From assembly GCF_021283545.2 (NCBI RefSeq), contig NZ_CP128540.1:4747501-4811500 (forward strand): a stretch of DNA of 64,000 bases, written 5' to 3'. This DNA is from Pseudomonas alloputida. GTDB taxonomy: Bacteria; Pseudomonadota; Gammaproteobacteria; Pseudomonadales; Pseudomonadaceae. Under the pieces are notes generated by a model that saw only the letters and a list, made by a program, of their open reading frames with translations, was not told the DNA's origin and searched no databases. Below, in pieces: positions 1 to 64,000 of the stretch; position 1 is the stretch's first letter, and each line of letters opens with the position of its first letter. The translations under genes were made by a program, and so were the position numbers.

Positions 1-390
1 TAATGCGCCGTAAAAATGATTGTTCACAGGCATAATTTCCAGGGCATTGAATGCAACGAAAAATAATTCGTTATTTTCCATGCCACGAGTAGCAGCATTG
101 ATTATGGCGCCTGTAACATAGAACTCATCAGCGAGCTTTTTTTCATCCAGCCTAAATTTTTCGAAGGCTCCGGCTAGCTCCAACTCATGCTCGTCAGAAG
201 TCAGTAGCAAACTTTCATAGACCGAAAAATCTCTGATATTGACCTCAATGGCTACCTGCTGAGGATCGCCAGCGTTCACCCATTTGAATGGCACCTCACG
301 CTGCGCCTGGCTAAGATTTATAAATTTGGAAGCATTGACGCTCGCAAATTCAATCACGACTGAGGACAGCCCTATATTTGTAACTTTCAT
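1..390 (-). CDS. Unidentified protein, N-terminal 130 residues (runs off the window)
   Basis: An open frame starts with ATG at 390 and stays open to position 1, so only the N-terminal 130 codons are visible. The start begins MKVTNIGLSS. Its ATG overlaps the stop codon of the large glycosyltransferase gene upstream (ATGA, 387-390), which points to translational coupling and a shared transcript. No signal peptide or membrane segment is visible; the visible part looks like a soluble alpha/beta or beta protein. Base composition is lower in GC than the housekeeping genes, like its partner. I do not recognise the family. From the coupling I infer a role in the same surface-glycan pathway. Confidence 0.6.
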   Translation of the reverse strand, partial: MKVTNIGLSSVVIEFASVNASKFINLSQAQREVPFKWVNAGDPQQVAIEVNIRDFSVYESLLLTSDEHELELAGAFEKFRLDEKKLADEFYVTGAIINAATRGMENNELFFVAFNALEIMPVNNHFYGAL

Positions 391-3300
391 TTTATAAGCT
401 TCCTTCCTACTGCATCGCCATCTTTCAAGGTCATGTAGAGCTTCTTGAGCTCCATAGCTTGGCTCGCTGAGGTTCTCCTTACCTCTGTGTCGGATGCCGC
501 CTTGTGTTGGGCAATTGAGCTACTGATATGCTTTAACGTTAATACTAAGGCTTCCGTACTAGGCTCAATGACATAACCATTCTTATTTGGAACAATGTCC
601 TCGCCTATGCCGCCCATGCTACTGGCGACCGCCCAGCATCCGCTAGCAACCGCTTCACGCGTTACAAGGCCGAAGCTTTCCGGCCACATCGATGGGGCAA
701 AGAGGACATCAATTTTCCCATAAAGGTCTACGATTCCTTTCTGGCTTACGCGACCGATAAAGGTCACTGGCACTTTCCCCCACTGAGAATGATGTTCATA
801 CCCCTCTTCCTTGGAATGGTCAACAATCAAAAACTCAAGGTTCTCAGGCTGACTCTGAAGCACTGCTTCCTTAAGCAGATAATACCCCTTGTGCTCCGAC
901 ATTCCGCCGATATGCCCGCATACAACCCGTTTGGTGTAAGAGGTATCTTTCTGCGTCCACGGAATATCACTGGAGACGCCATTAGCTACAACTTCTATCT
1001 GCGGGATACCGTTTCGACGATAAATTTCTGCGAACGCGTTGGACACCGTCAGCACCCTCGAAGCACTATGCAGGAGGTCTTTCAGATCGCGGCGTCGCTC
1101 GATGGAGTCTGCCAACGTCATATTCGTTGGCATTTCTATGAGCTCGTAAGGGTCAGGATGCCCGTCAGGATAAACTTTTGAGTTATGGTCGACCAAGAAC
1201 TGGAAATCCGAGATCCACCAGGCATCGTGAATAGTGACCATGTAAGGAATTTTGGCATCTCGTGCCGCTTCCACAATCGAAGCTGTCAAACGCTGGACGC
1301 AATGGAAGTGGATCAAATCGGGTTTTTCCAGCTCCAGGAACTCTTGGAACAGGCGATACATCTCTGGGTCTTTAGGATGCCAATCCATGTGCTCACGCCA
1401 CAGGGTTGTAGACCTGTAGACCCGGCAGCCCTCATAGGTGTAGACAGTCATCTGATGAGCGGCTCTGCACTCAACATCAGCAGTGAAGACACAGACATCG
1501 AGGTCCTCGGCGTAAGCGCTTCTGAACTCTGAGAAGTTATCAGCCACGACACGCGTTGCACCACCAATCGCCTGCGGTGGGAAAAATACGTTGACCAACG
1601 CAATTTTCTTCCTCGGCTTGGCTTTCTGAATGCCCCTTACGAAATCGTCGAGCGTAGCTGCCAGTTTACTTCCAAGCGCCTGCAGGCTGTAATCGTCCTG
1701 GGCCCGCTTCTGAGCGGCCTGGCCTACCTGTTGCCGTAAGGCTTGGCTATCAGCGAGTTTTTTTAAAGCCCGATACCATTCTTCTTCAGTAGTGGCCAGG
1801 AAACCATCTTCTCCATCTTTGACAACGTCACGGTAATTGGCTGTGCTGCTCAAAACCGATGGGATACCGAAGCAGCCTGCTTCAAACCATTTCAGCTCGC
1901 TTTTACAGGCATTGACTTTGTCATCGTGCAACACCGCAATATTGATATCCGCTTGCTCAAGCAGCGACCAATAACCTTGCACACTGTCCATGGCCGGCAA
2001 CTGGGTAAACTGCTGAGCGTATTTTGCGGTAAATGACACTGGCAATCGCAGGTAACCAACAACGACCAAACGAGCCTGAGGGGTCTCGTTAAGCACACGC
2101 TCAATCGCAGGCAGCGCCTGTTCGATAAAGTCGGTGTTGTGTGCTTGAGTACCGCTGCCATAGAAGATATCGATGGTCTTCTTGTGCGATTTGTCGTTCG
2201 TGCGAATCTGATTCAATCTGTCCAGGCCGTTACGATGCAACCAGCACTGTTTTTCTCTCACCAGCTTGGCAAGTTCCAAACGCAGCGGCTCAGTAGATGC
2301 GATCCCCTGACGGCAAAGTCGCGCAGCGGCATTGAACAAAGCCATGCCGCGCGTGAGTTCACGGTGTGTTGCCAGTGAAACATAGCCACCATAGCTATCG
2401 ATCGACGGCGGGTACTCGGGAACAAATAGCAGATCATCAATTTCGTACAGGCTGAGCTTACCCGTTGCGTTGACTTGAGCGATCGCCTTGATTACTTGAA
2501 CTACAGCTGGAACTCGATAGAAGATCACCACATCGTGCAGTGCTAATGCATTTTGGTTCTTGTCCAGCTCAGTCCAGCTTATGGCAGTAACTTGCTTGCC
2601 AACTGCTTCCAGCTGTTCGATCTTCTGCTCGATACGGTAGCGCACGCACTGGGCTATATGGAAGTCACCAACAATTAAGACACGATCGGTATTCAAATTG
2701 CCCAAGGGCGGCAGTGCTGGCAAATCATGTGCAGCGCCTTCCGACAGATCACCATAAACAGGAAGGTACGCTCGATACAAGTCAACCGCGTAAGCGTACG
2801 CCTCATTGATCAGGCTCTCCCGGTCCAGCATATCCACTCGGGTCATGAGCTTTGCGTGTAAATCACGCCATTTCTGCTCGGCCAAACGCTCGAGTTCGTC
2901 TTGCTGGGGACGGTGATTCGGGTTGGTAGCAATACCTGCAGAAAGCACCCGAATGGCTTCATCTAGCTGATGCAGCTTAGCCAAGCAGTGCGCTTGGTTG
3001 AAGGCAGTCCAAACCGGCGGATTCGGCAATTGCGCGGCAGCATTGAAGTACTGCAAGGCAATACTGAAGTGACCATCCTCCATGTAGCTACCGCCTAGCC
3101 GGTTGAATACCTCAGCACTCGGCGCGATGCTCAAAGCCGCTTCAAGCAGGATTCTGCCCTCCTGGACCTTGTGCCGGGACAAGTAATGCATACCCAGTTT
3201 AGAGAACACTAACTGGCTTTTCTGGGGCGTCTCAGCGAGATCAATAGGGATAACATCCTGCCCCAGGAATATACCCATGACCCGCTGTGGCTCAACCTCA

Positions 3301-3830
3301 AGGCCGCGCTTGGCACTCCGGTCAATGGCTGCTGAAAGGCTGAACCCGTTCGGTAACAGCTCTAGTGGAAGCTCGTGCTTCTTAGCCCAGGCATCGAGAG
3401 TAGGAAGTCGCCCCTCCGCCCGTCCGAAGCGTTGGAAATGTGCTTCCGCAATAGCTTGAGTTTCAACGCCGCCGGCTTTGAGGTCAGGGTAAAAGGTCAG
3501 GTAAAAATCCAGGTCAACTTTCGCAACATCCGGCTTGACCATAACGGCGCTGTCGGCCGCATTGAGAACTGCTTCAGCGATAAGCTCCGCATCACCACTT
3601 TCGTGCGAAGCCGAGGCATAACGGCCTTCTTGATGACCGAACGCATGCCAATGCTGTTCGAGCGCATCGTCCGTGAGCGAAGATAGGTCTGGGTATCGAT
3701 TCCGATAATAAGCCAGATCCAGCACAAATCGCCTTGAGCCAGTCTTTTTCTGGGGGACGGGCACTGAATTTCCCTTAACATGCATGCTCGGCTGCACATC
3801 TACGCTCGACAAGCCTTCCTTAACAGACAT
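387..3830 (-). CDS. Large two-domain family-4 type glycosyltransferase with N-terminal repeats and TPRs
   Basis: This 1147-residue cytoplasmic protein probably adds sugars to a surface polysaccharide. Two short repeats near residues 39-72 and 108-143 share the pattern YYR/FYL..YPDL...H...FG..EGR, a module often found on bacterial glycan-assembly proteins. Residues about 205-310 look like TPR helices. Two glycosyltransferase folds follow: about 385-720 (with FEAGCFGIPSVLS) and about 740-1125, whose end carries WPESFGLVTREAVASG, the E-x7-E type nucleotide-sugar site of GT4 enzymes. The start at 3830 has a good AGGAAAG site 7-8 bases upstream. It lies back to back with rmlB and is coupled to the next leftward gene. 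GC is visibly lower than in the core genes. Donor and acceptor sugars cannot be read from sequence. Confidence 0.8.
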   Translation of the reverse strand: MSVKEGLSSVDVQPSMHVKGNSVPVPQKKTGSRRFVLDLAYYRNRYPDLSSLTDDALEQHWHAFGHQEGRYASASHESGDAELIAEAVLNAADSAVMVKPDVAKVDLDFYLTFYPDLKAGGVETQAIAEAHFQRFGRAEGRLPTLDAWAKKHELPLELLPNGFSLSAAIDRSAKRGLEVEPQRVMGIFLGQDVIPIDLAETPQKSQLVFSKLGMHYLSRHKVQEGRILLEAALSIAPSAEVFNRLGGSYMEDGHFSIALQYFNAAAQLPNPPVWTAFNQAHCLAKLHQLDEAIRVLSAGIATNPNHRPQQDELERLAEQKWRDLHAKLMTRVDMLDRESLINEAYAYAVDLYRAYLPVYGDLSEGAAHDLPALPPLGNLNTDRVLIVGDFHIAQCVRYRIEQKIEQLEAVGKQVTAISWTELDKNQNALALHDVVIFYRVPAVVQVIKAIAQVNATGKLSLYEIDDLLFVPEYPPSIDSYGGYVSLATHRELTRGMALFNAAARLCRQGIASTEPLRLELAKLVREKQCWLHRNGLDRLNQIRTNDKSHKKTIDIFYGSGTQAHNTDFIEQALPAIERVLNETPQARLVVVGYLRLPVSFTAKYAQQFTQLPAMDSVQGYWSLLEQADINIAVLHDDKVNACKSELKWFEAGCFGIPSVLSSTANYRDVVKDGEDGFLATTEEEWYRALKKLADSQALRQQVGQAAQKRAQDDYSLQALGSKLAATLDDFVRGIQKAKPRKKIALVNVFFPPQAIGGATRVVADNFSEFRSAYAEDLDVCVFTADVECRAAHQMTVYTYEGCRVYRSTTLWREHMDWHPKDPEMYRLFQEFLELEKPDLIHFHCVQRLTASIVEAARDAKIPYMVTIHDAWWISDFQFLVDHNSKVYPDGHPDPYELIEMPTNMTLADSIERRRDLKDLLHSASRVLTVSNAFAEIYRRNGIPQIEVVANGVSSDIPWTQKDTSYTKRVVCGHIGGMSEHKGYYLLKEAVLQSQPENLEFLIVDHSKEEGYEHHSQWGKVPVTFIGRVSQKGIVDLYGKIDVLFAPSMWPESFGLVTREAVASGCWAVASSMGGIGEDIVPNKNGYVIEPSTEALVLTLKHISSSIAQHKAASDTEVRRTSASQAMELKKLYMTLKDGDAVGRKLIK

Positions 3831-4410
3831 TTTTCACTTTCCTATGAATATTCAAGAGCGCCAGACCGCTGAAACATGAAGAATGACGTCTAACCTGCCG
3901 AGCCCCGAGGCTATTATAATTTTTGTTGGGTTGTTCAACATGAATGCAAGAACTGCCATCACTCTAATTCCTATTTCAGGAATACTGACAAATAAAAATG
4001 ACACTTTCCAACCCCCGGAAACGAACCCGACTTCCAGATGCGCACCCCGCGCTGCCATGCCCAGCGAACTAGAGTCCCAGGATAGCGGTAGCTTAAGGCC
4101 CTCTAGACTTGTCAGCACCCAGATTTGTCTCCGTGAGTTGCATCGCTCAAACAACTGTTTCTTGCATGGACACCTGACGACTCCCTGTTGTGTCTAGGCA
4201 ACCATGAGGTCACCTTCCACCGCTGCAACGGCTCCTCCTCTTCCAGCGTGAGCAGATCGGCACGGTCAGTACCGGCACCCAGCAGTGTATTTTTCGACAT
4301 CAGGGTGGTCTAATTCCGGCAGCGCTAGCAGCTCGCCTTGCGTTGCCGGGGCGAAGTTTCTCAGCGTCATCTGTCTACGACAACACCTTTTGTCCAATTA
4401 GAGCCAAATT
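3831..4410. other. Divergent intergenic region of the polysaccharide locus
   Basis: This 580-base gap separates the leftward glycosyltransferase gene from rightward rmlB and must hold both promoters. It is AT-rich around 3910-4010. I see no JUMPstart-like element and no credible gene; open frames inside it show no recognisable protein. Confidence 0.5.
3913..3920. promoter_or_regulatory. Possible -10 element(s) in the divergent region
   Basis: The palindromic ATTATAAT gives a perfect TATAAT on both strands (leftward 3918-3913, rightward 3915-3920). On the leftward strand a TTGAAC or TGTTGA lies upstream, with short spacing (14-16 bases), so the -35 match is weak. It sits about 85 bases before the glycosyltransferase start. 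Confidence 0.3.
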
Positions 4411-5511
4411 ATGATTCTAGTAACAGGCGGAGCCGGCTTCATCGGCTCAAATTTCGTACTGCAATGGTGTGCGCACAATGAGGAACCCGTCCTCAACCTC
4501 GACGCCCTGACCTACGCAGGCAACCTGGCCAACCTGCAGCCGCTGGAAGGCAACCCTCAGCATCGCTTTGTGCAAGGCAATATTTGCGATGCTGCGCTTC
4601 TGACCAAGCTGTTCGCAGAGCACCGCCCGCGCGCCGTGGTTCACTTCGCGGCGGAATCCCATGTAGACCGCTCAATCACCGGCCCCGAAGCGTTTGTCGA
4701 AACCAACGTGATGGGCACGTTTCGCTTGCTTGAAGCCGCCCGGGCGCATTGGAATAGTTTGGAAGGTGCAGAGAAGGAGGCCTTCCGTTTCCTCCATGTC
4801 TCTACCGACGAAGTCTACGGCACACTAGGGCCAAACGACCCGGCGTTCACCGAAACCACGCCGTACGCGCCGAACAGCCCATACTCCGCCAGCAAGGCAG
4901 CCAGCGACCATCTGGTACGCTCGTATTTCCATACCTACGGCATGCCGGTACTCACTACCAACTGCTCCAACAATTACGGGCCGCTCCACTTCCCGGAAAA
5001 ACTGATCCCGCTGATGATCGTCAACGCACTCGCCGGTAAGGCGCTGCCTGTCTATGGCGACGGCCAGCAAATCCGCGACTGGCTGTATGTCGAAGATCAC
5101 TGCTCGGGCATCCGTCGCGTACTGGAAGCCGGTGCGTTCGGCGAGACGTACAATATTGGCGGCTGGAATGAAAAAGCCAACATTGACATTGTGCGTACAC
5201 TCTGCAGCCTTCTCGACGAGATGGCACCTGCGGCATCGCGCCAGGTAATCAATCAGAAGACCGGCGAGCCTGTCGAACAGTATGCAGAACTCATCGCCTA
5301 CGTAACCGACCGCCCAGGCCATGACCGCCGTTATGCCATCGATGCACGCAAGATCGAGCGGGAGCTCGGCTGGAAACCTGCCGAAACCTTCGAGACGGGC
5401 ATTCGAAAGACAGTCGCTTGGTACTTGGCCAACCAGAAATGGGTAAAAGGTGTCATGGACGGCAGCTACCGTGACTGGGTGGCACAACAATACGGGGCAA
5501 ATAAAGCGTGA
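4411..5511 (+). CDS. rfbB: dTDP-glucose 4,6-dehydratase
   Basis: RmlB/RfbB converts dTDP-glucose to dTDP-4-keto-6-deoxyglucose, the second step of dTDP-L-rhamnose synthesis. The 366-residue length fits the family. It opens with the NAD-binding [10 protein letters not shown] motif at residues 6-15, carries STDEVYG (catalytic Asp-Glu pair), and YSASK as the Tyr-x3-Lys of extended short-chain dehydrogenases. ATG at 4411 is the only start leaving the Rossmann motif at the N terminus; the ribosome site before it is weak (GAG). It is first in the rmlBDAC operon, and its TGA overlaps the GTG start of rfbD. Confidence 0.97.
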
Positions 5512-6410
5512 AAATCCTGCTGTTGGGGAAAAACGGGCAAGTAGGCTGGGAGCTACAGCGCGCCTTGGCGCCGCTGGGTGAGGTCATTGCGCTGGATCGT
5601 CAGGGGGCCGAGGGCTTATGTGGCGACTTGTCCAACCTGGACGGCTTGGCCGCTACGATTCGTCAGCTGGCGCCGGACGTGATCGTCAACGCTGCTGCCT
5701 ACACTGCAGTGGATAAAGCTGAGAGCGATCAGGCACTGGCTGCAATGATCAATGCCGCGGCTCCTGCTGTATTAGCACGTGAAACAGCAGCTTTGGGCGC
5801 CTGGTTGATTCACTATTCCACCGATTATGTATTTGACGGCAGCGGCAGTCAGCGCTGGGAGGAAACTGCGCCTACCGGCCCCCTTTCGGTCTACGGCCGG
5901 ACCAAGCTGGAAGGCGAGCATGCCATTCTCGCCAGCGGCGCCAAGGCCGTGGTACTGCGCACCAGCTGGGTGTATGCTGCGCGCGGGCACAATTTTGCCA
6001 AGACCATGCTGCGCCTGGCGGCGGAGCGTGAGACGTTGAGCGTGGTAGCAGACCAATTTGGCGCACCCACGGGCGCTGACCTGATCGCCGACGTTACTGC
6101 ACACATCCTGCGGCAAATCTTCAATGGGCAAGACAACCGTCACCTGGCAGGGATTTACCACTTGGCTGCGTCCGGTGAAACCTCTTGGCATGGTTTTGCT
6201 CAGTTCGTGCTGGCGCATGCTCAACGCACTGGCGTAGCGCTGAAAGTGACAGCTGATAAGGTTGCCGCAATCAGCACCGAAGCTTATCCAGTACCTGCAC
6301 CACGTCCGCGCAACTCGCGCCTGGCACTGGGCAAACTGGAAAACACGTTCAATTTCAAAATGCCGCTTTGGGAGCAAGGCGTGCAACGTATGCTGGACGA
6401 AATCCAGTAA
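5508..6410 (+). CDS. rfbD: dTDP-4-dehydrorhamnose reductase
   Basis: RmlD/RfbD performs the last, NADPH-dependent reduction to dTDP-L-rhamnose. The 300-residue protein has the GKNGQVG nucleotide-binding turn near residue 7, STDYVFDG, and YGRTK (Tyr-x3-Lys catalytic pair) with the usual spacing. The start is GTG at 5508 in a GTGA overlap with the rfbB stop, so translation is likely coupled. The order B-D-A-C is the common one in Pseudomonas. Confidence 0.96.
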
Positions 6411-6421
6411 TAGGGACTCTC

Positions 6422-7303
6422 ATGGCTCGTAAAGGAATTATTCTGGCCGGCGGTTCGGGTACACGCCTGCATCCGGCCACACTTTCGGTTTCGAAGCAGC
6501 TGCTGCCGGTGTATGACAAACCGATGATCTACTACCCGCTGAGCACCCTGCTGCTCGCTGGTATCCGGGACATCCTGATCATTTCCACCCCGCAGGACAC
6601 CCCGCGCTTCGAACAGCTGCTGGGCGATGGCAGCCAGTGGGGCCTGAACCTGTCATACGCAATACAACCAAGCCCGGATGGCTTGGCGCAAGCGTTCACC
6701 ATCGGCGCTGACTTCATCGGTAACGACCCTTCTGCGTTGGTTCTCGGTGACAATATTTTCTACGGCCATGACTTCCAGGCACTGCTATTGAACGCAGATA
6801 AACGTGAATCCGGTGCTTCAGTATTCGCTTATCATGTTCATGACCCAGAACGCTATGGCGTAGCGGAGTTTGACGATAGCGGTCGCGTATTGTCGCTGGA
6901 AGAAAAACCGGCAGTTCCAAAGTCTAGCTATGCGGTCACCGGCCTGTATTTCTATGACAATCAGGTAGTCAATCTGGCTCGCGAGCTGAAGCCTTCCCCA
7001 CGTGGCGAGCTGGAAATCACCGACCTCAACAACCTTTACTTGCAGCAGCAGCAGTTGCAGGTCGAAATCATGGGCCGTGGCTATGCGTGGCTCGACACCG
7101 GCACGCACGACAGTCTGCTGGAGGCTAGCCAGTACATCGCAACCATGGAGCGCCGTCAGGGCTTGAAAGTCGCCTGCCCTGAGGAAATTTGCTACCGCGC
7201 TGGCTGGATCAACGCTGAGCAACTCGAGTGCCTGGCTCAACCACTGCTGAAAAACGGTTATGGCAAGTATCTGCAGAACTTGCTGAAAGAGAAGGTGTTC
7301 TGA
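6422..7303 (+). CDS. rfbA: Glucose-1-phosphate thymidylyltransferase
   Basis: RmlA/RfbA makes dTDP-glucose from glucose-1-phosphate and dTTP, the committed first step of the rhamnose pathway. The ATG at 6422 gives 293 residues, the usual family length; an in-frame upstream codon at 6368 lies inside rfbD and is unlikely. The [11 protein letters not shown] nucleotidyltransferase signature and KPMIYYPLS follow the start. It begins 11 bases after rfbD and its TGA shares one base with the ATG of rfbC. Confidence 0.97.
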
Positions 7304-7851
7304 TGCAAGCCATTCCGCTGGATATCCCCGAAGTCGTGCTGTTTACCCCCAAGGTTTTTGGCGACGAACGTGGTTTCTTCTACGAGAGCTTCAACGCCCG
7401 TGTTTTCAGCGAAGTGACCGGCCTGCAGCCCGACTTCGTACAAGACAACCACTCGCGCTCGGTAAAAGGCGTGCTCCGTGGCCTGCACTATCAGCTGGCA
7501 CCTCACGCCCAGGGCAAGCTGGTGCGTGTGGTGCAAGGCGAAGTCTTCGATGTTGCGGTGGATATCCGTCGCTCGTCCACAACCTTCGGTAAATGGGTAG
7601 GTGCGGTGTTGTCGGCCGAGAACAAGAACCAGCTGTGGATCCCGCCAGGGTTCGCACACGGGTTCGTCACGTTGAGTGAAACCGCAGAGTTCCTCTACAA
7701 GACCACCGACTTCTACTCGCCGCAGTGCGAGCGCTGCATTGCCTGGAATGATCCGGCAGTGGGTATCGAATGGCCCATCGACTCCGTACCAAGCTTGTCT
7801 GGCAAGGACCAGCTTGGGGTCGCATTGGCTGACGCCGAACTGTTCGACTAA
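7303..7851 (+). CDS. rfbC: dTDP-4-dehydrorhamnose 3,5-epimerase
   Basis: RmlC/RfbC is the cupin-fold double epimerase acting between RmlB and RmlD. ATG at 7303 (TGATG junction with rfbA) gives 182 residues, the standard length. Recognisable motifs are DNHSRS, GVLRGLHYQ and PPGFAHGF, which line the active site including the catalytic His. It closes the four-gene operon; a hairpin follows at 7869-7886. Confidence 0.97.
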   Translation: MQAIPLDIPEVVLFTPKVFGDERGFFYESFNARVFSEVTGLQPDFVQDNHSRSVKGVLRGLHYQLAPHAQGKLVRVVQGEVFDVAVDIRRSSTTFGKWVGAVLSAENKNQLWIPPGFAHGFVTLSETAEFLYKTTDFYSPQCERCIAWNDPAVGIEWPIDSVPSLSGKDQLGVALADAELFD

Positions 7852-7865
7852 CGGTTTTAGCGGAG

Positions 7866-7890
7866 AAGGGCTGCGGTAGCGCAGCCTTGT
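7866..7890 (+). terminator. Probable terminator of the rml operon
   Basis: GGCTGCG, a GTAG loop and CGCAGCC form a perfect 7-bp stem (7869-7875 with 7880-7886), followed by the T-rich TTGTCTCT, 15 bases after the rfbC stop. Confidence 0.6.
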
Positions 7891-8270
7891 CTCTGAACAC
7901 ATGCCATACCGGGTCTTGCCGATAGTGGCGTTTTTCACACGCCACTAAGAAGCAACCGCTGCATGGCCTGGCAAATAATCAGAATTTGCCCCTTCCTTGT
8001 AGGCCATTTCCCAAAGATACCCCTGCGCCTGTTTTCCATTGCACACGTTAAACGTGAGACTTAGTCTCGACCCGTCGCTGCCAAATCAGTGACCGGTTTT
8101 GGCAGGCCGTCAATTGTTGTCCGTGTGCTTACGCTTATGGCGGCTGTACGTGCGGGCCCCCTCATGTGTGCCGAGTGCCAACAATCTCGGTCTGTCAACC
8201 CAAGTACAACTGCCACCCTCCCGTTTGACAGCGAGGTGGATAGCAGCTCAACCATTGCTGGAGTGTAACC

Positions 8271-8522
8271 ATGTTGAAAATAGCTCCTGATCCACCTCTC
8301 AGCACCATTTGTCTTGAAGATATTGGTCCAGCCACAATTTACGCGCTATGCGCCGCTATCCCCGTGCATCAAGCGATGTTGCTGCAGCCCAAGGCCCCAG
8401 CGTCGATTGTGATGATGACGTCCATGTATGAACAGGAGACGCTGCTGCCCTTGCTTTGGGCCGCAGCTGCTGCAGTTACATATGCCCTCTTAGCCAAAAA
8501 CGTCTCATTGAGGCTTAACTGA
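8271..8522 (+). CDS. Small hypothetical protein (83 residues), possibly decayed
   Basis: The frame has a plausible ribosome site (GGAGTG seven bases before ATG) and begins MLKIAPDPP, an opening I associate with small uncharacterised Pseudomonas proteins. Residues about 48-77 could form a hydrophobic helix rich in Leu and Ala. The surrounding 1.3 kb shows decay, and the neighbour at 8669 is frameshifted, so this may also be a remnant. No function can be assigned. Confidence 0.4.
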   Translation: MLKIAPDPPLSTICLEDIGPATIYALCAAIPVHQAMLLQPKAPASIVMMTSMYEQETLLPLLWAAAAAVTYALLAKNVSLRLN

Positions 8523-8668
8523 TTGTGTCGCCCGGGTTGGGTCTATCGCAGGCAAACCAGCCTCGCCTTTCAGGCTGCGATCTTTGCACGTTGGCGCTTG
8601 TGCAACTGACGTGGGGGATGGCCGGGGTGCCCCCTACCCAGGCTGCAGCGATTTCGGGAAATTGAACA

Positions 8669-8908
8669 ATGTCTACGGTAGGAAACCTAATTCACTGTCG
8701 GCAAAACCAGTCGCCCCCTCTTCCGCATCGAAGCCGGCATCCCATGCCAGAGCTCTCGGGAACAGGTCTCAGAGCTGATGGCTACACACGGGACATGACC
8801 CTGGACGGATTGATGGAAAACAAACCGCAACTGATCTGGGCTTCACACTGTGTATGCGCGTTGGCTCAAGCGCTGATGGATGATGCCGAGCTAGGCATGA
8901 TGTGCTGA
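8669..8908 (+). pseudogene. DUF3077-like gene with two compensating frameshifts
   Basis: The frame opened by ATG at 8669 reads MSTVGNLIHC...QSPPL. At about 8717-8722 the family-like text continues one frame over (LFRIEAGIPCQSSREQVSE, from about 8719), then meets stops. After about 8770 the similarity returns to the first frame (ENKPQLIWASHCVCALAQAL, then MDDAELGMM), ending at 8908. Small Pseudomonas DUF3077 proteins have the order PLFRVEAGIP..., EQ.S.L..., then a C-terminal helix ending ALxDDAE. The pieces are in the right order but split over two frames, so I call a pseudogene. Family assignment is from memory. Confidence 0.5.
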
Positions 8909-8974
8909 GCGACCTGTTACAGCGATGGCTCCGGTGCCATGCAGGCCGACGGATATGGCATGGCCGCCATCTGC

Positions 8975-9003
8975 TTTTCCTGAAGGGGGATTCTGGCTAC
9001 AAT
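8975..9003 (+). promoter_or_regulatory. Possible sigma-70 type promoter for the acyltransferase gene
   Basis: TTTTCC (8975-8980), a 17-base spacer and TACAAT (8998-9003) resemble a -35/-10 pair with a weak -35. It lies about 140 bases before the acyltransferase start. Confidence 0.3.
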
Positions 9004-9141
9004 GCCGCCCCTTTCAGCGGAGCAAGAGGCTGCCGGCGTAAAAAAGGCCAAGTAAGTGAACAGGGCGCTCAACAGCCTGTTATCGGCGCTTCAAGCACTC
9101 CACGGGCTTGAAGGCCCAGCGACTCAGGTAATCAGCACCCC

Positions 9142-10230
9142 ATGCCCCCATCTACCAGCAACAGGCTTTACACCCTCGATGTCCTGCGCGGCTTTGCCGC
9201 CTTGTGCGTCGTGTTCTGGCACTGGCAGCACTTTTTCTATGTGGGCAGTACACCCGCACAATTTGACCCGACCCTGCAGCCGTTGTTCAGCCAGTTCAAG
9301 ATGTTGTATCAGCATGGCGGTATGGCGGTGCAACTGTTCTTTACCTTGTCCGGCTTTGTGTTCTACTGGCTGTTCGCCGCCGAGGTGGCCGACCGCTCGC
9401 TACCTGCCGCGCGCTTCGCATGGGACCGCTTCAGCCGTTTATACCCCCTACACATCGTTACCTTTATGGCCGTTGCCGGGCTGCAATGGGCGTATTCGGG
9501 TGGCCGCGACGGCTACTTCGTCTACCCATTCAACGACGCGTATCACGCACTCCTGAACCTGTTGATGGTACCTGCCTGGGGGCTGGAAAAAGGCTGGTCG
9601 TTCAATGCCCCGTTCTGGTCTGTGTCGGTGGAAGTATTGCTGTATGCGGCATTTTTCCTGATCTGTCTTTGCCGCCGCTGGAAATGGCCCTTGACCGTTA
9701 TGGCCCTGGCGCTGGGCAGCTACCTGTACCCTGAGGTGTACAAGCTGGGCAGTGGCGTGCTGTGCTTCTTCATTGGCGGCGTCACCTATAGCGTGCTCAA
9801 TCAGCTAAGGCGGTGGGCAGGTGATACCGGCACTGTCGTGGCCACTGTGCCGCTGTGTATTGCAAGCTGGGTTTGGTTGGTTCACAGGGCTGACGCGCTG
9901 AACGGTACCGTGCTGCTGTACGTGTGCTGCCCGCTACTAGTGGCGGCGCTGGCTGCCCTGGGCTTCCGCTGGCATGGGCTGGCACGGCACTGGGGTTGGC
10001 TCGGGGACATCAGCTACGCATCCTACCTCACCCACTTCCCGCTGCAGATCCTCTTCGCCATAGGCTTCGACGCGCTGGCCTTGCCACGTACGGTGTTCTA
10101 CCAGGGATGGGTCATGCTGCTGTTCTTTTCCATCCTTATCCCGCTAAGCCTGTTGACCCACCGCTGGCTGGAACGCCCGGCTCAACGCTATCTGCGCCAG
10201 CGTCGCCAGGCTGTGCCCGTAGCCGGATAA
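9142..10230 (+). CDS. Acyltransferase 3 family membrane protein (O-antigen O-acetylation type)
   Basis: The 362-residue protein is an integral inner-membrane acyltransferase of the OafA/YrhL type, which moves acetyl groups onto surface sugars. It begins with LDVLRGFAALCVVFWHW, the family's conserved Arg and His in the first membrane helix, and has about ten hydrophobic segments with a short cytoplasmic C-terminal tail (WLERPAQRYL). No periplasmic SGNH domain is fused. Between the rml operon and the mannan-type operon, it probably decorates the locus's polysaccharide. It is convergent with the following operon, with a hairpin between them. Confidence 0.88.
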   Translation: MPPSTSNRLYTLDVLRGFAALCVVFWHWQHFFYVGSTPAQFDPTLQPLFSQFKMLYQHGGMAVQLFFTLSGFVFYWLFAAEVADRSLPAARFAWDRFSRLYPLHIVTFMAVAGLQWAYSGGRDGYFVYPFNDAYHALLNLLMVPAWGLEKGWSFNAPFWSVSVEVLLYAAFFLICLCRRWKWPLTVMALALGSYLYPEVYKLGSGVLCFFIGGVTYSVLNQLRRWAGDTGTVVATVPLCIASWVWLVHRADALNGTVLLYVCCPLLVAALAALGFRWHGLARHWGWLGDISYASYLTHFPLQILFAIGFDALALPRTVFYQGWVMLLFFSILIPLSLLTHRWLERPAQRYLRQRRQAVPVAG

Positions 10231-10266
10231 GCGCGTTTACTGCGTGCCTCATACAAGTCATATGGC

Positions 10267-10302
10267 AAAAGCCCTGCAGTGCGGCTGCGCCGCACTGCAG
10301 GG
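10267..10302 (-). terminator. Strong hairpin between convergent genes
   Basis: A perfect 14-bp inverted repeat (10272-10285 with 10289-10302, loop TGC) lies between the convergent acyltransferase and methyltransferase/glycosyltransferase genes. Read leftward, the stem is followed by C-TTTT, so it best serves the leftward operon; read rightward there is no real T-run. Confidence 0.6.
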
Positions 10303-10327
10303 TTCATGGATGGCCAAGCGTACGCAA

Positions 10328-13300
10328 TCAGTGCGCTTGAGCAGGCGCCTTATGCTTCAGCTGAGTATTTTCCGTAACATCCAACACCAGGCGTTTTAGT
10401 TCAGCTGCACTTTCACTCCAATGTAGCCAAGGCATCTCATCCGACAGCGGCTGGGCACCTTGCTCGAACAGCTCCAGCCACTGCTTCATGGCGTGAGCTA
10501 GCTCATCCGCGGACACGCCCTGAAAGTAATAGGCAAACTCCCCCGCTACTTCGCGGAACACAGGGATATCCCGCGCAATGATGGGCAGTTTGTGCTGCGC
10601 AGCTTCAATCAACGGTAAGCCAAAGCCTTCGGCCTCCGAGGCGGCGATCAACGCACAGCTGGCGCTATAGAGTTCGGTCAGGTCGGCATCGCTCAACCCT
10701 TGCAGCCAGAACAAGCGCTTGCCCAATTGTGGGTGCGCACGCAGGTGCTGGACCAACTGCTCGACGGCCCAGCCTTCCTTGCCAACCAGCACCAGGTTCA
10801 GCTCTACACCCTGGGCCCACAGCACATCAAACGCAGCCAAAGTCTGTGCATGGCCTTTGCGTGGCTCAAGCGTACCCACCATAAGGAATGTGGGCACCGC
10901 TTTCAATTGGTCAATGAACGTATCTTCCAGCGTAGAGCTGCCTTGGCCTTGAACCTCTTCGATATCAGCCCCCAGGTGGAAATGACTGATGGACGGCATC
11001 ACACGCCCGCCACCGTGCTGCTGCAACCAGACTTTAACGTCAGCAGCCACCGCAGCCGAGATCGCCACAACCCCATCGGCATATTGGCTGATAGAACGCA
11101 TCCAGTTGTTGAAGGCGCCATCAATACCGGGGTAGGCAAACCTTGAGTGCAACAACGGGATCAGGTCATAAACCACAAAGTGGATACCCACGCCTGCACG
11201 GCGCATGCGCTCGAGCTCGCCATCAAACTCGGGGAACAAATGCGCGCTCAGGTCCAACCCCAGGAACACATCCCCCGCCGAGTACTCAATCGGGCATTCG
11301 CTCAAGCTGGCCACATAGGCACTGGAGCCTGGATATCCACTTGCAACCCTATACCCTTTGCCGGTAACGCCAAATACCGGGATTACCTGGTAATCAACAC
11401 CCTCACCGCGCTGAAATTCATTGATTACCCGCTTCACGACGCGCTGAATACCAGTCTTAGCATCGCGGAAGTACAGCTCGGACACATCCACCAGCAACTT
11501 CTTCGGTGCTGCCGGGCTGATTCCCGGGCTGAGTCGGCGGTGCTTTTCCACAATCGGGGCTAGGTGGTTGTTTTCGAACAACAGTGCCTGCACGGTAGCG
11601 CTCAGGCGGGCAGAAACCCGCTCCCAACTGCGGTCGTCAATCCATCGCTCCTGTCGCGCCACCAACGCCTGAGCCTTGTCCGGGTTGCGTTCAAGCTCTG
11701 CGATCGACGCCACGATGTCCGCAGCGTGGCTACCGGTCATCTGCAAGGTGGCTTCAGCCATGTCCGAGAAGATATGGATCGGGCTCACCAGCACCGGCTT
11801 GAGGGTGGTAATGCCGATCGTTACCGCACCGCTGGCGCTTTCTTGTGTTTCCTTGTAGGGGAAGATCACGTAATCCGCTGCGCTCATCAGGCGCAGGCAC
11901 TCCTTGATGGGGCGGAAATCGGTAACCCAGGTGATCTTGTCATCCACACCAAGCTCAACCGCCCTGGCCCGGTAAGCATCCAGTGTCTGTTCGCTGCGCG
12001 CATCGAGGATGGAGTGCAAACCGAGCATGTGAACATTGCGGCCTGTTTCTTGCGCCAACGGCAGAATGGTCTCGATCAGCGTGTCGATACCCTTGTGGGC
12101 AAGAATGAAGCCGAAACACGAAATGACCAGGTCATCCTGAGCGATACCCAACTCATCGCGGACATCCGCCGGCTGCACGTCAGTGAGCGGAGAGATAACA
12201 CCGTGCGCCATCATCATGACGTTGGCGGCCAGGCCCAGCACCAATAGGTTATTCAGGTCTTCAGGCTTGTGGACGATGATGCGGTCAAGCTTGTGCAGCG
12301 AACGTACGGCCCTCTCGGAAAGGCGGTGGTCGGTAATCAACGGCTGCGTAGAGTGCAGTTCAAGCACCACAACCTTGCCCTGATCGTGCAAGTGCGCCAG
12401 ACGCTCGCAAACTTCATCATTGAGGGCGAAAAGGCTCGGCTGATGCTGCACCAAAACAACATCAGCATCGGCACAGCCCTCGTTGGCCAACACCTTGCAC
12501 ATCGATTTGGCGTCGGAAAGCCTCCAGGCAGGCTGATAGACATCGGAGGTTGTGTCTGTGGTGCGCTCATCGCAGTAGATGCGAACGTCGTAATCGTCCT
12601 GCTTGAACTCACTGAGCAATGCCTGAGTGTATTCAGCAATGCCGCATTTGGTTGCCCAAGGAGAAACCACCACCAGTTTGGTCTTGCTGGCGGCGGCCGC
12701 CGGCATTTCGTGTTTGAGCCAGTTGGCACTGGCTAAAACCGCCTGCGCACTCTGCTCCCAAGTGTAGATGCTGCGAACAAGTTCAATGCCTTGGCGCCGG
12801 CGCTGCTCGAGTGCATCGTCGCCTTCGACGATTTTGCCGCGCAGTTCGCCCATCTTGAGGGCCAAGGTATGCTTGTCCGGTTCGACCCAGCATGAATTGG
12901 CCGCACCCAAGTGGCTGCCCGACTTGGCAAACAAGAACGGCAGCAGCTCGGCAGTGCCAAGCGTGCAGAAATCAACATGCGCACCAAAGCCGGTGACGAT
13001 TACCGGCAACCCCATTGCCAGCGCTTCAGCCGCTGGTAAGTTGAAGCCTTCACCACGCGTTGGCAGCACCAGCGTGTGGGCGGAACGATACAACGCGATA
13101 ATGCCTTGGTCGTCCATAGGGCTTTCGTCAACCACGATCGATGGCGTGTCTTGCCGATCAGCCGAGAGGTTGGCGATCAATTCATGTACGCGGTTATGTG
13201 GGTTGGGGAACGTCTTGATGTACAGCTCGACGTTATCGGCGCTGGAGAAAGCCTCGGCAAAGGCCTCAAGCAGCACGTCAGGGCCTTTGCGCTCAAACAT

Positions 13301-15139
13301 CGACGATACATGCAAAAATCGGAACCGTTGCCCGGCAGCGGGACGAATATCGGTAATCGGTGCCACTTCATTGGTAATGATGTGATCTACCCCGACAGGG
13401 CAGATGACCACCGGTACTTCACAGCCAGAATCGTGCAACACTTTCTTTACGAAAGAAGCGGCCACGATAACAGCATCGAAGTTTTCGTTAATGAAGCTGA
13501 TGGTCTCGTACGGGATTGCGGTTTCTTCCCAGAAGAAGATGACCAGGCGCATGCCAGCGCCTTTCAGGTCCTTGATCATGGGGTAGTGATGAACAATCGA
13601 CAGCACTTCCCCTTCCAACGCTTCATCCAACGGTTGGCCTATTGCATTTGTCAGCCGCTGCTGGAAGGCTGGTATCTCGATGACATTGTCGTACGCCTTA
13701 CCATGGTAGGGCTGGAACGCGAGCTTGCCCTCCAGCATGTCGAACAACGCCACACCCAGGCCGCGGTTGACGATGGCGAGGCTGTAATGGCCTTCGATAT
13801 GCCCCGTGATCCGCACGGCATTAAACGCCGGTGCGACAGCCTCGTCCTTCAGGTAATAGCCTTCAGGCAGCAGCGGCGCTTTGGGATATACGGCAAAACT
13901 TACCCTCGAGTAATCTACTGCCTGGAACCCGACGTGGCCCATGGCCGCCGATGCGAACGCACCGCCACCAATAAGCCCGCGGTTCTGAGCGAACAGTTTC
14001 AACTGATGGTGCAGCTTGGGGAATTTGCGCAGCAACTGGTTGGCATTGTGTCGCAGCACCTGGTTGCCGAGTACCGACCGAATCATCCTGATGGCAAGCG
14101 GCCTGGCTGTGCGTTTGACGATAGCTACCAGCGATTTGGCCTGTTGCTTATCGATCCAGGCTTGCGTCGCCGCCATACGCTCATCAGCAAGAGCCAGCCG
14201 TTGCTGGGTATCGGACAGATGGTGGTTCAGGCCGTTCACCACTTGCTTGAGGCTCTCCAGTTCGGCGCGATGACGCTCGACTTCCTGGCTCAAATCCACA
14301 AGGGCTGCCTGGTGCTGACCCAGCTCCAGGTTAACTTGCGACAATGCCGAATGGCAGCTTTCGACGCTTTCGCCCACTTGCTGGAAGTTGCTAGCCAGCC
14401 TTTCTTCATAGCGCTCAGCCAGGTCCTCAAGGGTCACCCCATACTCAGCATCGAAGGCGCTGGCGAAGGCCGAAAGTGTCGGCTCCGGGGCATCTTTCTG
14501 AGCAATTACCGCGTAGTCTGGGCTTACACCGCTGAGCACATTCAGCAGGCGCATGTCCTCGTGTGCGGGTAGTGGTGAGAGCTCTTGCAACCGCACGAGT
14601 TTGCTACGACCAAAGCCTTCGTATTCCGCCAAAAAGCTCAGTAGCAGGTTGGGGATAGGCTTTTCATGGCTGGGGTCGAGGTAAAAGCTGTTGGTCCCCA
14701 CCATGAGGTTTTCGGCGTTGGGGGTTTCCAGTATCAGCAGCCCGCCGGGCTTGAGTACTCTAAGCGCCTGCCCTACCAGCTGTTGCAAAACCGGGAACGG
14801 GACATGTTCGGCAATGTGGAACCCGGACACCAGCACCTGGCTGGCGTCGGCCAACGATTTAAGCTTGGCAACGGCGTCGGCATTTTCAACGGCATAACCC
14901 TCGATCCGGCATTGCTCCAGCATGCCGTCATCCAGGTCTACGCCAACTGCATTGAAGCCCTCCCCGGCCAGTACACCCAACCACTCGCCACGGCCACAGC
15001 CCAAGTCAATCGCACGATGCTCGTCATCCAGTGCCAACAGCGGATGAAGGAACGGCATATACACCTGCAGCCGCTCGGTGATCAGTTTCGTGGAGCCACG
15101 GTAGCGATCCTCGAAAGCGCGATAGAAAGGTTTTTTCAC
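10328..15139 (-). CDS. Four-domain polysaccharide enzyme: methyltransferase plus three glycosyltransferase domains
   Basis: The GTG at 15139, in a GTGA overlap with the wzt stop, gives 1603 residues; upstream starts lie within wzt. Residues about 1-220 are a SAM methyltransferase (AIDLGCGRGEW near 43). About 245-345 is heptad-rich and probably coiled coil. Three GT4-like domains follow: roughly 430-845 (PTRGEGFNLPAAEALAMG), 850-1200 (starting VVVSPWATKCGIAEYTQ) and 1215-1590 (EAEGFGLPLIEAAQHKLP). A methyltransferase joined to a coiled coil beside a Wzt with a sugar-binding C-terminus recalls chain-terminating systems such as E. coli O8/O9a, where a methyl or phosphomethyl cap ends the chain. 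With GDP-mannose genes in the same operon, mannosyl or rhamnosyl transfer is likely; linkages are not readable. Confidence 0.85.
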   Translation of the reverse strand: MKKPFYRAFEDRYRGSTKLITERLQVYMPFLHPLLALDDEHRAIDLGCGRGEWLGVLAGEGFNAVGVDLDDGMLEQCRIEGYAVENADAVAKLKSLADASQVLVSGFHIAEHVPFPVLQQLVGQALRVLKPGGLLILETPNAENLMVGTNSFYLDPSHEKPIPNLLLSFLAEYEGFGRSKLVRLQELSPLPAHEDMRLLNVLSGVSPDYAVIAQKDAPEPTLSAFASAFDAEYGVTLEDLAERYEERLASNFQQVGESVESCHSALSQVNLELGQHQAALVDLSQEVERHRAELESLKQVVNGLNHHLSDTQQRLALADERMAATQAWIDKQQAKSLVAIVKRTARPLAIRMIRSVLGNQVLRHNANQLLRKFPKLHHQLKLFAQNRGLIGGGAFASAAMGHVGFQAVDYSRVSFAVYPKAPLLPEGYYLKDEAVAPAFNAVRITGHIEGHYSLAIVNRGLGVALFDMLEGKLAFQPYHGKAYDNVIEIPAFQQRLTNAIGQPLDEALEGEVLSIVHHYPMIKDLKGAGMRLVIFFWEETAIPYETISFINENFDAVIVAASFVKKVLHDSGCEVPVVICPVGVDHIITNEVAPITDIRPAAGQRFRFLHVSSMFERKGPDVLLEAFAEAFSSADNVELYIKTFPNPHNRVHELIANLSADRQDTPSIVVDESPMDDQGIIALYRSAHTLVLPTRGEGFNLPAAEALAMGLPVIVTGFGAHVDFCTLGTAELLPFLFAKSGSHLGAANSCWVEPDKHTLALKMGELRGKIVEGDDALEQRRRQGIELVRSIYTWEQSAQAVLASANWLKHEMPAAAASKTKLVVVSPWATKCGIAEYTQALLSEFKQDDYDVRIYCDERTTDTTSDVYQPAWRLSDAKSMCKVLANEGCADADVVLVQHQPSLFALNDEVCERLAHLHDQGKVVVLELHSTQPLITDHRLSERAVRSLHKLDRIIVHKPEDLNNLLVLGLAANVMMMAHGVISPLTDVQPADVRDELGIAQDDLVISCFGFILAHKGIDTLIETILPLAQETGRNVHMLGLHSILDARSEQTLDAYRARAVELGVDDKITWVTDFRPIKECLRLMSAADYVIFPYKETQESASGAVTIGITTLKPVLVSPIHIFSDMAEATLQMTGSHAADIVASIAELERNPDKAQALVARQERWIDDRSWERVSARLSATVQALLFENNHLAPIVEKHRRLSPGISPAAPKKLLVDVSELYFRDAKTGIQRVVKRVINEFQRGEGVDYQVIPVFGVTGKGYRVASGYPGSSAYVASLSECPIEYSAGDVFLGLDLSAHLFPEFDGELERMRRAGVGIHFVVYDLIPLLHSRFAYPGIDGAFNNWMRSISQYADGVVAISAAVAADVKVWLQQHGGGRVMPSISHFHLGADIEEVQGQGSSTLEDTFIDQLKAVPTFLMVGTLEPRKGHAQTLAAFDVLWAQGVELNLVLVGKEGWAVEQLVQHLRAHPQLGKRLFWLQGLSDADLTELYSASCALIAASEAEGFGLPLIEAAQHKLPIIARDIPVFREVAGEFAYYFQGVSADELAHAMKQWLELFEQGAQPLSDEMPWLHWSESAAELKRLVLDVTENTQLKHKAPAQAH

Positions 15140-16353
15140 CGGATGCACTCCACAGCTGTTGGAACCCAAGCCATGCCGACAAATTGGGGCTTTGAGGTAT
15201 TGACCACGTTGAACACCAACGCCAGGTCTCGCCATTCGTAATTGCTGCCGATGTGCACCTCATTGGCATGCAAGGCAACCGCTACAGAATAGGAACCAGG
15301 CCCCAGATTCATCTCGAAGTCGAAGCGGTACTCCAGTTTTTCACCGGTTTCAAGCGCCTTCTGGGCTTTGCCCAAGTGGTGGGTATTGGTACCGAAAACA
15401 TGTTGGCCTAAACGGTCCTTGATCACGTAGCCGACTACAAGCTCAGGGATCGGCGCGTGCACCTCTACTTGCACGCTCAGGGTCACTTTGTCACCCACAG
15501 CCACGAACTCGACAGGCGTGCCTTGCATGTCGTACAAAGCAACGGTACCGATAGTTGCCTCGCCGCTGCCCGACTGCGTCTGCACGGTGCCATCAGCCAG
15601 TTGCTTGACTTGCACGGTGCTGTTTTCTTTCTCGGCAATCAGGGCATTGTAATAATCCATGACCTGCTCTGGTGGCCCATCCTTGATGATGGAACCGTTT
15701 TCCAAAAGCAAGGCCCGGCTGCACAGCGATTGGATGGCGCCACGATCATGTGACACTATCAAAAGCGATGTTCCCAGCCGCTGGAACTCACGGATGCGCT
15801 CAAAACTCTTGTGCTGGAAATAGCTGTCCCCTACTGACAGCGCCTCATCGACGATAAGGATTTCTGGACGGAACGCAGTCGCCACGGCAAATGCGACGCG
15901 CATTTGCATACCGCTGGAATAGGTACGCACTGCCTCATCAAAGTACTCGCCAATCTCGGCAAAGGCTTCAATGTCATCAATGACATCATTGATCTGCTGT
16001 ACATCGAAACCCATCAGACCCGCAGCGTGGTACACGTTCTGGCGGCCACTGAGCTCTGGATTGAAACCCATGCCCAGCTCCAGAATGGCTGCGATTCGGC
16101 CATTGACCTGCACTCGACCCTGGGTCGGCTGCAACGTCCCGGTGATCATCTTCAGCAAGGTGGACTTGCCGGCGCCATTTTGCCCGATAATGCCGATGGC
16201 TTCGCCGGGTTCAATTGCAAAGTTGATGTGTTTCAACACCCAGTGTTCACTGCTTGCCTTAGTGGGCAAAAAGAACCAGTGGGCGATTCGTTGCAGTTCC
16301 GAACGGTACGTTTTGTAGGCTTTGCCCACATCACTGACACTCAAAAGGCTCAT
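15136..16353 (-). CDS. wzt: ABC transporter ATP-binding protein for polysaccharide export, with C-terminal glycan-binding domain
   Basis: Wzt powers export of lipid-linked O-polysaccharide across the inner membrane together with Wzm. The ATPase half has Walker A GQNGAGKST at residues 57-65, the unusual signature YSSGMQMRVAFA typical of the Wzt/TagH group, and Walker B ILIVDEAL. Residues about 245-405 form an extra beta-rich Wzt-C domain (GTNTHHLGKAQ, LGPGSYSVAVALH), which in E. coli O8/O9a recognises the capped glycan end. Total length 405 fits this two-domain type. It overlaps wzm by four bases (ATGA) and the downstream enzyme gene by four (GTGA). Confidence 0.94.
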   Translation of the reverse strand: MSLLSVSDVGKAYKTYRSELQRIAHWFFLPTKASSEHWVLKHINFAIEPGEAIGIIGQNGAGKSTLLKMITGTLQPTQGRVQVNGRIAAILELGMGFNPELSGRQNVYHAAGLMGFDVQQINDVIDDIEAFAEIGEYFDEAVRTYSSGMQMRVAFAVATAFRPEILIVDEALSVGDSYFQHKSFERIREFQRLGTSLLIVSHDRGAIQSLCSRALLLENGSIIKDGPPEQVMDYYNALIAEKENSTVQVKQLADGTVQTQSGSGEATIGTVALYDMQGTPVEFVAVGDKVTLSVQVEVHAPIPELVVGYVIKDRLGQHVFGTNTHHLGKAQKALETGEKLEYRFDFEMNLGPGSYSVAVALHANEVHIGSNYEWRDLALVFNVVNTSKPQFVGMAWVPTAVECIR

Positions 16354-17144
16354 AGTACATCCACCATTTCAGGCACAGACCGACGAAACAGGAACAGGCC
16401 AAGCAACAACAGACCAAAGGAAATCCCGGTCATGACAACCGCCTGACTCAAATCAGGCGCTTTAGCGTACAGGAGTACGTCGTGATAGGCAGTAACAATG
16501 GGATACATGGGGTTAAAACTAAGGGTGGCCCGAAGGTGTTCAGGTATCACATTGACCATGTAAACGATTGGGGTAAACCAGAACAACACCTGCAGCACGA
16601 TGGGCACTACCTGACCGACATCCCGCAGAAAAACATTGAGAATACCCAACACTAGGCCAATGCCAACGCTTAATGCAACGACGATCATCACCAACGGGAT
16701 TAGCCAAAGTATCTGCAGCGTCGGATAGTGGCCAAGTAATGAGAAAACCAGCATCACTGCTGCGAACAACAAGACATTGTTCAGCAAACACGAGCCCACC
16801 ACGATAACCGGTAGCGTAATACGCGGAAAGCGCATCTTTTTCATAATATTGCCCTGCTCGATAAATAGCGTCAGGCACCGACTGACGATCTCGGCAAACA
16901 GGTTCCAGGCCAGAATGCCGGCCATCAGGTACAAGGCATAAGCGTATTTATTGTCAATGCCTGGCAGCTTCGCGGCCAGTACGTTGGACAGGATCAGCGC
17001 ATAGATGGCGACCTGGGCCAGGGGATGAATAATCATCCACAGCCCGCCCAGTTTGCTTCGCGCAAAGCGTGAAATGAATTCGTTCTTGATTGAAGAGATA
17101 ATGAAGCCTCGATAGCTCCATATACCTTTGATCATGCCAAACAT
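16350..17144 (-). CDS. wzm: ABC-2 type permease for polysaccharide export
   Basis: This 264-residue inner-membrane protein has about six hydrophobic segments and the ABC-2 permease layout of Wzm/KpsM/TagG proteins, including a short amphipathic N-terminus (SSIKNEFISRFARSKLGGLW). It forms the channel half of the Wzm-Wzt exporter. The ATG at 17144 has AGAGG upstream and lies two bases after the manB stop. Its TGA overlaps the wzt ATG. Confidence 0.93.
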   Translation of the reverse strand: MFGMIKGIWSYRGFIISSIKNEFISRFARSKLGGLWMIIHPLAQVAIYALILSNVLAAKLPGIDNKYAYALYLMAGILAWNLFAEIVSRCLTLFIEQGNIMKKMRFPRITLPVIVVGSCLLNNVLLFAAVMLVFSLLGHYPTLQILWLIPLVMIVVALSVGIGLVLGILNVFLRDVGQVVPIVLQVLFWFTPIVYMVNVIPEHLRATLSFNPMYPIVTAYHDVLLYAKAPDLSQAVVMTGISFGLLLLGLFLFRRSVPEMVDVL

Positions 17145-17146
17145 AA

Positions 17147-18508
17147 TTAACCTCTGATTAAGCCGGCGATTTGTGCAACCTGGCGCTCAACCAAAGCCTG
17201 ATCGCCTCGGCTCTCGACATTGAGGCGCAGCAATGGCTCGGTGTTGGACCCACGCAGGCTGAAACGCCAGTCAGCGAACTCTACGCTGATACCGTCGGTG
17301 CGGTCGATGCTGGGGTTTCGCGGCAAGTAGTGAGCAAGAATCTTCTCGATAGTGTCTTTAACATCCTCCACTTCGTAGTTGATTTCGCCACTGCACGGGA
17401 ACGCTGCAATACGTTCGTCCACCAGTTGCCCCAGGCTTTTGCCCGTTACGCTCATCAACTGAGCGACCAGGAGCCAAGGGATGTTACCGCTGTCGCAGTA
17501 GGCAAAGTCACGGAAGTAATGGTGGGCGCTCATTTCGCCGCCATATACAGCATCTTCGGCGCGCATACGCTCTTTTATGAAGGCATGGCCGGTCTTGCTC
17601 TGGATTGCCATTCCCCCTGCTTCTTCGACCTGTTTGATGGTGTTCCAGGTCAGGCGCGGGTCGTGAATGATTTTGCTGCCTGGGTGCTTGGCCAGCAGCA
17701 TTTCAGCCAACAGGCCAACTACATAGTAGCCCTCGATGAAACGCCCCTGATTGTCGAAGAAGAAGCAGCGATCGAAATCACCATCGAAGGCAATACCCAT
17801 GTCTGCACCGGTATCCAGGACAGCTTGGCGTGTAAGGTCACGGTTTTCCGGTAGCAGCGGGTTGGGGATGCCATTAGGGAAGTTGCCATCTGGTTCCCCA
17901 TTGATAACAGTGAGCTTCAGTGGCAGGCGCGCCTTCAACAACTCCAGCACCGGGCCGACAGCACCATTACCCGGATCCGCCAGCACTTTCAATGGCTTGA
18001 GGGTAGCCAGGTCCACATAGGTCAGCAGGTGGTCGATGTAAGCGCTTTTGTCGGACGCCAGGCGAACACTGCCTGCGGCCGGGGCTGCGGTCCCCAAATC
18101 ACCGGATTCCACCCGCTGGCGAATATCCTTGAGGCCCGTGTCACCACTGATAGGTCGCGACTGCTCGCGCACCAGTTTCATGCCGTTATAGCCTTTGGGA
18201 TTATGGCTGGCGGTTACCATGATGCCACCGTCGGCCTGATAGTGGCTGGTAGCGAAGTACACTTCCTCGGTGCCACAAAGGCCAATATCTATAACGTCGG
18301 CGCCGCCTTCAGTAAGGCCCCTCATCAATGCTTGGGAAAGAGTCGGACTTTCCAAGCGCATGTCACGACCTACCACGTAGCTGCGCCCACCCAGCTCAGC
18401 CACCAAGGCACGACCAATACGATAGGCAATATCCTCATTGAGATCAGCCGGCACTTGGCCGCGAATGTCATAGGCTTTGAAGCAGCGGGTCTGAATGGGT
18501 GGGTACAT
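17147..18508 (-). CDS. manB: Phosphomannomutase (AlgC/ManB type phosphohexomutase)
   Basis: The enzyme interconverts mannose-6-phosphate and mannose-1-phosphate, feeding ManC. It has the alpha-D-phosphohexomutase hallmarks: [13 protein letters not shown] with the phosphoserine, [11 protein letters not shown] binding magnesium, GEMSAHHYF for sugar contact, and [12 protein letters not shown] for phosphate. The ATG at 18508 gives 453 residues; a GTG three codons earlier (18517) is possible, but AGTGAG is better spaced for the ATG. It sits between manC and wzm in the same direction. PGM activity of the AlgC type is possible; operon context favours GDP-mannose supply. Confidence 0.92.
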
Positions 18509-18637
18509 ACATCTCACTTGTATACGGCGGCGCTTGAGCGAACACCATTCGAAAAAGGGGAAGTCGGCGACAGGCTTGCCGAGCGAAATCGACCCCGCGC
18601 TTGGATCAGGCCCACGGGGTCGACTGGAGAGGCTGGA

Positions 18638-20080
18638 TCAGGCGTCGCAACGACCGTAGTTATCCTCGAAGCGAACGATATCGTCTTCGCCCAGGTAGTC
18701 GCCGCTTTGAACTTCGATCAGCACTAGGTCGATTACACCCGGGTTCTGCAAACGGTGCTTGTGACCCGCCCGAATGAACGTGGATTCGTTCGTGTTGAGC
18801 ATCAGTTCCTGATCATCATTGACCACCACGGCCATACCGCTCACCACAATCCAGTGCTCACTGCGGTGGTGATGCATCTGCAGGGACAGCGACGCCTTGG
18901 GCTTGACCACAATGCGTTTGATCTTGAAGCGCTCACCATCTTCCAAGGTGGTGTAAGTACCCCAGGGGCGGTGCACTGTTTGATGCAGTAAATGGGCGGT
19001 GTGACCATCATTCTTCAAGCGCTTGACGATATGTTTCACGTCCTGAGCGTGGTCTTTATGAGCAATCAGCAGTGCATCCGGCGTGTCTACCACCAGCAAG
19101 TCCTGAACACCTACCAGCGCAGCCAGGCGGTCTTCGGTGCTGACATAGTTGTTGCTCGCCCCGTAAGCCATCACTTCGCCGTCGAAGCGGTTGCCATGCT
19201 CATCCGGCAGGGTCAGTTCGCTGACAGCATTCCACGAGCCAATATCGCTCCACCCGATATCGCACGGAATGGTCGCCACTTTACTCGAGCGTTCCATCAA
19301 GGCGTAATCGATGGAGATGTCCGGCACGCTGGCGAAGCACTCTGCATCCAGAGCCAGGCAGCTATAGCCTTTGGAGGTAGAGCGGCGCGAGGCTTCGAGG
19401 GTACGCTCGACAGCTTCAAGCACATCAGGAGCGTAAGCCCTGAACTGCTCGATCACAGTGCCAACCTGGAAGCAGAACATGCCGGCGTTCCAGAAATAGT
19501 TGCCAGCAGCGACATAGGCCTCAGCGGTTTTGGCGTCGGGTTTTTCGACGAAACGCTCGACTCTTAGCCCACCTTCGAGCACACCGCCAGCCGCAGCCTC
19601 GATGTAGCCAAAGCCGGTTTCAGGGTATTGGGGTTTAATGCCGAATGTGACCAGCCAACCCTCGCCTGCCAGCTGAACGGCCTTGCTGACTGCTTCGGAA
19701 AAAGCCGCTTCGTTCTGGATCAGATGATCGGCCGCCAGCACGAGCATGTGCACTTGAGGGCCGTGGGACTCCAGAAGCTGCAATGCGGCAGCGGCCACGG
19801 CTGCGGCGGTATTGCGACCGAAGGGTTCGAGAATGTAACCCTGGCTGAGGTTCTGCTTGTTGATGGTGCGATATTCGTCCTCGGTCTTGAACAGCAATTC
19901 GCGGTTGGTGACCGTAAGGATTTCAACCACACCGTTCAGGTCGGCGGCTCGCAGGAAAGTCTTCTGGATGAGGTTCTGACCGTCTGGCAGGGTCATGAAC
20001 GGCTTGGGATGAGCCTCACGTGATACTGGCCACAGACGGCTACCAACGCCACCGGATAAAATTACCGGGATCAATTCCAT
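18638..20080 (-). CDS. manC: Bifunctional mannose-1-phosphate guanylyltransferase / mannose-6-phosphate isomerase
   Basis: This type II enzyme makes GDP-mannose and also isomerises fructose-6-phosphate to mannose-6-phosphate. The nucleotidyltransferase half starts with GGVGSRLWPVSR, followed by FVEKPDA and GNYFWNAGMF; the C-terminal cupin carries LQMHHHRSEHWIVVSG, the isomerase metal site. The ATG at 20080 gives 480 residues with TAAGGAC well placed; the in-frame start at 20113 lacks a site. It is probably the first gene of the leftward manC-manB-wzm-wzt operon, with its promoter in 20081-20407. Related AlgA and PslB/WbpW enzymes share this arrangement. Confidence 0.95.
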   Translation of the reverse strand: MELIPVILSGGVGSRLWPVSREAHPKPFMTLPDGQNLIQKTFLRAADLNGVVEILTVTNRELLFKTEDEYRTINKQNLSQGYILEPFGRNTAAAVAAAALQLLESHGPQVHMLVLAADHLIQNEAAFSEAVSKAVQLAGEGWLVTFGIKPQYPETGFGYIEAAAGGVLEGGLRVERFVEKPDAKTAEAYVAAGNYFWNAGMFCFQVGTVIEQFRAYAPDVLEAVERTLEASRRSTSKGYSCLALDAECFASVPDISIDYALMERSSKVATIPCDIGWSDIGSWNAVSELTLPDEHGNRFDGEVMAYGASNNYVSTEDRLAALVGVQDLLVVDTPDALLIAHKDHAQDVKHIVKRLKNDGHTAHLLHQTVHRPWGTYTTLEDGERFKIKRIVVKPKASLSLQMHHHRSEHWIVVSGMAVVVNDDQELMLNTNESTFIRAGHKHRLQNPGVIDLVLIEVQSGDYLGEDDIVRFEDNYGRCDA

Positions 20081-20407
20081 ATTTGAGTCCTTAACGGCCA
20101 CTTGAAGTTTCAAACCTCAGGAAACCTGCATGTATCTTAATATCTGACAGCCGCTGCGGTCGGGTGCAGCAGCAATAAATATACGCGCCCAGCGAGGCAA
20201 TTCCTGGCCATCCAGGCTCCAGACCCGAGCTGAGGCTCGTAGAATACCAGAGTTTTTTTCATGTAGCTTGTCCCCCGAGGAGCGCCAGAGAGCGCATCTT
20301 CAGTCGGCTGTTCAACCGCCGTTTTAGCAACTGCACCGTCGGGCGGCGAAACTCAAATGGCAGGTTTGAGACAACTGCGCGCGTGAACGTTCAATGGCCA
20401 ACCCGCT
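20081..20407. other. Intergenic region upstream of manC
   Basis: This 327-base gap follows the beta-CASP nuclease gene and precedes manC on the same strand. It probably holds the manC operon promoter. I see no convincing -35/-10 pair, RNA gene or REP element. Confidence 0.4.
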
Positions 20408-21841
20408 TTATTCAGGAATAATTACCTCAAAGCATGGGTTATGCGTTTCTCGGCGAGCCCTGAGAACTTGCTGCAAAATCAGCTTCGCACGCTGCTCCCC
20501 GTGCACCAACACAACCCGCCCCGGCACGCGCGACATTGCGTTGACAAAACCGACCAACCCCGCCTGATCAGCATGCCCCGAAAACCCACCCACCGTGACC
20601 ACCTTCGCCCGGATTTCGTACATCTGCCCATCCAGATCAATCTGCACAAACCCTTCTGCCCCTTCACTCGCCTGGATTACCGCCCCCGGCGTCCCCTTAG
20701 CCTGGTACCCCACGAACATCACCTCATGCCGCGGATCCCCCAGCATGGCCTTGAGGTAATTGACGATGCGCCCACCCGAACACATGCCATTGCCGGCAAT
20801 CACGATCGCCGGTCGCCCGGTGCTCTTGAGGTAATTGACCACCTGCTGGTGGCGGGCATGGGTGTCCACACAGATCAATTGGCTGAAGCCGAGTGGATCG
20901 CGCCCTGCTGCAACACGCGCCCTGGCTTCTGCATTCCAATATTCGTGCAGCTCCCGGTACACGCGGGTGATGCGCTGAGCCAAGGGCGAATCGAGGATGA
21001 TGGGCAACTGTGACCAGTCGATTGGCTCACCGTCCGGAGCCGGGCCGGTAGTGTTCAGCAGGGCTTTGCGGTGCAGAATGTCTTCCAGCTCGTACAACAG
21101 CTCCTGCGTGCGACCAAGACTGAATGCAGGAACCAGGAGGGTGCCCTTGTCGGCGAGGGCTCGGTCGATGGCGTCTTCCAGCCGCTGACGGCGGTCGTCT
21201 GCCTGCGGGTGCAGGCGGTCGCCGTAGGTGCTTTCCAGCACCAGCACGTCAGCACGCTCCGGGGGCTGCACCGGGCGCAGCAGCGGGTTGCCACAAGCGC
21301 CCAGATCGCCAGAAAACACGTACCGGCTGTTGGTTTGCTCATGCTGCATATCGCACTCGACATAAGCGGAACCCAGCAGATGCCCTGCACGCTGCAGGCG
21401 AATACGACAGGCAAGACCAGGGTACTCAACCACCGTGTGCCACTGCTCGAAGGGCAGCGGCACGATAAGGTCACGGATGAATTCGAGATAGCGCGCCACC
21501 TGCGCAGGCTCGCTGCTGATGCTCAGCTTGTAGGCGTCTTCCAGTACCAGCGGCAGCAGCCGGGCCGAGGGCTCGCTGCACAGGATAGGACCACGGTAAC
21601 CCGCTGCCAGCAGCGCAGGGATGCGCCCAACATGGTCGAGATGGACATGGGTGATGACCAGGGCCTGAATACCGTGGATATCAAAACCGAGGGGGGCGGA
21701 TTCTGCACCGGGCGGCGCATCACTTCCCTGTTCCAGCCCGCAGTCGACCAGCAAACTGGTGGATGGGCCGAGGTGCAGCTGGTGACAGGACCCGGTGACA
21801 CCCCGGGTACCACCGTGATGGGAAAGGCTGGGATATTCCAT
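20408..21841 (-). CDS. MBL-fold beta-CASP RNA/DNA hydrolase
   Basis: This is a metallo-beta-lactamase-fold nuclease of the CPSF/Ysh1-like beta-CASP group. The zinc-binding THVHLDHVG (HxHxDH) lies near residue 69, followed by FSGDLG, LESTYGDR, VPAFSLGRTQELLYEL, AGNGMCSGGR, GGFSGHADQ and LVHGE, the full ordered motif set. ATG at 21841 gives 477 residues; a GTG three codons earlier is possible. Bacterial members process RNA, but the natural substrate of this Pseudomonas paralogue is not known to me. It lies between the LapA-domain gene and manC in the same direction. Confidence 0.9.
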   Translation of the reverse strand: MEYPSLSHHGGTRGVTGSCHQLHLGPSTSLLVDCGLEQGSDAPPGAESAPLGFDIHGIQALVITHVHLDHVGRIPALLAAGYRGPILCSEPSARLLPLVLEDAYKLSISSEPAQVARYLEFIRDLIVPLPFEQWHTVVEYPGLACRIRLQRAGHLLGSAYVECDMQHEQTNSRYVFSGDLGACGNPLLRPVQPPERADVLVLESTYGDRLHPQADDRRQRLEDAIDRALADKGTLLVPAFSLGRTQELLYELEDILHRKALLNTTGPAPDGEPIDWSQLPIILDSPLAQRITRVYRELHEYWNAEARARVAAGRDPLGFSQLICVDTHARHQQVVNYLKSTGRPAIVIAGNGMCSGGRIVNYLKAMLGDPRHEVMFVGYQAKGTPGAVIQASEGAEGFVQIDLDGQMYEIRAKVVTVGGFSGHADQAGLVGFVNAMSRVPGRVVLVHGEQRAKLILQQVLRARRETHNPCFEVIIPE

Positions 21842-21943
21842 GCTGCGCACACTCGCCTGGACCGAAAATGAAGTGGACTATTACTCCATGACGACCGACG
21901 CATGCATAGGTGAACCTTTCTTTAGTAGGTGTAGGAAATTTCC

Positions 21944-22207
21944 TTAGTTGCCGTTCAATGCCGCCTGACGGGCAGAAGCCCTGATCTTGCGCTTGCTGCG
22001 CTGCACCCCGTAGGCCCCCAGCAACGGCCCGACTGCCAGACCAATGACCAAGGCAGCCAACACCAGGACAGCAACCGGCATGGCGGGTGCAGCCCAACCG
22101 AACAGGACCAATGACACGGTTTGCTGGTTCTCCAGCACGAAGAACAGCACCACAGCCGCCAATAGCAGCACGAACACCGCCGCCAGGGCGCGCTTGAGGT
22201 TACGCAT
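21944..22207 (-). CDS. LapA-domain (DUF1049) small membrane protein
   Basis: The 87-residue protein has two hydrophobic helices (about 4-24 and 38-62) and a basic C-terminus (RSKRKIRASAR), the layout of LapA/YciS. In E. coli that protein works with LapB in controlling LpxC and LPS assembly. ATG at 22207 has an excellent AAGGAGC site; frames starting upstream overlap ihfB. It is 19 bases downstream of ihfB. No LapB-like TPR gene follows it here. Confidence 0.85.
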   Translation of the reverse strand: MRNLKRALAAVFVLLLAAVVLFFVLENQQTVSLVLFGWAAPAMPVAVLVLAALVIGLAVGPLLGAYGVQRSKRKIRASARQAALNGN

Positions 22208-22226
22208 CAGATTGCTCCTTGTGGAA

Positions 22227-22529
22227 TCAGGTGTGGGCCTCTTCATGCTCGTCTTCATTGACCCGGTCACGCAACTCTTTGCCGGGCTTGAAGTGCGGCA
22301 CGAACTTGCCTTCGAGGCTGACCGACTGGCCGGTCTTCGGGTTACGGCCTACGCGAGGGGCGCGATAGTGCAGCGAGAAGCTGCCAAAACCGCGAATCTC
22401 GATGCGATCGCCGGTAGCCAGGCATTGTGACATCTGCTCAAGCATGGTCTTGATGGCCAGCTCCACATCCTTGGACGAGAGCAGCCCCTGATGGGTGACA
22501 ATACGTTCGATCAGCTCCGACTTCGTCAT
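22227..22529 (-). CDS. ihfB: Integration host factor subunit beta
   Basis: IHF-beta forms a DNA-bending heterodimer with IHF-alpha for transcription, replication and site-specific recombination. The 100-residue protein has the HU/IHF fold with [10 protein letters not shown] at the start, [10 protein letters not shown], and [10 protein letters not shown], the beta-arm with the intercalating proline. AAGGGA precedes the ATG. Position after rpsA is conserved across gammaproteobacteria, and the acidic C-terminal tail ([10 protein letters not shown]) is normal for Pseudomonas. Confidence 0.97.
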
Positions 22530-22573
22530 ATTTTTCCCTTCGTTATCAAGCAGCTAGATCATTGCTTAACCAG

Positions 22574-22600
22574 TTTGTAGCACGCCGGGAAGGATTTGAA
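22574..22600 (-). promoter_or_regulatory. Possible ihfB promoter
   Basis: On the minus strand TTCAAA (22600-22595) and an extended TGC-TACAAA (-10 at 22579-22574) are separated by 15 bases, about 45 bases before the ihfB ATG. Spacing is short, so this is tentative. Confidence 0.3.
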
Positions 22601-22685
22601 CAGGGTGGATCTTGACTTAATAAAAAAATTCAAGATTGAAGTAATTCAAGAATGGTCTACCGCTTAGATAGGCCAGTGGCGCCTG

Positions 22686-22711
22686 CTTCGCGGGTGAACC
22701 CGCTCCTACAA
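22686..22711. repeat. Single REP element
   Basis: A P. putida-type REP with core TTCGCGGG-tgaa-CCCGCTCCTAC lies between rpsA and ihfB. It appears once here rather than as an inverted pair. Confidence 0.7.
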
Positions 22712-22780
22712 CGGGCTTCGCCAGCCTGAAGCTGGCGTGTTCCAGCAGTGCCATCCGCCGCACCACCTGGTCGCGGAGCA

Positions 22781-22812
22781 AAAAAAAGGGCGACCCGAGG
22801 GTCGCCCTTTTT
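22781..22812 (-). terminator. rpsA terminator (bidirectional shape)
   Basis: GGGCGACC and GGTCGCCC pair around a CGAG loop (22788-22807), flanked by seven A residues on one side and a T-run on the other. It lies 17-48 bases beyond the rpsA stop. Confidence 0.85.
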
Positions 22813-22828
22813 ACCGATCAAACAGAAC

Positions 22829-24505
22829 TCAGTTCTGCTTGGCCATTGCTTCGCGCAGCAGCGCAGCCATGGTGGTGTCGGCAGCAGCTTCCGGAGCGTT
22901 TTTCAGGCTCTGGATAGCTTCGCGCTCTTCAGCGTCGTCTTTCGATTTGATCGACAGGCTGATAACGCGGGACTTGCGGTCAACGCTGATGATCTTGGCT
23001 TCGATCTCTTCGCCTTCCTTCAGAACGTTACGCGCGTCTTCAACGCGGTCACGGCTGATTTCGGAAGCTTTCAGAGTGGCTTCGATGTCGTCGGCCAGGG
23101 TGACGATGGCGCCTTTGGCGTCAACTTCTTTCACGATGCCCTTGACGATAGCGCCCTTGTCATTGACAGCAACGAAGTTGGAGAACGGATCGTCTTCCAG
23201 CTGCTTGATGCCCAGGGAGATGCGCTCGCGCTCTGGGTCAACCGACAGGATGACGGTTTCCAGCTCATCGCCCTTCTTGAAACGACGCACGGCTTCTTCG
23301 CCGGTTTCGTTCCAGGAGATGTCGGACAGGTGAACCAGACCGTCGATGCCGCCGTCCAGACCAATGAAGATACCGAAGTCGGTGATCGACTTGATGGTAC
23401 CGGTGATCTTGTCACCCTTGTTGAACTGGCCGGAGAAGTCTTCCCATGGGTTGGACTTGCACTGCTTGATGCCCAGGGAGATACGACGACGCTCTTCGTC
23501 GATGTCCAGAACCATGACTTCCACTTCGTCGCCAACCTGAACGACTTTCGACGGGTGGATGTTCTTGTTGGTCCAGTCCATTTCGGAAACGTGTACCAGA
23601 CCTTCAACGCCTTCTTCCAGCTCAGCGAAGCAGCCGTAGTCGGTCAGGTTGGTAACGCGAGCCTGTACGCGAGTACCTTCTGGGTAACGGGCAGTGATAG
23701 CTACCCACGGATCTTCGCCCATCTGCTTCAGACCCAGCGAAACGCGATTGCGCTCACGGTCGAACTTCAGAACGCGTACGTCGACTTCGTCGCCAACGTT
23801 AACGATTTCCGATGGGTGCTTGATGCGCTTCCAGGCCATGTCGGTGATGTGCAGCAGGCCGTCGATACCGCCCAGGTCCACGAATGCGCCGTAGTCGGTG
23901 AGGTTCTTGACGATACCTTTGACTTGCTGGCCTTCCTGCAGGGTTTCCAGCAGGGCTTCGCGCTCGGCGCTGTTCTCGGCTTCCAGCACGCTGCGACGGG
24001 AAACGACAACGTTGTTGCGCTTCTGGTCCAGCTTGATGACCTTGAATTCCAGCTCTTTGCCTTCCAGGTGGGTGGTGTCGCGCACTGGGCGGACATCAAC
24101 CAGGGAGCCCGGCAGGAACGCACGGATGCCGTTAACGTCGACAGTGAAGCCGCCCTTAACCTTACCGTTGATAACGCCCTTGACCACTTCTTCGGCGGCG
24201 AAAGCTGCTTCCAGAACAATCCAGCACTCGGCGCGCTTGGCTTTTTCACGGGACAGCTTGGTTTCGCCAAAGCCGTCTTCGACCGCGTCCAGCGCAACGT
24301 GAACTTCGTCACCGACCTTGATGGTCAGCTCGCCAGCTTCGTTGTAGAACTGCTCGAGCGGGATGACGCCCTCGGACTTCAGGCCAGCGTGTACGGTAAC
24401 CCAGTCGCCGTCGATGTCGACAACGATACCGGTGATGATCGCACCCGGCTGAAGATTGAGGGTTTTCAGGCTTTCTTCAAAGAGTTCTGCAAAGCTTTCG
24501 CTCAT
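22829..24505 (-). CDS. rpsA: 30S ribosomal protein S1
   Basis: S1 binds mRNA leaders and helps initiation on weak ribosome sites. ATG at 24505 with AGGAATT gives 558 residues, the expected length, starting [13 protein letters not shown]. Six S1 (OB-fold) repeats can be followed, the last four with the GFVTDYGxFVxL-like spacing and VSLGLKQ/ISLGIKQ closers. It is downstream of cmk and upstream of ihfB as in other gammaproteobacteria. Two hairpins occupy the leader (24543-24623). Confidence 0.98.
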
Positions 24506-24542
24506 TTTAATTCCTGTAGATTCGGGCGAAACAGACGCCCAT

Positions 24543-24567
24543 AACCACATTCCAGACAATGTGGGTT
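24543..24567 (-). promoter_or_regulatory. Hairpin in the rpsA leader
   Basis: CCACATT (24545-24551) and AATGTGG (24558-24564) form a 7-bp stem, extendable with a bulge, about 40 bases before the rpsA ATG. The E. coli rpsA leader carries structured hairpins used for S1 autoregulation; by analogy this could serve the same purpose. Confidence 0.35.
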
Positions 24568-24573
24568 CGTTTT

Positions 24574-24623
24574 AAGTAAAGGAAAGCCGGCAGGACGTTG
24601 ACTGGTGCCCCTGCCTGCTTTCC
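24574..24623 (-). terminator. Terminator or attenuator between cmk and rpsA
   Basis: On the minus strand GGAAAGC-a-GGCAGG and CCTGCC-g-GCTTTCC pair (13 of 14 positions) around a loop of about 15 bases, followed by TTTACTT. It lies just after the cmk stop. Confidence 0.6.
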
Positions 24624-24629
24624 TGGCTA

Positions 24630-25316
24630 TCAGATAAGGTCGCGCTGGGCGATCTCGCTTCTGATACGTTGCAACACCTGCTCGATGGATAACTCGGTAG
24701 AGTCCAACTGAATGGCATCGGCCGCTGGTTTCAGCGGGGCCACTGCACGTTGGGTGTCGCGCTCATCACGCGCACGAATCTCATCCAGCAGACTCGACAG
24801 ACTAACATCTTCACCCTTGCCCTTCAACTGCAGGTAGCGGCGACGTGCGCGCTCCTCCGCGCTGGCGGTGAGGAAGACCTTCAATGGCGCATCCGGGAAC
24901 ACCACGGTACCCATGTCGCGACCATCAGCAATCAGCCCCGGCACTTCGCGGAACTCACGCTGACGAACCAGCAGCGCATCACGCACTGCCGGCAGCGAGG
25001 CCACCATCGATGCACCGGCACCGACGGTTTCGGTACGGATGACGTTGCTGACGTCCTCACCCTCAAGGATGATCTGTTGTAGCTTACCGGGCTCGGCAGC
25101 GATGAACTGCACATCCAGATGGGCGGCAAGCTTGGTCAGCAGCTCTTCGTTGGTCAGGTCGACGCCGTGGTTGCTGGCATTGAATGCCAGCAAGCGATAC
25201 AGCGCGCCGGAGTCCAGCAGCTTCCAGCCCAGCTCGCGGGCAATCAGCCCGGCGACCGTGCCCTTGCCCGAGCCGCTTGGTCCGTCGATGGTGATAACCG
25301 GTGCCATTGAATTCAC
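24630..25316 (-). CDS. cmk: Cytidylate kinase
   Basis: CMK phosphorylates CMP and dCMP. The P-loop [16 protein letters not shown] and [13 protein letters not shown] identify it. I chose GTG at 25316, which overlaps the aroA stop (GTGA) and has GAGGG seven bases upstream; the internal ATG at 25307 would lie too far from that site. This gives 228 residues, typical for the family. It follows the tyrA-aroA fusion and precedes rpsA. Confidence 0.95.
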
Positions 25317-27553
25317 GACTTGCCCTCTTCTGCCACGCGAATCCCCACTTCGGCGCACAGCGCCAGGAAGTTGGGGAACGAGGTGGCGACGTTGGCGCAG
25401 TCATGAATGCGAATCGGCGCACTGGCGCGCAGCGAAGCCACGCTAAAGGCCATGGCGATGCGGTGGTCACCATGCCCATGCACTTCGCCGCCGCCCATCT
25501 GGCCACCGTCGATGATGATGCCGTCCGGGGTCGGCTCGCACTTGATGCCCAAGGTGGTGAGGCCATCGGCCATCACCTGGATGCGGTCGGACTCCTTCAC
25601 CCGCAGCTCTTCGGCGCCACGCAGCACGGTACGCCCTTCAGCGCAGGCAGCGGCCACGAACAAGACCGGGAATTCGTCGATGGCCAGCGGCACCAACGCT
25701 TCAGGAATGTCGATACCCTTCAGCTTGGCACCGCGCACACGCAGGTCGGCCACGGGTTCGCCACCCACTTCACGCTGGTTTTCCAGGGTGATGTCGCCGC
25801 CCATCAGGCGCAGGATGTCGATCACGCCGGTACGGGTCGGGTTGATGCCGACATGCTCCAGCACCAGCTCGGAGCCTTCAGCGATAGAGGCTGCGACCAG
25901 GAAGAACGCTGCCGATGAAATGTCAGCCGGCACTTCGATCCGGGTAGCGGTCAGCTTGCCACCGGACTGCAGCGAGGCCACCGGGCCATGGCTGTCGACC
26001 GAGTAGCCAAAACCGCGCAGCATGCGCTCGGTGTGGTCACGGGTAGGCGCAGGCTCAGTGACAGTGGTCTTGCCTTCGGCGTACAGGCCGGCCAGCAGCA
26101 GGCAGGATTTGACCTGGGCGCTAGCCATCGGCAGCGTGTAGGTCAGCCCTTTGAGCTTGTGGCCACCGCGGATGGTCAGCGGCGGACGGCCGTCCGGGCC
26201 GGTCTCGACCACAGCACCCATTTCGCGCAGCGGGTTGGCCACACGGTTCATCGGGCGCTTGGACAGCGAGGCGTCGCCGGTCATGGTGACATCGAACGGC
26301 TGACCGGCCAACAGGCCCGACAGTAGGCGCATCGAAGTACCGGAGTTACCTACGTACAGCGGCCCAGGTGGCGGCTTGAGGCCATGCAGGCCCACGCCGT
26401 GAATGGTCACACGACCGTGGTTGGGGCCTTCGATGACCACCCCCATGTCACGGAATGCCTGCAGGGTCGCCAGCGCATCTTCGCCTTCGAGGAAGCCTTC
26501 GACCTCGGTAGTACCTTCGGCCAGCGAGCCGAGCATGATCGAGCGATGGGAAATCGACTTGTCGCCCGGTACACGGATCCGCCCGTTCAGGCGGCCACCC
26601 GGTTGGGCCTGGAAAATCAGATCGTTGGCGTTCATAGCGTCCACATAGGCCCGGCGGGCCAGGATTTTACTGAAATGCTCGCGGGCAACCCGTGCGCGGG
26701 TGAATACACCCAGCAGCTGGTGCCCATCCCCTTCAGCGATCGCGTCGCGCAGGGCGTCGAGATCACTGCGAAATGTATCAAGCGTGCGCAGGACAGCGTC
26801 GCGGTTGGCGAGGAAGATGTCATGCCACATGGTCGGATCGCTGCCGGCGATTCTTGTGAAATCGCGGAACCCACCCGCAGCGTACCGGAAGATCTCGAGG
26901 TTTTCATTGCGTTTGGCCAGTGAGTCGACCAGGCCAAAGGCCAGCAGGTGTGGCAGATGGCTGGTGGCGGCCAGTACTTCGTCATGGCGCTCGACCGACA
27001 TGTGCTCCACATCGGCGTCCAGCGCACGCCACAGGCGGTCAACCAGGACCAGCGCGGCGGGGTCGGTTTCGGCCAGCGGCGTGAGGATGACCTTGTGCCG
27101 GCGGAACAAGGTGGCATTGGACGCCTCTACCCCGCTCTGCTCGGAACCGGCGATGGGGTGGCCCGGGACGAAGCGCGGCAGGCGGGCACCGAAGACGGCA
27201 CGCGCCTCACGCACGACGTTGCCCTTGGCGCTGCCGACGTCGGTGATGATTGCATCACCCAGGTCGAGCAGGGCCAGGCGCGCGAGGACTTTTTCCATGG
27301 CCAGGATCGGTACGGCCAGCTGGATGACATCGGCGCCCACACAAGCGGCGGCAAGGTCTTCTTCGCAGCGGTCGACCACGCCCAGGGCCACGGCCTGCTT
27401 GCGCGAGGGGGCGTCCAGGTCGACACCGACCACTTCGCGGCACAGGCCGCTTTCACGCAGGCCCTTGGCGAACGAGCCGCCGATCAGGCCTAGACCGACC
27501 ACGACCAGGCGGTCGATGATGGGCGCGGGTTTGGTTTTTGCTGCATTTACCAC
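25313..27553 (-). CDS. tyrA-aroA: Fused prephenate dehydrogenase / 3-phosphoshikimate 1-carboxyvinyltransferase
   Basis: One 746-residue polypeptide carries both activities of aromatic amino-acid synthesis. The N-terminal 290 residues are a TyrA-type dehydrogenase ([15 protein letters not shown] for [11 protein letters not shown]). The C-terminal 440 are EPSP synthase ([45 protein letters not shown], and the KESDRI region). The first residues suggest glycine/alanine classes typical of native Pseudomonas enzymes. The fusion is a known feature of Pseudomonas. The start is GTG at 27553. It sits between pheA and cmk; pheA is separated by a REP pair. Confidence 0.95.
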
Positions 27554-27614
27554 TGGTGCGAACCCTGTTCAGAAATCTAGGTAGCCTGTGAGGGCCATTG
27601 GGGCCGCGGCGCGG

Positions 27615-27690
27615 CCCTTCGCGGGCTAGCCCGCTCCCACAGAGATCGGCATCACATGCTCACTGTGGGAGCGGGCATGCCCGCGAAGGG
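27615..27690. repeat. Inverted REP pair (BIME) between pheA and tyrA-aroA
   Basis: Two REP units in opposite orientation (27615-27642 and 27663-27690), each with a CCCTTCGCGGGC..GCCCGCTCCCACAG-type core, flank about 20 bases. Together they can fold into a long hairpin. Confidence 0.8.
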
Positions 27691-27717
27691 CTGCAAGGCA
27701 GCCCCAAGGCCCCTGAA

Positions 27718-28812
27718 TCAAAGCACCGCCTTCGGATAAGAGCCCAGCACCTTCAGCGCCACAGCCTCCTGGCTGATCTGCTCGAGCACCGCCTTGATCA
27801 GCGGGTCGCGGTGGTGGCCGACGAAGTCGATGAAGAACACGTAGGTCCACTTGCCGCTGCGCGACGGGCGGGTCTCGATGCGGGTCAGGTCGATGCCGTT
27901 CTGATAGAACGGCACCAGCAACTCATGCAACGCACCTGGCTTGTTGCTCATCGAAACGATGATCGAGGTCTTGTCGTCGCCGGTCGGCGGTACTTCCTGG
28001 TTACCGATCATCAGGAAGCGCGTGGAGTTGTCCGGGCGGTCTTCGATCTTCTCGGCCAGACGGGTCAGGCCGTACAGGTTGGCCGCCATATCGCCGGCGA
28101 TCGCCGCCGAGTTCCACTCACCCTTGACCCGCTTGGCCGCTTCGGCATTGCTCGAAACGGCCACGCGCTCCACGTTCGGGTAGTGAGCGTCCAGCCACTT
28201 TCGGCACTGGGCCAGCGACTGGGCGTGGGAGTAGATGCGGGTGATGCTGTCGGTCTTGGTGTTCTCGCCCACCAGCAGGTGGTGGTGGATACGCAGCTCG
28301 ACCTCACCGCAAATCACCATGTCATGCTCGAGGAAGCTGTCCAGGGTGTGGCTGACCGCACCTTCAGTGGAGTTTTCCACCGGCACCACACCGAAGTTGA
28401 CGGCACCGGCCGCCACTTCACGGAACACTTCGTCGATGGCCGCCATCGGCCGACTGATCACCGCGTGGCCGAAGTGCTTCATGGCCGCCGCCTGGGTGAA
28501 GGTACCTTCAGGGCCGAGGTAGGCGATTTTCAGCGGCTCTTCCAGGGCCAGGCACGACGACATGATTTCGCGGAACAGCCGCGCCATCTCTTCGTTGCCC
28601 AGCGGGCCCTTGTTGCGTTCCATCACGCGCTTGAGCACCGCAGCTTCACGCTCGGGACGGTAGAACACCGGCTTCTCGCCTTCTTTCAGCGAGGCAGTCT
28701 TGACCCGGGCCACTTCTTCGGCGCAGCGGGCGCGGTCGCTGATCAGCTCGAGAATTTTCTCGTCGAGGCTGTCGATGCGTACGCGCAGCGCCTTGAGCTC
28801 CTGTTCGGACAT
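27718..28812 (-). CDS. pheA: Bifunctional chorismate mutase / prephenate dehydratase (P-protein)
   Basis: PheA channels chorismate through prephenate to phenylpyruvate. Residues 1-90 are the AroQ chorismate mutase helix bundle (LRVRIDSLDEKILELISDR); about 95-275 the dehydratase, with NSTRFLMIG holding the catalytic Thr-Arg-Phe; the rest an ACT domain with ETRPSRSGKWTYVFF for phenylalanine feedback. I prefer ATG at 28812 (364 residues): the serC-internal AAGGAG is ten bases away, while the ATG at 28821 is only one base from it. It follows serC without a gap. Confidence 0.95.
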   Translation of the reverse strand: MSEQELKALRVRIDSLDEKILELISDRARCAEEVARVKTASLKEGEKPVFYRPEREAAVLKRVMERNKGPLGNEEMARLFREIMSSCLALEEPLKIAYLGPEGTFTQAAAMKHFGHAVISRPMAAIDEVFREVAAGAVNFGVVPVENSTEGAVSHTLDSFLEHDMVICGEVELRIHHHLLVGENTKTDSITRIYSHAQSLAQCRKWLDAHYPNVERVAVSSNAEAAKRVKGEWNSAAIAGDMAANLYGLTRLAEKIEDRPDNSTRFLMIGNQEVPPTGDDKTSIIVSMSNKPGALHELLVPFYQNGIDLTRIETRPSRSGKWTYVFFIDFVGHHRDPLIKAVLEQISQEAVALKVLGSYPKAVL

Positions 28813-28813
28813 G

Positions 28814-29899
28814 TCAGCCATGCTCCTTCTCGAATTCAGCCATGTAGCCTACCAGCGCTTCTACCGCTTCCAGGCCCAGGGCGTTGTAGATGGAGGCGCG
28901 CATGCCGCCAACCGAACGGTGGCCCTTGAGGTTGAGCAGGCCACGCGCGTCGGCGCCAGCGAGGAAGGCCTTGTCCAGGCGCTCGTCAGCCAGGCGGAAC
29001 GGCACGTTCATCCACGAACGGGCGTTGACGCTGATCGGGTTGGTGTAGAACTCGCTGCGGTCGATGAAGCCGTAAAGGCGGTCTTTCTTGGCACGGTTGC
29101 GCTGCTCCATGGCCTCGACACCGCCCTGCTCTTTCAGCCACTCGAAGACCAGGCCAGAGAGGTACCAGGAGTAGGTGGCCGGGGTGTTGTACATCGAGCC
29201 GTTGTCAGCCGAAACCTTGTAGTCGAGCATGGTCGGGCAGCTGCTGCGGGCATGGCCCAACAGGTCTTCGCGCACGATCACCACCACCAGGCCGCTTGGG
29301 CCGATATTCTTCTGCGCGCCGGCGTAGATCAGGCCGAACTGCGACACATCGATCGGGCGCGAGAGGATGTCGGACGACATATCGACCACCAGCGGCACGT
29401 CACCGGTTTGCGGCACCCAGTCAAACTGCAGGCCACCGATGGTCTCGTTGGACGCATAGTGCACGTAGGCTGCGTTTTTGGTCAGGTTCCACTCGTTCTG
29501 GCCGGGGATGGCCAGGTAGTCGTAAGGCTTGGCAGTGGCGGCGACGTTGACGTTGCCGAAACGGCGCGCTTCCTCGATGGCCTTTTTCGACCAGATGCCG
29601 GTTTCGATGTAGTCGGCCGTGCCGTTTTCCGGCAGCAGGTTCAGCGGGATTTCAGCGAACTGCTGGCTGGCGCCGCCTTGCAGGAACAGCACCTTGTAGT
29701 TGGAGGGGACGGACAGCAGGTCACGCAGGTCCTGCTCGGCCTTTTCGGCGATGGCCACGTAATCGTCGCTGCGATGGCTCATTTCCATCACCGACAACCC
29801 CTTGCCACGCCAGTCCAGCATCTCGGCCTGTGCGCGCTGCAGGACAGCGTCAGGAAGCGCGGCAGGGCCTGCGCAGAAGTTAAAGGCTCGTTTGCTCAC
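28814..29899 (-). CDS. serC: Phosphoserine aminotransferase
   Basis: SerC makes 3-phosphoserine for serine synthesis and also acts in pyridoxal phosphate synthesis. The GTG at 29899 gives 361 residues beginning with SKRAFNFCAGPAALP after the initiator, as in other SerC proteins; in-frame starts further upstream only add non-conserved residues. The PLP lysine lies in YAGAQKNIGPSG. The gene runs straight into pheA, and gyrA is upstream in the same direction. Confidence 0.95.
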   Translation of the reverse strand: MSKRAFNFCAGPAALPDAVLQRAQAEMLDWRGKGLSVMEMSHRSDDYVAIAEKAEQDLRDLLSVPSNYKVLFLQGGASQQFAEIPLNLLPENGTADYIETGIWSKKAIEEARRFGNVNVAATAKPYDYLAIPGQNEWNLTKNAAYVHYASNETIGGLQFDWVPQTGDVPLVVDMSSDILSRPIDVSQFGLIYAGAQKNIGPSGLVVVIVREDLLGHARSSCPTMLDYKVSADNGSMYNTPATYSWYLSGLVFEWLKEQGGVEAMEQRNRAKKDRLYGFIDRSEFYTNPISVNARSWMNVPFRLADERLDKAFLAGADARGLLNLKGHRSVGGMRASIYNALGLEAVEALVGYMAEFEKEHG

Positions 29900-29975
29900 A
29901 TCCACTCTCGCTCTGCCAAATAGAACAAAATCGTAATTCGGTGGCCACATTCCATGCAGGATCGGTGGCGCCTGC

Positions 29976-30000
29976 ATCGCGGGCAAGCCCGCTCCTACAC
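29976..30000. repeat. Single REP element between serC and gyrA
   Basis: ATCGCGGGC-aa-GCCCGCTCCTACAC matches the REP core seen elsewhere in the window, here as a lone copy next to the gyrA terminator hairpin. Confidence 0.65.
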
Positions 30001-30029
30001 AGTCAAACGGGGCGACCTTGGTCGCCCCG
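30000..30029 (-). terminator. gyrA terminator hairpin
   Basis: CGGGGCGACC (30008-30017) and GGTCGCCCCG (30020-30029) form a perfect inverted repeat; read leftward it is followed by TTTGACT. It lies 18 bases after the gyrA stop. Confidence 0.6.
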
Positions 30030-30046
30030 CTCGGGTTTACGCTTAC

Positions 30047-32818
30047 TTACTCTTGCGGGGCCTCGTCGGCACCTGCAGCTTCTTCATTTTCATTGTCTGG
30101 CGCTACAGCCTCGACACCCTCCTCGTCCGTCTCGATCACTTCATCGAGTTCGTCCTCGGACGGCTCCTGGATACGCTCCAGGCCCACCAGTGTCTCATCG
30201 GCCGCCAGCTTGATCAGCGTAACACCCTGGGTGTTGCGGCTCAGGCTGGACACCTCGCCAACCCGGGTGCGAACCAGCGTGCCCTGGTCGGAAATCAGCA
30301 TGATCTCCTCGCCTTCCTGCACCTGGATAGCCCCGATCAGCAGGCCGTTGCGCCCTTTGGTACCCATGGCGATCACACCCTGGCCACCGCGGCCGCGACG
30401 CGGGAACTTGGACAGCGGGGTGCGCTTGCCAAAGCCACGCTCGGAGGCGGTGAGGATCTGCGAGCCGGACTCCGGGATCAGCATCGAAATGATCCGCTGG
30501 CCTTTGCCCAGCTTCATGCCGCGCACACCACGGGCGTTGCGGCCCATTTCACGCACGACGCTCTCGGCAAAGCGAATGACCTTGCCAGCGTCGGAGAACA
30601 TCATGACTTCCTTGGCGCCATCGGTGATGGCCGCGGCAATCAGGGTGTCGCCTTCCTTCAGCTTCAGGGCAATCAGGCCGTTGGAGCGCGGACGGGCGAA
30701 CTGCACCAGCGGGGTCTTCTTGACGGTACCGGAAGCGGTCGCCATGAAGATGTACGCGCCGGTCGGCTCTGCAACCCACTCCGGGGTGTCGCCGTCTTCT
30801 TCGTCGACTTCCTCGGCCTCTACCAGCTCACCCTCGAGCACGGTGTCTTCAGCCTCGTCCAGTTCTTCGTCGAGGTCGGCGTTCTGCTGCAGCGCTTCGA
30901 GGTCGATCTGCAGCATGGCGGTGATGCGCTCACCCTCCTCCAGCGGCAGCAGGTTGACCAGCGGACGACCGCGGGCAGCGCGGGACGCTTCGGGGATTTC
31001 GTAGGTCTTCTTCCAGTAAACCTTGCCCTTGCTGGAGAACAGCAACAGGGTGGCATGGCTGTTGGCGACCAGCAGGTGCTCGATGTAGTCCTCGTCCTTC
31101 ACGCCGGTCGCCGACTTGCCTTTGCCGCCGCGGCGCTGGGCCTGGTAGGCGGACAATGGCTGGGTCTTGGCATAACCACCATGGGAGATGGTGACCACAC
31201 GCTCTTCTTCCGGGATCATGTCGCCGTAGTTGAGGTCGTGGCTGGCATTGAGGATTTCGGTGCGGCGCACATCGCCGTACTCGGCACGAATGGCCTCCAG
31301 CTCCTCGCGAATCACTTCCATCAGGCGCTCGGCGCTGCTGAGGATGCGGATCAACTCGCCAATCTGCTCGAGGATTTCCTGGTACTCGGCCAGCAGCTTC
31401 TCGTGCTCCAGGCCGGTCAGGCGGTGCAGGCGCAGGTCGAGAATGGCCTGGGCCTGTTCCGGCGACAGGAAGTACTTGCCGTCGTGCAGGCCGTACTGCT
31501 CCGGCAGGTCCTCAGGGCGGCAGGAATCGGCGCCGGCGCGCTCGACCATGACCTGCACGGCACTGGATTCCCACGGCGTGGAGACCAGGGCTTCCTTGGC
31601 TTCGGACGGCGTCGGCGAGGCCTTGATCAGGGCAATGACCGGGTCGATGTTGGACAGCGCAACCGCCTGGCCTTCAAGGATATGGCCACGTTCACGGGCC
31701 TTGCGCAGCTCGAATACGGTACGACGGGTCACCACTTCACGGCGGTGGCGGACGAACGCTTCGAGCAGGTCCTTGAGGTTGAGCAGGCGCGGACGGCCGT
31801 CGACCAGGGCCACCACGTTGATGCCGAATACGCTCTGCAGCTGGGTTTGCTGGTAGAGGTTGTTCAGCACCACCTCCGGCACCTCGCCGCGACGCAGCTC
31901 GATGACGATGCGCATGCCGTCCTTGTCGGACTCGTCGCGCAGCTCGGTGATGCCTTCGATCTTCTTCTCTTTGACCAGCTCGGCGATCTTTTCGATCAGG
32001 CGCGCCTTGTTCAGCTGGTACGGCAGCTCGGTGATCACGATCTGCTGGCGGCCGCCAACCTTGTCGATGTCCTCGATCTCGGAGCGGGCGCGCATGTAGA
32101 TGCGGCCACGGCCGGTGCGATAGGCCTCGATGATGCCCTGGCGACCGTTGATGATGCCGGCAGTCGGGAAGTCCGGGCCAGGGATGTGCTGCATCAGCTC
32201 ATCGATGGTGACTTCCGGGTTGTCGATGAGCGCCAGGCAGCCATCGATGACCTCGCCTAGGTTATGCGGCGGAATGTTGGTCGCCATGCCCACGGCAATA
32301 CCGCTGGAACCGTTGACCAGCAGGTTGGGAATACGCGTCGGCATGACCGCCGGGATCTGCTCGGTGCCGTCGTAGTTGGGCACCCAGTCGACGGTTTCCT
32401 TGTGCAGGTCGGCCAGCAGTTCGTGGGCCAGTTTGGTCATGCGCACTTCGGTGTATCGCATGGCAGCAGCGTTGTCGCCGTCCACCGAACCGAAGTTGCC
32501 CTGGCCGTCGACCAGCAGGTAGCGCAACGAGAACGGCTGGGCCATACGCACGATGGTGTCGTAGACCGCAATGTCGCCGTGCGGGTGGTACTTACCGATC
32601 ACGTCACCGACCACACGGGCGGATTTCTTGTACGGCTTGTTCCAGTCGTTGCCCAGTTCGCTCATCGCATAGAGAACGCGGCGATGCACAGGCTTCAAGC
32701 CGTCACGCGCATCGGGCAGCGCTCGCCCGACAATCACGCTCATCGCGTAGTCGAGGTAAGACTGTCTCAGTTCGTCTTCGATATTGACCGGGAGGATTTC
32801 TTTGGCCAGTTCGCCCAT
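30047..32818 (-). CDS. gyrA: DNA gyrase subunit A (with Ile at position 83)
   Basis: GyrA is the breakage-reunion subunit of gyrase. The 923-residue protein starts [17 protein letters not shown], carries RYTEVRM with catalytic Tyr122, and has the GyrA-box QRRGGKG followed by C-terminal beta-pinwheel repeats and an acidic tail, as in Pseudomonas. In the quinolone-resistance region the text is [11 protein letters not shown]: residue 83 is Ile (codon ATT, 32572-32570) and residue 87 is Asp. Thr83 is usual in Pseudomonas, and Thr83Ile is the classic quinolone-resistance substitution. CAGG lies six bases before the ATG. Confidence 0.98.
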
Positions 32819-33183
32819 GAGAAGCCTGATTCCTTTTTCTGGTGAAACTTCGCAGCTCCATCAAGGGCCGAACGAAGCTCGCCGCCGCAGCGCATAAGGG
32901 TGCGACGACTTACGACAAATCAATGAGTTGTGCCATGGATCTGCGCAATGAAGGCCGCCGTGATGGGCGGTCTTGGAAACTGCCGGATGTTATCACAAAC
33001 GCGGGGGCGGTGGGGAGAGGTGGCAGTTGGTCTCAGCCGCGCTTGAAACCTGGTTTTTGTATTGCCTGCACCGGCCTCTTCGCGGGCTCGCCCGCCCCCA
33101 CAGGTTCACCACGGCCCTAAGGCCATGCGATATCCCAGTGGGAGCGGGCAAGCCCGCGAAGAGGCCGGTGAGGCGATACAAAA
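32819..33183. other. gyrA upstream region
   Basis: This 365-base gap holds the gyrA leader and presumably its promoter, plus an inverted REP pair next to mtnA. No gene is visible; short open frames in it overlap the REPs. Confidence 0.5.
33071..33168. repeat. Inverted REP pair (BIME) between mtnA and gyrA
   Basis: Two REPs (33071-33104 and 33136-33168) in opposite orientation, with extended CCGGCCTCTTCGCGGGC arms. The outer arms match each other closely. Confidence 0.85.
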
Positions 33184-34260
33184 TCAGTGCAGGCGCTTGC
33201 GGCAAACCAGCTGAGCCAGCTTGGCAGCATCCGGGCGCTCGACGATGCCGCGTTCGGTCACGATCACATCGATCAGGTCGGCCGGCGTTACATCGAACAC
33301 CGGGTTGAACACCTCGACACCCGGCGACACCGGGGTACCGCCGAAGTCCAGCCACTCGTCGGCGTCACGCTCCTCCAGCGGGATATCCTCACCCGTGGCC
33401 AGGTTCAGGTCGATGCTGGTGCTCGGCGCCACGACCATGAAGCGCACGCCATGGTGCATGGCACTGACGGCCAGCTGATAGGTGCCGATCTTGCCGGCCA
33501 TGTCGCCATTGGCAGCGATGCAGTCCGCCCCCACCACCACCCAGGTGATGCCCTTGGTCTTCATGAGGTGGGCCAGCGCCGAGTCGGCACAAAGGGTCAC
33601 CGGGATGCCCTCGTTGGCCAGCTCCCAGCCGGTCAGGCGCGAGCCCTGCAGCCAAGGGCGAGTCTCACCGGCATAAACCCGCTCGACCATGCCTTCCAGG
33701 TAGCCGGCACGGATCACCCCCAGTGCGGTGCCAAAGCCACCACTGGCAAGGGCGCCGGCGTTGCCGAAGGTGAGCAGGGCCTGGGCATTGCCCTGATGGC
33801 GACGGATCAGCTCGATACCCTGCTGGGCCATGGTCAGGTTGGCCTCTCGGTCGCTGTCGTGAATGGCCACCGCTTCAGCCTCCAGCGCCGCCAGAACGTC
33901 TTCTTCCGGACGCAGGCGCAGCAGACGCTCGCGCATGCGGTTCAGCGCCCAGAACAAGTTGGCGGCGGTAGGGCGCGCCTCGGCGAGGGTGAGAAAGTCG
34001 TCTTCAAGGTCCATTTCCCAATCGCCGCCTTCGGCCAGCCGCTCTTCAAGGGCCAGAACCAGGCCGTAAGCTGCGGCAATACCGATCGCCGAGGCACCGC
34101 GCACTGCCATGTCACGGATGGCTGCGGCCACCTGCGCAACATTGTCGCAGGCCAGCCAACGCTCCTCCGACGGCAGCAGGCGCTGGTCGAGCAGGTGCAA
34201 GGCGCCCCCCTGCCAGCGGATCGCGGTCACCTTCTCCGCCGCCAAAAGTCGCTCGCGCAT
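33184..34260 (-). CDS. mtnA: S-methyl-5-thioribose-1-phosphate isomerase
   Basis: MtnA isomerises methylthioribose-1-phosphate to the ribulose form in the methionine salvage pathway. The 358-residue protein belongs to the eIF2B-related family, with [16 protein letters not shown] near residue 50, [18 protein letters not shown] and [19 protein letters not shown], which holds the catalytic Cys and Asp region. The start at 34260 faces ubiG divergently, so 34261-34370 holds both promoters. Confidence 0.95.
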
Positions 34261-34370
34261 CGCCTCTCCCCGTCATTCGGATATCAAAAACCGGCGATTA
34301 TAGCGACCCTCGCGGCCAAGCGCTCGGGTATACTCCGGCGCAATTTTGCGAAGTTTCAGAGGACTGTTCA

Positions 34371-35069
34371 ATGAGCAACGTCGACCGCGCCGAAATCGCC
34401 AAGTTCGAAGCGCTGGCCCACCGCTGGTGGGACCGCGAAAGCGAGTTCAAGCCGCTGCACGAAATCAACCCGCTGCGCGTCAACTGGATCGACGAGCGCG
34501 TCAGCCTGGCCGGCAAGAAAGTGCTGGACGTGGGTTGCGGTGGCGGCATCCTCAGCGAAGCCATGGCCCTGCGCGGCGCCACGGTCACCGGTATCGACAT
34601 GGGCGAGGCGCCACTGGCGGTGGCTCAGTTGCACCAGCTGGAGTCCGGCGTGCAGGTGGAATACCGGCAGATCACCGCCGAAGCCCTGGCCGAGGAAATG
34701 CCTGAACAGTTCGACGTGGTCACCTGCCTGGAAATGCTCGAGCACGTGCCCGACCCGTCTTCGGTGATTCGCGCCTGCTACCGCATGGTCAAGCCGGGCG
34801 GCCAGGTGTTCTTCTCCACCATCAACCGCAACCCCAAGGCCTACCTGCTGGCCATCGTCGGCGCCGAGTACATCCTGAAGATGCTGCCGCGCGGCACCCA
34901 TGACTTCAAGAAGTTCATCCGCCCGTCCGAGCTGGGCGCCTGGAGCCGCGATGCCGGCCTGCAGGTGAAAGACATCATCGGCCTCACCTACAACCCGCTG
35001 ACCAAGCACTACAAGCTCAACAGTGACGTCGACGTCAACTACATGATCCAGACCCTGCGCGAGGAATAA
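34371..35069 (+). CDS. ubiG: Ubiquinone biosynthesis O-methyltransferase
   Basis: UbiG carries out both O-methylations of ubiquinone synthesis. The SAM site is [16 protein letters not shown], and [19 protein letters not shown] is the typical N-terminal text. Length 232 fits. AGAGGAC precedes the ATG. mupP follows after two bases, so the pair is co-transcribed. Confidence 0.96.
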
Positions 35070-35071
35070 GC

Positions 35072-35743
35072 ATGCGTTTGCGAGCAGTACTCTTCGACAT
35101 GGACGGCACCTTGCTGGACACGGCGCCGGACTTCATCGCCATTTGCCAGGCCATGCTCGCCGAACGCGGGCTGCCGGCCGTTGACGACAACCTGATCCGT
35201 GGCGTGATCTCGGGTGGCGCCCGCGCCATGGTTGCCACTGCGTTCGCCATGGACCCGGAGGCTGACGGCTTCGAGGCCCTGCGCCTGGAGTTCCTCGAGC
35301 GTTACCAGCGCGACTGCGCGGTGCACAGCAAGCTGTTCGAGGGCATGGCCGAGCTGCTGGCCGACATCGAGAAAGGCAACCTGCTGTGGGGCGTCGTCAC
35401 CAACAAGCCGGTGCGCTTCGCCGAGCCGATCATGCAGCAACTGGGCCTGGCCGAGCGTTCGGCGTTGCTGATCTGCCCGGACCACGTGAAAAACAGCAAA
35501 CCCGACCCCGAGCCGCTGATCCTGGCCTGCAAGACCCTGAACCTGGACCCGGCCAGTGTGCTGTTCGTTGGCGACGACCTGCGCGACATCGAGTCTGGTC
35601 GCGACGCGGGTACCCGCACGGCAGCAGTGCGCTACGGCTATATTCATCCAGAGGACAACCCCAACAACTGGGGTGCCGACGTGGTGGTGGACCACCCGCT
35701 GGAACTGCGCAAAGTGATCGACAGCGCGCTGTGCGGGTGCTGA
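35072..35743 (+). CDS. mupP: N-acetylmuramic acid 6-phosphate phosphatase (HAD family)
   Basis: The 223-residue HAD phosphatase has motif [11 protein letters not shown], motif II TNKP, the motif III Lys in SKPDPEP, and motif [12 protein letters not shown]. In P. putida the ubiG-adjacent homologue is MupP, which dephosphorylates MurNAc-6-phosphate in the Pseudomonas peptidoglycan recycling route that bypasses de novo UDP-MurNAc synthesis and confers intrinsic fosfomycin tolerance. The older label is phosphoglycolate phosphatase; context favours MupP. Confidence 0.88.
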
Positions 35744-35773
35744 ACCCAGACCGATGACCGGGCACCGCCCTTT

Positions 35774-35860
35774 TGTAGGAGCGGGTTCACCCGCGAATGC
35801 GCCAGCCCGGACAACCCTGGCGCCTGATCGGACGCATTCGCGGGTAAACCCGCTCCTACG
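35774..35860. repeat. Inverted REP pair between mupP and yciK
   Basis: Units at 35774-35797 and 35837-35860 carry TGTAGGAGCGGGT..ACCCGCGAA and its complement, separated by 39 bases. Confidence 0.85.
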
Positions 35861-35900
35861 ATAGGCCCAGGCCGCCCACACGAACTCGAAGGACAGAACC

Positions 35901-36641
35901 ATGTTCGACTACACCGCCCGCCCCGACCTGCTGCAAGGCCGGGTCATCCTGGTTACCGGTGCCGGCCGTGGCATTGGTGCCGCGGCTGCCAAGGCCTATG
36001 CCGCGCTGGGTGCCACCGTGCTGCTGCTGGGCAAGACCGAGGCCAACCTGAACGAGGTCTACGACCAGATCGAAGCCGCCGGCCACCCGCAGCCGGTGGT
36101 CATCCCGTTCAACCTGGAAACCGCCCTGCCACACCAGTACGACGAGCTGGCGGCCATGATCGAAGGCCAGTTCGGCCGCCTAGATGGCCTGCTCAACAAT
36201 GCGTCGATCATCGGCCCGCGCACGCCGCTGGAGCAGTTGTCGGGCGACAACTTCATGCGCGTGATGCACATCAACGTCAATGCCACCTTCATGCTCACCA
36301 GCACCCTGCTGCCGCTGCTGAAGCTGTCGGAAGACGCTTCGGTGGTGTTCACCAGCAGCAGCGTGGGGCGCAAGGGCCGGGCTTACTGGGGCGCCTATGG
36401 CGTGTCGAAGTTCGCCACCGAAGGCCTGATGCAGACCCTGGCTGATGAACTGGAAGGCGTGGCGCCGGTGCGCGCCAACAGCATCAACCCAGGCGCCACG
36501 CGCACGGCGATGCGGGCCCAGGCCTACCCCGGCGAGAACCCGCAGAACAACCCGCTGCCCGAAGAGATCATGCCGGTGTACCTGTACCTGATGGGGCCGG
36601 ACAGCACAGGGGTGAACGGGCAGGCGTTCAACGCCCAATAA
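35901..36641 (+). CDS. yciK: YciK family short-chain dehydrogenase
   Basis: A 246-residue NAD(P)-dependent SDR with TGAGRGIGAA at residues 19-28, NNAS, and Ser...YGVSK as the catalytic Tyr-x3-Lys. E. coli YciK is its nearest named relative; the physiological substrate is not established. AAGGACAG precedes the ATG. A REP pair separates it from mupP. Confidence 0.88.
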   Translation: MFDYTARPDLLQGRVILVTGAGRGIGAAAAKAYAALGATVLLLGKTEANLNEVYDQIEAAGHPQPVVIPFNLETALPHQYDELAAMIEGQFGRLDGLLNNASIIGPRTPLEQLSGDNFMRVMHINVNATFMLTSTLLPLLKLSEDASVVFTSSSVGRKGRAYWGAYGVSKFATEGLMQTLADELEGVAPVRANSINPGATRTAMRAQAYPGENPQNNPLPEEIMPVYLYLMGPDSTGVNGQAFNAQ

Positions 36642-36650
36642 ACCTGCATC

Positions 36651-36746
36651 GGCCTCTTCGCGGGCTTGCCCGCTCCCACAGGCAGGGCGCAATCCTTGAG
36701 GGTTGCGGTGATCCTGTGGGAGCGGGCAAGCCCGCGAAGAGGCCGG
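36651..36746. repeat. Inverted REP pair between yciK and the TenA-like gene
   Basis: Units at 36651-36682 and 36713-36746, opposite orientation, with GGCCTCTTCGCGGGC arms. It lies between convergent genes and may also act as a transcription barrier. Confidence 0.85.
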
Positions 36747-36759
36747 TACAGGAAAGCGA

Positions 36760-37545
36760 TCAGCCCGCAGCCAACGCCGGCCGCATACGGCCTTGCTGGC
36801 GCCCTTCCAGCTGCATGCAGCGCTCCAGGAACAGGAACATGCAGTCGTAACTCTTGCAGATCGCCCTGCGCAACTCGGTCCGCAACCCCAGGGTGGGGTT
36901 CTCGCCGGCCAGGGTACAGATGATTTCCAGCGCCTCCCACGGGTGCGCATCGTCATACTGGGCATGCATCTTCAGCCACTTCATCGCCCGCTTGCGCCCT
37001 TCTTCAGGGAACCCCTGCGCATAGGTGTCGGTCGAGCACACCACCGCTGACCATTCACCGGTCGCGCCTTCGATGGCGTAGTTGGTCGCCGCCATGGAAA
37101 TGGCCAGGTTCTCGGTAGCGCACACCCGCCAGCACCAGTCGTTCAGGCCGTTCAGCTCGGGCGGCACTTCTTGCGCCTGCAACTCGTGCAGGTGCACACC
37201 GTGCGCCTGGCACCAGTTCACCCAGTAGTCGGCATGGTTGAGCTCGACGCGGATGTTGCGCATCAGCCAGCGCCGCGCCATGTCCTCGCCCTGGTGCCGG
37301 CCATAGCGGGTCTTGGTCAGGTTATGCGCCATGTACAATGAAAACTGCTCCACCACCGGCCAGCCCCCGATCAGGTACTGACGGATGGTCGATTGCTTCA
37401 GCTGGCCATCGCGTAGTCGTGCATAAAACTCATGCTCAACCACCCGGCGCTTGCTCTCGCGGCAGTCTTCAATCAGTTGCTGGGCCCATTGGGGGTAACT
37501 GGCGGGGTCCATCAAAGGCCCGATACGAACAAATGCGTCAATCAC
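36760..37545 (-). CDS. TenA/PqqC-like heme-oxygenase-fold protein
   Basis: GTG at 37545, preceded by AAGGAG six bases away, gives 261 residues; the TTG further upstream is not needed. The all-helical sequence (EHEFYARLRDGQLKQ, IGGWPVVEQF, MRNIRVELNHADYW) resembles the TenA/PqqC superfamily of heme-oxygenase-like proteins, which includes PqqC, TenA and diiron oxygenases. PqqC-like enzymes make ring-closing oxidations; this one is an orphan with no pqq genes around it. Often mislabelled a TenA regulator. It is directly upstream of the c-di-GMP protein gene on the same strand (gap about 30 bases, reading leftward from that gene). Confidence 0.7.
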   Translation of the reverse strand: MIDAFVRIGPLMDPASYPQWAQQLIEDCRESKRRVVEHEFYARLRDGQLKQSTIRQYLIGGWPVVEQFSLYMAHNLTKTRYGRHQGEDMARRWLMRNIRVELNHADYWVNWCQAHGVHLHELQAQEVPPELNGLNDWCWRVCATENLAISMAATNYAIEGATGEWSAVVCSTDTYAQGFPEEGRKRAMKWLKMHAQYDDAHPWEALEIICTLAGENPTLGLRTELRRAICKSYDCMFLFLERCMQLEGRQQGRMRPALAAG

Positions 37546-37575
37546 TTTCAGCTCCTTGATCCTTGTGATTTCCAA

Positions 37576-40032
37576 CTAGCGAAATGTGCCAGGTGCTCGC
37601 TGCAACAGAGGCCGGGCGGCGATCCGTTGGCGCTGCAGACTGTCACAGGTGAACACCTGGGGGCGTTCGATCAGGTAGCCCTGGGCGTAATCCACGCCTA
37701 TTTCCTGCAAGGCCTGCTCGATCAAGGGTGTTTCGACGAACTCGGCAATCGTGCGCTTACCCATCACATGGCCGATATGGTTGATGACCTCGACCATGGC
37801 CCGGTTGACCGGGTCGTCGAGCATGTCCTTGACGAAACTGCCGTCAATCTTCAGGTAGTCCACGGGCAAATGCTTGAGATAGGCGAACGAGGACATGCCG
37901 GCGCAAAAATCATCGAGCGAGAAACGGCAACCCAGCCCTTTCAGCTCGTTGATGAAGCGAATGGCGCTGCCCAGGTTGGCAATGGCGCTGGTTTCGGTAA
38001 TTTCAAAGCAGATCATTCGCGGCGGAATGGCGTATTCGACGAACAACCGCTGGAGGTATTCAAGGAACTTGTCGTCGCCAATGCTGGACCCCGACAGGTT
38101 GATGGCACAGGTCGACAACGGCCCTTCACGCCCTTCTTCCAGGCACTTGCGTATGACCATGAACACATTGCGCACCACCCAGCGGTCCAGCGCGGTCATC
38201 AGGCCGTAGCGCTCGGCCGCCGGGATGAAGCTGCTGGGCAGGATGGTGCGACCGCTTTCGTCGTGCAGGCGCAACAGAATTTCGATATGGCCCGGGCCCT
38301 CGAAGGTTTTGAGCGGGGCGATTTCCTGGGCGTAGAGGCAAAAGCGGTTTTCTTCCAGGGCCACATGCAAGCGCTGGATCCAGGCCATTTCGCCAAAACG
38401 CATGGACAGCTCGCTGTCGTCGGCGTGGTACACCTGCACACGGTTTCGGCCCTTTTCCTTGGCCATGTAGCAGGCCATGTCGGCGGCGCGCAGCGAAGCC
38501 TCCAGGGTACCGGGGGCCTGGGCCATGTGCACTAGGCCAATGCTGACCGTGGTCACGAAAGGCCGCCCTTTCCATACAAAGTGCAGGCTCTGCACCATCT
38601 GGCGCAATTGTTCGCCAATGCGCTCGGCCTGGTCGGGCGGGCAGTTTTCCAGCAGCACGCCAAATTCATCGCCGCCCAGCCGCGCCAGCGTATCGCCCTC
38701 ACGCAGGCCGGATTGCAGCACCGCGCAGATGTGCCGCAGCAACTCATCGCCGGCAGCGTGGCCACAGGTGTCGTTGACCAGCTTGAACTGGTCGAGGTCG
38801 AGGAACATCAGCGAATGCCGCCCGGCCTGGCGCGCCAGGTCGTTGAGCGCCTGCTCCAGGCGGTATTCGAACTCGCGGCGGTTGGCCAGCCCGGTCAGCG
38901 CATCGTGGGTTGCTTGCCAGGACAGGTTGGCGATGTACTGGCGTTCCTGGGTCATGTCGTGCAGCACCAGTACGATGCCACTGACCTGGCCATCATTGAG
39001 GATCGGCGAGCCTACCAGGTTGATCGACACGGTACTGCCGTCCAGGCGCTGGATCAGCCGGGCATGCTCGGAGCCGCCCTTGAGGCTGCCGCTGAGCACC
39101 TGCTCGACCAAGCTGCGACCATCCTCCTCGGCGTGCTCATCCACCAGGCTGAACAGTGCCGACAGCGGCAGGCCCTGGGCCTGGCCGGATTGCCAGTGGG
39201 TCAACTGCTCGGCGGCCGGGTTCATGTAGCCGATATTGCCCTCGACATCGGTTGTAATCACCGCATCCCCGATGGCCTGCAGGGTAATCTGCGCACGCTC
39301 TTTTTCTTCCTGCAGGGCGCTGGCAAAGGCCTGGCGCTGGGCCAACAGCTTGCTGGAGCGGCGCCAGGCAATGGCGATCAGGAACATTGCGGTCAGCAGG
39401 TTGGTGATCAGCAGCACCCGCAGCAACATGCGCGAGCCTTCACCCAAGGCATCACTGAAGGCCTTGGCCGCCGGGGTCACGCCTTCGTTGATGGCGACAA
39501 TGCGGGCCTTCCAATCGCTGACAGTGTCTGGATCCGCCGGGCCATTGGCAAAACGCTGGCGCATTTCACCGGCCAGTACATCCAGCTTGGCCAGATAGTC
39601 GTCACCGATGTCCCAGTAATCGATGGCTGTCTGCATGTAGCTGACATGGCGAAAGTTGCGGTAGAACCAGATGATCCGATCGACATCGTCAGGGTGGTTG
39701 CCACCTTGCAGAACCGCCTGTCGCGCGGCGTTCAGATCAGGGCTGGGGTGGTCGAGCACCTCGCGCAGACGATGGTCACCCTGGGGCACGGTAATGGCCT
39801 GGCGATAGCGCTGGTAGGTGCTGTCGTCCTGCGTCTCGCCGTACAGACTGAGGTAGTAGATGGCATCTTTCTGCGCCTTGGACCACAGGCTTTCGCCCGC
39901 GACATAGGCACGCACGGCCGAGAGCGTATAAAGGCTGAGGCTGCCCAGCGCCACCTGAAGGACCACGACGGCGATGAAAGGCCAGGTGATGCCGAGCAAC
40001 TTTGGCGCTTCGAGTGTGCGATGTCCCTTCAT
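37576..40032 (-). CDS. Membrane PAS-GGDEF-EAL cyclic-di-GMP protein
   Basis: ATG at 40032 (AGGGAC upstream) gives 818 residues. A first membrane helix lies near 13-35, then a periplasmic sensor stretch, then a second helix near 200-225 (VLLITNLLTAMFLIAIAW). A PAS domain follows (about 250-365), a GGDEF domain (LARLGGDEFGVLL) with an RxxD inhibitory site five residues ahead (REGD), and an EAL domain. The EAL signature reads EILLRL, but downstream metal and catalytic residues look present (INLSG, FEITET, DDFCAG, YLKIDG, AEFVET). The layout matches P. aeruginosa RbdA, a biofilm-dispersal phosphodiesterase, though identity is not proven. Confidence 0.85.
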   Translation of the reverse strand: MKGHRTLEAPKLLGITWPFIAVVVLQVALGSLSLYTLSAVRAYVAGESLWSKAQKDAIYYLSLYGETQDDSTYQRYRQAITVPQGDHRLREVLDHPSPDLNAARQAVLQGGNHPDDVDRIIWFYRNFRHVSYMQTAIDYWDIGDDYLAKLDVLAGEMRQRFANGPADPDTVSDWKARIVAINEGVTPAAKAFSDALGEGSRMLLRVLLITNLLTAMFLIAIAWRRSSKLLAQRQAFASALQEEKERAQITLQAIGDAVITTDVEGNIGYMNPAAEQLTHWQSGQAQGLPLSALFSLVDEHAEEDGRSLVEQVLSGSLKGGSEHARLIQRLDGSTVSINLVGSPILNDGQVSGIVLVLHDMTQERQYIANLSWQATHDALTGLANRREFEYRLEQALNDLARQAGRHSLMFLDLDQFKLVNDTCGHAAGDELLRHICAVLQSGLREGDTLARLGGDEFGVLLENCPPDQAERIGEQLRQMVQSLHFVWKGRPFVTTVSIGLVHMAQAPGTLEASLRAADMACYMAKEKGRNRVQVYHADDSELSMRFGEMAWIQRLHVALEENRFCLYAQEIAPLKTFEGPGHIEILLRLHDESGRTILPSSFIPAAERYGLMTALDRWVVRNVFMVIRKCLEEGREGPLSTCAINLSGSSIGDDKFLEYLQRLFVEYAIPPRMICFEITETSAIANLGSAIRFINELKGLGCRFSLDDFCAGMSSFAYLKHLPVDYLKIDGSFVKDMLDDPVNRAMVEVINHIGHVMGKRTIAEFVETPLIEQALQEIGVDYAQGYLIERPQVFTCDSLQRQRIAARPLLQRAPGTFR

Positions 40033-40164
40033 GGAGTCCCTGTCACAGAGCAGATAAGGCGTAAATCGACCCAGACAAGCACAGCGTAGGCCATTTGCCA
40101 TCGCTGTGGAGGGGATTTTTATGACAAGGAATCGGGGAATTTGTACAGCGTATGCGCTGGCTAT

Positions 40165-40252
40165 TGTAGGAGCGGGTTTACCCGCGAAGAAGACACCGCG
40201 GTGGATGGCACGGGCTTCGCCCGTGTTCGCGGGCAAGCCCGCTCCCACAGGG
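40165..40252. repeat. Inverted REP pair upstream of the c-di-GMP gene
   Basis: Units at 40165-40189 and 40226-40252 in opposite orientation lie in the 287-base gap between the ABC exporter and the c-di-GMP gene. Confidence 0.85.
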
Positions 40253-40319
40253 TCGCACCAGCTTTTAGAAATTGAGCAAGACAGTTGCTCCCAAAAGCCC
40301 GGTGAAGGCAGCCAGATAA

Positions 40320-42152
40320 TCAGCTCTGCTGCAGATGCCCATACAGCTTGGCGTATAACCCACCCTCGGCAATCAGCTGCTGATGGTCGCCGTCTTCGGC
40401 CACGTGCCCGCCATCGAACACCAGCACCCGGTCGGCCTGTTTCACCGCCGACAAGCGGTGGGCGATGATCAGCGTGGTGCGGCCGCTGAGGAAGCACGCC
40501 AAGGCCTGATGCAGGTTGTACTCGGTGGCGGCATCCAGGGCTGAGGTGGCCTCGTCGAGGATCACCACCTTGGGCTCAGCCAGTACCATGCGGGCAATGG
40601 CCAGGCGCTGGCGCTGGCCACCGGACAAGCGCACGCCTGAACGCCCTACCACGCTGTCCAGGCCCTGCGGCAAGGCGGCGATGGTGGCATCCAGCTGGGC
40701 GATGCGCAGCGCCTGCCAGCACGCATCATCGCTGCAGTCGCGGCCCATGGTCAGGTTGGCCCGCACGCTGTCGTTGAACAGCGACGGGTGCTGCAACACC
40801 ACCGCGACGTTCTCGCGCAGGGTTTCCAGGCCGATTTCCTGCAGGCTGGCCCCGCCAAAGCGGATGGTCCCGGCCTGGGCGCTGTAAAGGCCCAGCAGTA
40901 GCTGCACCAGCGTGCTCTTGCCGCCGCCGCTGGCACCGACAATCGCCACCTTCTCACCCGCAGCGATGGACAGGTCGAGGTGCTCGAGCACCGGCTCGTC
41001 GGCATAGGCAAAGCGCAGGTCGCGCACTTCAATGCCCACCGTTTCGCGCCCGGCGAACGGGTCGCTGGCGGCCGGGTATTGCGGCTCGTCGGCACGCGCC
41101 AGCAGCTCGTTGAGGCGGCTCAGCGCACCGCCTGCGGCGTAGTAGGCATATTGCAGATTAAGCAGTTGCTCCACCGGACCGATCATGAACCACAGGTAGC
41201 TGAACACCGCCAGCATCTGGCCGATCGACAGGTCGGAAAACAGCACGGTCAGCATGGCCGCCGCGCGGAAGATGTCGATGCCGAACTGGAACAGCAGGCC
41301 ACTGGCACGGCCACTGGCATCGCTTTTCCATTGCGAGTCCACGGCGTAATCGCGCACCTCGCGGGCACGCAAGCCCAGGCGGCCAAGGAAGTAGCCCTGG
41401 CGGTTGCCGGCGCGGATTTCCTGGATGGCATCGAGGGTTTCCGCTAGCGCCTGGGTAAAGCGCGCGGTGCTGTCGTTTTCGAGCTTTTTCAGGTGCTTGA
41501 CGCGCTTGCCCAACTGCACGGTGAAGTAGATCACCAGCGGGTTGAACAGCAAGATCAGCAAGGCCAGCTGCCAGTGCATCCAGATCAGGATGGCCGCCGT
41601 GCCGGTCAGTGTCAGCATGGCCACCAGGAAGCGGCTGAGGGTTTCGCCAACGAACTTGTCGAGGGTGTCCAGGTCGGTGACCAGGTGGGTGGTCACCGTG
41701 CCGCTGCCCAGGCTTTCGTACTCTTTCAGCGAAATACGCTTGAGGCGCTCGATCAGGCGGATGCGCAGGCGGTAGACGATGTCCTTGGCCAGCCCGGCGA
41801 ACAGCTTGGACTGGATAACGTTGAACGCCAGTGCAGCCAGGCGCAGGCACAGGGTGAGCGCCAGCATCAGGCCGATGTAGCCGGCTGCCACCTGCCAGCT
41901 GGACGGCAGCAGATGGTTCATCCACTTCAGCGCAGCATCGCCATGGCCGAGCAGAACTTCGTCCACCAACAGCGGCAGCAGCAGCGGAATGGGCACACTG
42001 CAACACGCCGCCAGTAACGCAATGAGGTTGGCGGACCAGAGGTTTTTCTTGTGATGCAAGGCCAGGCGGCGGATTTCCGCCCAGCTCAGTCGATCGCCCG
42101 CAGTGTATGGCTTGCCCGGTACCGGGTCGGGTGACCCTGGTACATCAAGCAC
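40320..42152 (-). CDS. MsbA-like ABC exporter (fused permease/ATPase)
   Basis: A 610-residue half-transporter with six predicted membrane helices in the first 330 residues and an ATPase half: GASGGGKST (Walker A, about 405), LSGGQRQRLAIARM (signature), VVILDEATSALD (Walker B) and IAHRLSAVKQADR (H-loop). This is the MsbA/HlyB-related exporter type; substrate is unknown, lipids or peptides being possible. The GTG at 42152 overlaps the end of the DsbA-like gene by eight bases, so the two are coupled. Confidence 0.85.
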   Translation of the reverse strand: MLDVPGSPDPVPGKPYTAGDRLSWAEIRRLALHHKKNLWSANLIALLAACCSVPIPLLLPLLVDEVLLGHGDAALKWMNHLLPSSWQVAAGYIGLMLALTLCLRLAALAFNVIQSKLFAGLAKDIVYRLRIRLIERLKRISLKEYESLGSGTVTTHLVTDLDTLDKFVGETLSRFLVAMLTLTGTAAILIWMHWQLALLILLFNPLVIYFTVQLGKRVKHLKKLENDSTARFTQALAETLDAIQEIRAGNRQGYFLGRLGLRAREVRDYAVDSQWKSDASGRASGLLFQFGIDIFRAAAMLTVLFSDLSIGQMLAVFSYLWFMIGPVEQLLNLQYAYYAAGGALSRLNELLARADEPQYPAASDPFAGRETVGIEVRDLRFAYADEPVLEHLDLSIAAGEKVAIVGASGGGKSTLVQLLLGLYSAQAGTIRFGGASLQEIGLETLRENVAVVLQHPSLFNDSVRANLTMGRDCSDDACWQALRIAQLDATIAALPQGLDSVVGRSGVRLSGGQRQRLAIARMVLAEPKVVILDEATSALDAATEYNLHQALACFLSGRTTLIIAHRLSAVKQADRVLVFDGGHVAEDGDHQQLIAEGGLYAKLYGHLQQS

Positions 42153-42777
42153 AGGCGGCCTGCTGCAGCCAGCGGCCGAGCAAGGGTTGCAGGCGCTCCA
42201 GCGGCTGGTAGCCGTTGGTCAGCAAGGCCAGTTGGCCATTGCGCTCGGCCAGCAGGGTCGGGAACCCGGCAATACCCAGGTCCTGGGCCCAGGCGAAGTC
42301 GGCCGCGGTGGCGGCGCGGGTATCGGCACGGGCGAAGGCTTCGGCGAACGCGGCACGGTCGAAGCCACACTGCGAGGCCAGCTCGACCAGCTGCGGCGCG
42401 GTGGTCACATCGATGCCCTGTTCGTAGAACGAACGCTGGATCAACGCCAGCAGCGGCCAGACGCGCTCGGCATCCAGCTCGCGGGCCGTGACCAGCGCGC
42501 GGCAGGCCGGCTCGGTGTCGTAGACGAAGCCGTCCGGCATGGCCCCCTCGAAGCGGAACGGCTGGCCGGTAGCATCAGCCACCGCCTGCCAGTGTTCCAG
42601 GATGTACTTGCGAGTGGAGCTGTCCAGGGCGCTGCCGCCGGTACGCAGCCCGCCCGTTACCAAGCGGGCAGGCACGCCTGCCTCACGCGCCTGGGCGATC
42701 AGGGCCGCAGCCACTGGCGCAAAACCCCAGCACCAGGAGCACATCGGGTCCATCACATAGATCAGGCGTGCAGACAT
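42145..42777 (-). CDS. DsbA-family thioredoxin-fold protein
   Basis: The 210-residue protein has a CSWC active site (MDPMCSWCWGF) at the N-terminus, then a helical insert and GIAGFPTLL, the cis-proline loop of DsbA/FrnE-like proteins. There is no signal peptide, so it is cytoplasmic, as in FrnE-like proteins. It starts three bases after trhO and overlaps the ABC exporter start. Confidence 0.85.
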   Translation of the reverse strand: MSARLIYVMDPMCSWCWGFAPVAAALIAQAREAGVPARLVTGGLRTGGSALDSSTRKYILEHWQAVADATGQPFRFEGAMPDGFVYDTEPACRALVTARELDAERVWPLLALIQRSFYEQGIDVTTAPQLVELASQCGFDRAAFAEAFARADTRAATAADFAWAQDLGIAGFPTLLAERNGQLALLTNGYQPLERLQPLLGRWLQQAACA

Positions 42778-42780
42778 GCT

Positions 42781-43713
42781 TCAAGCCTCGGCTTTGTAGT
42801 AGTAACCGATCGGGTGCGGCAGGTTGCGGGCCTTGGCCAGCTCGATCTGCTTCTGCCGGTCGATGGCACTGCGCCGGGTCTTCTCGCTCAGGCTGTCCCA
42901 GCAATGCGGGCAGCTGACACCTGGCGAATAGTGCTCGGACGCGCGCTCCTGTGCATTGATCGGATGGCGGCAGGCGTGGCACTGGTCGTACTCGCCTTCG
43001 CTCAGGTCATGACGCACCGTGACCCGGTTGTCGAAGACGAAGCAGTCGCCGTCCCACAGGCTTTCTTCCTGAGGCACTTCCTCGAAGTATTTCAGGATGC
43101 CGCCCTTAAGATGATAGACCGACTCGAAGCCTTCACCGAGCATGTAGCTGGAGGCTTTTTCGCAACGGATGCCGCCGGTGCAGAACATGGCGACCTTCTT
43201 GTGCTTGCTCGGGTCGAAGTTGGCCTTGATGTACTCCGGGAACTCACGGAAGGTTTCGGTCTTCGGGTCGATGGCGCCCTTGAACGTACCGATGGCCACT
43301 TCGTAGTCGTTGCGGGTGTCGATCAACAGCACTTCCGGGTCGCTGATCAGGGCGTTCCAGTCCTTGGGCTCGACATAGGTGCCAACGGCCTTGTTGGGGT
43401 CCACGCCCGGCACGCCGAGGGTGACGATCTCTTTCTTGAGCTTGACCTTGGTGCGGTAGAACGGCTGTTCGTCGCAGTACGATTCTTTGTGGTCGATATC
43501 GACCAGACGCGGGTCGCTGCGCAACCAGGCCAGCAGGCCATCAATGCCTTCACGGGTGCCCGACACGGTGCCGTTGATGCCCTCCTGGGCCAGCAGCAGG
43601 GTGCCTTTGACGTTGTTGTCGAGCATGGTCTTGAGCAGCGGCTCGCGCAGCTCGACGTAGTCTTCCAGGGTGACGAACTTGTACAGCGCCGCGACGACGA
43701 TGGCTTGAGACAT
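42781..43713 (-). CDS. trhO: tRNA uridine(34) hydroxylase (rhodanese-domain)
   Basis: TrhO (formerly YceA) hydroxylates uridine 34 of certain tRNAs using oxygen. The 310-residue protein has a N-terminal acylphosphatase-like domain, a rhodanese domain with active [14 protein letters not shown], and a C-terminal Cys-rich part (CHACRHPI...CPHCW) likely binding metal. Length and motifs match. Confidence 0.93.
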
Positions 43714-43773
43714 GTAACGGAATCTCCAGGTGGTTGCCCTCGTAAGGGGCGGACCGGGTTTGACGTTTGCATA

Positions 43774-43804
43774 AAAAGCAAGGGGCCGCTAAGCGGCCCC
43801 CTTT
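43774..43804 (-). terminator. Terminator following the BolA-like gene
   Basis: GGGGCCGC and GCGGCCCC pair around TAA (43782-43800); read leftward it is followed by TTGCTTTTTATG. It lies 37 bases past the BolA-like stop. Confidence 0.75.
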
Positions 43805-43840
43805 GGGTGATGCGGATTCTACCAGAACAAAAGAACGGTT

Positions 43841-44137
43841 TCAGTGCCCGCCGCCCGCACACACGGGCGAGGCCGGTGCAACGCCGACCTTGGCCCACTC
43901 TTCGGCGGTGTAGGTGTGGATGGCCAGGGCATGGATCTCGCCCATCAGCTCACCCATGGTGGCGTACACCTTCTGGTGGCGCTTGACGCTGTTCAACCCG
44001 GCGAACTGCTCGCTGACGATCACCGCCTTGTAGTGGGTCTCCTGACCACGACTGTGCATGTGACTTTCGTTGAGCACTTCCAGGTGTTGCGGCGCCAGCG
44101 CGGCCAGTTGCTGTTCGATACGTTGTTGCATGGTCAT
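43841..44137 (-). CDS. BolA family protein
   Basis: The 98-residue protein has the BolA fold signature: a conserved NESHMHSRG..THYKAVIVSEQFAG and KRHQKVYATMGELMGEIHALAIHTYT. BolA-type proteins act with monothiol glutaredoxins on iron-sulfur handling and in stress morphology. It sits ten bases downstream of the DUF2059 gene. The C-terminus CAGGGH has an extra Cys-His. Confidence 0.9.
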   Translation of the reverse strand: MTMQQRIEQQLAALAPQHLEVLNESHMHSRGQETHYKAVIVSEQFAGLNSVKRHQKVYATMGELMGEIHALAIHTYTAEEWAKVGVAPASPVCAGGGH

Positions 44138-44147
44138 TGCGGCGTAC

Positions 44148-44672
44148 TCACTTCTTCGCTGGGGCGGCGGCCTTGCCTGCGTTCGGGTCCAGCTCTTTGG
44201 TCATGTCTTCCAGCAGCTTGTTCACCACCGGCACTGCTGGCTCCAGGCTCTGCTGGGTCAGCTGTGCCGACTGCTGGGTGACCTTGGGCATTTCACGCAG
44301 CACTTTCTTGCCCAGCGGCGATTCGTAGAACTTGACCAGGTCCTTCAGCTCCTGCTCGGTGAAGGTCCGGGTGTACAGGTCGACCATCTTCGGCTTGAGC
44401 TTGTTCCAGCCGATGGCGTTGTCCAGCGCGGCATTGGCCTTGGCCTGGTAGCTTTCCAGCACGGGCTGCTTGGCGGCCGGGGCCTTGGTCTGGGCGAAAC
44501 GCTGGGCGAACATCTGCTGCACTTGCATGTACACCGGGGTGCCCAGCTTGTCGGCGTTGGCCAGGGTCAGGAATTTCTCGGCAGCAGCGTTGTGGCTGGC
44601 GGTGGCAGCGAGTACCTGGCCGCTGGCGCAAACCAGGGCAACGGCGGCACAAAGGACACGGAGACGGGTCAT
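44148..44672 (-). CDS. Periplasmic DUF2059 protein
   Basis: A 174-residue secreted protein: signal peptide [22 protein letters not shown], cleavage after VLA. The mature part is helical with [20 protein letters not shown], the mark of DUF2059. Family function is unknown. AAGGAA precedes the ATG. It is divergent from fumC. Confidence 0.85.
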
Positions 44673-44826
44673 TGCATTTCCTTCAAAGAGGGGGAGGCGG
44701 GCACCTCAGAGTAGAGCATTCTGCGCCGTGGTGGCGATGTGCTCAAGTGGCACGACGAGCGACGGAACCGCTCGGTCGAATCAGGGCCTAAACTGCGATT
44801 TCGAACTACACAGGAGTGAGTACAGA

Positions 44827-46221
44827 ATGAGCCGTATCGAGACAGACAGCCTGGGCCCGGTCGAAGTTCCGGAGGACGCCTACTGGGGTGCGCAGACCCA
44901 GCGTTCGCTGATCAACTTCGCCATTGGCAAGGAACGCATGCCCCTCGCGGTATTGCACGCCCTGGCACTGATCAAGAAGGCCGCGGCGCGCGTCAACGAC
45001 CGCAATGGCGACCTGCCGGCCGACATCGCCCGGTTGATCGAACAGGCCGCCGATGAAGTGCTGGATGGCCAGCACGACGATCAGTTCCCGCTCGTCGTCT
45101 GGCAGACGGGCAGTGGCACCCAAAGCAACATGAACGTCAACGAGGTGATCGCCGGACGCGCCAACGAACTGGCCGGCAAAGGCCGTGGCGGCAAGGCGCC
45201 AGTACACCCCAATGACCACGTCAACCGCTCGCAGAGCTCCAACGACTGCTTCCCCACCGCCATGCACATTGCCGCAGCCCAGGCGGTGCATGAAAAGCTG
45301 CTGCCGGCCGTCACTGAACTGTCTTCGGGGCTGGCCGAGCTGTCGATGCGCCACCACAAGCTGGTAAAAACCGGCCGCACGCACATGATGGACGCCACGC
45401 CGATTACCTTCGGCCAGGAAGTGTCGGCTTTCGTCGCCCAGCTCGATTACGCCCAGCGCGCTATCCGCGCCACCCTGCCGGCGGTGTGCGAACTGGCCCA
45501 GGGCGGCACTGCCGTGGGTACCGGGCTGAACGCTCCGCAGGGTTTTGCCGAGGCCATCGCGGCCGAGCTGGCGGCGCTGTCCGGCCTGCCGTTCATCACT
45601 GCACCCAACAAGTTCGCCGCCCTCGCCGGCCACGAACCGCTGACCAGCCTGGCGGGAGCCCTGAAGACCCTGGCCGTGGCCCTGATGAAAATCGCCAACG
45701 ACCTGCGCCTGCTGGGGTCCGGCCCTCGCGCCGGGCTTGCCGAGGTGCGCCTGCCAGCCAACGAGCCGGGCAGCTCGATCATGCCGGGCAAGGTCAACCC
45801 CACCCAGTGCGAGGCGCTGTCGATGCTGGCCTGCCAGGTACTGGGCAACGACGCGGCCATCGGCTTTGCCGCCAGCCAGGGGCATTTGCAGTTGAATGTG
45901 TTCAAGCCGGTGATCATTCATAACCTGCTGCAATCCATCGAGTTGCTGGCCGATGGTTGCCGCAACTTCCAGCAGCATTGCGTGGCGGGTATCGAGCCGG
46001 ATGCCGAGCAGATGGCCGCGCACCTGGAGCGTGGGTTGATGCTGGTGACGGCGCTGAACCCGCATATTGGCTATGACAAGGCGGCAGAAATTGCCAAGAA
46101 GGCTTACAGCGAGGGCACGACCTTGCGCGAGGCGGCATTGGCGTTGAAGTACCTGACCAATGAACAGTTCGACCAGTGGGTGCGGCCGGAGAACATGCTG
46201 GCGCCTGGGGGCAAAGGCTAG
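44827..46221 (+). CDS. fumC: Class II fumarate hydratase
   Basis: FumC is the iron-independent, oxygen-stable fumarase of the TCA cycle. The 464-residue protein has [17 protein letters not shown] near residue 318 and the catalytic His-containing [17 protein letters not shown]. The ATG at 44827 begins [21 protein letters not shown]; the longer frame upstream reads through non-coding sequence. Pseudomonas often carries several fumarases; this copy may be induced by iron limitation. Confidence 0.97.
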
Positions 46222-46317
46222 ATTCCCCCATGAGCCGCCCAGGTTGCCTCATCACCTCGGCACCGCACCACGGGCGGCTCACAGTTTATCGGGTAGAGGT
46301 GCCTATCGCTCTGGCAC

Positions 46318-47478
46318 TCAAGAAATCGGGTCATCCCCGGTACGAGGATAAGCATGGGTCAGACTTTCCCACATGTAATGAAAATCGCCTTGCGTCGGCC
46401 GATGTCTTTGCACAAATGCGCGAGTTTCCGGCAAAGAGTGCCCCAAACGGACCGCATAGTGGGTATAACCAATTTCAAATGTCCATTGAGCACTCAACTG
46501 GATGCCGTGGTATCGCTTACAGATGTCTGGCATCAATGCAATGTTTTCATACCGAGAATGAAACTCCATCGTCTGCATCATTCGCGCCATGGCTTGCGTT
46601 TCTTCATCCCTGTACAGATCGATCCCCTGCAATAACGCCGTTTCAGCCACATTGATAGTAGCCGCCAGACCATAAGCGGTGTGGGCGAAGTCCCGACAGC
46701 TCTCAACGTTCATCCCCTCGATGTATCGGTATGGACTACCCCACTGTTGATTGACCTCTTCGTCGGTCGGCACCCGGGTCCAATTGGGCAGTAGTCTGGG
46801 ACGCGCCCCATCACTTTCCAGATAAATGGACGCCACGATATGGTCTTTCCATAACTGGATACTCCTGGCGAAGATTTCGTGATTGTCGGTAAAAATCGCT
46901 ATATATAAAAGTGCCTCGATACCTGTGGAGCGCCAATTGCCAGGCACAGTATCCCACTTCCACCCGTCTCCATAGAAGAGGTCCTCTATGATCGGTTGAA
47001 ACTGCGTTTCCAACATCCCTCTGAATCGCGCCTTACCTTCAGTCGTCCAGCCAGACGCAGTATGAGCAAGGATTTCCGCAGCACTGATGAATAAGCACGC
47101 TGCCCACGATGCCTGAAGGCGTGCATTTTCGCCGATATGTCCTCCGGTAAATTCTCGGGACCATGCGTCTAGGATTTTGATGGCAGTAGCTGCATATTCC
47201 TCGTCACCCGTGATCACCCAGAGCAATGCCTGCGCATAGGCAGCCTGGCCATCTCGGGTTTGATCAGTACACCCACAATCCGGCTGGCTATAAGCTCCGC
47301 AATCCACTACAGCGCGCGGCTTCGGAACCCAGTCTTTATCTGCTCTTTTCAAATAGTCATTCAGTACTTTTTCACTGGCACTCTTCCAAGGTTCACGATG
47401 CAAATTATGACGCACGAACCTCTCAAGGTAATTCACATTTACCTTTATACCCGGATGCACAAACGCATGAGCCTTCAT
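46318..47478 (-). CDS. Alginate-lyase-domain protein of low GC content
   Basis: ATG at 47478, with GGAG eight bases upstream, gives 386 residues. The (alpha/alpha)-type sequence resembles the alginate lyase family (Pfam PF05426): DCGAYSQPDCGCTDQTRDGQAAYAQALLWVITGD, NWRSTGIEALL and ESCRDFAHTAYGLA. Quoted stretches are parts of the family's usual order. There is no signal peptide, unlike typical periplasmic AlgL, and the second conserved block differs from the NNHS of classical A1-III lyases. GC is clearly lower (parts near 43-53%) than in fumC and the EamA gene on either side, suggesting transfer. Substrate unknown; it is convergent with fumC. Confidence 0.7.
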   Translation of the reverse strand: MKAHAFVHPGIKVNVNYLERFVRHNLHREPWKSASEKVLNDYLKRADKDWVPKPRAVVDCGAYSQPDCGCTDQTRDGQAAYAQALLWVITGDEEYAATAIKILDAWSREFTGGHIGENARLQASWAACLFISAAEILAHTASGWTTEGKARFRGMLETQFQPIIEDLFYGDGWKWDTVPGNWRSTGIEALLYIAIFTDNHEIFARSIQLWKDHIVASIYLESDGARPRLLPNWTRVPTDEEVNQQWGSPYRYIEGMNVESCRDFAHTAYGLAATINVAETALLQGIDLYRDEETQAMARMMQTMEFHSRYENIALMPDICKRYHGIQLSAQWTFEIGYTHYAVRLGHSLPETRAFVQRHRPTQGDFHYMWESLTHAYPRTGDDPIS

Positions 47479-47552
47479 CACCCTTACTCCGCGAACTTTT
47501 ATGCCCATTTGATTCAAATAGCAAAAAACTCGCAACTAGCAAAAATGCTAGG

Positions 47553-48527
47553 TCATCCCTCTGATGAGTATGCGCGCTGACCTCGTTCTCGACGCGCCCG
47601 CCAGCTGGTCACCAGCGAGGGCCCCAGCGCTACCAGCGCCGAACCGAACACCACCGTGACCGCCCCCACATAGCCCAGGGCGTTGATGTCCTCGGCATGC
47701 ACATACTCAGGCCACACCCATGCTGCCAGCGCTACCGCAACAAAGGTCACCAGCGGGGTCAGCGCCAGCGTGGCACTTACCCGCGACGCCTCCCAGTGCG
47801 CCAGCGCTTCGGCGAACGCGCCGTAAGCCACCAGGGTGTTCAGACAACAGGCCAGCAGCAGCCAGCCTTGCACCGGGGTCAGTTGCAAGGCCTCCAGCGG
47901 GTGCACCCAAGGTGTCAGCAGCGCAGCGCAGCTGAGGTAGATCACCATCATTACCTGCTGCGAGTGCCACACGGTCAGCAACTGCTTCTGGCTCAGGGCG
48001 TAGAACACCCAGATGCTGGTCGCCAGCAAGATGGTCAACACGCCGGTGGTGTAGGTACCCAATGAAGTCAGCAGCTCTTCCAGGCGCTGGTTGAAGAACA
48101 GGCCAAACCCTGCCAGCAGCACCAACAGGCCCATGCCCTGCCCCACACTGAAGCGCTCGCGGAACACGAACACGCTGGCCACCAGCAACAGCACCGGGCC
48201 GATCTGTACCACCAGTTGTGCAGTGCCCGGGCTAAGCAGTTTGAGACCGATCAGGTAGAGCACGTAGTTGCCCATCAGGCCGAGCACCGCAACCAGCACC
48301 AGGCCCTTGCCCCTGGGCGCCAGCTTGCGCATGGACGGCAAACGCCGCTGAGCCGCCAGCCAGGCGAACAGCAGGCCGCCGGAGACCAGCAGGCGGTACC
48401 AGGTGACAGTGATCGGGTCGACCACTTGCAGTACCTGCTTGAGCTTGATCGGCAGGATGCCCCAGAGCAGCGCTGTCAGAAGTGCCAGGAACAGCCCATA
48501 GCCCCAGCGGCCAGAAGTGGTGTGCAT
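47553..48527 (-). CDS. EamA/DMT family transporter
   Basis: A ten-helix inner-membrane transporter of the drug/metabolite superfamily, RhaT/EamA branch, with two EamA repeats (residues about 10-145 and 155-290). ATG at 48527 with GAGG five bases upstream gives 324 residues. Substrate is not predictable; relatives export amino acids or other metabolites. Confidence 0.85.
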   Translation of the reverse strand: MHTTSGRWGYGLFLALLTALLWGILPIKLKQVLQVVDPITVTWYRLLVSGGLLFAWLAAQRRLPSMRKLAPRGKGLVLVAVLGLMGNYVLYLIGLKLLSPGTAQLVVQIGPVLLLVASVFVFRERFSVGQGMGLLVLLAGFGLFFNQRLEELLTSLGTYTTGVLTILLATSIWVFYALSQKQLLTVWHSQQVMMVIYLSCAALLTPWVHPLEALQLTPVQGWLLLACCLNTLVAYGAFAEALAHWEASRVSATLALTPLVTFVAVALAAWVWPEYVHAEDINALGYVGAVTVVFGSALVALGPSLVTSWRARRERGQRAYSSEG

Positions 48528-48667
48528 AAAATCCTCGATCAAGCCCGTGGTGGGGGTTGTTGAATTCTACGGGGTTGGAGGACAGAGACGGTGGAGAGTG
48601 CCGAGAAAAGAATTCATCAGGTCATTCTTTTGGGGCATGGCTGGGTGGAGGTGTTGCCTGTGCTGAC

Positions 48668-48691
48668 CCTTTCGCGGGTAAACCCGCGAAG
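48668..48691. repeat. Short REP-like palindrome
   Basis: CTTTCGCGGGT-aa-ACCCGCGAAG is a compact REP derivative between pap and the EamA gene. Confidence 0.55.
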
Positions 48692-48719
48692 CGGCCAGAA
48701 CAGGCAACCTCACCTTCGG

Positions 48720-50213
48720 CTATTTCTTGTGCTTGGCAAACGCCGCCTCAAGCGCCTGGTTGATTGTGCGCACCACCTTCACCCGCGCCCAGCGCTTGTC
48801 ATTGGCCTCCACCAGCGTCCAAGGGGCAATCTCGCTGCTGGTGCGGTCGACCATGTCGCCCACCGCCTGGGAGTATTCGTCCCACTTGTCGCGGTTGCGC
48901 CAGTCATCCTCGGTGATCTTGTAGCGTTTGAACGGAATCTGCTCACGCTCTTCGAAGCGCTCCAGTTGGGTCTGCTGGTCGATCGCCAGCCAGAACTTGA
49001 CCACCACCACGCCGGCATCCACCAACTGCTCTTCAAAGTCGTTGATCTCGCTATAGGCACGCATCCAGTCAGCGGGGCTGCAGAAGCCTTCCACCCGCTC
49101 CACCAGCACCCGGCCATACCAGGAACGGTCGAAGATGGTGAACTTGCCGCGTGCCGGGATGTGCCGCCAGAACCGCCACAGGTACGGCTGGGCGCGCTCT
49201 TCTTCGGTCGGCGCGGCAATCGGTACGATACGGTACTGACGCGGGTCCAGCGCCGCCGCCACGCGGCGGATGGCGCCCCCCTTGCCGGCGGCGTCGTTGC
49301 CTTCGAACACCGCCACCAGGGCGTGCCGGCGCATGCGCTTGTCACGCAGCAGGCCGGCCAGACGCGCCTGTTCGGTGATCAACTGTTCCTGATAGTCGGC
49401 CTTGTCCAGGCGCAAGGTCATGTCCAGGGCGCCAAGCAGGCTGCGGTCGTCGATGCTGCGGCCCAATGGAGCCACGTTGCCCTGGTGCTTGCCCTTGGGA
49501 TTGTGGGCCAGCGCGGCTTGCAGGCTTTCCAGCAGAATGCGCCCCACCGCCAGGCTGCGGTAATTCGGGTCTACCCCTTCGATGATGTGCCATGGCGCAT
49601 AGTCACGGCTGGTGCGGCGCAGCACGCGCTCGCCAAAGCGCACGAAACGGTCGTAGGTTTGCGACTGCTGCCAATCCAGCGGGCTGATCTTCCAGCTGTG
49701 CAGCGGGTCGTCCTTGAGCGATTTCAGCCGTGCCTTCATCTGCTTCTTGGACAGGTGGAACCAGAACTTGATGATCAGCGCACCTTCATCGCACAGCATC
49801 TCCTCCAGGCGTTCGGCACCGGTAATGGCCTGATCGAGCACGGCATCCTTGAACACCCCGTGCACCCGCCCCTGCAGCATCTGGCTGTACCAGTTGCCAA
49901 AGAAAACGCCCATTCGCCCCTTGGGCGGCAAGGCCCGCCAATAGCGCCAGGCGGGCGGGCGGGCCAGCTCTTCGTCGGTCTGCTGGTCGAAGGTGAGCAC
50001 ATCGATCATGCGCGGGTCCATCCACTCGTTGAGCAGTTTTACCGTCTCACCCTTGCCGGCGCCTTCAATGCCGTTGATCAGCACGATCACCGGAAAACGC
50101 GCCTGCTGCTTGAGTTCGTACTGGGCTTCGAGCAGGGCCTCGCGTAAAGCGGGTACCTCGGCGTCGTAAGCCTCCTTGTCGATGCTGTGGCCGATTTCGG
50201 CAGATTCGAACAT
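48720..50213 (-). CDS. pap: Polyphosphate:AMP phosphotransferase (two PPK2 domains)
   Basis: PAP makes ADP from AMP and polyphosphate. The 497-residue protein is two fused PPK2 domains, each with a P-loop: GIEGAGKGE (near 48) and GNDAAGKGG (near 308), followed by W-rich segments (RYWRALPPKGRMGVFFGNWY, RFWRHIPARGKFTIFDRSWY). This class II PPK2 layout defines PAP. GC and context are normal. Confidence 0.93.
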   Translation of the reverse strand: MFESAEIGHSIDKEAYDAEVPALREALLEAQYELKQQARFPVIVLINGIEGAGKGETVKLLNEWMDPRMIDVLTFDQQTDEELARPPAWRYWRALPPKGRMGVFFGNWYSQMLQGRVHGVFKDAVLDQAITGAERLEEMLCDEGALIIKFWFHLSKKQMKARLKSLKDDPLHSWKISPLDWQQSQTYDRFVRFGERVLRRTSRDYAPWHIIEGVDPNYRSLAVGRILLESLQAALAHNPKGKHQGNVAPLGRSIDDRSLLGALDMTLRLDKADYQEQLITEQARLAGLLRDKRMRRHALVAVFEGNDAAGKGGAIRRVAAALDPRQYRIVPIAAPTEEERAQPYLWRFWRHIPARGKFTIFDRSWYGRVLVERVEGFCSPADWMRAYSEINDFEEQLVDAGVVVVKFWLAIDQQTQLERFEEREQIPFKRYKITEDDWRNRDKWDEYSQAVGDMVDRTSSEIAPWTLVEANDKRWARVKVVRTINQALEAAFAKHKK

Positions 50214-50349
50214 GCACTGGCTCCTTCAATGGATAAGCAAGACTAGCGGATTTCATTTCGGCCTGTATTGACCTCTTCACCAATGAACGCGCTCCCACAG
50301 CTCAGCCGGATGGCATAAAATCCCGCCATCCGCTGCAACCGAGCCCACC

Positions 50350-52314
50350 ATGCCCACCCTCCTCCAGCACGCCCAGATCGACTGGGACGACCAGGGCCGC
50401 CCCCATTCGCGGCACTATGACGACGTCTATTTCGCAGTCAACGAAGGCATCGAAGAAACCAAGCACGTGTTCCTCGGCCAGACCCGCCTGGCCGAGCGTT
50501 TTGCCAACCTGGCGCCGCACGCCTGCACGGTGATCGGCGAAACCGGTTTTGGCACCGGCATGAATTTTTTCTGCGCCTGGCAGCTGTTCGACCAGCACGC
50601 ACACAGCGACGCGCGCCTGCACTTCGTCAGCGTCGAGAAGTACCCCCTCGACCACGCCGACATGGCCCGCGCAGTGCGCTTGTGGCCTGAACTGGCCGCC
50701 TATACCGAGCCGCTGCTGGAGCAATACGTGGCGGTGCACCCGGGCTTTCAGCAGTTCACCTTCACCGGTGGCAGGGTCACCCTGACCCTGTTGATAGGCG
50801 ATGTGCTGGAACAGTTGCCGCAACTCGATGCGCAGATCGATGTGTGGTTCCTCGACGGCTTCGCCCCCGCCAAGAACCCCGACATGTGGACTCCGGAGCT
50901 GTTTGCACAACTGGCGCGGCTATCGCATCCGGGCACGGTGCTGGGTACCTTCACCACCACCGGCTGGGTACGTCGCAGCCTGGTCGAAGCCGGCTTCGCC
51001 ATGAAGAAGGTGCCAGGCATCGGCAAGAAGTGGGAGGTGATGAGCGGCGCCTACGTCGGCCCCCTGCCCGGCCCATGCGCGCCTTGGTACGCGCGCCCCG
51101 CGGTGACACAGGGGCCGCGCGAGGCGCTGGTGATCGGTGCCGGACTTGCCGGCAGCAGCAGCGCCGCCAGCCTGGCCCGGCGCGGCTGGCAGGTAACCGT
51201 GCTGGAGCGCCACGAAGCCCCCGCCCAGGAGGCTTCGGGCAACCCACAAGGGGTGCTGTACCTCAAGCTGTCTGCCCATGGCACCGCGCTGTCGCAGATG
51301 ATCCTGTCCGGGTTCGGCTACACACGGCGCCAGCTGCAGCGCTTGCAGCGTGGCCGTGACTGGGATGCCTGCGGGGTGCTGCAACTGGCTTTCGACAGCA
51401 AGGAGGCCGAGCGCCAGGGCAAGCTGGCTGCCGCCTTCGACCCCGGCTTGCTGCACTGCCTGGCGCGCGCCGAGGCCGAAGCTATCGCCGGCGTGGCGTT
51501 GCCTGGCGGCGGGTTGTTCTACCCCGAAGGTGGCTGGGTGCACCCGCCAGCGCTGTGCCAGCAGCAGTTGCAGCACCCTGGTATTCATTTGGTGACGCAC
51601 CAGGAAGTGCTCGAACTGCGCAAAGTGGATGAACAGTGGCAAGCCTGGGCTGGCGACCAGCTGTTAGCCCGCGCTCCAGTGGTGGTCCTGGCCGGCGCGG
51701 CGGATGTGCTGCGCTTCGAACCTTGCGCGCAGTTACCACTCAAGCGCATCCGCGGGCAGATCACCCGCTTGCCGGCCACCGTCAGCAGCCAGGCACTGCG
51801 CACCGTGGTGTGCGCGGAAGGCTATGTGGCACCGCCGCGCGAGGGTGAACATACACTGGGCGCCAGTTTTGACTTCCATAGCGAAGACCTTGCGCCGACA
51901 GTGGCCGAGCACCAGGGCAACCTGGCGCTGCTGGACGAAATTTCCGTCGATCTGGCGCAACGGCTGGCTGTGGCTGAACTGGACCCCGAGCAATTGCAGG
52001 GACGTGCTGCGTTCCGTTGCACCAGCCCGGATTACCTGCCGATCGTCGGCCCTATCGCCGACGCGCAGGCGTTTGCCGAAGCCTATGCAGTACTGGGCCG
52101 GGATGCGCGGCAAGTACCGGATGTGCCCTGCCCTTGGCTGGGCGGGTTGTATGTGAACAGCGGGCATGGCTCACGCGGGTTGATCACGGCACCGTTGAGT
52201 GGCGAGCTGGTGGCGGCCTGGGTATGTGGGGAACCGCTGCCATTGCCGCGGGCAGTGGCGCAGGCTTGCCATCCAAACCGGTTTGGATTGCGCCGGTTGA
52301 TCCGGGGGAAATGA
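50350..52314 (+). CDS. mnmC: Bifunctional tRNA (mnm5s2U34) biosynthesis protein MnmC
   Basis: MnmC removes the carboxymethyl group (FAD domain) and then methylates the resulting aminomethyl uridine at tRNA position 34. The 654-residue protein has an N-terminal SAM methyltransferase domain (ETGFGTGMNFF, residues 64-74; FLDGFAPAKNPDMW) and a FAD domain starting at EALVIGAGLAGSSSA (near 258). Length is normal. It is the last intact chromosomal gene before the prophage. Confidence 0.96.
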   Translation: MPTLLQHAQIDWDDQGRPHSRHYDDVYFAVNEGIEETKHVFLGQTRLAERFANLAPHACTVIGETGFGTGMNFFCAWQLFDQHAHSDARLHFVSVEKYPLDHADMARAVRLWPELAAYTEPLLEQYVAVHPGFQQFTFTGGRVTLTLLIGDVLEQLPQLDAQIDVWFLDGFAPAKNPDMWTPELFAQLARLSHPGTVLGTFTTTGWVRRSLVEAGFAMKKVPGIGKKWEVMSGAYVGPLPGPCAPWYARPAVTQGPREALVIGAGLAGSSSAASLARRGWQVTVLERHEAPAQEASGNPQGVLYLKLSAHGTALSQMILSGFGYTRRQLQRLQRGRDWDACGVLQLAFDSKEAERQGKLAAAFDPGLLHCLARAEAEAIAGVALPGGGLFYPEGGWVHPPALCQQQLQHPGIHLVTHQEVLELRKVDEQWQAWAGDQLLARAPVVVLAGAADVLRFEPCAQLPLKRIRGQITRLPATVSSQALRTVVCAEGYVAPPREGEHTLGASFDFHSEDLAPTVAEHQGNLALLDEISVDLAQRLAVAELDPEQLQGRAAFRCTSPDYLPIVGPIADAQAFAEAYAVLGRDARQVPDVPCPWLGGLYVNSGHGSRGLITAPLSGELVAAWVCGEPLPLPRAVAQACHPNRFGLRRLIRGK

Positions 52315-52444
52315 TTGCATCGGGTTGCCTGCCTGGCCACATATAACCAAACATTCTAAAACTCTCGAAAAGCACATAGGTCAGTTCCTTAAGGTGCCCT
52401 AATCCGGGGCATCACCTCCCCAACGGAAAAACCGGTAAGGACTT

Positions 52445-52465
52445 ATGTGCGGATTAGCAGGAGTA
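52445..52465. other. Inferred left prophage attachment site
   Basis: The bacterial amidotransferase reading begins at 52445 and is lost within about 20 bases (ATGTGCGGATTAGCAGGAG), after which phage DNA begins. This interval is my best estimate of the core; the exact length can only be set by comparison with the other junction. Repeats with GGTAC at 52537-52541 and 52549-52553 could be integrase arm sites. Confidence 0.5.
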
Positions 52466-52513
52466 TTGGAAAAGGGGGTTTTAAAGGCTTTCAGGGGCTA
52501 TAAATCCCCCTGA
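52445..52513 (+). pseudogene. 5' end of a class II glutamine amidotransferase gene (asnB/asnO type), cut by the prophage
   Basis: Behind a strong site (AAGGACTT five bases before ATG) a 22-codon frame begins MCGLAGVLEKG and stops. MCG(L/I)AG is the start of class II (Cys2) glutamine amidotransferases such as asparagine synthase B. A gene of this type follows mnmC in P. putida as I recall, and is linked to N-acetylglutaminylglutamine amide synthesis. Text after codon 6 or 7 no longer matches the family and runs into phage-like sequence. The rest of the gene would lie at the other prophage end, outside the window. Confidence 0.65.
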
Positions 52514-52576
52514 TTCCCCCATAAAAAACCTCTTTTGGTACAAAAAGTGGTACGAGCAATCCGCACCACTCCTCCT

Positions 52577-53077
52577 CTATTTGCTGCTGAGCAAGGCCTC
52601 GTACTCTTGCTCGCACTGCTTCCCAGCTATTCGGGCGCGGTCATAAGCCTGCGCCAGCTCTCGATTCGTTGCGACAGACCGGCTGAGCAGGTCGGAGAGC
52701 ACCATGGCGGCGCGGGTGGCTGCCTGGCCTCGGGCGACAGCGGCGGTATCCGTGCCGGGGCAACTGACAGTGGCGGCGAGCTGGGCGGCGTCGTGCTGCA
52801 GCCGCTGGCCAGCAGCATCGGCGCCAGCAGCGCCAGCGTCAGCCACCTGGTGTTGTTCGTATGCATGGGCTCTCGCCTCCTCCTGCGCCTGGGCGCGTCG
52901 TTGTTCCTCCTGCCGTGCATCGCGCTGGCCCAGCGCTTCGGCCAGTCGTTCGCCGCTGTCGCGCTGGGCAGATGCAGCCAAGGCCTGGCCCCGCTCCACC
53001 GATCGGCCGTGCTGGTAGGTGCCCCAGTAGGACATCAGCACCAGCGCCAGCAGGCCAAGTCGCAATGGCCAGATCAT
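52577..53077 (-). CDS. Rz: Rz-type inner-membrane spanin subunit
   Basis: The 166-residue protein has one N-terminal membrane helix (LRLGLLALVLMSYWGTY) and a long Ala/Gln/Arg-rich coiled-coil periplasmic domain, the layout of phage i-spanins. It begins in an ATGA overlap with the endolysin stop. A complete Rz1 frame is nested in it (52627-52866). Together they breach the outer membrane at the end of lysis. Confidence 0.85.
   Translation of the reverse strand: MIWPLRLGLLALVLMSYWGTYQHGRSVERGQALAASAQRDSGERLAEALGQRDARQEEQRRAQAQEEARAHAYEQHQVADAGAAGADAAGQRLQHDAAQLAATVSCPGTDTAAVARGQAATRAAMVLSDLLSRSVATNRELAQAYDRARIAGKQCEQEYEALLSSK
52627..52866 (-). CDS. Rz1: Rz1-type outer-membrane spanin lipoprotein nested in Rz
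   Basis: In another frame inside Rz, ATG at 52866 has AGGAGG nine bases upstream. The 79-residue product begins MHTNNTRWLTLALLAPMLLASGC: a lipoprotein signal with lipobox LASGC. The mature part is proline-rich (TTPPSSPPLSVAPARIPPLSPEARQPP), as in Rz1. A complete nested arrangement like lambda's. Confidence 0.85.
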   Translation of the reverse strand: MHTNNTRWLTLALLAPMLLASGCSTTPPSSPPLSVAPARIPPLSPEARQPPAPPWCSPTCSAGLSQRIESWRRLMTAPE

Positions 53078-53562
53078 GCCGGGCCACCACCGAGGCGCTG
53101 GTACTGAGCTATTAGCTTGTCGAGCTTGTGCGGGTTCTGCCCATAGTTGTTGCCCGGGAAGCTGGCCCAGATGTTCGAGCAGCGCGCGATGGCGGACTCG
53201 ATGCGGCCGGCGCGGATATCGTCCAGGGCGCGGCGCTCGCGGATTTGCTGAATGGCGACCCGATCCTGGTTCTCCGGGGTGAACCCGCCAGTCAGGCGCA
53301 GGCTCACCCGGTAGGCATCCCAGTAGCGTGCGAGCAGCTGGTACCGGCCTGCCGCCGTACTGGTGATGGGGTTTCCATTGATGGGGAAGGTCAGCTTCTG
53401 GCGGGGGTGATCGAGGTAGCCGGTGAACAGGCCGCGCCCGAACAGGACGTTGTAGCCGTCGTCGCTACCCTTCACGGCTTGGGTGCCCTCGGCGAAGGCG
53501 ATCAGGTCCAGAAACCGGAGCACGTTCGCGCCTCCGGCCTGGGATTCGGTGAGTCTGGCCAT
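53074..53562 (-). CDS. Lambda R-type endolysin (muramoyl transglycosylase)
   Basis: The 162-residue protein aligns by eye with lambda R: FLDLIAFAEGT (catalytic Glu at about residue 25), YNVLFGRGLFTGYLDHPR, AAGRYQLLARYWDAYR, and ARCSNIWASFPGNNYGQ. Such enzymes cleave the glycan between MurNAc and GlcNAc. No secretion signal is present, so a holin is needed, but none is adjacent. GGAGAAACC precedes the ATG. Confidence 0.9.
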   Translation of the reverse strand: MARLTESQAGGANVLRFLDLIAFAEGTQAVKGSDDGYNVLFGRGLFTGYLDHPRQKLTFPINGNPITSTAAGRYQLLARYWDAYRVSLRLTGGFTPENQDRVAIQQIRERRALDDIRAGRIESAIARCSNIWASFPGNNYGQNPHKLDKLIAQYQRLGGGPA

Positions 53563-53578
53563 GGTTTCTCCAGGCGAA

Positions 53579-53602
53579 AAAAAGCCCGCGCTTGGCGGGC
53601 TT
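53579..53602 (-). terminator. Terminator after the beta-propeller protein gene
   Basis: GCCCGC and GCGGGC pair around GCTTG (53584-53600), followed leftward by a run of about seven T residues. It separates the tail genes from the lysis genes. Confidence 0.85.
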
Positions 53603-53620
53603 GGTGGATGTAGACGTTGG

Positions 53621-54697
53621 TCAGTTTTTGTTCCACTGGATGCTGGTCATTGCCGCAGAAGGTAGCGCTCCTGCGGAGACTGCCTTGATGCGGCCAACCG
53701 TCTCATTCACATGCGGGGCCAGGATCAGTTCACCATTGGCGGCCTGAGCAATCCCCGCGAACTTCACCGCGCTCCCCAGGCCAAGAGGATCACCCTCACC
53801 ATAGGAATCCGTCGCGGGGTCGTACCAGCCCAGACGGTCGTAGGTCGAAGGGCCGAAGAACACCCTGCCATCCGGGGCAAGTACGGCATTTCGGAACTTG
53901 GCGCCCCCAACAGGGCAGGGCACGGTGTACATGGTGTTCGAGCGCCAGCGGAAGATCGTAATTGTTGCGGCGGTATACGGGGCACACACTACGTCACCAT
54001 TGGGTAGCTTTGCAGAACCGTAATAAGCAGCCGATGTAATCCCCGTCACTACCTTGGTACAGGTGTTCAAGATTGGATCGTAAATAACGAACGCCTGCGC
54101 CCCATACGGAATCAGCAAGATCCTGCCGTCTGGCAGTTCCTCGGCACCGCTGAAGTATGTGGTGACCGTCCCTCCATGGGCAGGCCCCTGGGTGAAGGTG
54201 TTCTTCACCACGTCATAGATGCCGATGTACGGACTGGTACCAGGCACCAGAATGACCTTGCCAGTCACGCTGGAGACGATAGCCCCGTGGTACCCGGGTG
54301 ACGAACCGAGATCCGGACCGGTGCGGAATTCGTTCCGAATGGTGTCATAGAGGCCGATCGTGGGCGAAAGCAGCGGAGACATCACTACGATGCCGGTTTC
54401 GGCATGAAGGCATCCGCCGCGATAGCGGGCGCTTCCAGTAGGAACTGCGGGGCCGTCCTTGAAGGTGTTGGTCACCGGATCATAGAGCCCGATCAGGTTC
54501 CGGCTGTAGGGCACGAACATAATCAGCCCATTGGGCAATACGATGCAGCCGGCGAACTTGTCGTTCGCCACTGCAACGGACGGCCCGGCTACATAGGTGT
54601 TCGTCTTCGTTCCGGAAAAAGCCTCAATAGCCTTCTTCAGCTTGTACTGATGGGGGAAAAACGGCGCCACCTTATGGCTGTAGCTCGATACACGCAT
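53621..54697 (-). CDS. Phage beta-propeller (Kelch-like) tail protein
   Basis: The 358-residue protein consists of about six repeats of roughly 45-50 residues with a recurring phrase: LPNG/DGR...FVP..., then IGLYDPVTNTFKDGP, IGLYDTIRNEFRTGP, IGIYDVVKNTFTQGP, FVIYDPILNT, LGWYDPATDSYGEG. This is a beta-propeller, typical of tail-spike or receptor-binding accessory proteins. The first 30 residues may attach to the fibre. It is the last gene of the tail block. Function is by inference. Confidence 0.7.
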   Translation of the reverse strand: MRVSSYSHKVAPFFPHQYKLKKAIEAFSGTKTNTYVAGPSVAVANDKFAGCIVLPNGLIMFVPYSRNLIGLYDPVTNTFKDGPAVPTGSARYRGGCLHAETGIVVMSPLLSPTIGLYDTIRNEFRTGPDLGSSPGYHGAIVSSVTGKVILVPGTSPYIGIYDVVKNTFTQGPAHGGTVTTYFSGAEELPDGRILLIPYGAQAFVIYDPILNTCTKVVTGITSAAYYGSAKLPNGDVVCAPYTAATITIFRWRSNTMYTVPCPVGGAKFRNAVLAPDGRVFFGPSTYDRLGWYDPATDSYGEGDPLGLGSAVKFAGIAQAANGELILAPHVNETVGRIKAVSAGALPSAAMTSIQWNKN

Positions 54698-54708
54698 GCT
54701 TGAGTTCC

Positions 54709-56754
54709 TTATGGATTAAAAGGGTCGCTGACGGTTTTGATTACCGGCACACTGGTGCCGGCCACGACCTCCTGCTCAATGACCCTGGCAATGCGAATCT
54801 GCCGCTTCGCGGTCCGTTCGTTGTCGTACGCAATGAGGATCACCCCGTCGCCCCCGAAGGTGACAATCGGGTACGTGACTTGGCCAACGGAATTGGGCTC
54901 CAGCACCACTTTGTGAGGCCAGGTGACCCCCTCATCATCCGACAGAGCAAGCGTGAGGGTTTTCCTCTCGATATCGTTGTTCCAGCAGATCAACAACCGA
55001 CCGCTCGGAGAGCGGCCCAGCCAGATCCGAGAGGACGAGGAAGGAGCCAGCGCCAGGTAGTTCACCCAGGGCGTCCAGGTTCTCATCATGTCGGTACTGA
55101 CCGACATCAGAACCCCCGAATCTCCTGGGTTCCAGCGGCACGTCGCCAGCACAGAACCATCGGCCCGCTGAACAAACTCAGTTTCGAAGAAACCGCTGTG
55201 CTGATTTCCGTTGTTGGGCGGAAGTTGGGAAATATGCTCGAGCTTTTTATTTCGCCAGTCGAACTTGTAGATATGCGGCCCAACATACTCCATCTCTCGG
55301 GGCGGATAGAGTGCATTGGATCTCCAGCCATCTACTGCCAGATACCAATCACCATTGACCTGTACCGGATGGCGAGGGTCGCCGAAATACGATAAACGGA
55401 AGGGCACACCCCATACAGGGAATTCCGCGTTAGGGTTGTGACAGATAACAGCCCAGCACCCACCCACGCCATCCATGAGTTTGTTGTTTCCGAAGACCCC
55501 GAAGAACAGCCACAGGCGACCATCAGGGTCTTTCCACAGCATGGGGTCAACGATGTGTTTGTCTCGGCCGGCGCGCTGAGCGATTGGCAAAGGGTTCAAC
55601 GGGTCATCTGCTGCGGTAAAGGTAAAGTAGCCGTACTCTTCGACGGTCTGACCGCCGTCATCGGAGTAAGCAAGAACCGCGAAGTTGCCAGCCCCCTCTC
55701 CTGCCAATTGGTTGTCGGCCCGCCATGCCAGCCAGTAGCGCTCGCTGCCGGTGCGCTCAATGGTTGCTGTCGCCTGGTACAGCCTCCCAGACAACCGATA
55801 GTCAGGGTCGTTGATGTTCCGTTCAAGGCGTGGAGGCGCGTCTACGTAAACGCTTGGCGGTCGCTGCTCGATGTTCCAATCGAAAGAGAAGTCAGTTTTA
55901 ATCTTCCGGTTCTTCGTGTCGATCTGCAGAGCAATCGAGCCATCCTGCAGGCCAAACACTAGCGCGCTGTCGCTGAGTGGAAGCGTATAGATCTCTGGAT
56001 ATTCGCGGCGATCGCTGTGGCCTTCGCTACCGTCCATGATGTCTACCGATCGACGCAGGGCCGAATTCACCACCAGGTGGTCCTGCTCGGTATCAACCCT
56101 GAATGGCTCTTTGTCACCCGCGATGAAGACTGCAGCATCGGCCAGCTTCAACGGCAGTGAAACCAACATCTGCCCGCTCTGCGCATCCATTACCAAGTCA
56201 CCATCTCCTGAAAGCTTGTCTGCCTCGCGATAGAATTGATCATCCACCAGAGATTTGATGGCAGGCTGGCCGGCAAACCGACGCCAAGCGCCAGAGCTAG
56301 CACTCCACGAATACCAACCGTCCAGGTTCGGGTCTTCGTCTCCATCAACCACCGCCATGACCGCATCGCGGGTTTGTGGGTCCGCCAACATCTCGGCGTA
56401 CGTGTCATACCGCTTGTTATTGAGGTCGTCGCCAAGGTTGGCGGCGGTTTCTTCCATGTGGGCGATGGCAGAGGTCTCAGCAGCGTCGACAGCGGCAACC
56501 GACTGACCAATATCCTGAACGCCTTCGTCGCGCGCGGCATTGACCGCAGCCTTTGCAGCGTTGACGGTCGGGCCTACTTCGTTCTTGGCGTTAATAACCA
56601 GGTTGTGGAAAGCCTGGTAGGTATTACGCGGCCTGCCAAAACGGTCCAGAAACGTTTCGGCGGTGCTGTTCATACCCAGGTCGAGGTTTTCGGAGTTATC
56701 GAAGAAGTCCAACGGGTTGCTGGACGGCATCGGGTTGAGCGTGTTGTTGGCCAT
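54709..56754 (-). CDS. Phage tail fibre protein with sialidase-like propeller domain
   Basis: ATG at 56754 with GGAGC gives 681 residues. The N-terminal 170 residues are Ala/Asp-rich and helical (DNSENLDLGMNSTAETFLDRFGRPRNTY), a segment common in fibres. The C-terminal part reads like a five-bladed glycosidase or sialidase-type propeller (YSDDGGQTVEEYG, DPMLWKDPDGRLWLFFG, LSDDEGVTWPHK, Asp-box-like SxDxGxTW). It may bind or cleave a host surface glycan, plausibly LPS. No catalytic residue set can be fixed by eye. Confidence 0.75.
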   Translation of the reverse strand: MANNTLNPMPSSNPLDFFDNSENLDLGMNSTAETFLDRFGRPRNTYQAFHNLVINAKNEVGPTVNAAKAAVNAARDEGVQDIGQSVAAVDAAETSAIAHMEETAANLGDDLNNKRYDTYAEMLADPQTRDAVMAVVDGDEDPNLDGWYSWSASSGAWRRFAGQPAIKSLVDDQFYREADKLSGDGDLVMDAQSGQMLVSLPLKLADAAVFIAGDKEPFRVDTEQDHLVVNSALRRSVDIMDGSEGHSDRREYPEIYTLPLSDSALVFGLQDGSIALQIDTKNRKIKTDFSFDWNIEQRPPSVYVDAPPRLERNINDPDYRLSGRLYQATATIERTGSERYWLAWRADNQLAGEGAGNFAVLAYSDDGGQTVEEYGYFTFTAADDPLNPLPIAQRAGRDKHIVDPMLWKDPDGRLWLFFGVFGNNKLMDGVGGCWAVICHNPNAEFPVWGVPFRLSYFGDPRHPVQVNGDWYLAVDGWRSNALYPPREMEYVGPHIYKFDWRNKKLEHISQLPPNNGNQHSGFFETEFVQRADGSVLATCRWNPGDSGVLMSVSTDMMRTWTPWVNYLALAPSSSSRIWLGRSPSGRLLICWNNDIERKTLTLALSDDEGVTWPHKVVLEPNSVGQVTYPIVTFGGDGVILIAYDNERTAKRQIRIARVIEQEVVAGTSVPVIKTVSDPFNP

Positions 56755-56770
56755 ATTTGCTCCGGGCACA

Positions 56771-56793
56771 AAAAAGCCCGCGCGGGGCGGGCA
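56771..56793 (-). terminator. Terminator after the small tail protein gene
   Basis: GCCCGC (56776-56781) and GCGGGC (56787-56792) pair; leftward a run of five to six T residues follows. It lies between the tail-tip cluster and the tail fibre gene. Confidence 0.75.
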
Positions 56794-56838
56794 TGCTCGT
56801 CGGGGTCCGGCGGCGCCGGAAGATTGAACGTGTAGGTA

Positions 56839-57294
56839 CTACTCGGCTTCTGGCCACTGCTGGTTGATAGCCAGGTCAATAATTGGGGAACCAGCAATAA
56901 AGTCCGGGTAGTTGCCCCACGGGCCTTTAATGATCGGCCGCTCCCACAGCTCAAGGTTGGCCGAGAAGGACCAGCTGCTTTTCCCAACCAGCGTCGGACC
57001 TTCGTAGATATCCATGAACCGGGATTTGTAGGCCCGGATCCCACCGGGCACCTTCAGCGGGCACTCGAACCACTGGCTACCGGACACCAGCTGCTCCTCA
57101 AACCAAGCTTCGAAGGCAAGCGCCTGGGCGTCGCTGAAGATCCATCGTACGGCGGCAACAGTCGGTACGCTTTTGTAAAGCCGCCGCTGCACTGAGCGGC
57201 CACTGACCTTGTTGGACCGGCGTATCGGGCTGACTGGCGTGAAGCCGTAACCCTCGCGCAGCGGCATGGGCAGCGATTGCGGGTATACAACCAT
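56839..57294 (-). CDS. Small phage tail protein, unassigned
   Basis: The 151-residue protein starts at 57294 with AAGGACC upstream. It contains RWIFSDAQALAFEAWFEEQL and GSQWFECPLKVPGG, and looks like a beta-rich small tail component, found between the TipJ-like protein and the fibre in this phage type. I cannot name it with confidence. It begins nine bases after the TipJ-like stop. Confidence 0.65.
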   Translation of the reverse strand: MVVYPQSLPMPLREGYGFTPVSPIRRSNKVSGRSVQRRLYKSVPTVAAVRWIFSDAQALAFEAWFEEQLVSGSQWFECPLKVPGGIRAYKSRFMDIYEGPTLVGKSSWSFSANLELWERPIIKGPWGNYPDFIAGSPIIDLAINQQWPEAE

Positions 57295-57303
57295 GATCGG
57301 TCC

Positions 57304-60303
57304 TTATGTCGGGGCGAAGCCGTCGTCATCGGCGTAGTAGTCGTCTCGGTACTCCAGAGCGGTGAAGTCACAGCTGCCGTCGGTGCCGGGGTTGATCTCG
57401 CTCATCATTGCGCTGTACCCCACCTGGGCGGATGCGGCGAACAGCAGCCGGGCCGGCTCTATTGAAAGATCGGTCACCAGGTCGAAGTCCAAGTCCGTTG
57501 CAGCGATGCTCATCTCGTACTCACCCACCCTGGCTGGCACGATCAGGGGGGTGGCCGACCCATCGTGCCGGCGGATCAGGATGCGCGGGTTGTCCACGTT
57601 CCAGTCCAGCGGCTCGGTGACCTCAAGCAACACACGGTCGCCGATCACCTGGGCGCCGACGATGAGTGCCGACTGGCTGGTGCCAGGGATATCGTCAGAA
57701 AGGGCCATGCGATCAAACCGCTCATAGCACAGCACCTCCAGATCGGTGGTGCCCGAGTACGACCAGCGCTGTGACTGGTGCTTGCGCAGCACGCGCATGC
57801 CGATCCGCCAAGCGCGGTCGCGATCAAGGACACCATCTAGGGTGATCGCATCGACCTTCAGGCCAAGGCTTTCTCCCAAGCGGCACGGCACGGTTTCTTC
57901 CGACCAGGTGCGGGGGTCGACGTACTTCACGTCCACCCCGTCGAAGTCATCCTGGCCCGGAGCAGTGAACGAGGCAGTCAGCTCGTCGGTCAGCTCATGA
58001 TTGGTGATGGTGCCTCGTACGGGCTGCACACCTTCCCGAATCGCACTGATCAGACCCTCGGTCAGTGTGAGGTGGCTCATGCCGGCCGCGAAGATCGTTT
58101 GCAGCACCTCGCGGACCGATGAGGCCTCGGTGTACTCAAGGTCAAAGGTCTCGCCGCGGGGCGTCCAGTGTGACGACTCCAGCCCGAGCAGTTTCGGCGT
58201 ATCAACCTCATCGGCCGGAATACCCAGGCTGCCCAGCACGTGCAGCGCAGCACCGCTAATGGACCGGCCAGCAAAACCCTCGTACAGCCGCTCAGCAACC
58301 AGGCTGACGCGCCGGTCGGACTGAGCGCCAAGGCGGTCGCCGGTCCTAATGGAGGCGGTGAAGATGGTCACTCCTGGGTAAACATTGGGTACATCCAGCT
58401 TCGAACGCAGCCCATACCAATAGATGGTGTCGCGAGTGTTCCCGCCGCTCTCGGGCTTTTCTCGCCTGACCCGGTACTGCGGGCGCATCTTGTACGGCAG
58501 AATCTTGCGGAAGGTGAAGCCGATGGCGTCTTCGGTGTTGCTCTGCAGATTGTGCACCTCTCGGGTCCAGGCCCCGCCAATTGCCGCATCGCGCCACTCG
58601 ACGAACACGTTCAGCGAGCCTGCCCGGCGGTGGCCGTTGCTCTTGTACCAGGCCAAGCCACCGGGCAGATAGAAATCGTACTCGATGGTGTCGGTCAGCT
58701 CCTGCTCCGGCACTGCCATGAACGGCCCAAGCCAGTCCAGGGTGGAAGCCCCGTCGGCACCAAGCGAGAAGTCCAGCAGCGTGCGCACGGTGAACCCGGC
58801 CCATCCGGTGTCAACCAGGCCGGCGTCGGTGAGGCGCTGCACGGTCATCGTCAAGCCGTCGATACCGGTAATCGTGAAGCGATGGCTGCGATATCCCAGG
58901 GACAGGCGCTGGGAGCCGTCTTCAAGCCCGGCGAACGGCGTGCCGTTGTCGTAGTTGAGCTCGATGTATGCTGGCTGCTCGGGCACACCGCCGGCCGATG
59001 CCGAGCCCACGGTGTAGACCGGGGCCACGCCAAACACGGCCACGGGCGCGTTGGACTGCGAGAGCGTGCCGCCCCGATAGGGGCTTGATGGCTCAGCGAT
59101 CAACAGCCGGCCATAGTTGTCCTGCGCCGTCAGCCCCATCCCATCAAGCTGGGAGGTGATGGCGGAGACCAGGCCGCTCATGTTCAAGAAGTTGGAGGCC
59201 AGCGAAATCGTCCGCGTGTTCCCGCGGTAGGTGATCGTCCAAACCGCTGGAGATGCCGAGAAGTCGTAGGTGGTCGGCGACGCACTCGCCTGCACGGCTG
59301 ACGGGCTGCCGCCCGACCCGGGTACCGGCGGCACGTAGGGCGAATAGTTGGCGACCACCAGGTCATAGTCCACGTCGGTCGATAGCGTCACCTTCATGCC
59401 GAGGAATGGCCCCAAATCCGCCAGCGGGCCAGAGATGCGGTCGTACTCACCAACGCTGCTCACCGTGTAGCTGTTCGGGGTACGCATGGTGATGGTCAGG
59501 CCGGCCGCCCACTCTTCGGGGAACTCGGGGTTCTCGCCTGCCAAGCTCACGCTCAACCCGCCCAATACCAGCGCGTCGGCAATTACCGAGGTGCCGCCAG
59601 TGGCCGTGGAAGCGGTGTCTAGGCCAGAGGTGCCGGCATCGGTGCCGCCCACCTCCCCTACCGAATACCAGTTTTCCGACCGGAGATCGCCGGCAAGGCT
59701 CTCCCCCGGTCCGTAGAACGCATACGACACATCGGCGCCGAAGGCAGCCAGCGGGGTATCCCCGATCTTGATGCTGCTGGGCAAGATCGAGTGCGAGCCC
59801 GCTCCCACGCACAAGCACAAGCTGGTATGAAGTTCGCGCTGGTTGACGAAGCGGGAAACCGGCTGCACCACGTAATCCGGGTAAACCTTGTACCGCCCAA
59901 GGATCTCCCGCACCGGCTCGTTGACCTTGGCGCGGTTGGCCTTCGCCGGGTTGAGGTCCATGGAGTCGCCCTGGCCAGGCTGCGACACCCCGGGCGTCTT
60001 CATCGACAGGACCATCACCAAGGCGACAGCGGCCACGGCCACAGCAGCCCAGGCCGCCACCACCAGGGCGCTGGCCCGCGGCTCGGGGTAAATCCGTACA
60101 TCCGCATCCGGCCGCACGACAAACTCGGCCCAGGCCGCGACCGGCAACACCGCGCCACCGACCTTGATGCAGATCGGGTGTTCGCGGTCCAGTGAGAAGT
60201 CAGGCGCCTGTTGCTTCAGCCATTCAACCAGCAGAATCGGGGCTTCGATGACGTGCGTTTCAAGCGGCTCGCCCTCAAGGCCACTCGGGTAAAGCCTGAT
60301 CAT
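57304..60303 (-). CDS. TipJ/gpJ-like central tail tip (host specificity) protein
   Basis: The 999-residue protein matches the lambda J/TipJ type. A hydrophobic helix (VVAAWAAVAVAAVALVMVLSM, about 81-101) follows a short N-terminal domain; the middle contains GDTPLAAFGADVSYAFYGPG and EFRKILPYKMRPQYRV-like text, then a fibronectin/tip domain. In lambda the C-terminus determines receptor choice. It overlaps the NlpC-like gene by four bases (60300-60303). Confidence 0.85.
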   Translation of the reverse strand: MIRLYPSGLEGEPLETHVIEAPILLVEWLKQQAPDFSLDREHPICIKVGGAVLPVAAWAEFVVRPDADVRIYPEPRASALVVAAWAAVAVAAVALVMVLSMKTPGVSQPGQGDSMDLNPAKANRAKVNEPVREILGRYKVYPDYVVQPVSRFVNQRELHTSLCLCVGAGSHSILPSSIKIGDTPLAAFGADVSYAFYGPGESLAGDLRSENWYSVGEVGGTDAGTSGLDTASTATGGTSVIADALVLGGLSVSLAGENPEFPEEWAAGLTITMRTPNSYTVSSVGEYDRISGPLADLGPFLGMKVTLSTDVDYDLVVANYSPYVPPVPGSGGSPSAVQASASPTTYDFSASPAVWTITYRGNTRTISLASNFLNMSGLVSAITSQLDGMGLTAQDNYGRLLIAEPSSPYRGGTLSQSNAPVAVFGVAPVYTVGSASAGGVPEQPAYIELNYDNGTPFAGLEDGSQRLSLGYRSHRFTITGIDGLTMTVQRLTDAGLVDTGWAGFTVRTLLDFSLGADGASTLDWLGPFMAVPEQELTDTIEYDFYLPGGLAWYKSNGHRRAGSLNVFVEWRDAAIGGAWTREVHNLQSNTEDAIGFTFRKILPYKMRPQYRVRREKPESGGNTRDTIYWYGLRSKLDVPNVYPGVTIFTASIRTGDRLGAQSDRRVSLVAERLYEGFAGRSISGAALHVLGSLGIPADEVDTPKLLGLESSHWTPRGETFDLEYTEASSVREVLQTIFAAGMSHLTLTEGLISAIREGVQPVRGTITNHELTDELTASFTAPGQDDFDGVDVKYVDPRTWSEETVPCRLGESLGLKVDAITLDGVLDRDRAWRIGMRVLRKHQSQRWSYSGTTDLEVLCYERFDRMALSDDIPGTSQSALIVGAQVIGDRVLLEVTEPLDWNVDNPRILIRRHDGSATPLIVPARVGEYEMSIAATDLDFDLVTDLSIEPARLLFAASAQVGYSAMMSEINPGTDGSCDFTALEYRDDYYADDDGFAPT

Positions 60304-60680
60304 CGGTAGTACTCCACTCGGGAAAAACGGCGCTCAAAGCGGCGCAGGGGCGTCAGGCTGACGTTTCGCTTGGGGTTGATCTCCAGAACCTCAAGGGCGC
60401 CGGCCACTTCCAGGACAATGGCAACGTGGTCCTGCACCTGCCCCCGGTAGGCCGCGGCAACCGCGCCGTGCCCAGCCGTGCAGCAGGTCACTGCGGTCTG
60501 GATCATCTCTTCACAGGCCCGCGCAAAGCCGCCATCCGCCTTGCGCATCTCTGCCCACTCCGGCCAGTCCGGCAAGCCCAGGTCGCGCCGAACCTCCAGC
60601 ACCAGCCCATAGCAGTCGACATGCGGCCACAGTCGGCCGCCCTCGACGTAGGCGCCGAGGGTGTATTTATCGATGTTCAT
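60300..60680 (-). CDS. NlpC/P60-like tail assembly protein
   Basis: The 126-residue protein has HVDCYGLVLEVRRDLGL (candidate catalytic Cys) and DHVAIVLE (candidate His) in the NlpC/P60 order, as in lambda K-type tail peptidases. It overlaps the neighbouring genes by four bases on each side. Annotations of such proteins vary; the hydrolase role is inferred. Confidence 0.7.
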   Translation of the reverse strand: MNIDKYTLGAYVEGGRLWPHVDCYGLVLEVRRDLGLPDWPEWAEMRKADGGFARACEEMIQTAVTCCTAGHGAVAAAYRGQVQDHVAIVLEVAGALEVLEINPKRNVSLTPLRRFERRFSRVEYYR

Positions 60681-61156
60681 AGGTAGCGCAGCCCTGGGAA
60701 TGCGTTGAGGTTGTAGGTATTGCGAGGCCAGCGGGTATCCAGCAGGTCGAAGTAGCCGGCGGTCACCGAGACCTGGGTCGCCGTGACTGAACCGCCCTTT
60801 ATCTTGAAGCGGTGCGGGGCGTGGGCTGGTGCACCGAGGTCGTCGGAGGTGTACGCGCGGTAGACCAGCGACATGCTGCGCCCATCCCTGAGCGCTGCGC
60901 GGATGAAGCCAGAGGCAATGCCGTCGATATTGCTCAGCGCGAAGGTCAGGTCCTGGGTGCCGTCGTCATTGCGCGCCGGCAGGGCCAGGTCCATGCCGCA
61001 TGGCGTGCACACCACCACCTGACCTGTTTCCAGCGTAATGGTCAGCTCGTCCCACCCCTTGGTCATCCAGTAGGTGGTGATCCCATCGGTGATCTCGAGC
61101 ACTTCATGAATGATCTCCGGCCCAGAGCTGGCGTACAGCCTTTTGAGAATGCTCAT
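60677..61156 (-). CDS. DUF1833 phage tail protein
   Basis: ATG at 61156 overlaps the tape-measure stop (ATGA) and gives 159 residues. EVLEITDG near the start, DLTFALSNIDG and the Gly-rich beta order match the DUF1833 family, found between tape measure and NlpC-like protein in siphophages. It is the counterpart of lambda L-like tail components. Confidence 0.75.
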   Translation of the reverse strand: MSILKRLYASSGPEIIHEVLEITDGITTYWMTKGWDELTITLETGQVVVCTPCGMDLALPARNDDGTQDLTFALSNIDGIASGFIRAALRDGRSMSLVYRAYTSDDLGAPAHAPHRFKIKGGSVTATQVSVTAGYFDLLDTRWPRNTYNLNAFPGLRYL

Positions 61157-63615
61157 CGCGCAGCCCTCTTGACGCCCCATCCCTGCGACAGCGCCTTGGA
61201 AACGTCGCCGTTACCCCGGGCTAGGTCGCCCGCGATCTGCTTCTTCGCCTCACGGATGAACACCTTCATGCGGTCGCCATCCTGCTGCACATCGACCTGC
61301 GCCGGGGCGTAGTTATGGACCTCTACGTTCATGGCGCCGCCGCCGGGCTTGGACGTGGCGTCCACGCTGTTGACACGCTGCAGGTAGCCGGTCAGGTCCC
61401 GGTTCTGCGCCGGGCTCAGGACGCGCTCGCCACCATCCAGCAACCAGGTGCCCTCGCTGGGAATATTGTCGATACCGGCGTGGGCCTGGCCGGACAGCGC
61501 CGAGCCTACTCCGGTCATCAGCACCCCTGCAGCTGCGGCGGCGGCGATAGCCGCACCCGGGGCGATTGCCGGGCCTACAAAGGGAACCCCGATCATCGCG
61601 GTGAATGCGTTCAGGCCGGCCATGGCCACCTGCGCCGCCGCATATGCCAGCAGCGAGTGCCCGATGGATTGGATGAAGGTTGCAGCGAAGTCCTTGGCGT
61701 TGAGCTTCCCGGTCTCGGCCCATTCAGTCAGCATGTCGGTCAACGAGCTGAAGGCCGCCGAACCCACGCTCTGCATGTTGCTGTACAGATCCATGGCAGC
61801 TTGTGCCTGGGTCGCGAAACCGCTGATGAAGCCAGCGGTGCCGTTCTGCTGCATCGCGTCAACATCCTGGTAGTACTTCTCCTGCATGGCCTTGCGGTCA
61901 TTCAGCGCTTTGTTGAGGATTTCCGTCTCCCGCTCGTACACCGAGTCGGACACATCCCCTGCATCGTGACGCTGCCGCAAATCCTCAAGCTGGTCCTGGT
62001 AGTTTTGCTCGATGGCCAGCAGGTCCAAGGCCCGCTGCTTCATCTCATCACTGCTGTAGGCATTCTTCAGCGGCGCATCCAGCGTGCGCTGATCGATGCT
62101 CAACTGCCGCTTCACGCTTGCATCAAAACCGGCGACCGCCTTGTCGTCCTCCTTGGCCTGCTTCAGTTGCTTCAGCTGGTCCAATTCAGCGGCCAGGCCC
62201 TTCAGACGCTCTTGCTGCTTGGCGCTCAGGCCGGTGAGATTCCCCGACTCCAGCTCGAACTGGAGCTTGGCCACCTCCGTGGCTTCTTTGCGCTTGTCCG
62301 TCTCGGTGTTGATAAGGGCAATCTGGCGTTTGTAGCCTTCCTCGGCGGTGTCGAACTGACCCTGGAGTTTTTTGGCAGCGGCTTCGGCCGCTTTGGCGGC
62401 CTCTTGCTGGGCTGGGGTAGTCGGCGTGAATGTGCCTGGCTGTGGCGTACCGCCACCAAGTTCTGCGGCAGCTTTTTTAGCATCAATTACATACTGACGA
62501 ATCTTGTCGCCCGCCAGCGGCTTAGCAAGCTCCTTATTGATTTCCTCGATAGCCACACGTGCATTGCCAAAATTCACCAGCGCGTCCTGACGCATATTTT
62601 CAGCGGCAGTTTTGAAATTGCGCGAAGTCTCTCCGAACGTGATTTTCCCGAGAATGTCGTTACCCGCAGCACCTATAGAATTCAGGTAATACATGGCCGT
62701 ATCAAAGCTACCGACCAGGGTCTGCGCAGTGATATTGAACGCCCGAGCAATGCCGTCACCGATGCTGGCTGTAACCGCTACGGTCTCAATCATTGAGTCG
62801 GCTAGAGCGCTGATCTGTGACTTCAATCCCCCAGCTTCTTTGGTACTGCTTGCCAAGTCCTTCGAAAGCTGCGCCAGCACAGGCATGAATTCGGCGGCTA
62901 GTGTGGTCTTCACTGCCCCCAAATATGTGCCAAGTACGGTGAGCTCATTACTGAACTGCTTGGCAGCCAGAATGGTTGTTTCATCCATTACGGCGCCAGC
63001 AGCTTCAGCTGCATCACCATATTCCTTGAAACCCTGGGAATTGTTCCGCAACAGCGGCAATAGAGCCGTTGCGTCACTGGCAATCGCTTCAAGGTAGAAA
63101 GTCATTTCCGACTGACTAACCTTCGCCTTTTCAAGGCTGGACACATACAGGCCAAGAGCCTGGCTGCCACTCAGGTTGCGAAACTGCTCAGCGGTAACGC
63201 CAACCTTCGGCGCGATCTGCTCAAAGAAGTCGGCCATCCCGCCGCCTCCGGTGTTCAGAAAATCACCGACTTTGTCATTCACGTCCTTGAGAATGTCGGA
63301 AAGCTTGTCCTGCTCGACCCCTACTGTTTTGGCCCCTACGGCCATCTTTTGGAAATCAGTTACGCTGACGTTTGCTACTGCGGCAAGGTTGGATATCTCA
63401 GATGCTGAATTGACAGCTGAGACCATCATCGTCGTAAACGCAGTAACAGCAGTCGCAACGCCTGCGCCCACAGCAGTACCTACCGCTTTGGCGCTCTTTT
63501 CAACCTCTTTACGCCACTTGGCGGAACTGCGCTCCGCCTTGTCCATGCCGGCTACAAACCCGCCAACCTGTGCAATAACGTCCAGAGTCAAAGTGCCCAG
63601 CGATCTTGAGGCCAT
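61153..63615 (-). CDS. Phage tail length tape measure protein
   Basis: ATG at 63615 with GGAG gives 820 residues. N-terminus LGTLTLDVIAQVGGFVAGMDKAE is typical; the middle is long coiled coil (for example AEAAAKKLQGQFDTAEEGYK), and a hydrophobic segment lies near residues 655-720 (GLNAFTAMIGVPFVGPAIAPG). It sets tail length and is likely injected with the DNA. It is the first of the coupled tail genes in the window. Confidence 0.9.
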   Translation of the reverse strand: MASRSLGTLTLDVIAQVGGFVAGMDKAERSSAKWRKEVEKSAKAVGTAVGAGVATAVTAFTTMMVSAVNSASEISNLAAVANVSVTDFQKMAVGAKTVGVEQDKLSDILKDVNDKVGDFLNTGGGGMADFFEQIAPKVGVTAEQFRNLSGSQALGLYVSSLEKAKVSQSEMTFYLEAIASDATALLPLLRNNSQGFKEYGDAAEAAGAVMDETTILAAKQFSNELTVLGTYLGAVKTTLAAEFMPVLAQLSKDLASSTKEAGGLKSQISALADSMIETVAVTASIGDGIARAFNITAQTLVGSFDTAMYYLNSIGAAGNDILGKITFGETSRNFKTAAENMRQDALVNFGNARVAIEEINKELAKPLAGDKIRQYVIDAKKAAAELGGGTPQPGTFTPTTPAQQEAAKAAEAAAKKLQGQFDTAEEGYKRQIALINTETDKRKEATEVAKLQFELESGNLTGLSAKQQERLKGLAAELDQLKQLKQAKEDDKAVAGFDASVKRQLSIDQRTLDAPLKNAYSSDEMKQRALDLLAIEQNYQDQLEDLRQRHDAGDVSDSVYERETEILNKALNDRKAMQEKYYQDVDAMQQNGTAGFISGFATQAQAAMDLYSNMQSVGSAAFSSLTDMLTEWAETGKLNAKDFAATFIQSIGHSLLAYAAAQVAMAGLNAFTAMIGVPFVGPAIAPGAAIAAAAAAGVLMTGVGSALSGQAHAGIDNIPSEGTWLLDGGERVLSPAQNRDLTGYLQRVNSVDATSKPGGGAMNVEVHNYAPAQVDVQQDGDRMKVFIREAKKQIAGDLARGNGDVSKALSQGWGVKRAAR

Positions 63616-63629
63616 CTTTTTCTCCGAGC

Positions 63630-63656
63630 ATAAAAAAACCCGCACTCGGCGGGCTA
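63630..63656 (-). terminator. Terminator after the superinfection-immunity gene
   Basis: CCCGC (63639-63643) and GCGGG (63649-63653) pair around ACTCG, followed leftward by seven T residues. It isolates the immunity gene from the tape-measure gene. Confidence 0.75.
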
Positions 63657-63672
63657 ATTGTCATGATTATAA

Positions 63673-63987
63673 CTATCGACCAAGAACCTTGGACTTCTCT
63701 GCTTCAAATTCTTCAGCGGTAAGATGTCCGCGATCTCTCAGTTCGGCCAACTTCTCAAGCTTCAAGTAAGGATCTTCCTTGTCTGGCCGCGTGACCAGTA
63801 TCTCTTTGTGCTTAACCGTAGAATTGCTCTTTATCGCAGACACCGACCATATAAGCGATGCAACCCAGCCTATAAATGTCCAGCCAAGCAACAGATTCAG
63901 GAAAAAAATCGAAGCCTTGTTGTGATGCCCTCGTACCACTGAGATCAGGAATGGCAGAAGGTACAAAGCCGTCATCCCTATCAGCAT
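63673..63987 (-). CDS. Superinfection-immunity type membrane protein with SHOCT domain
   Basis: The 104-residue product has two hydrophobic helices (about 5-20 and 27-52) and the phrase NLLLGWTFIGWVASLIWSV, the mark of the superinfection immunity family (T4 Imm-like, PF14373). The last 28 residues (KLEKLAELRDRGHLTAEEFEAEK) are a SHOCT oligomerisation motif. Such a moron gene in a prophage, behind its own terminator, suggests exclusion of related phages. The ATG at 63987 lies near the window end, so an upstream extension cannot be excluded. Confidence 0.75.
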   Translation of the reverse strand: MLIGMTALYLLPFLISVVRGHHNKASIFFLNLLLGWTFIGWVASLIWSVSAIKSNSTVKHKEILVTRPDKEDPYLKLEKLAELRDRGHLTAEEFEAEKSKVLGR

Positions 63988-64000
63988 TGGCGCGGCATCA

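Follow-up and report, generated by a model that had tools for sequence, protein, structure and literature searches.

The window, a stretch of 64,000 nucleotides from Pseudomonas alloputida, carries mnmC on the plus strand (50350..52314; NCBIfam NF002480, 822.8 bits). Its stop codon is followed, after a gap of 130 bp, by an ATG at position 52445, which opens a frame of 22 codons and a stop (MCGLAGVLEKGVLKAFRGYKSP, 52445-52513, plus strand). The frame begins with MCGLAG and is preceded by a Shine-Dalgarno-like TAAGGA (52436-52441), whose pairing with the anti-SD amounts to -5.8 kcal/mol (L040). A sequence-only reading had recognised here a prophage junction within the first codons of a class II amidotransferase gene downstream of mnmC, and had proposed the start-codon region as the phage attachment site. 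Both proposals hold, since the ATG lies inside a 19-bp attachment core (52445-52463, plus strand), the left or attL copy, which starts at the A of the ATG and spans the start codon and codons 2-6 of the gene, asnO.

The exact 19-mer, ATGTGCGGATTAGCAGGAG, is present in two copies in the 6,438,596-bp genome, at G000:C1:4799945, the copy in the window, and at 4837025. The latter, the far copy that the earlier reading had called for, is thus on the same strand at a distance of 37,080 bp downstream. A third match is found only with 3 mismatches, and the reversed pattern, used as a control, has zero matches in the whole genome. The repeat common to both junctions is exactly 19 bp, with zero common bases to the left of the ATG. 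When the two flanks are joined in silico, they are identical at 114 of 120 positions to the empty site of a relative (G057), in keeping with the proposed comparison with an unoccupied site. Eight two-copy genomes, this one included, have a native left leader, and in each of them the core extends 19-20 bp from the ATG onward and is preceded by 0 or 1 common base. Because the seven others repeat this arrangement, the core is not due to chance. A tRNA attachment site is rejected, since a tRNA search of the window found none.

The 22-codon junction frame is a by-product of integration. It has 11 or 8 codons in some other prophages, which speaks against a conserved phage peptide, and phage-free relatives have MCGLAG in the same position after a conserved native leader. 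Neither of the two findings named beforehand as contrary to the junction was therefore made. At the left end of the phage lies a hairpin, CAGGGG-loop-CCCCTG (52492..52512, no strand assigned), found by eye, as were similar hairpins at some other left ends. It is a possible terminator for the minus-strand late genes, but the terminator scan gave nothing at this position. Paired TGGTAC repeats follow in the left phage arm (52536..52556, plus strand) and match, by eye, a pair at the end of int; these repeats near both phage ends are probably arm-type integrase sites.

The remainder of the window (52577..63999, minus strand) holds a lysis-region ORF, an endolysin, a tail protein and the tape measure, the last three assigned with PHROGs and the first from the ORF map, and the prophage continues to G000:C1:4837024. 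From attL, lysis, tail, head and replication-region genes succeed one another, nearly all on the minus strand, up to the Cro gene. Rightward from the CI-like repressor, all genes are codirectional with asnO: the repressor with its S24 peptidase domain, a CsrA-domain protein, three small genes (one of them Ead/Ea22-like), the excisionase and the integrase. The latter reads outward, its stop lying 36 bp before the ATG of the intact asnO; the gap is 35-38 bp in most relatives. Integrase, excisionase, a CI/Cro pair, terminase, major head protein, tape measure and endolysin between the att copies (PHROGs, Pfam) identify the element, by its gene content, as a temperate lambda-like phage. The CsrA-domain protein between repressor and integrase (L006:113-520, G000:C1:4833113-4833520) matches PF02599 with 52.8 bits and phrog_5527.

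Elements with both core copies on one contig, in this genome and eight others, measure 4.9 to 58.2 kb, the 4.9- and 6.6-kb ones being reduced. These two very short elements (G297, L254, 4.9 kb; G029, L253, 6.6 kb) may be remnants or satellites. In the G380 assembly one contig holds an attP junction (L260, G380:C177) and a different one the intact empty attB (L261), which suggests an excised form of the phage. On G220:C10 (L275) the core is followed by a frame resembling the phage left end, MCGLAGVFGLGVLKVFRG, but preceded by unrelated DNA; this is perhaps a junction at a secondary site.

The downstream core copy opens an intact frame of 595 codons, the full amidotransferase ORF anticipated at the far junction. 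The protein is the N-acetylglutaminylglutamine (NAGGN) amidotransferase TIGR03104 (948 bits over residues 1-592; curated cut-off, 570.1), an assignment to which the full-length score and the adjoining synthetase gene both contribute. That next gene encodes N-acetylglutaminylglutamine synthetase (TIGR03103, 960.9 bits) and the third an M42 peptidase (TIGR03106, 600.9 bits), so that asnO-ngg-peptidase is the NAGGN osmoprotectant operon. At the far junction the frame of a class II amidotransferase is thus made whole again, and asnO is given a new leader, not broken, as the sequence-only reading had surmised. Class II amidotransferases need Cys2 as nucleophile, and an N-terminal fusion would therefore be expected to be harmful; with the start codon inside the core, the N-terminus of the enzyme is exactly unchanged after integration. 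The same three-gene operon, PA3459-PA3461, is repressed in P. aeruginosa by the MarR repressor PA3458 and up-regulated by osmotic stress, according to the accessible part of the report (PMC8070244). The words phage and prophage are absent from its main text, whereas here a prophage sits at the operon and the gene 5' of the site is mnmC.

The native asnO leader now stands apart from its gene. A block running from TATAAC to TCTAAAACT (52342..52363, plus strand), whose columns are mostly invariant in 16 aligned native leaders, is a probable promoter region, although a sigma-70 consensus scan returned nothing in the native leader region. The remainder, also conserved among native leaders (52364..52444, plus strand), ends in CCCCAACGGAAAAACCGGTAAGGACTT and is the segment that the prophage cuts off from asnO; the 130-bp leader as a whole ends in TAAGGACTT directly before the ATG. 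Across the genus, strong conservation is seen at TATAAC, TCTAAAACT, GGTCA and CCCCAACGGAAAAACCGGTAAGGA, while the middle is variable and hairpin-like (52315-52444; native leaders among L040-L068). Possibly the native leader is a regulatory leader of a sort not yet described, and its GGA motifs look like RsmA/CsrA sites. An Rfam search of window positions 50000-54000 gave no family match for the leader; a Trp_leader hit elsewhere in that interval scored 26.7 bits against a gathering threshold of 41 and was taken as chance.

How widely this arrangement recurs was read from 398 genomes drawn from the genus Pseudomonas. The integrase has a match at an E-value of 1e-20 or better in 177 of them, and 30 loci were taken for inspection of their context. 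Thirteen loci, that of the present genome included, reach an identity of 71% or more across 277 residues or more; 12 of these lie directly before the asnO ATG and one is an attP (G380). The remaining 17 loci, at 53-58% identity, have no adjoining asnO. Among named genomes there are 13 near-full-length loci at 62% identity or more, of which 12 run into asnO and the last (P. caricapapayae) is an attP junction; this count excludes short C-terminal pieces of the integrase, of which some reach a local identity of 71% and none adjoins asnO. In the named-genome and provirus search, loci at 58% identity or less never adjoin asnO, many of the provirus contigs ending at the integrase. Of 80 provirus contigs fetched, 41 belong to the clade: 19 run into asnO, 2 into the phage left end, and 20 end before asnO is identifiable or (L206) have a broken frame. 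The integrase clade is site-specific for the asnO start.

The exact 17-mer core is present in 275 of the 398 genomes and the start of the native leader (a GGTAAG-type pattern) in 256. By-eye comparison of the two tables leaves 20 genomes with the core but without the native-leader start: in one the gene is an amidotransferase of another kind (G023), in four an integrase adjoins asnO (G106, G209, G299, G388) and 15 are fossils, in which the phage has decayed. The G023 locus (L278), at 34% identity, is a different amidotransferase and was rejected as asnO. A phage-derived leader thus precedes asnO in at least 27 of 398 genomes, namely 12 with an adjoining integrase (11 full length; truncated in G297) and the 15 fossils. 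This is a lower bound, since the census goes by the exact core: G310 and G142, which have integrase pieces at asnO without it, are not counted, the former having a phage-type leader and a start written ATGTGTGG. Also outside the count are three rows in which the core stands in a different setting (G050, L255; one of two G182 copies, L277; one of two G220 copies, L275) and the row of G189, where the asnO region is present in two copies.

The end of the phage brings its own ribosome-binding-type sequence, of the AAGG type, about 10-12 nt before the asnO ATG. A Shine-Dalgarno-type motif is found in 20 of 25 distinct leaders with int (4.0 expected from shuffles) and in 12 of 13 fossil leaders (2.2 expected); the strict motif is absent from 5 and 1, respectively. 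Pairing with the anti-SD is weaker in phage leaders than in native ones (means of -4.0 and -5.7 kcal/mol) and the spacing is longer. Two of the 25 leaders with int have an in-frame upstream start (L103/L201, ATG; L100, GTG). As to transcription, a sigma-70-like promoter scan of int and the roughly 6 kb before asnO found none on the asnO strand, a result weak either way since the native leader, scanned likewise, gave none either. No terminator-like site was detected on that strand from the CI-like repressor to asnO, and consensus searches of the surroundings of int, of attL and of the right arm for promoters and terminators were likewise negative for it. The promoter for asnO would be inside the phage DNA.

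The 15 fossil genomes carry asnO behind a phage-type leader, next to an integrase remnant that is broken or, in three of them (G244, G256, G344), undetected by tblastn; in these three the phage origin of the leader is read from its likeness to phage leaders. The identity threshold given above applies to intact integrases only, and the remnants at fossil sites have 35-75% local identity. The native leader-start pattern is matched in none of the 15, and all 15 have a full 590-codon asnO frame with its stop. In G348, G386, G184 and G344 the motifs TCTAAAACT and ACCGGTAAG were not found in some 39 kb upstream, mnmC included, nor were they found in G209 between mnmC and the remaining phage DNA. In G348, G386 and G184 (L262-L264), three genes lie between mnmC and the captured leader; by sequence they look like an ABC ATPase, a large permease and a lipoprotein, and they may be host genes or cargo. 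G106, G388 and G299 have the left core copy behind a leader of the fossil type, suggesting that a second phage entered an already captured site.

The captured leader is better conserved than the integrase remnant beside it. In the five fossil species of one group (G348, G386, G184, G020, G182), to which this test is confined, substitutions occur in 2 of 48 leader columns, plus one gap column, but in 58 of 222 columns of the adjacent integrase remnant (one-sided Fisher p = 0.00024). A three-genome version gives 0 of 33 leader columns against 46 of 272. Third positions of asnO differ by 16-23% among the genomes of this group, so these are not recent copies of one another. The dN/dS of asnO is 0.009-0.034 in the ten pairs of the group and 0.027-0.063 in seven pairs from three other fossil groups, hence 0.009-0.063 over 17 pairs in four groups. 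For comparison, three pairs of lysogens or empty sites give 0.035-0.046, and the first three fossils against G209 give 0.064-0.071. Such low values mean that the asnO protein is kept; they say nothing on the timing or the promoter of its expression. In intact prophages, conservation of the leader could stem from integrase binding. In the fossils, whose integrase is disrupted, this is an unlikely reason, and four of the five species have also lost the arm sites; the alternative left is that the integrase of another phage could act at these leaders. As fossils keep both leader and asnO, it appears that phage leaders repeatedly became the leader of the host gene. Continued use of asnO behind the captured leader is well supported by these comparisons.

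The interpretation that we favour, with a probability of about three in four, is that the prophage places the NAGGN operon under a new leader, phage leader and transcription replacing native control, and that this leader later became permanent in several lineages. A temperate lambda-like phage with a tyrosine integrase uses as attB the opening 19 bases of asnO, which begin with the A of the ATG and take in the MCGLAG codons. The native leader with its probable promoter is left at attL, reading into a short dead-end frame; this displacement is observed, as is the phage end (the int stop codon and 36 bp) set directly before the intact asnO-ngg-peptidase operon. In the lysogen, asnO would be translated from the phage leader and transcribed from the lysogeny and integrase side, not from its own promoter, and excision would give native control back. 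In several lineages the phage has decayed and its leader has stayed as that of the operon.

The same geometry might instead act as an off-switch, the prophage parting asnO from its promoter so that the operon is silent in lysogens and comes into use only once the phage is excised, in the manner of SpyCI at mutL. The native leader and its probable promoter do lie beyond 37 kb of prophage, the consensus promoter scan of int is negative, and the accessible part of the SpyCI report (PMC3430984) shows that such an outcome can occur. However, decay would be the expected fate of a gene silenced for good, and the 15 genomes that lack the native leader-start, with integrase broken or undetected, all have a full-length asnO; the low dN/dS in the four fossil groups compared and the conserved captured leader of five species speak in the same sense and make silencing improbable. 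It is less far-fetched, if still rather unlikely, that the phage simply uses a conserved stretch as a neutral landing site, leader conservation and the AAGG motif being by-products of integrase binding and expression in the lysogen incidental, with no benefit. A 17-mer core as widespread as this one is good reason for a phage to use it, and the paired TGGTAC repeats at both phage ends fit such binding. Yet conservation of the leader persists beside a broken integrase, with the arm sites lost as well in four of the five species, and several distinct leader types are retained. The chance that the junction is a random insertion or an assembly error with a fortuitous MCGLAG frame is practically nil: no point in its favour was found, the second core copy refutes it, and beside the eight two-copy genomes, each with its core of 19-20 bp from the ATG, the same junction recurs in named genomes and provirus contigs.

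Sister integrases, about 50-58% identical, lie 5' of and codirectional with other host genes (L104-L146, L214, L216, L244, L297, L309, L310), which from their reading frames we take to be folE, an ABC-F ATPase, pepA, argF, pbpG and a MoxR-type gene. Some sister loci (e.g. L125, L134, L232) have no such gene directly behind the integrase, and the sites are leads, each from one or few junctions. At folE, the attL/attR pair of one genome, G155, has 33 bp in common, the GTG start included; among 12 genomes searched with the folE core pattern, G155 alone has a second copy close by, that of G074 being 355 kb away. At argF, phage MD8 and the host junction match up to CGACATTTCCTTAT, well upstream of the gene start. 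The sister integrases perhaps form a family favouring the 5' control regions of conserved genes. A bolder proposal, tentative and with the odds somewhat against it, is that the integrase family is specialised in control-region sites (the start codon at asnO and folE, the promoter region of argF, upstream of pepA, pbpG and ABC-F). Each lysogeny would rewire a host operon onto the repressor-integrase transcript without a cargo gene, osmoprotectant synthesis would be a lysogen trait, and the captured region would repeatedly be kept after the death of the phage. If the favoured interpretation of the asnO site holds, lysogeny alters a host trait via the attachment site alone, with no cargo gene. 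The genus offers a natural series from empty site to intact prophage to fossil leader, in which the frequency of phage ends becoming permanent host control regions is testable. What one strain teaches about the osmotic control of NAGGN may also fail for a near relative whose site holds a prophage or a fossil.

Among known systems, the conjugative SXT/R391 elements insert at the 5' end of prfC and are thought to supply new 5' sequence, giving a new N-terminus; the 5'-end insertion is shared, but the protein is unchanged here. In the open-access literature searched, no title describes a prophage at asnO, and the accessible parts of PMC7466150 and PMC4554452 contain no description of one. The nearest case is HK022 at torS of E. 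coli, where, as far as the accessible part of the paper goes, the phage supplies transcription from an experimentally mapped start site, and the site is occupied in roughly 5% of fully sequenced strains (PMC6814406, eLife 2019). As portrayed there, attB is likewise on the 5' side of the host gene, the integrase, the last identifiable phage gene, points outward to it, and the native promoter is cut off; at asnO too, an outward integrase immediately precedes an intact host gene that reads in the same direction. In contrast to torS so described, the core here starts at the start codon, so that the whole leader and ribosome-binding site are exchanged, an osmoprotectant operon is the target, and several species keep the captured leader after phage decay.

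SpyCI is a small prophage-like island, not a full phage, whereas the prophage of the window has head, tail and lysis genes. In the accessible part of the report, SpyCI islands in the 5' end of mutL of Streptococcus pyogenes mostly silence the gene and excise with growth, and in strain Manfredo a promoter inside the decayed integrase drives mutL (PMC3430984). There too, insertion at the 5' end of a gene parts it from its promoter, but one rescued strain is described in that part, against 15 genomes with a decayed or undetected integrase here. HK022 at torS and SpyCI at mutL establish that an element can substitute for the promoter of a host gene. The asnO prophage is of the same kind but departs from them in three ways: its exchange is precise to the start codon, it affects an osmoprotectant operon, and several lineages have fixed the leader so captured.
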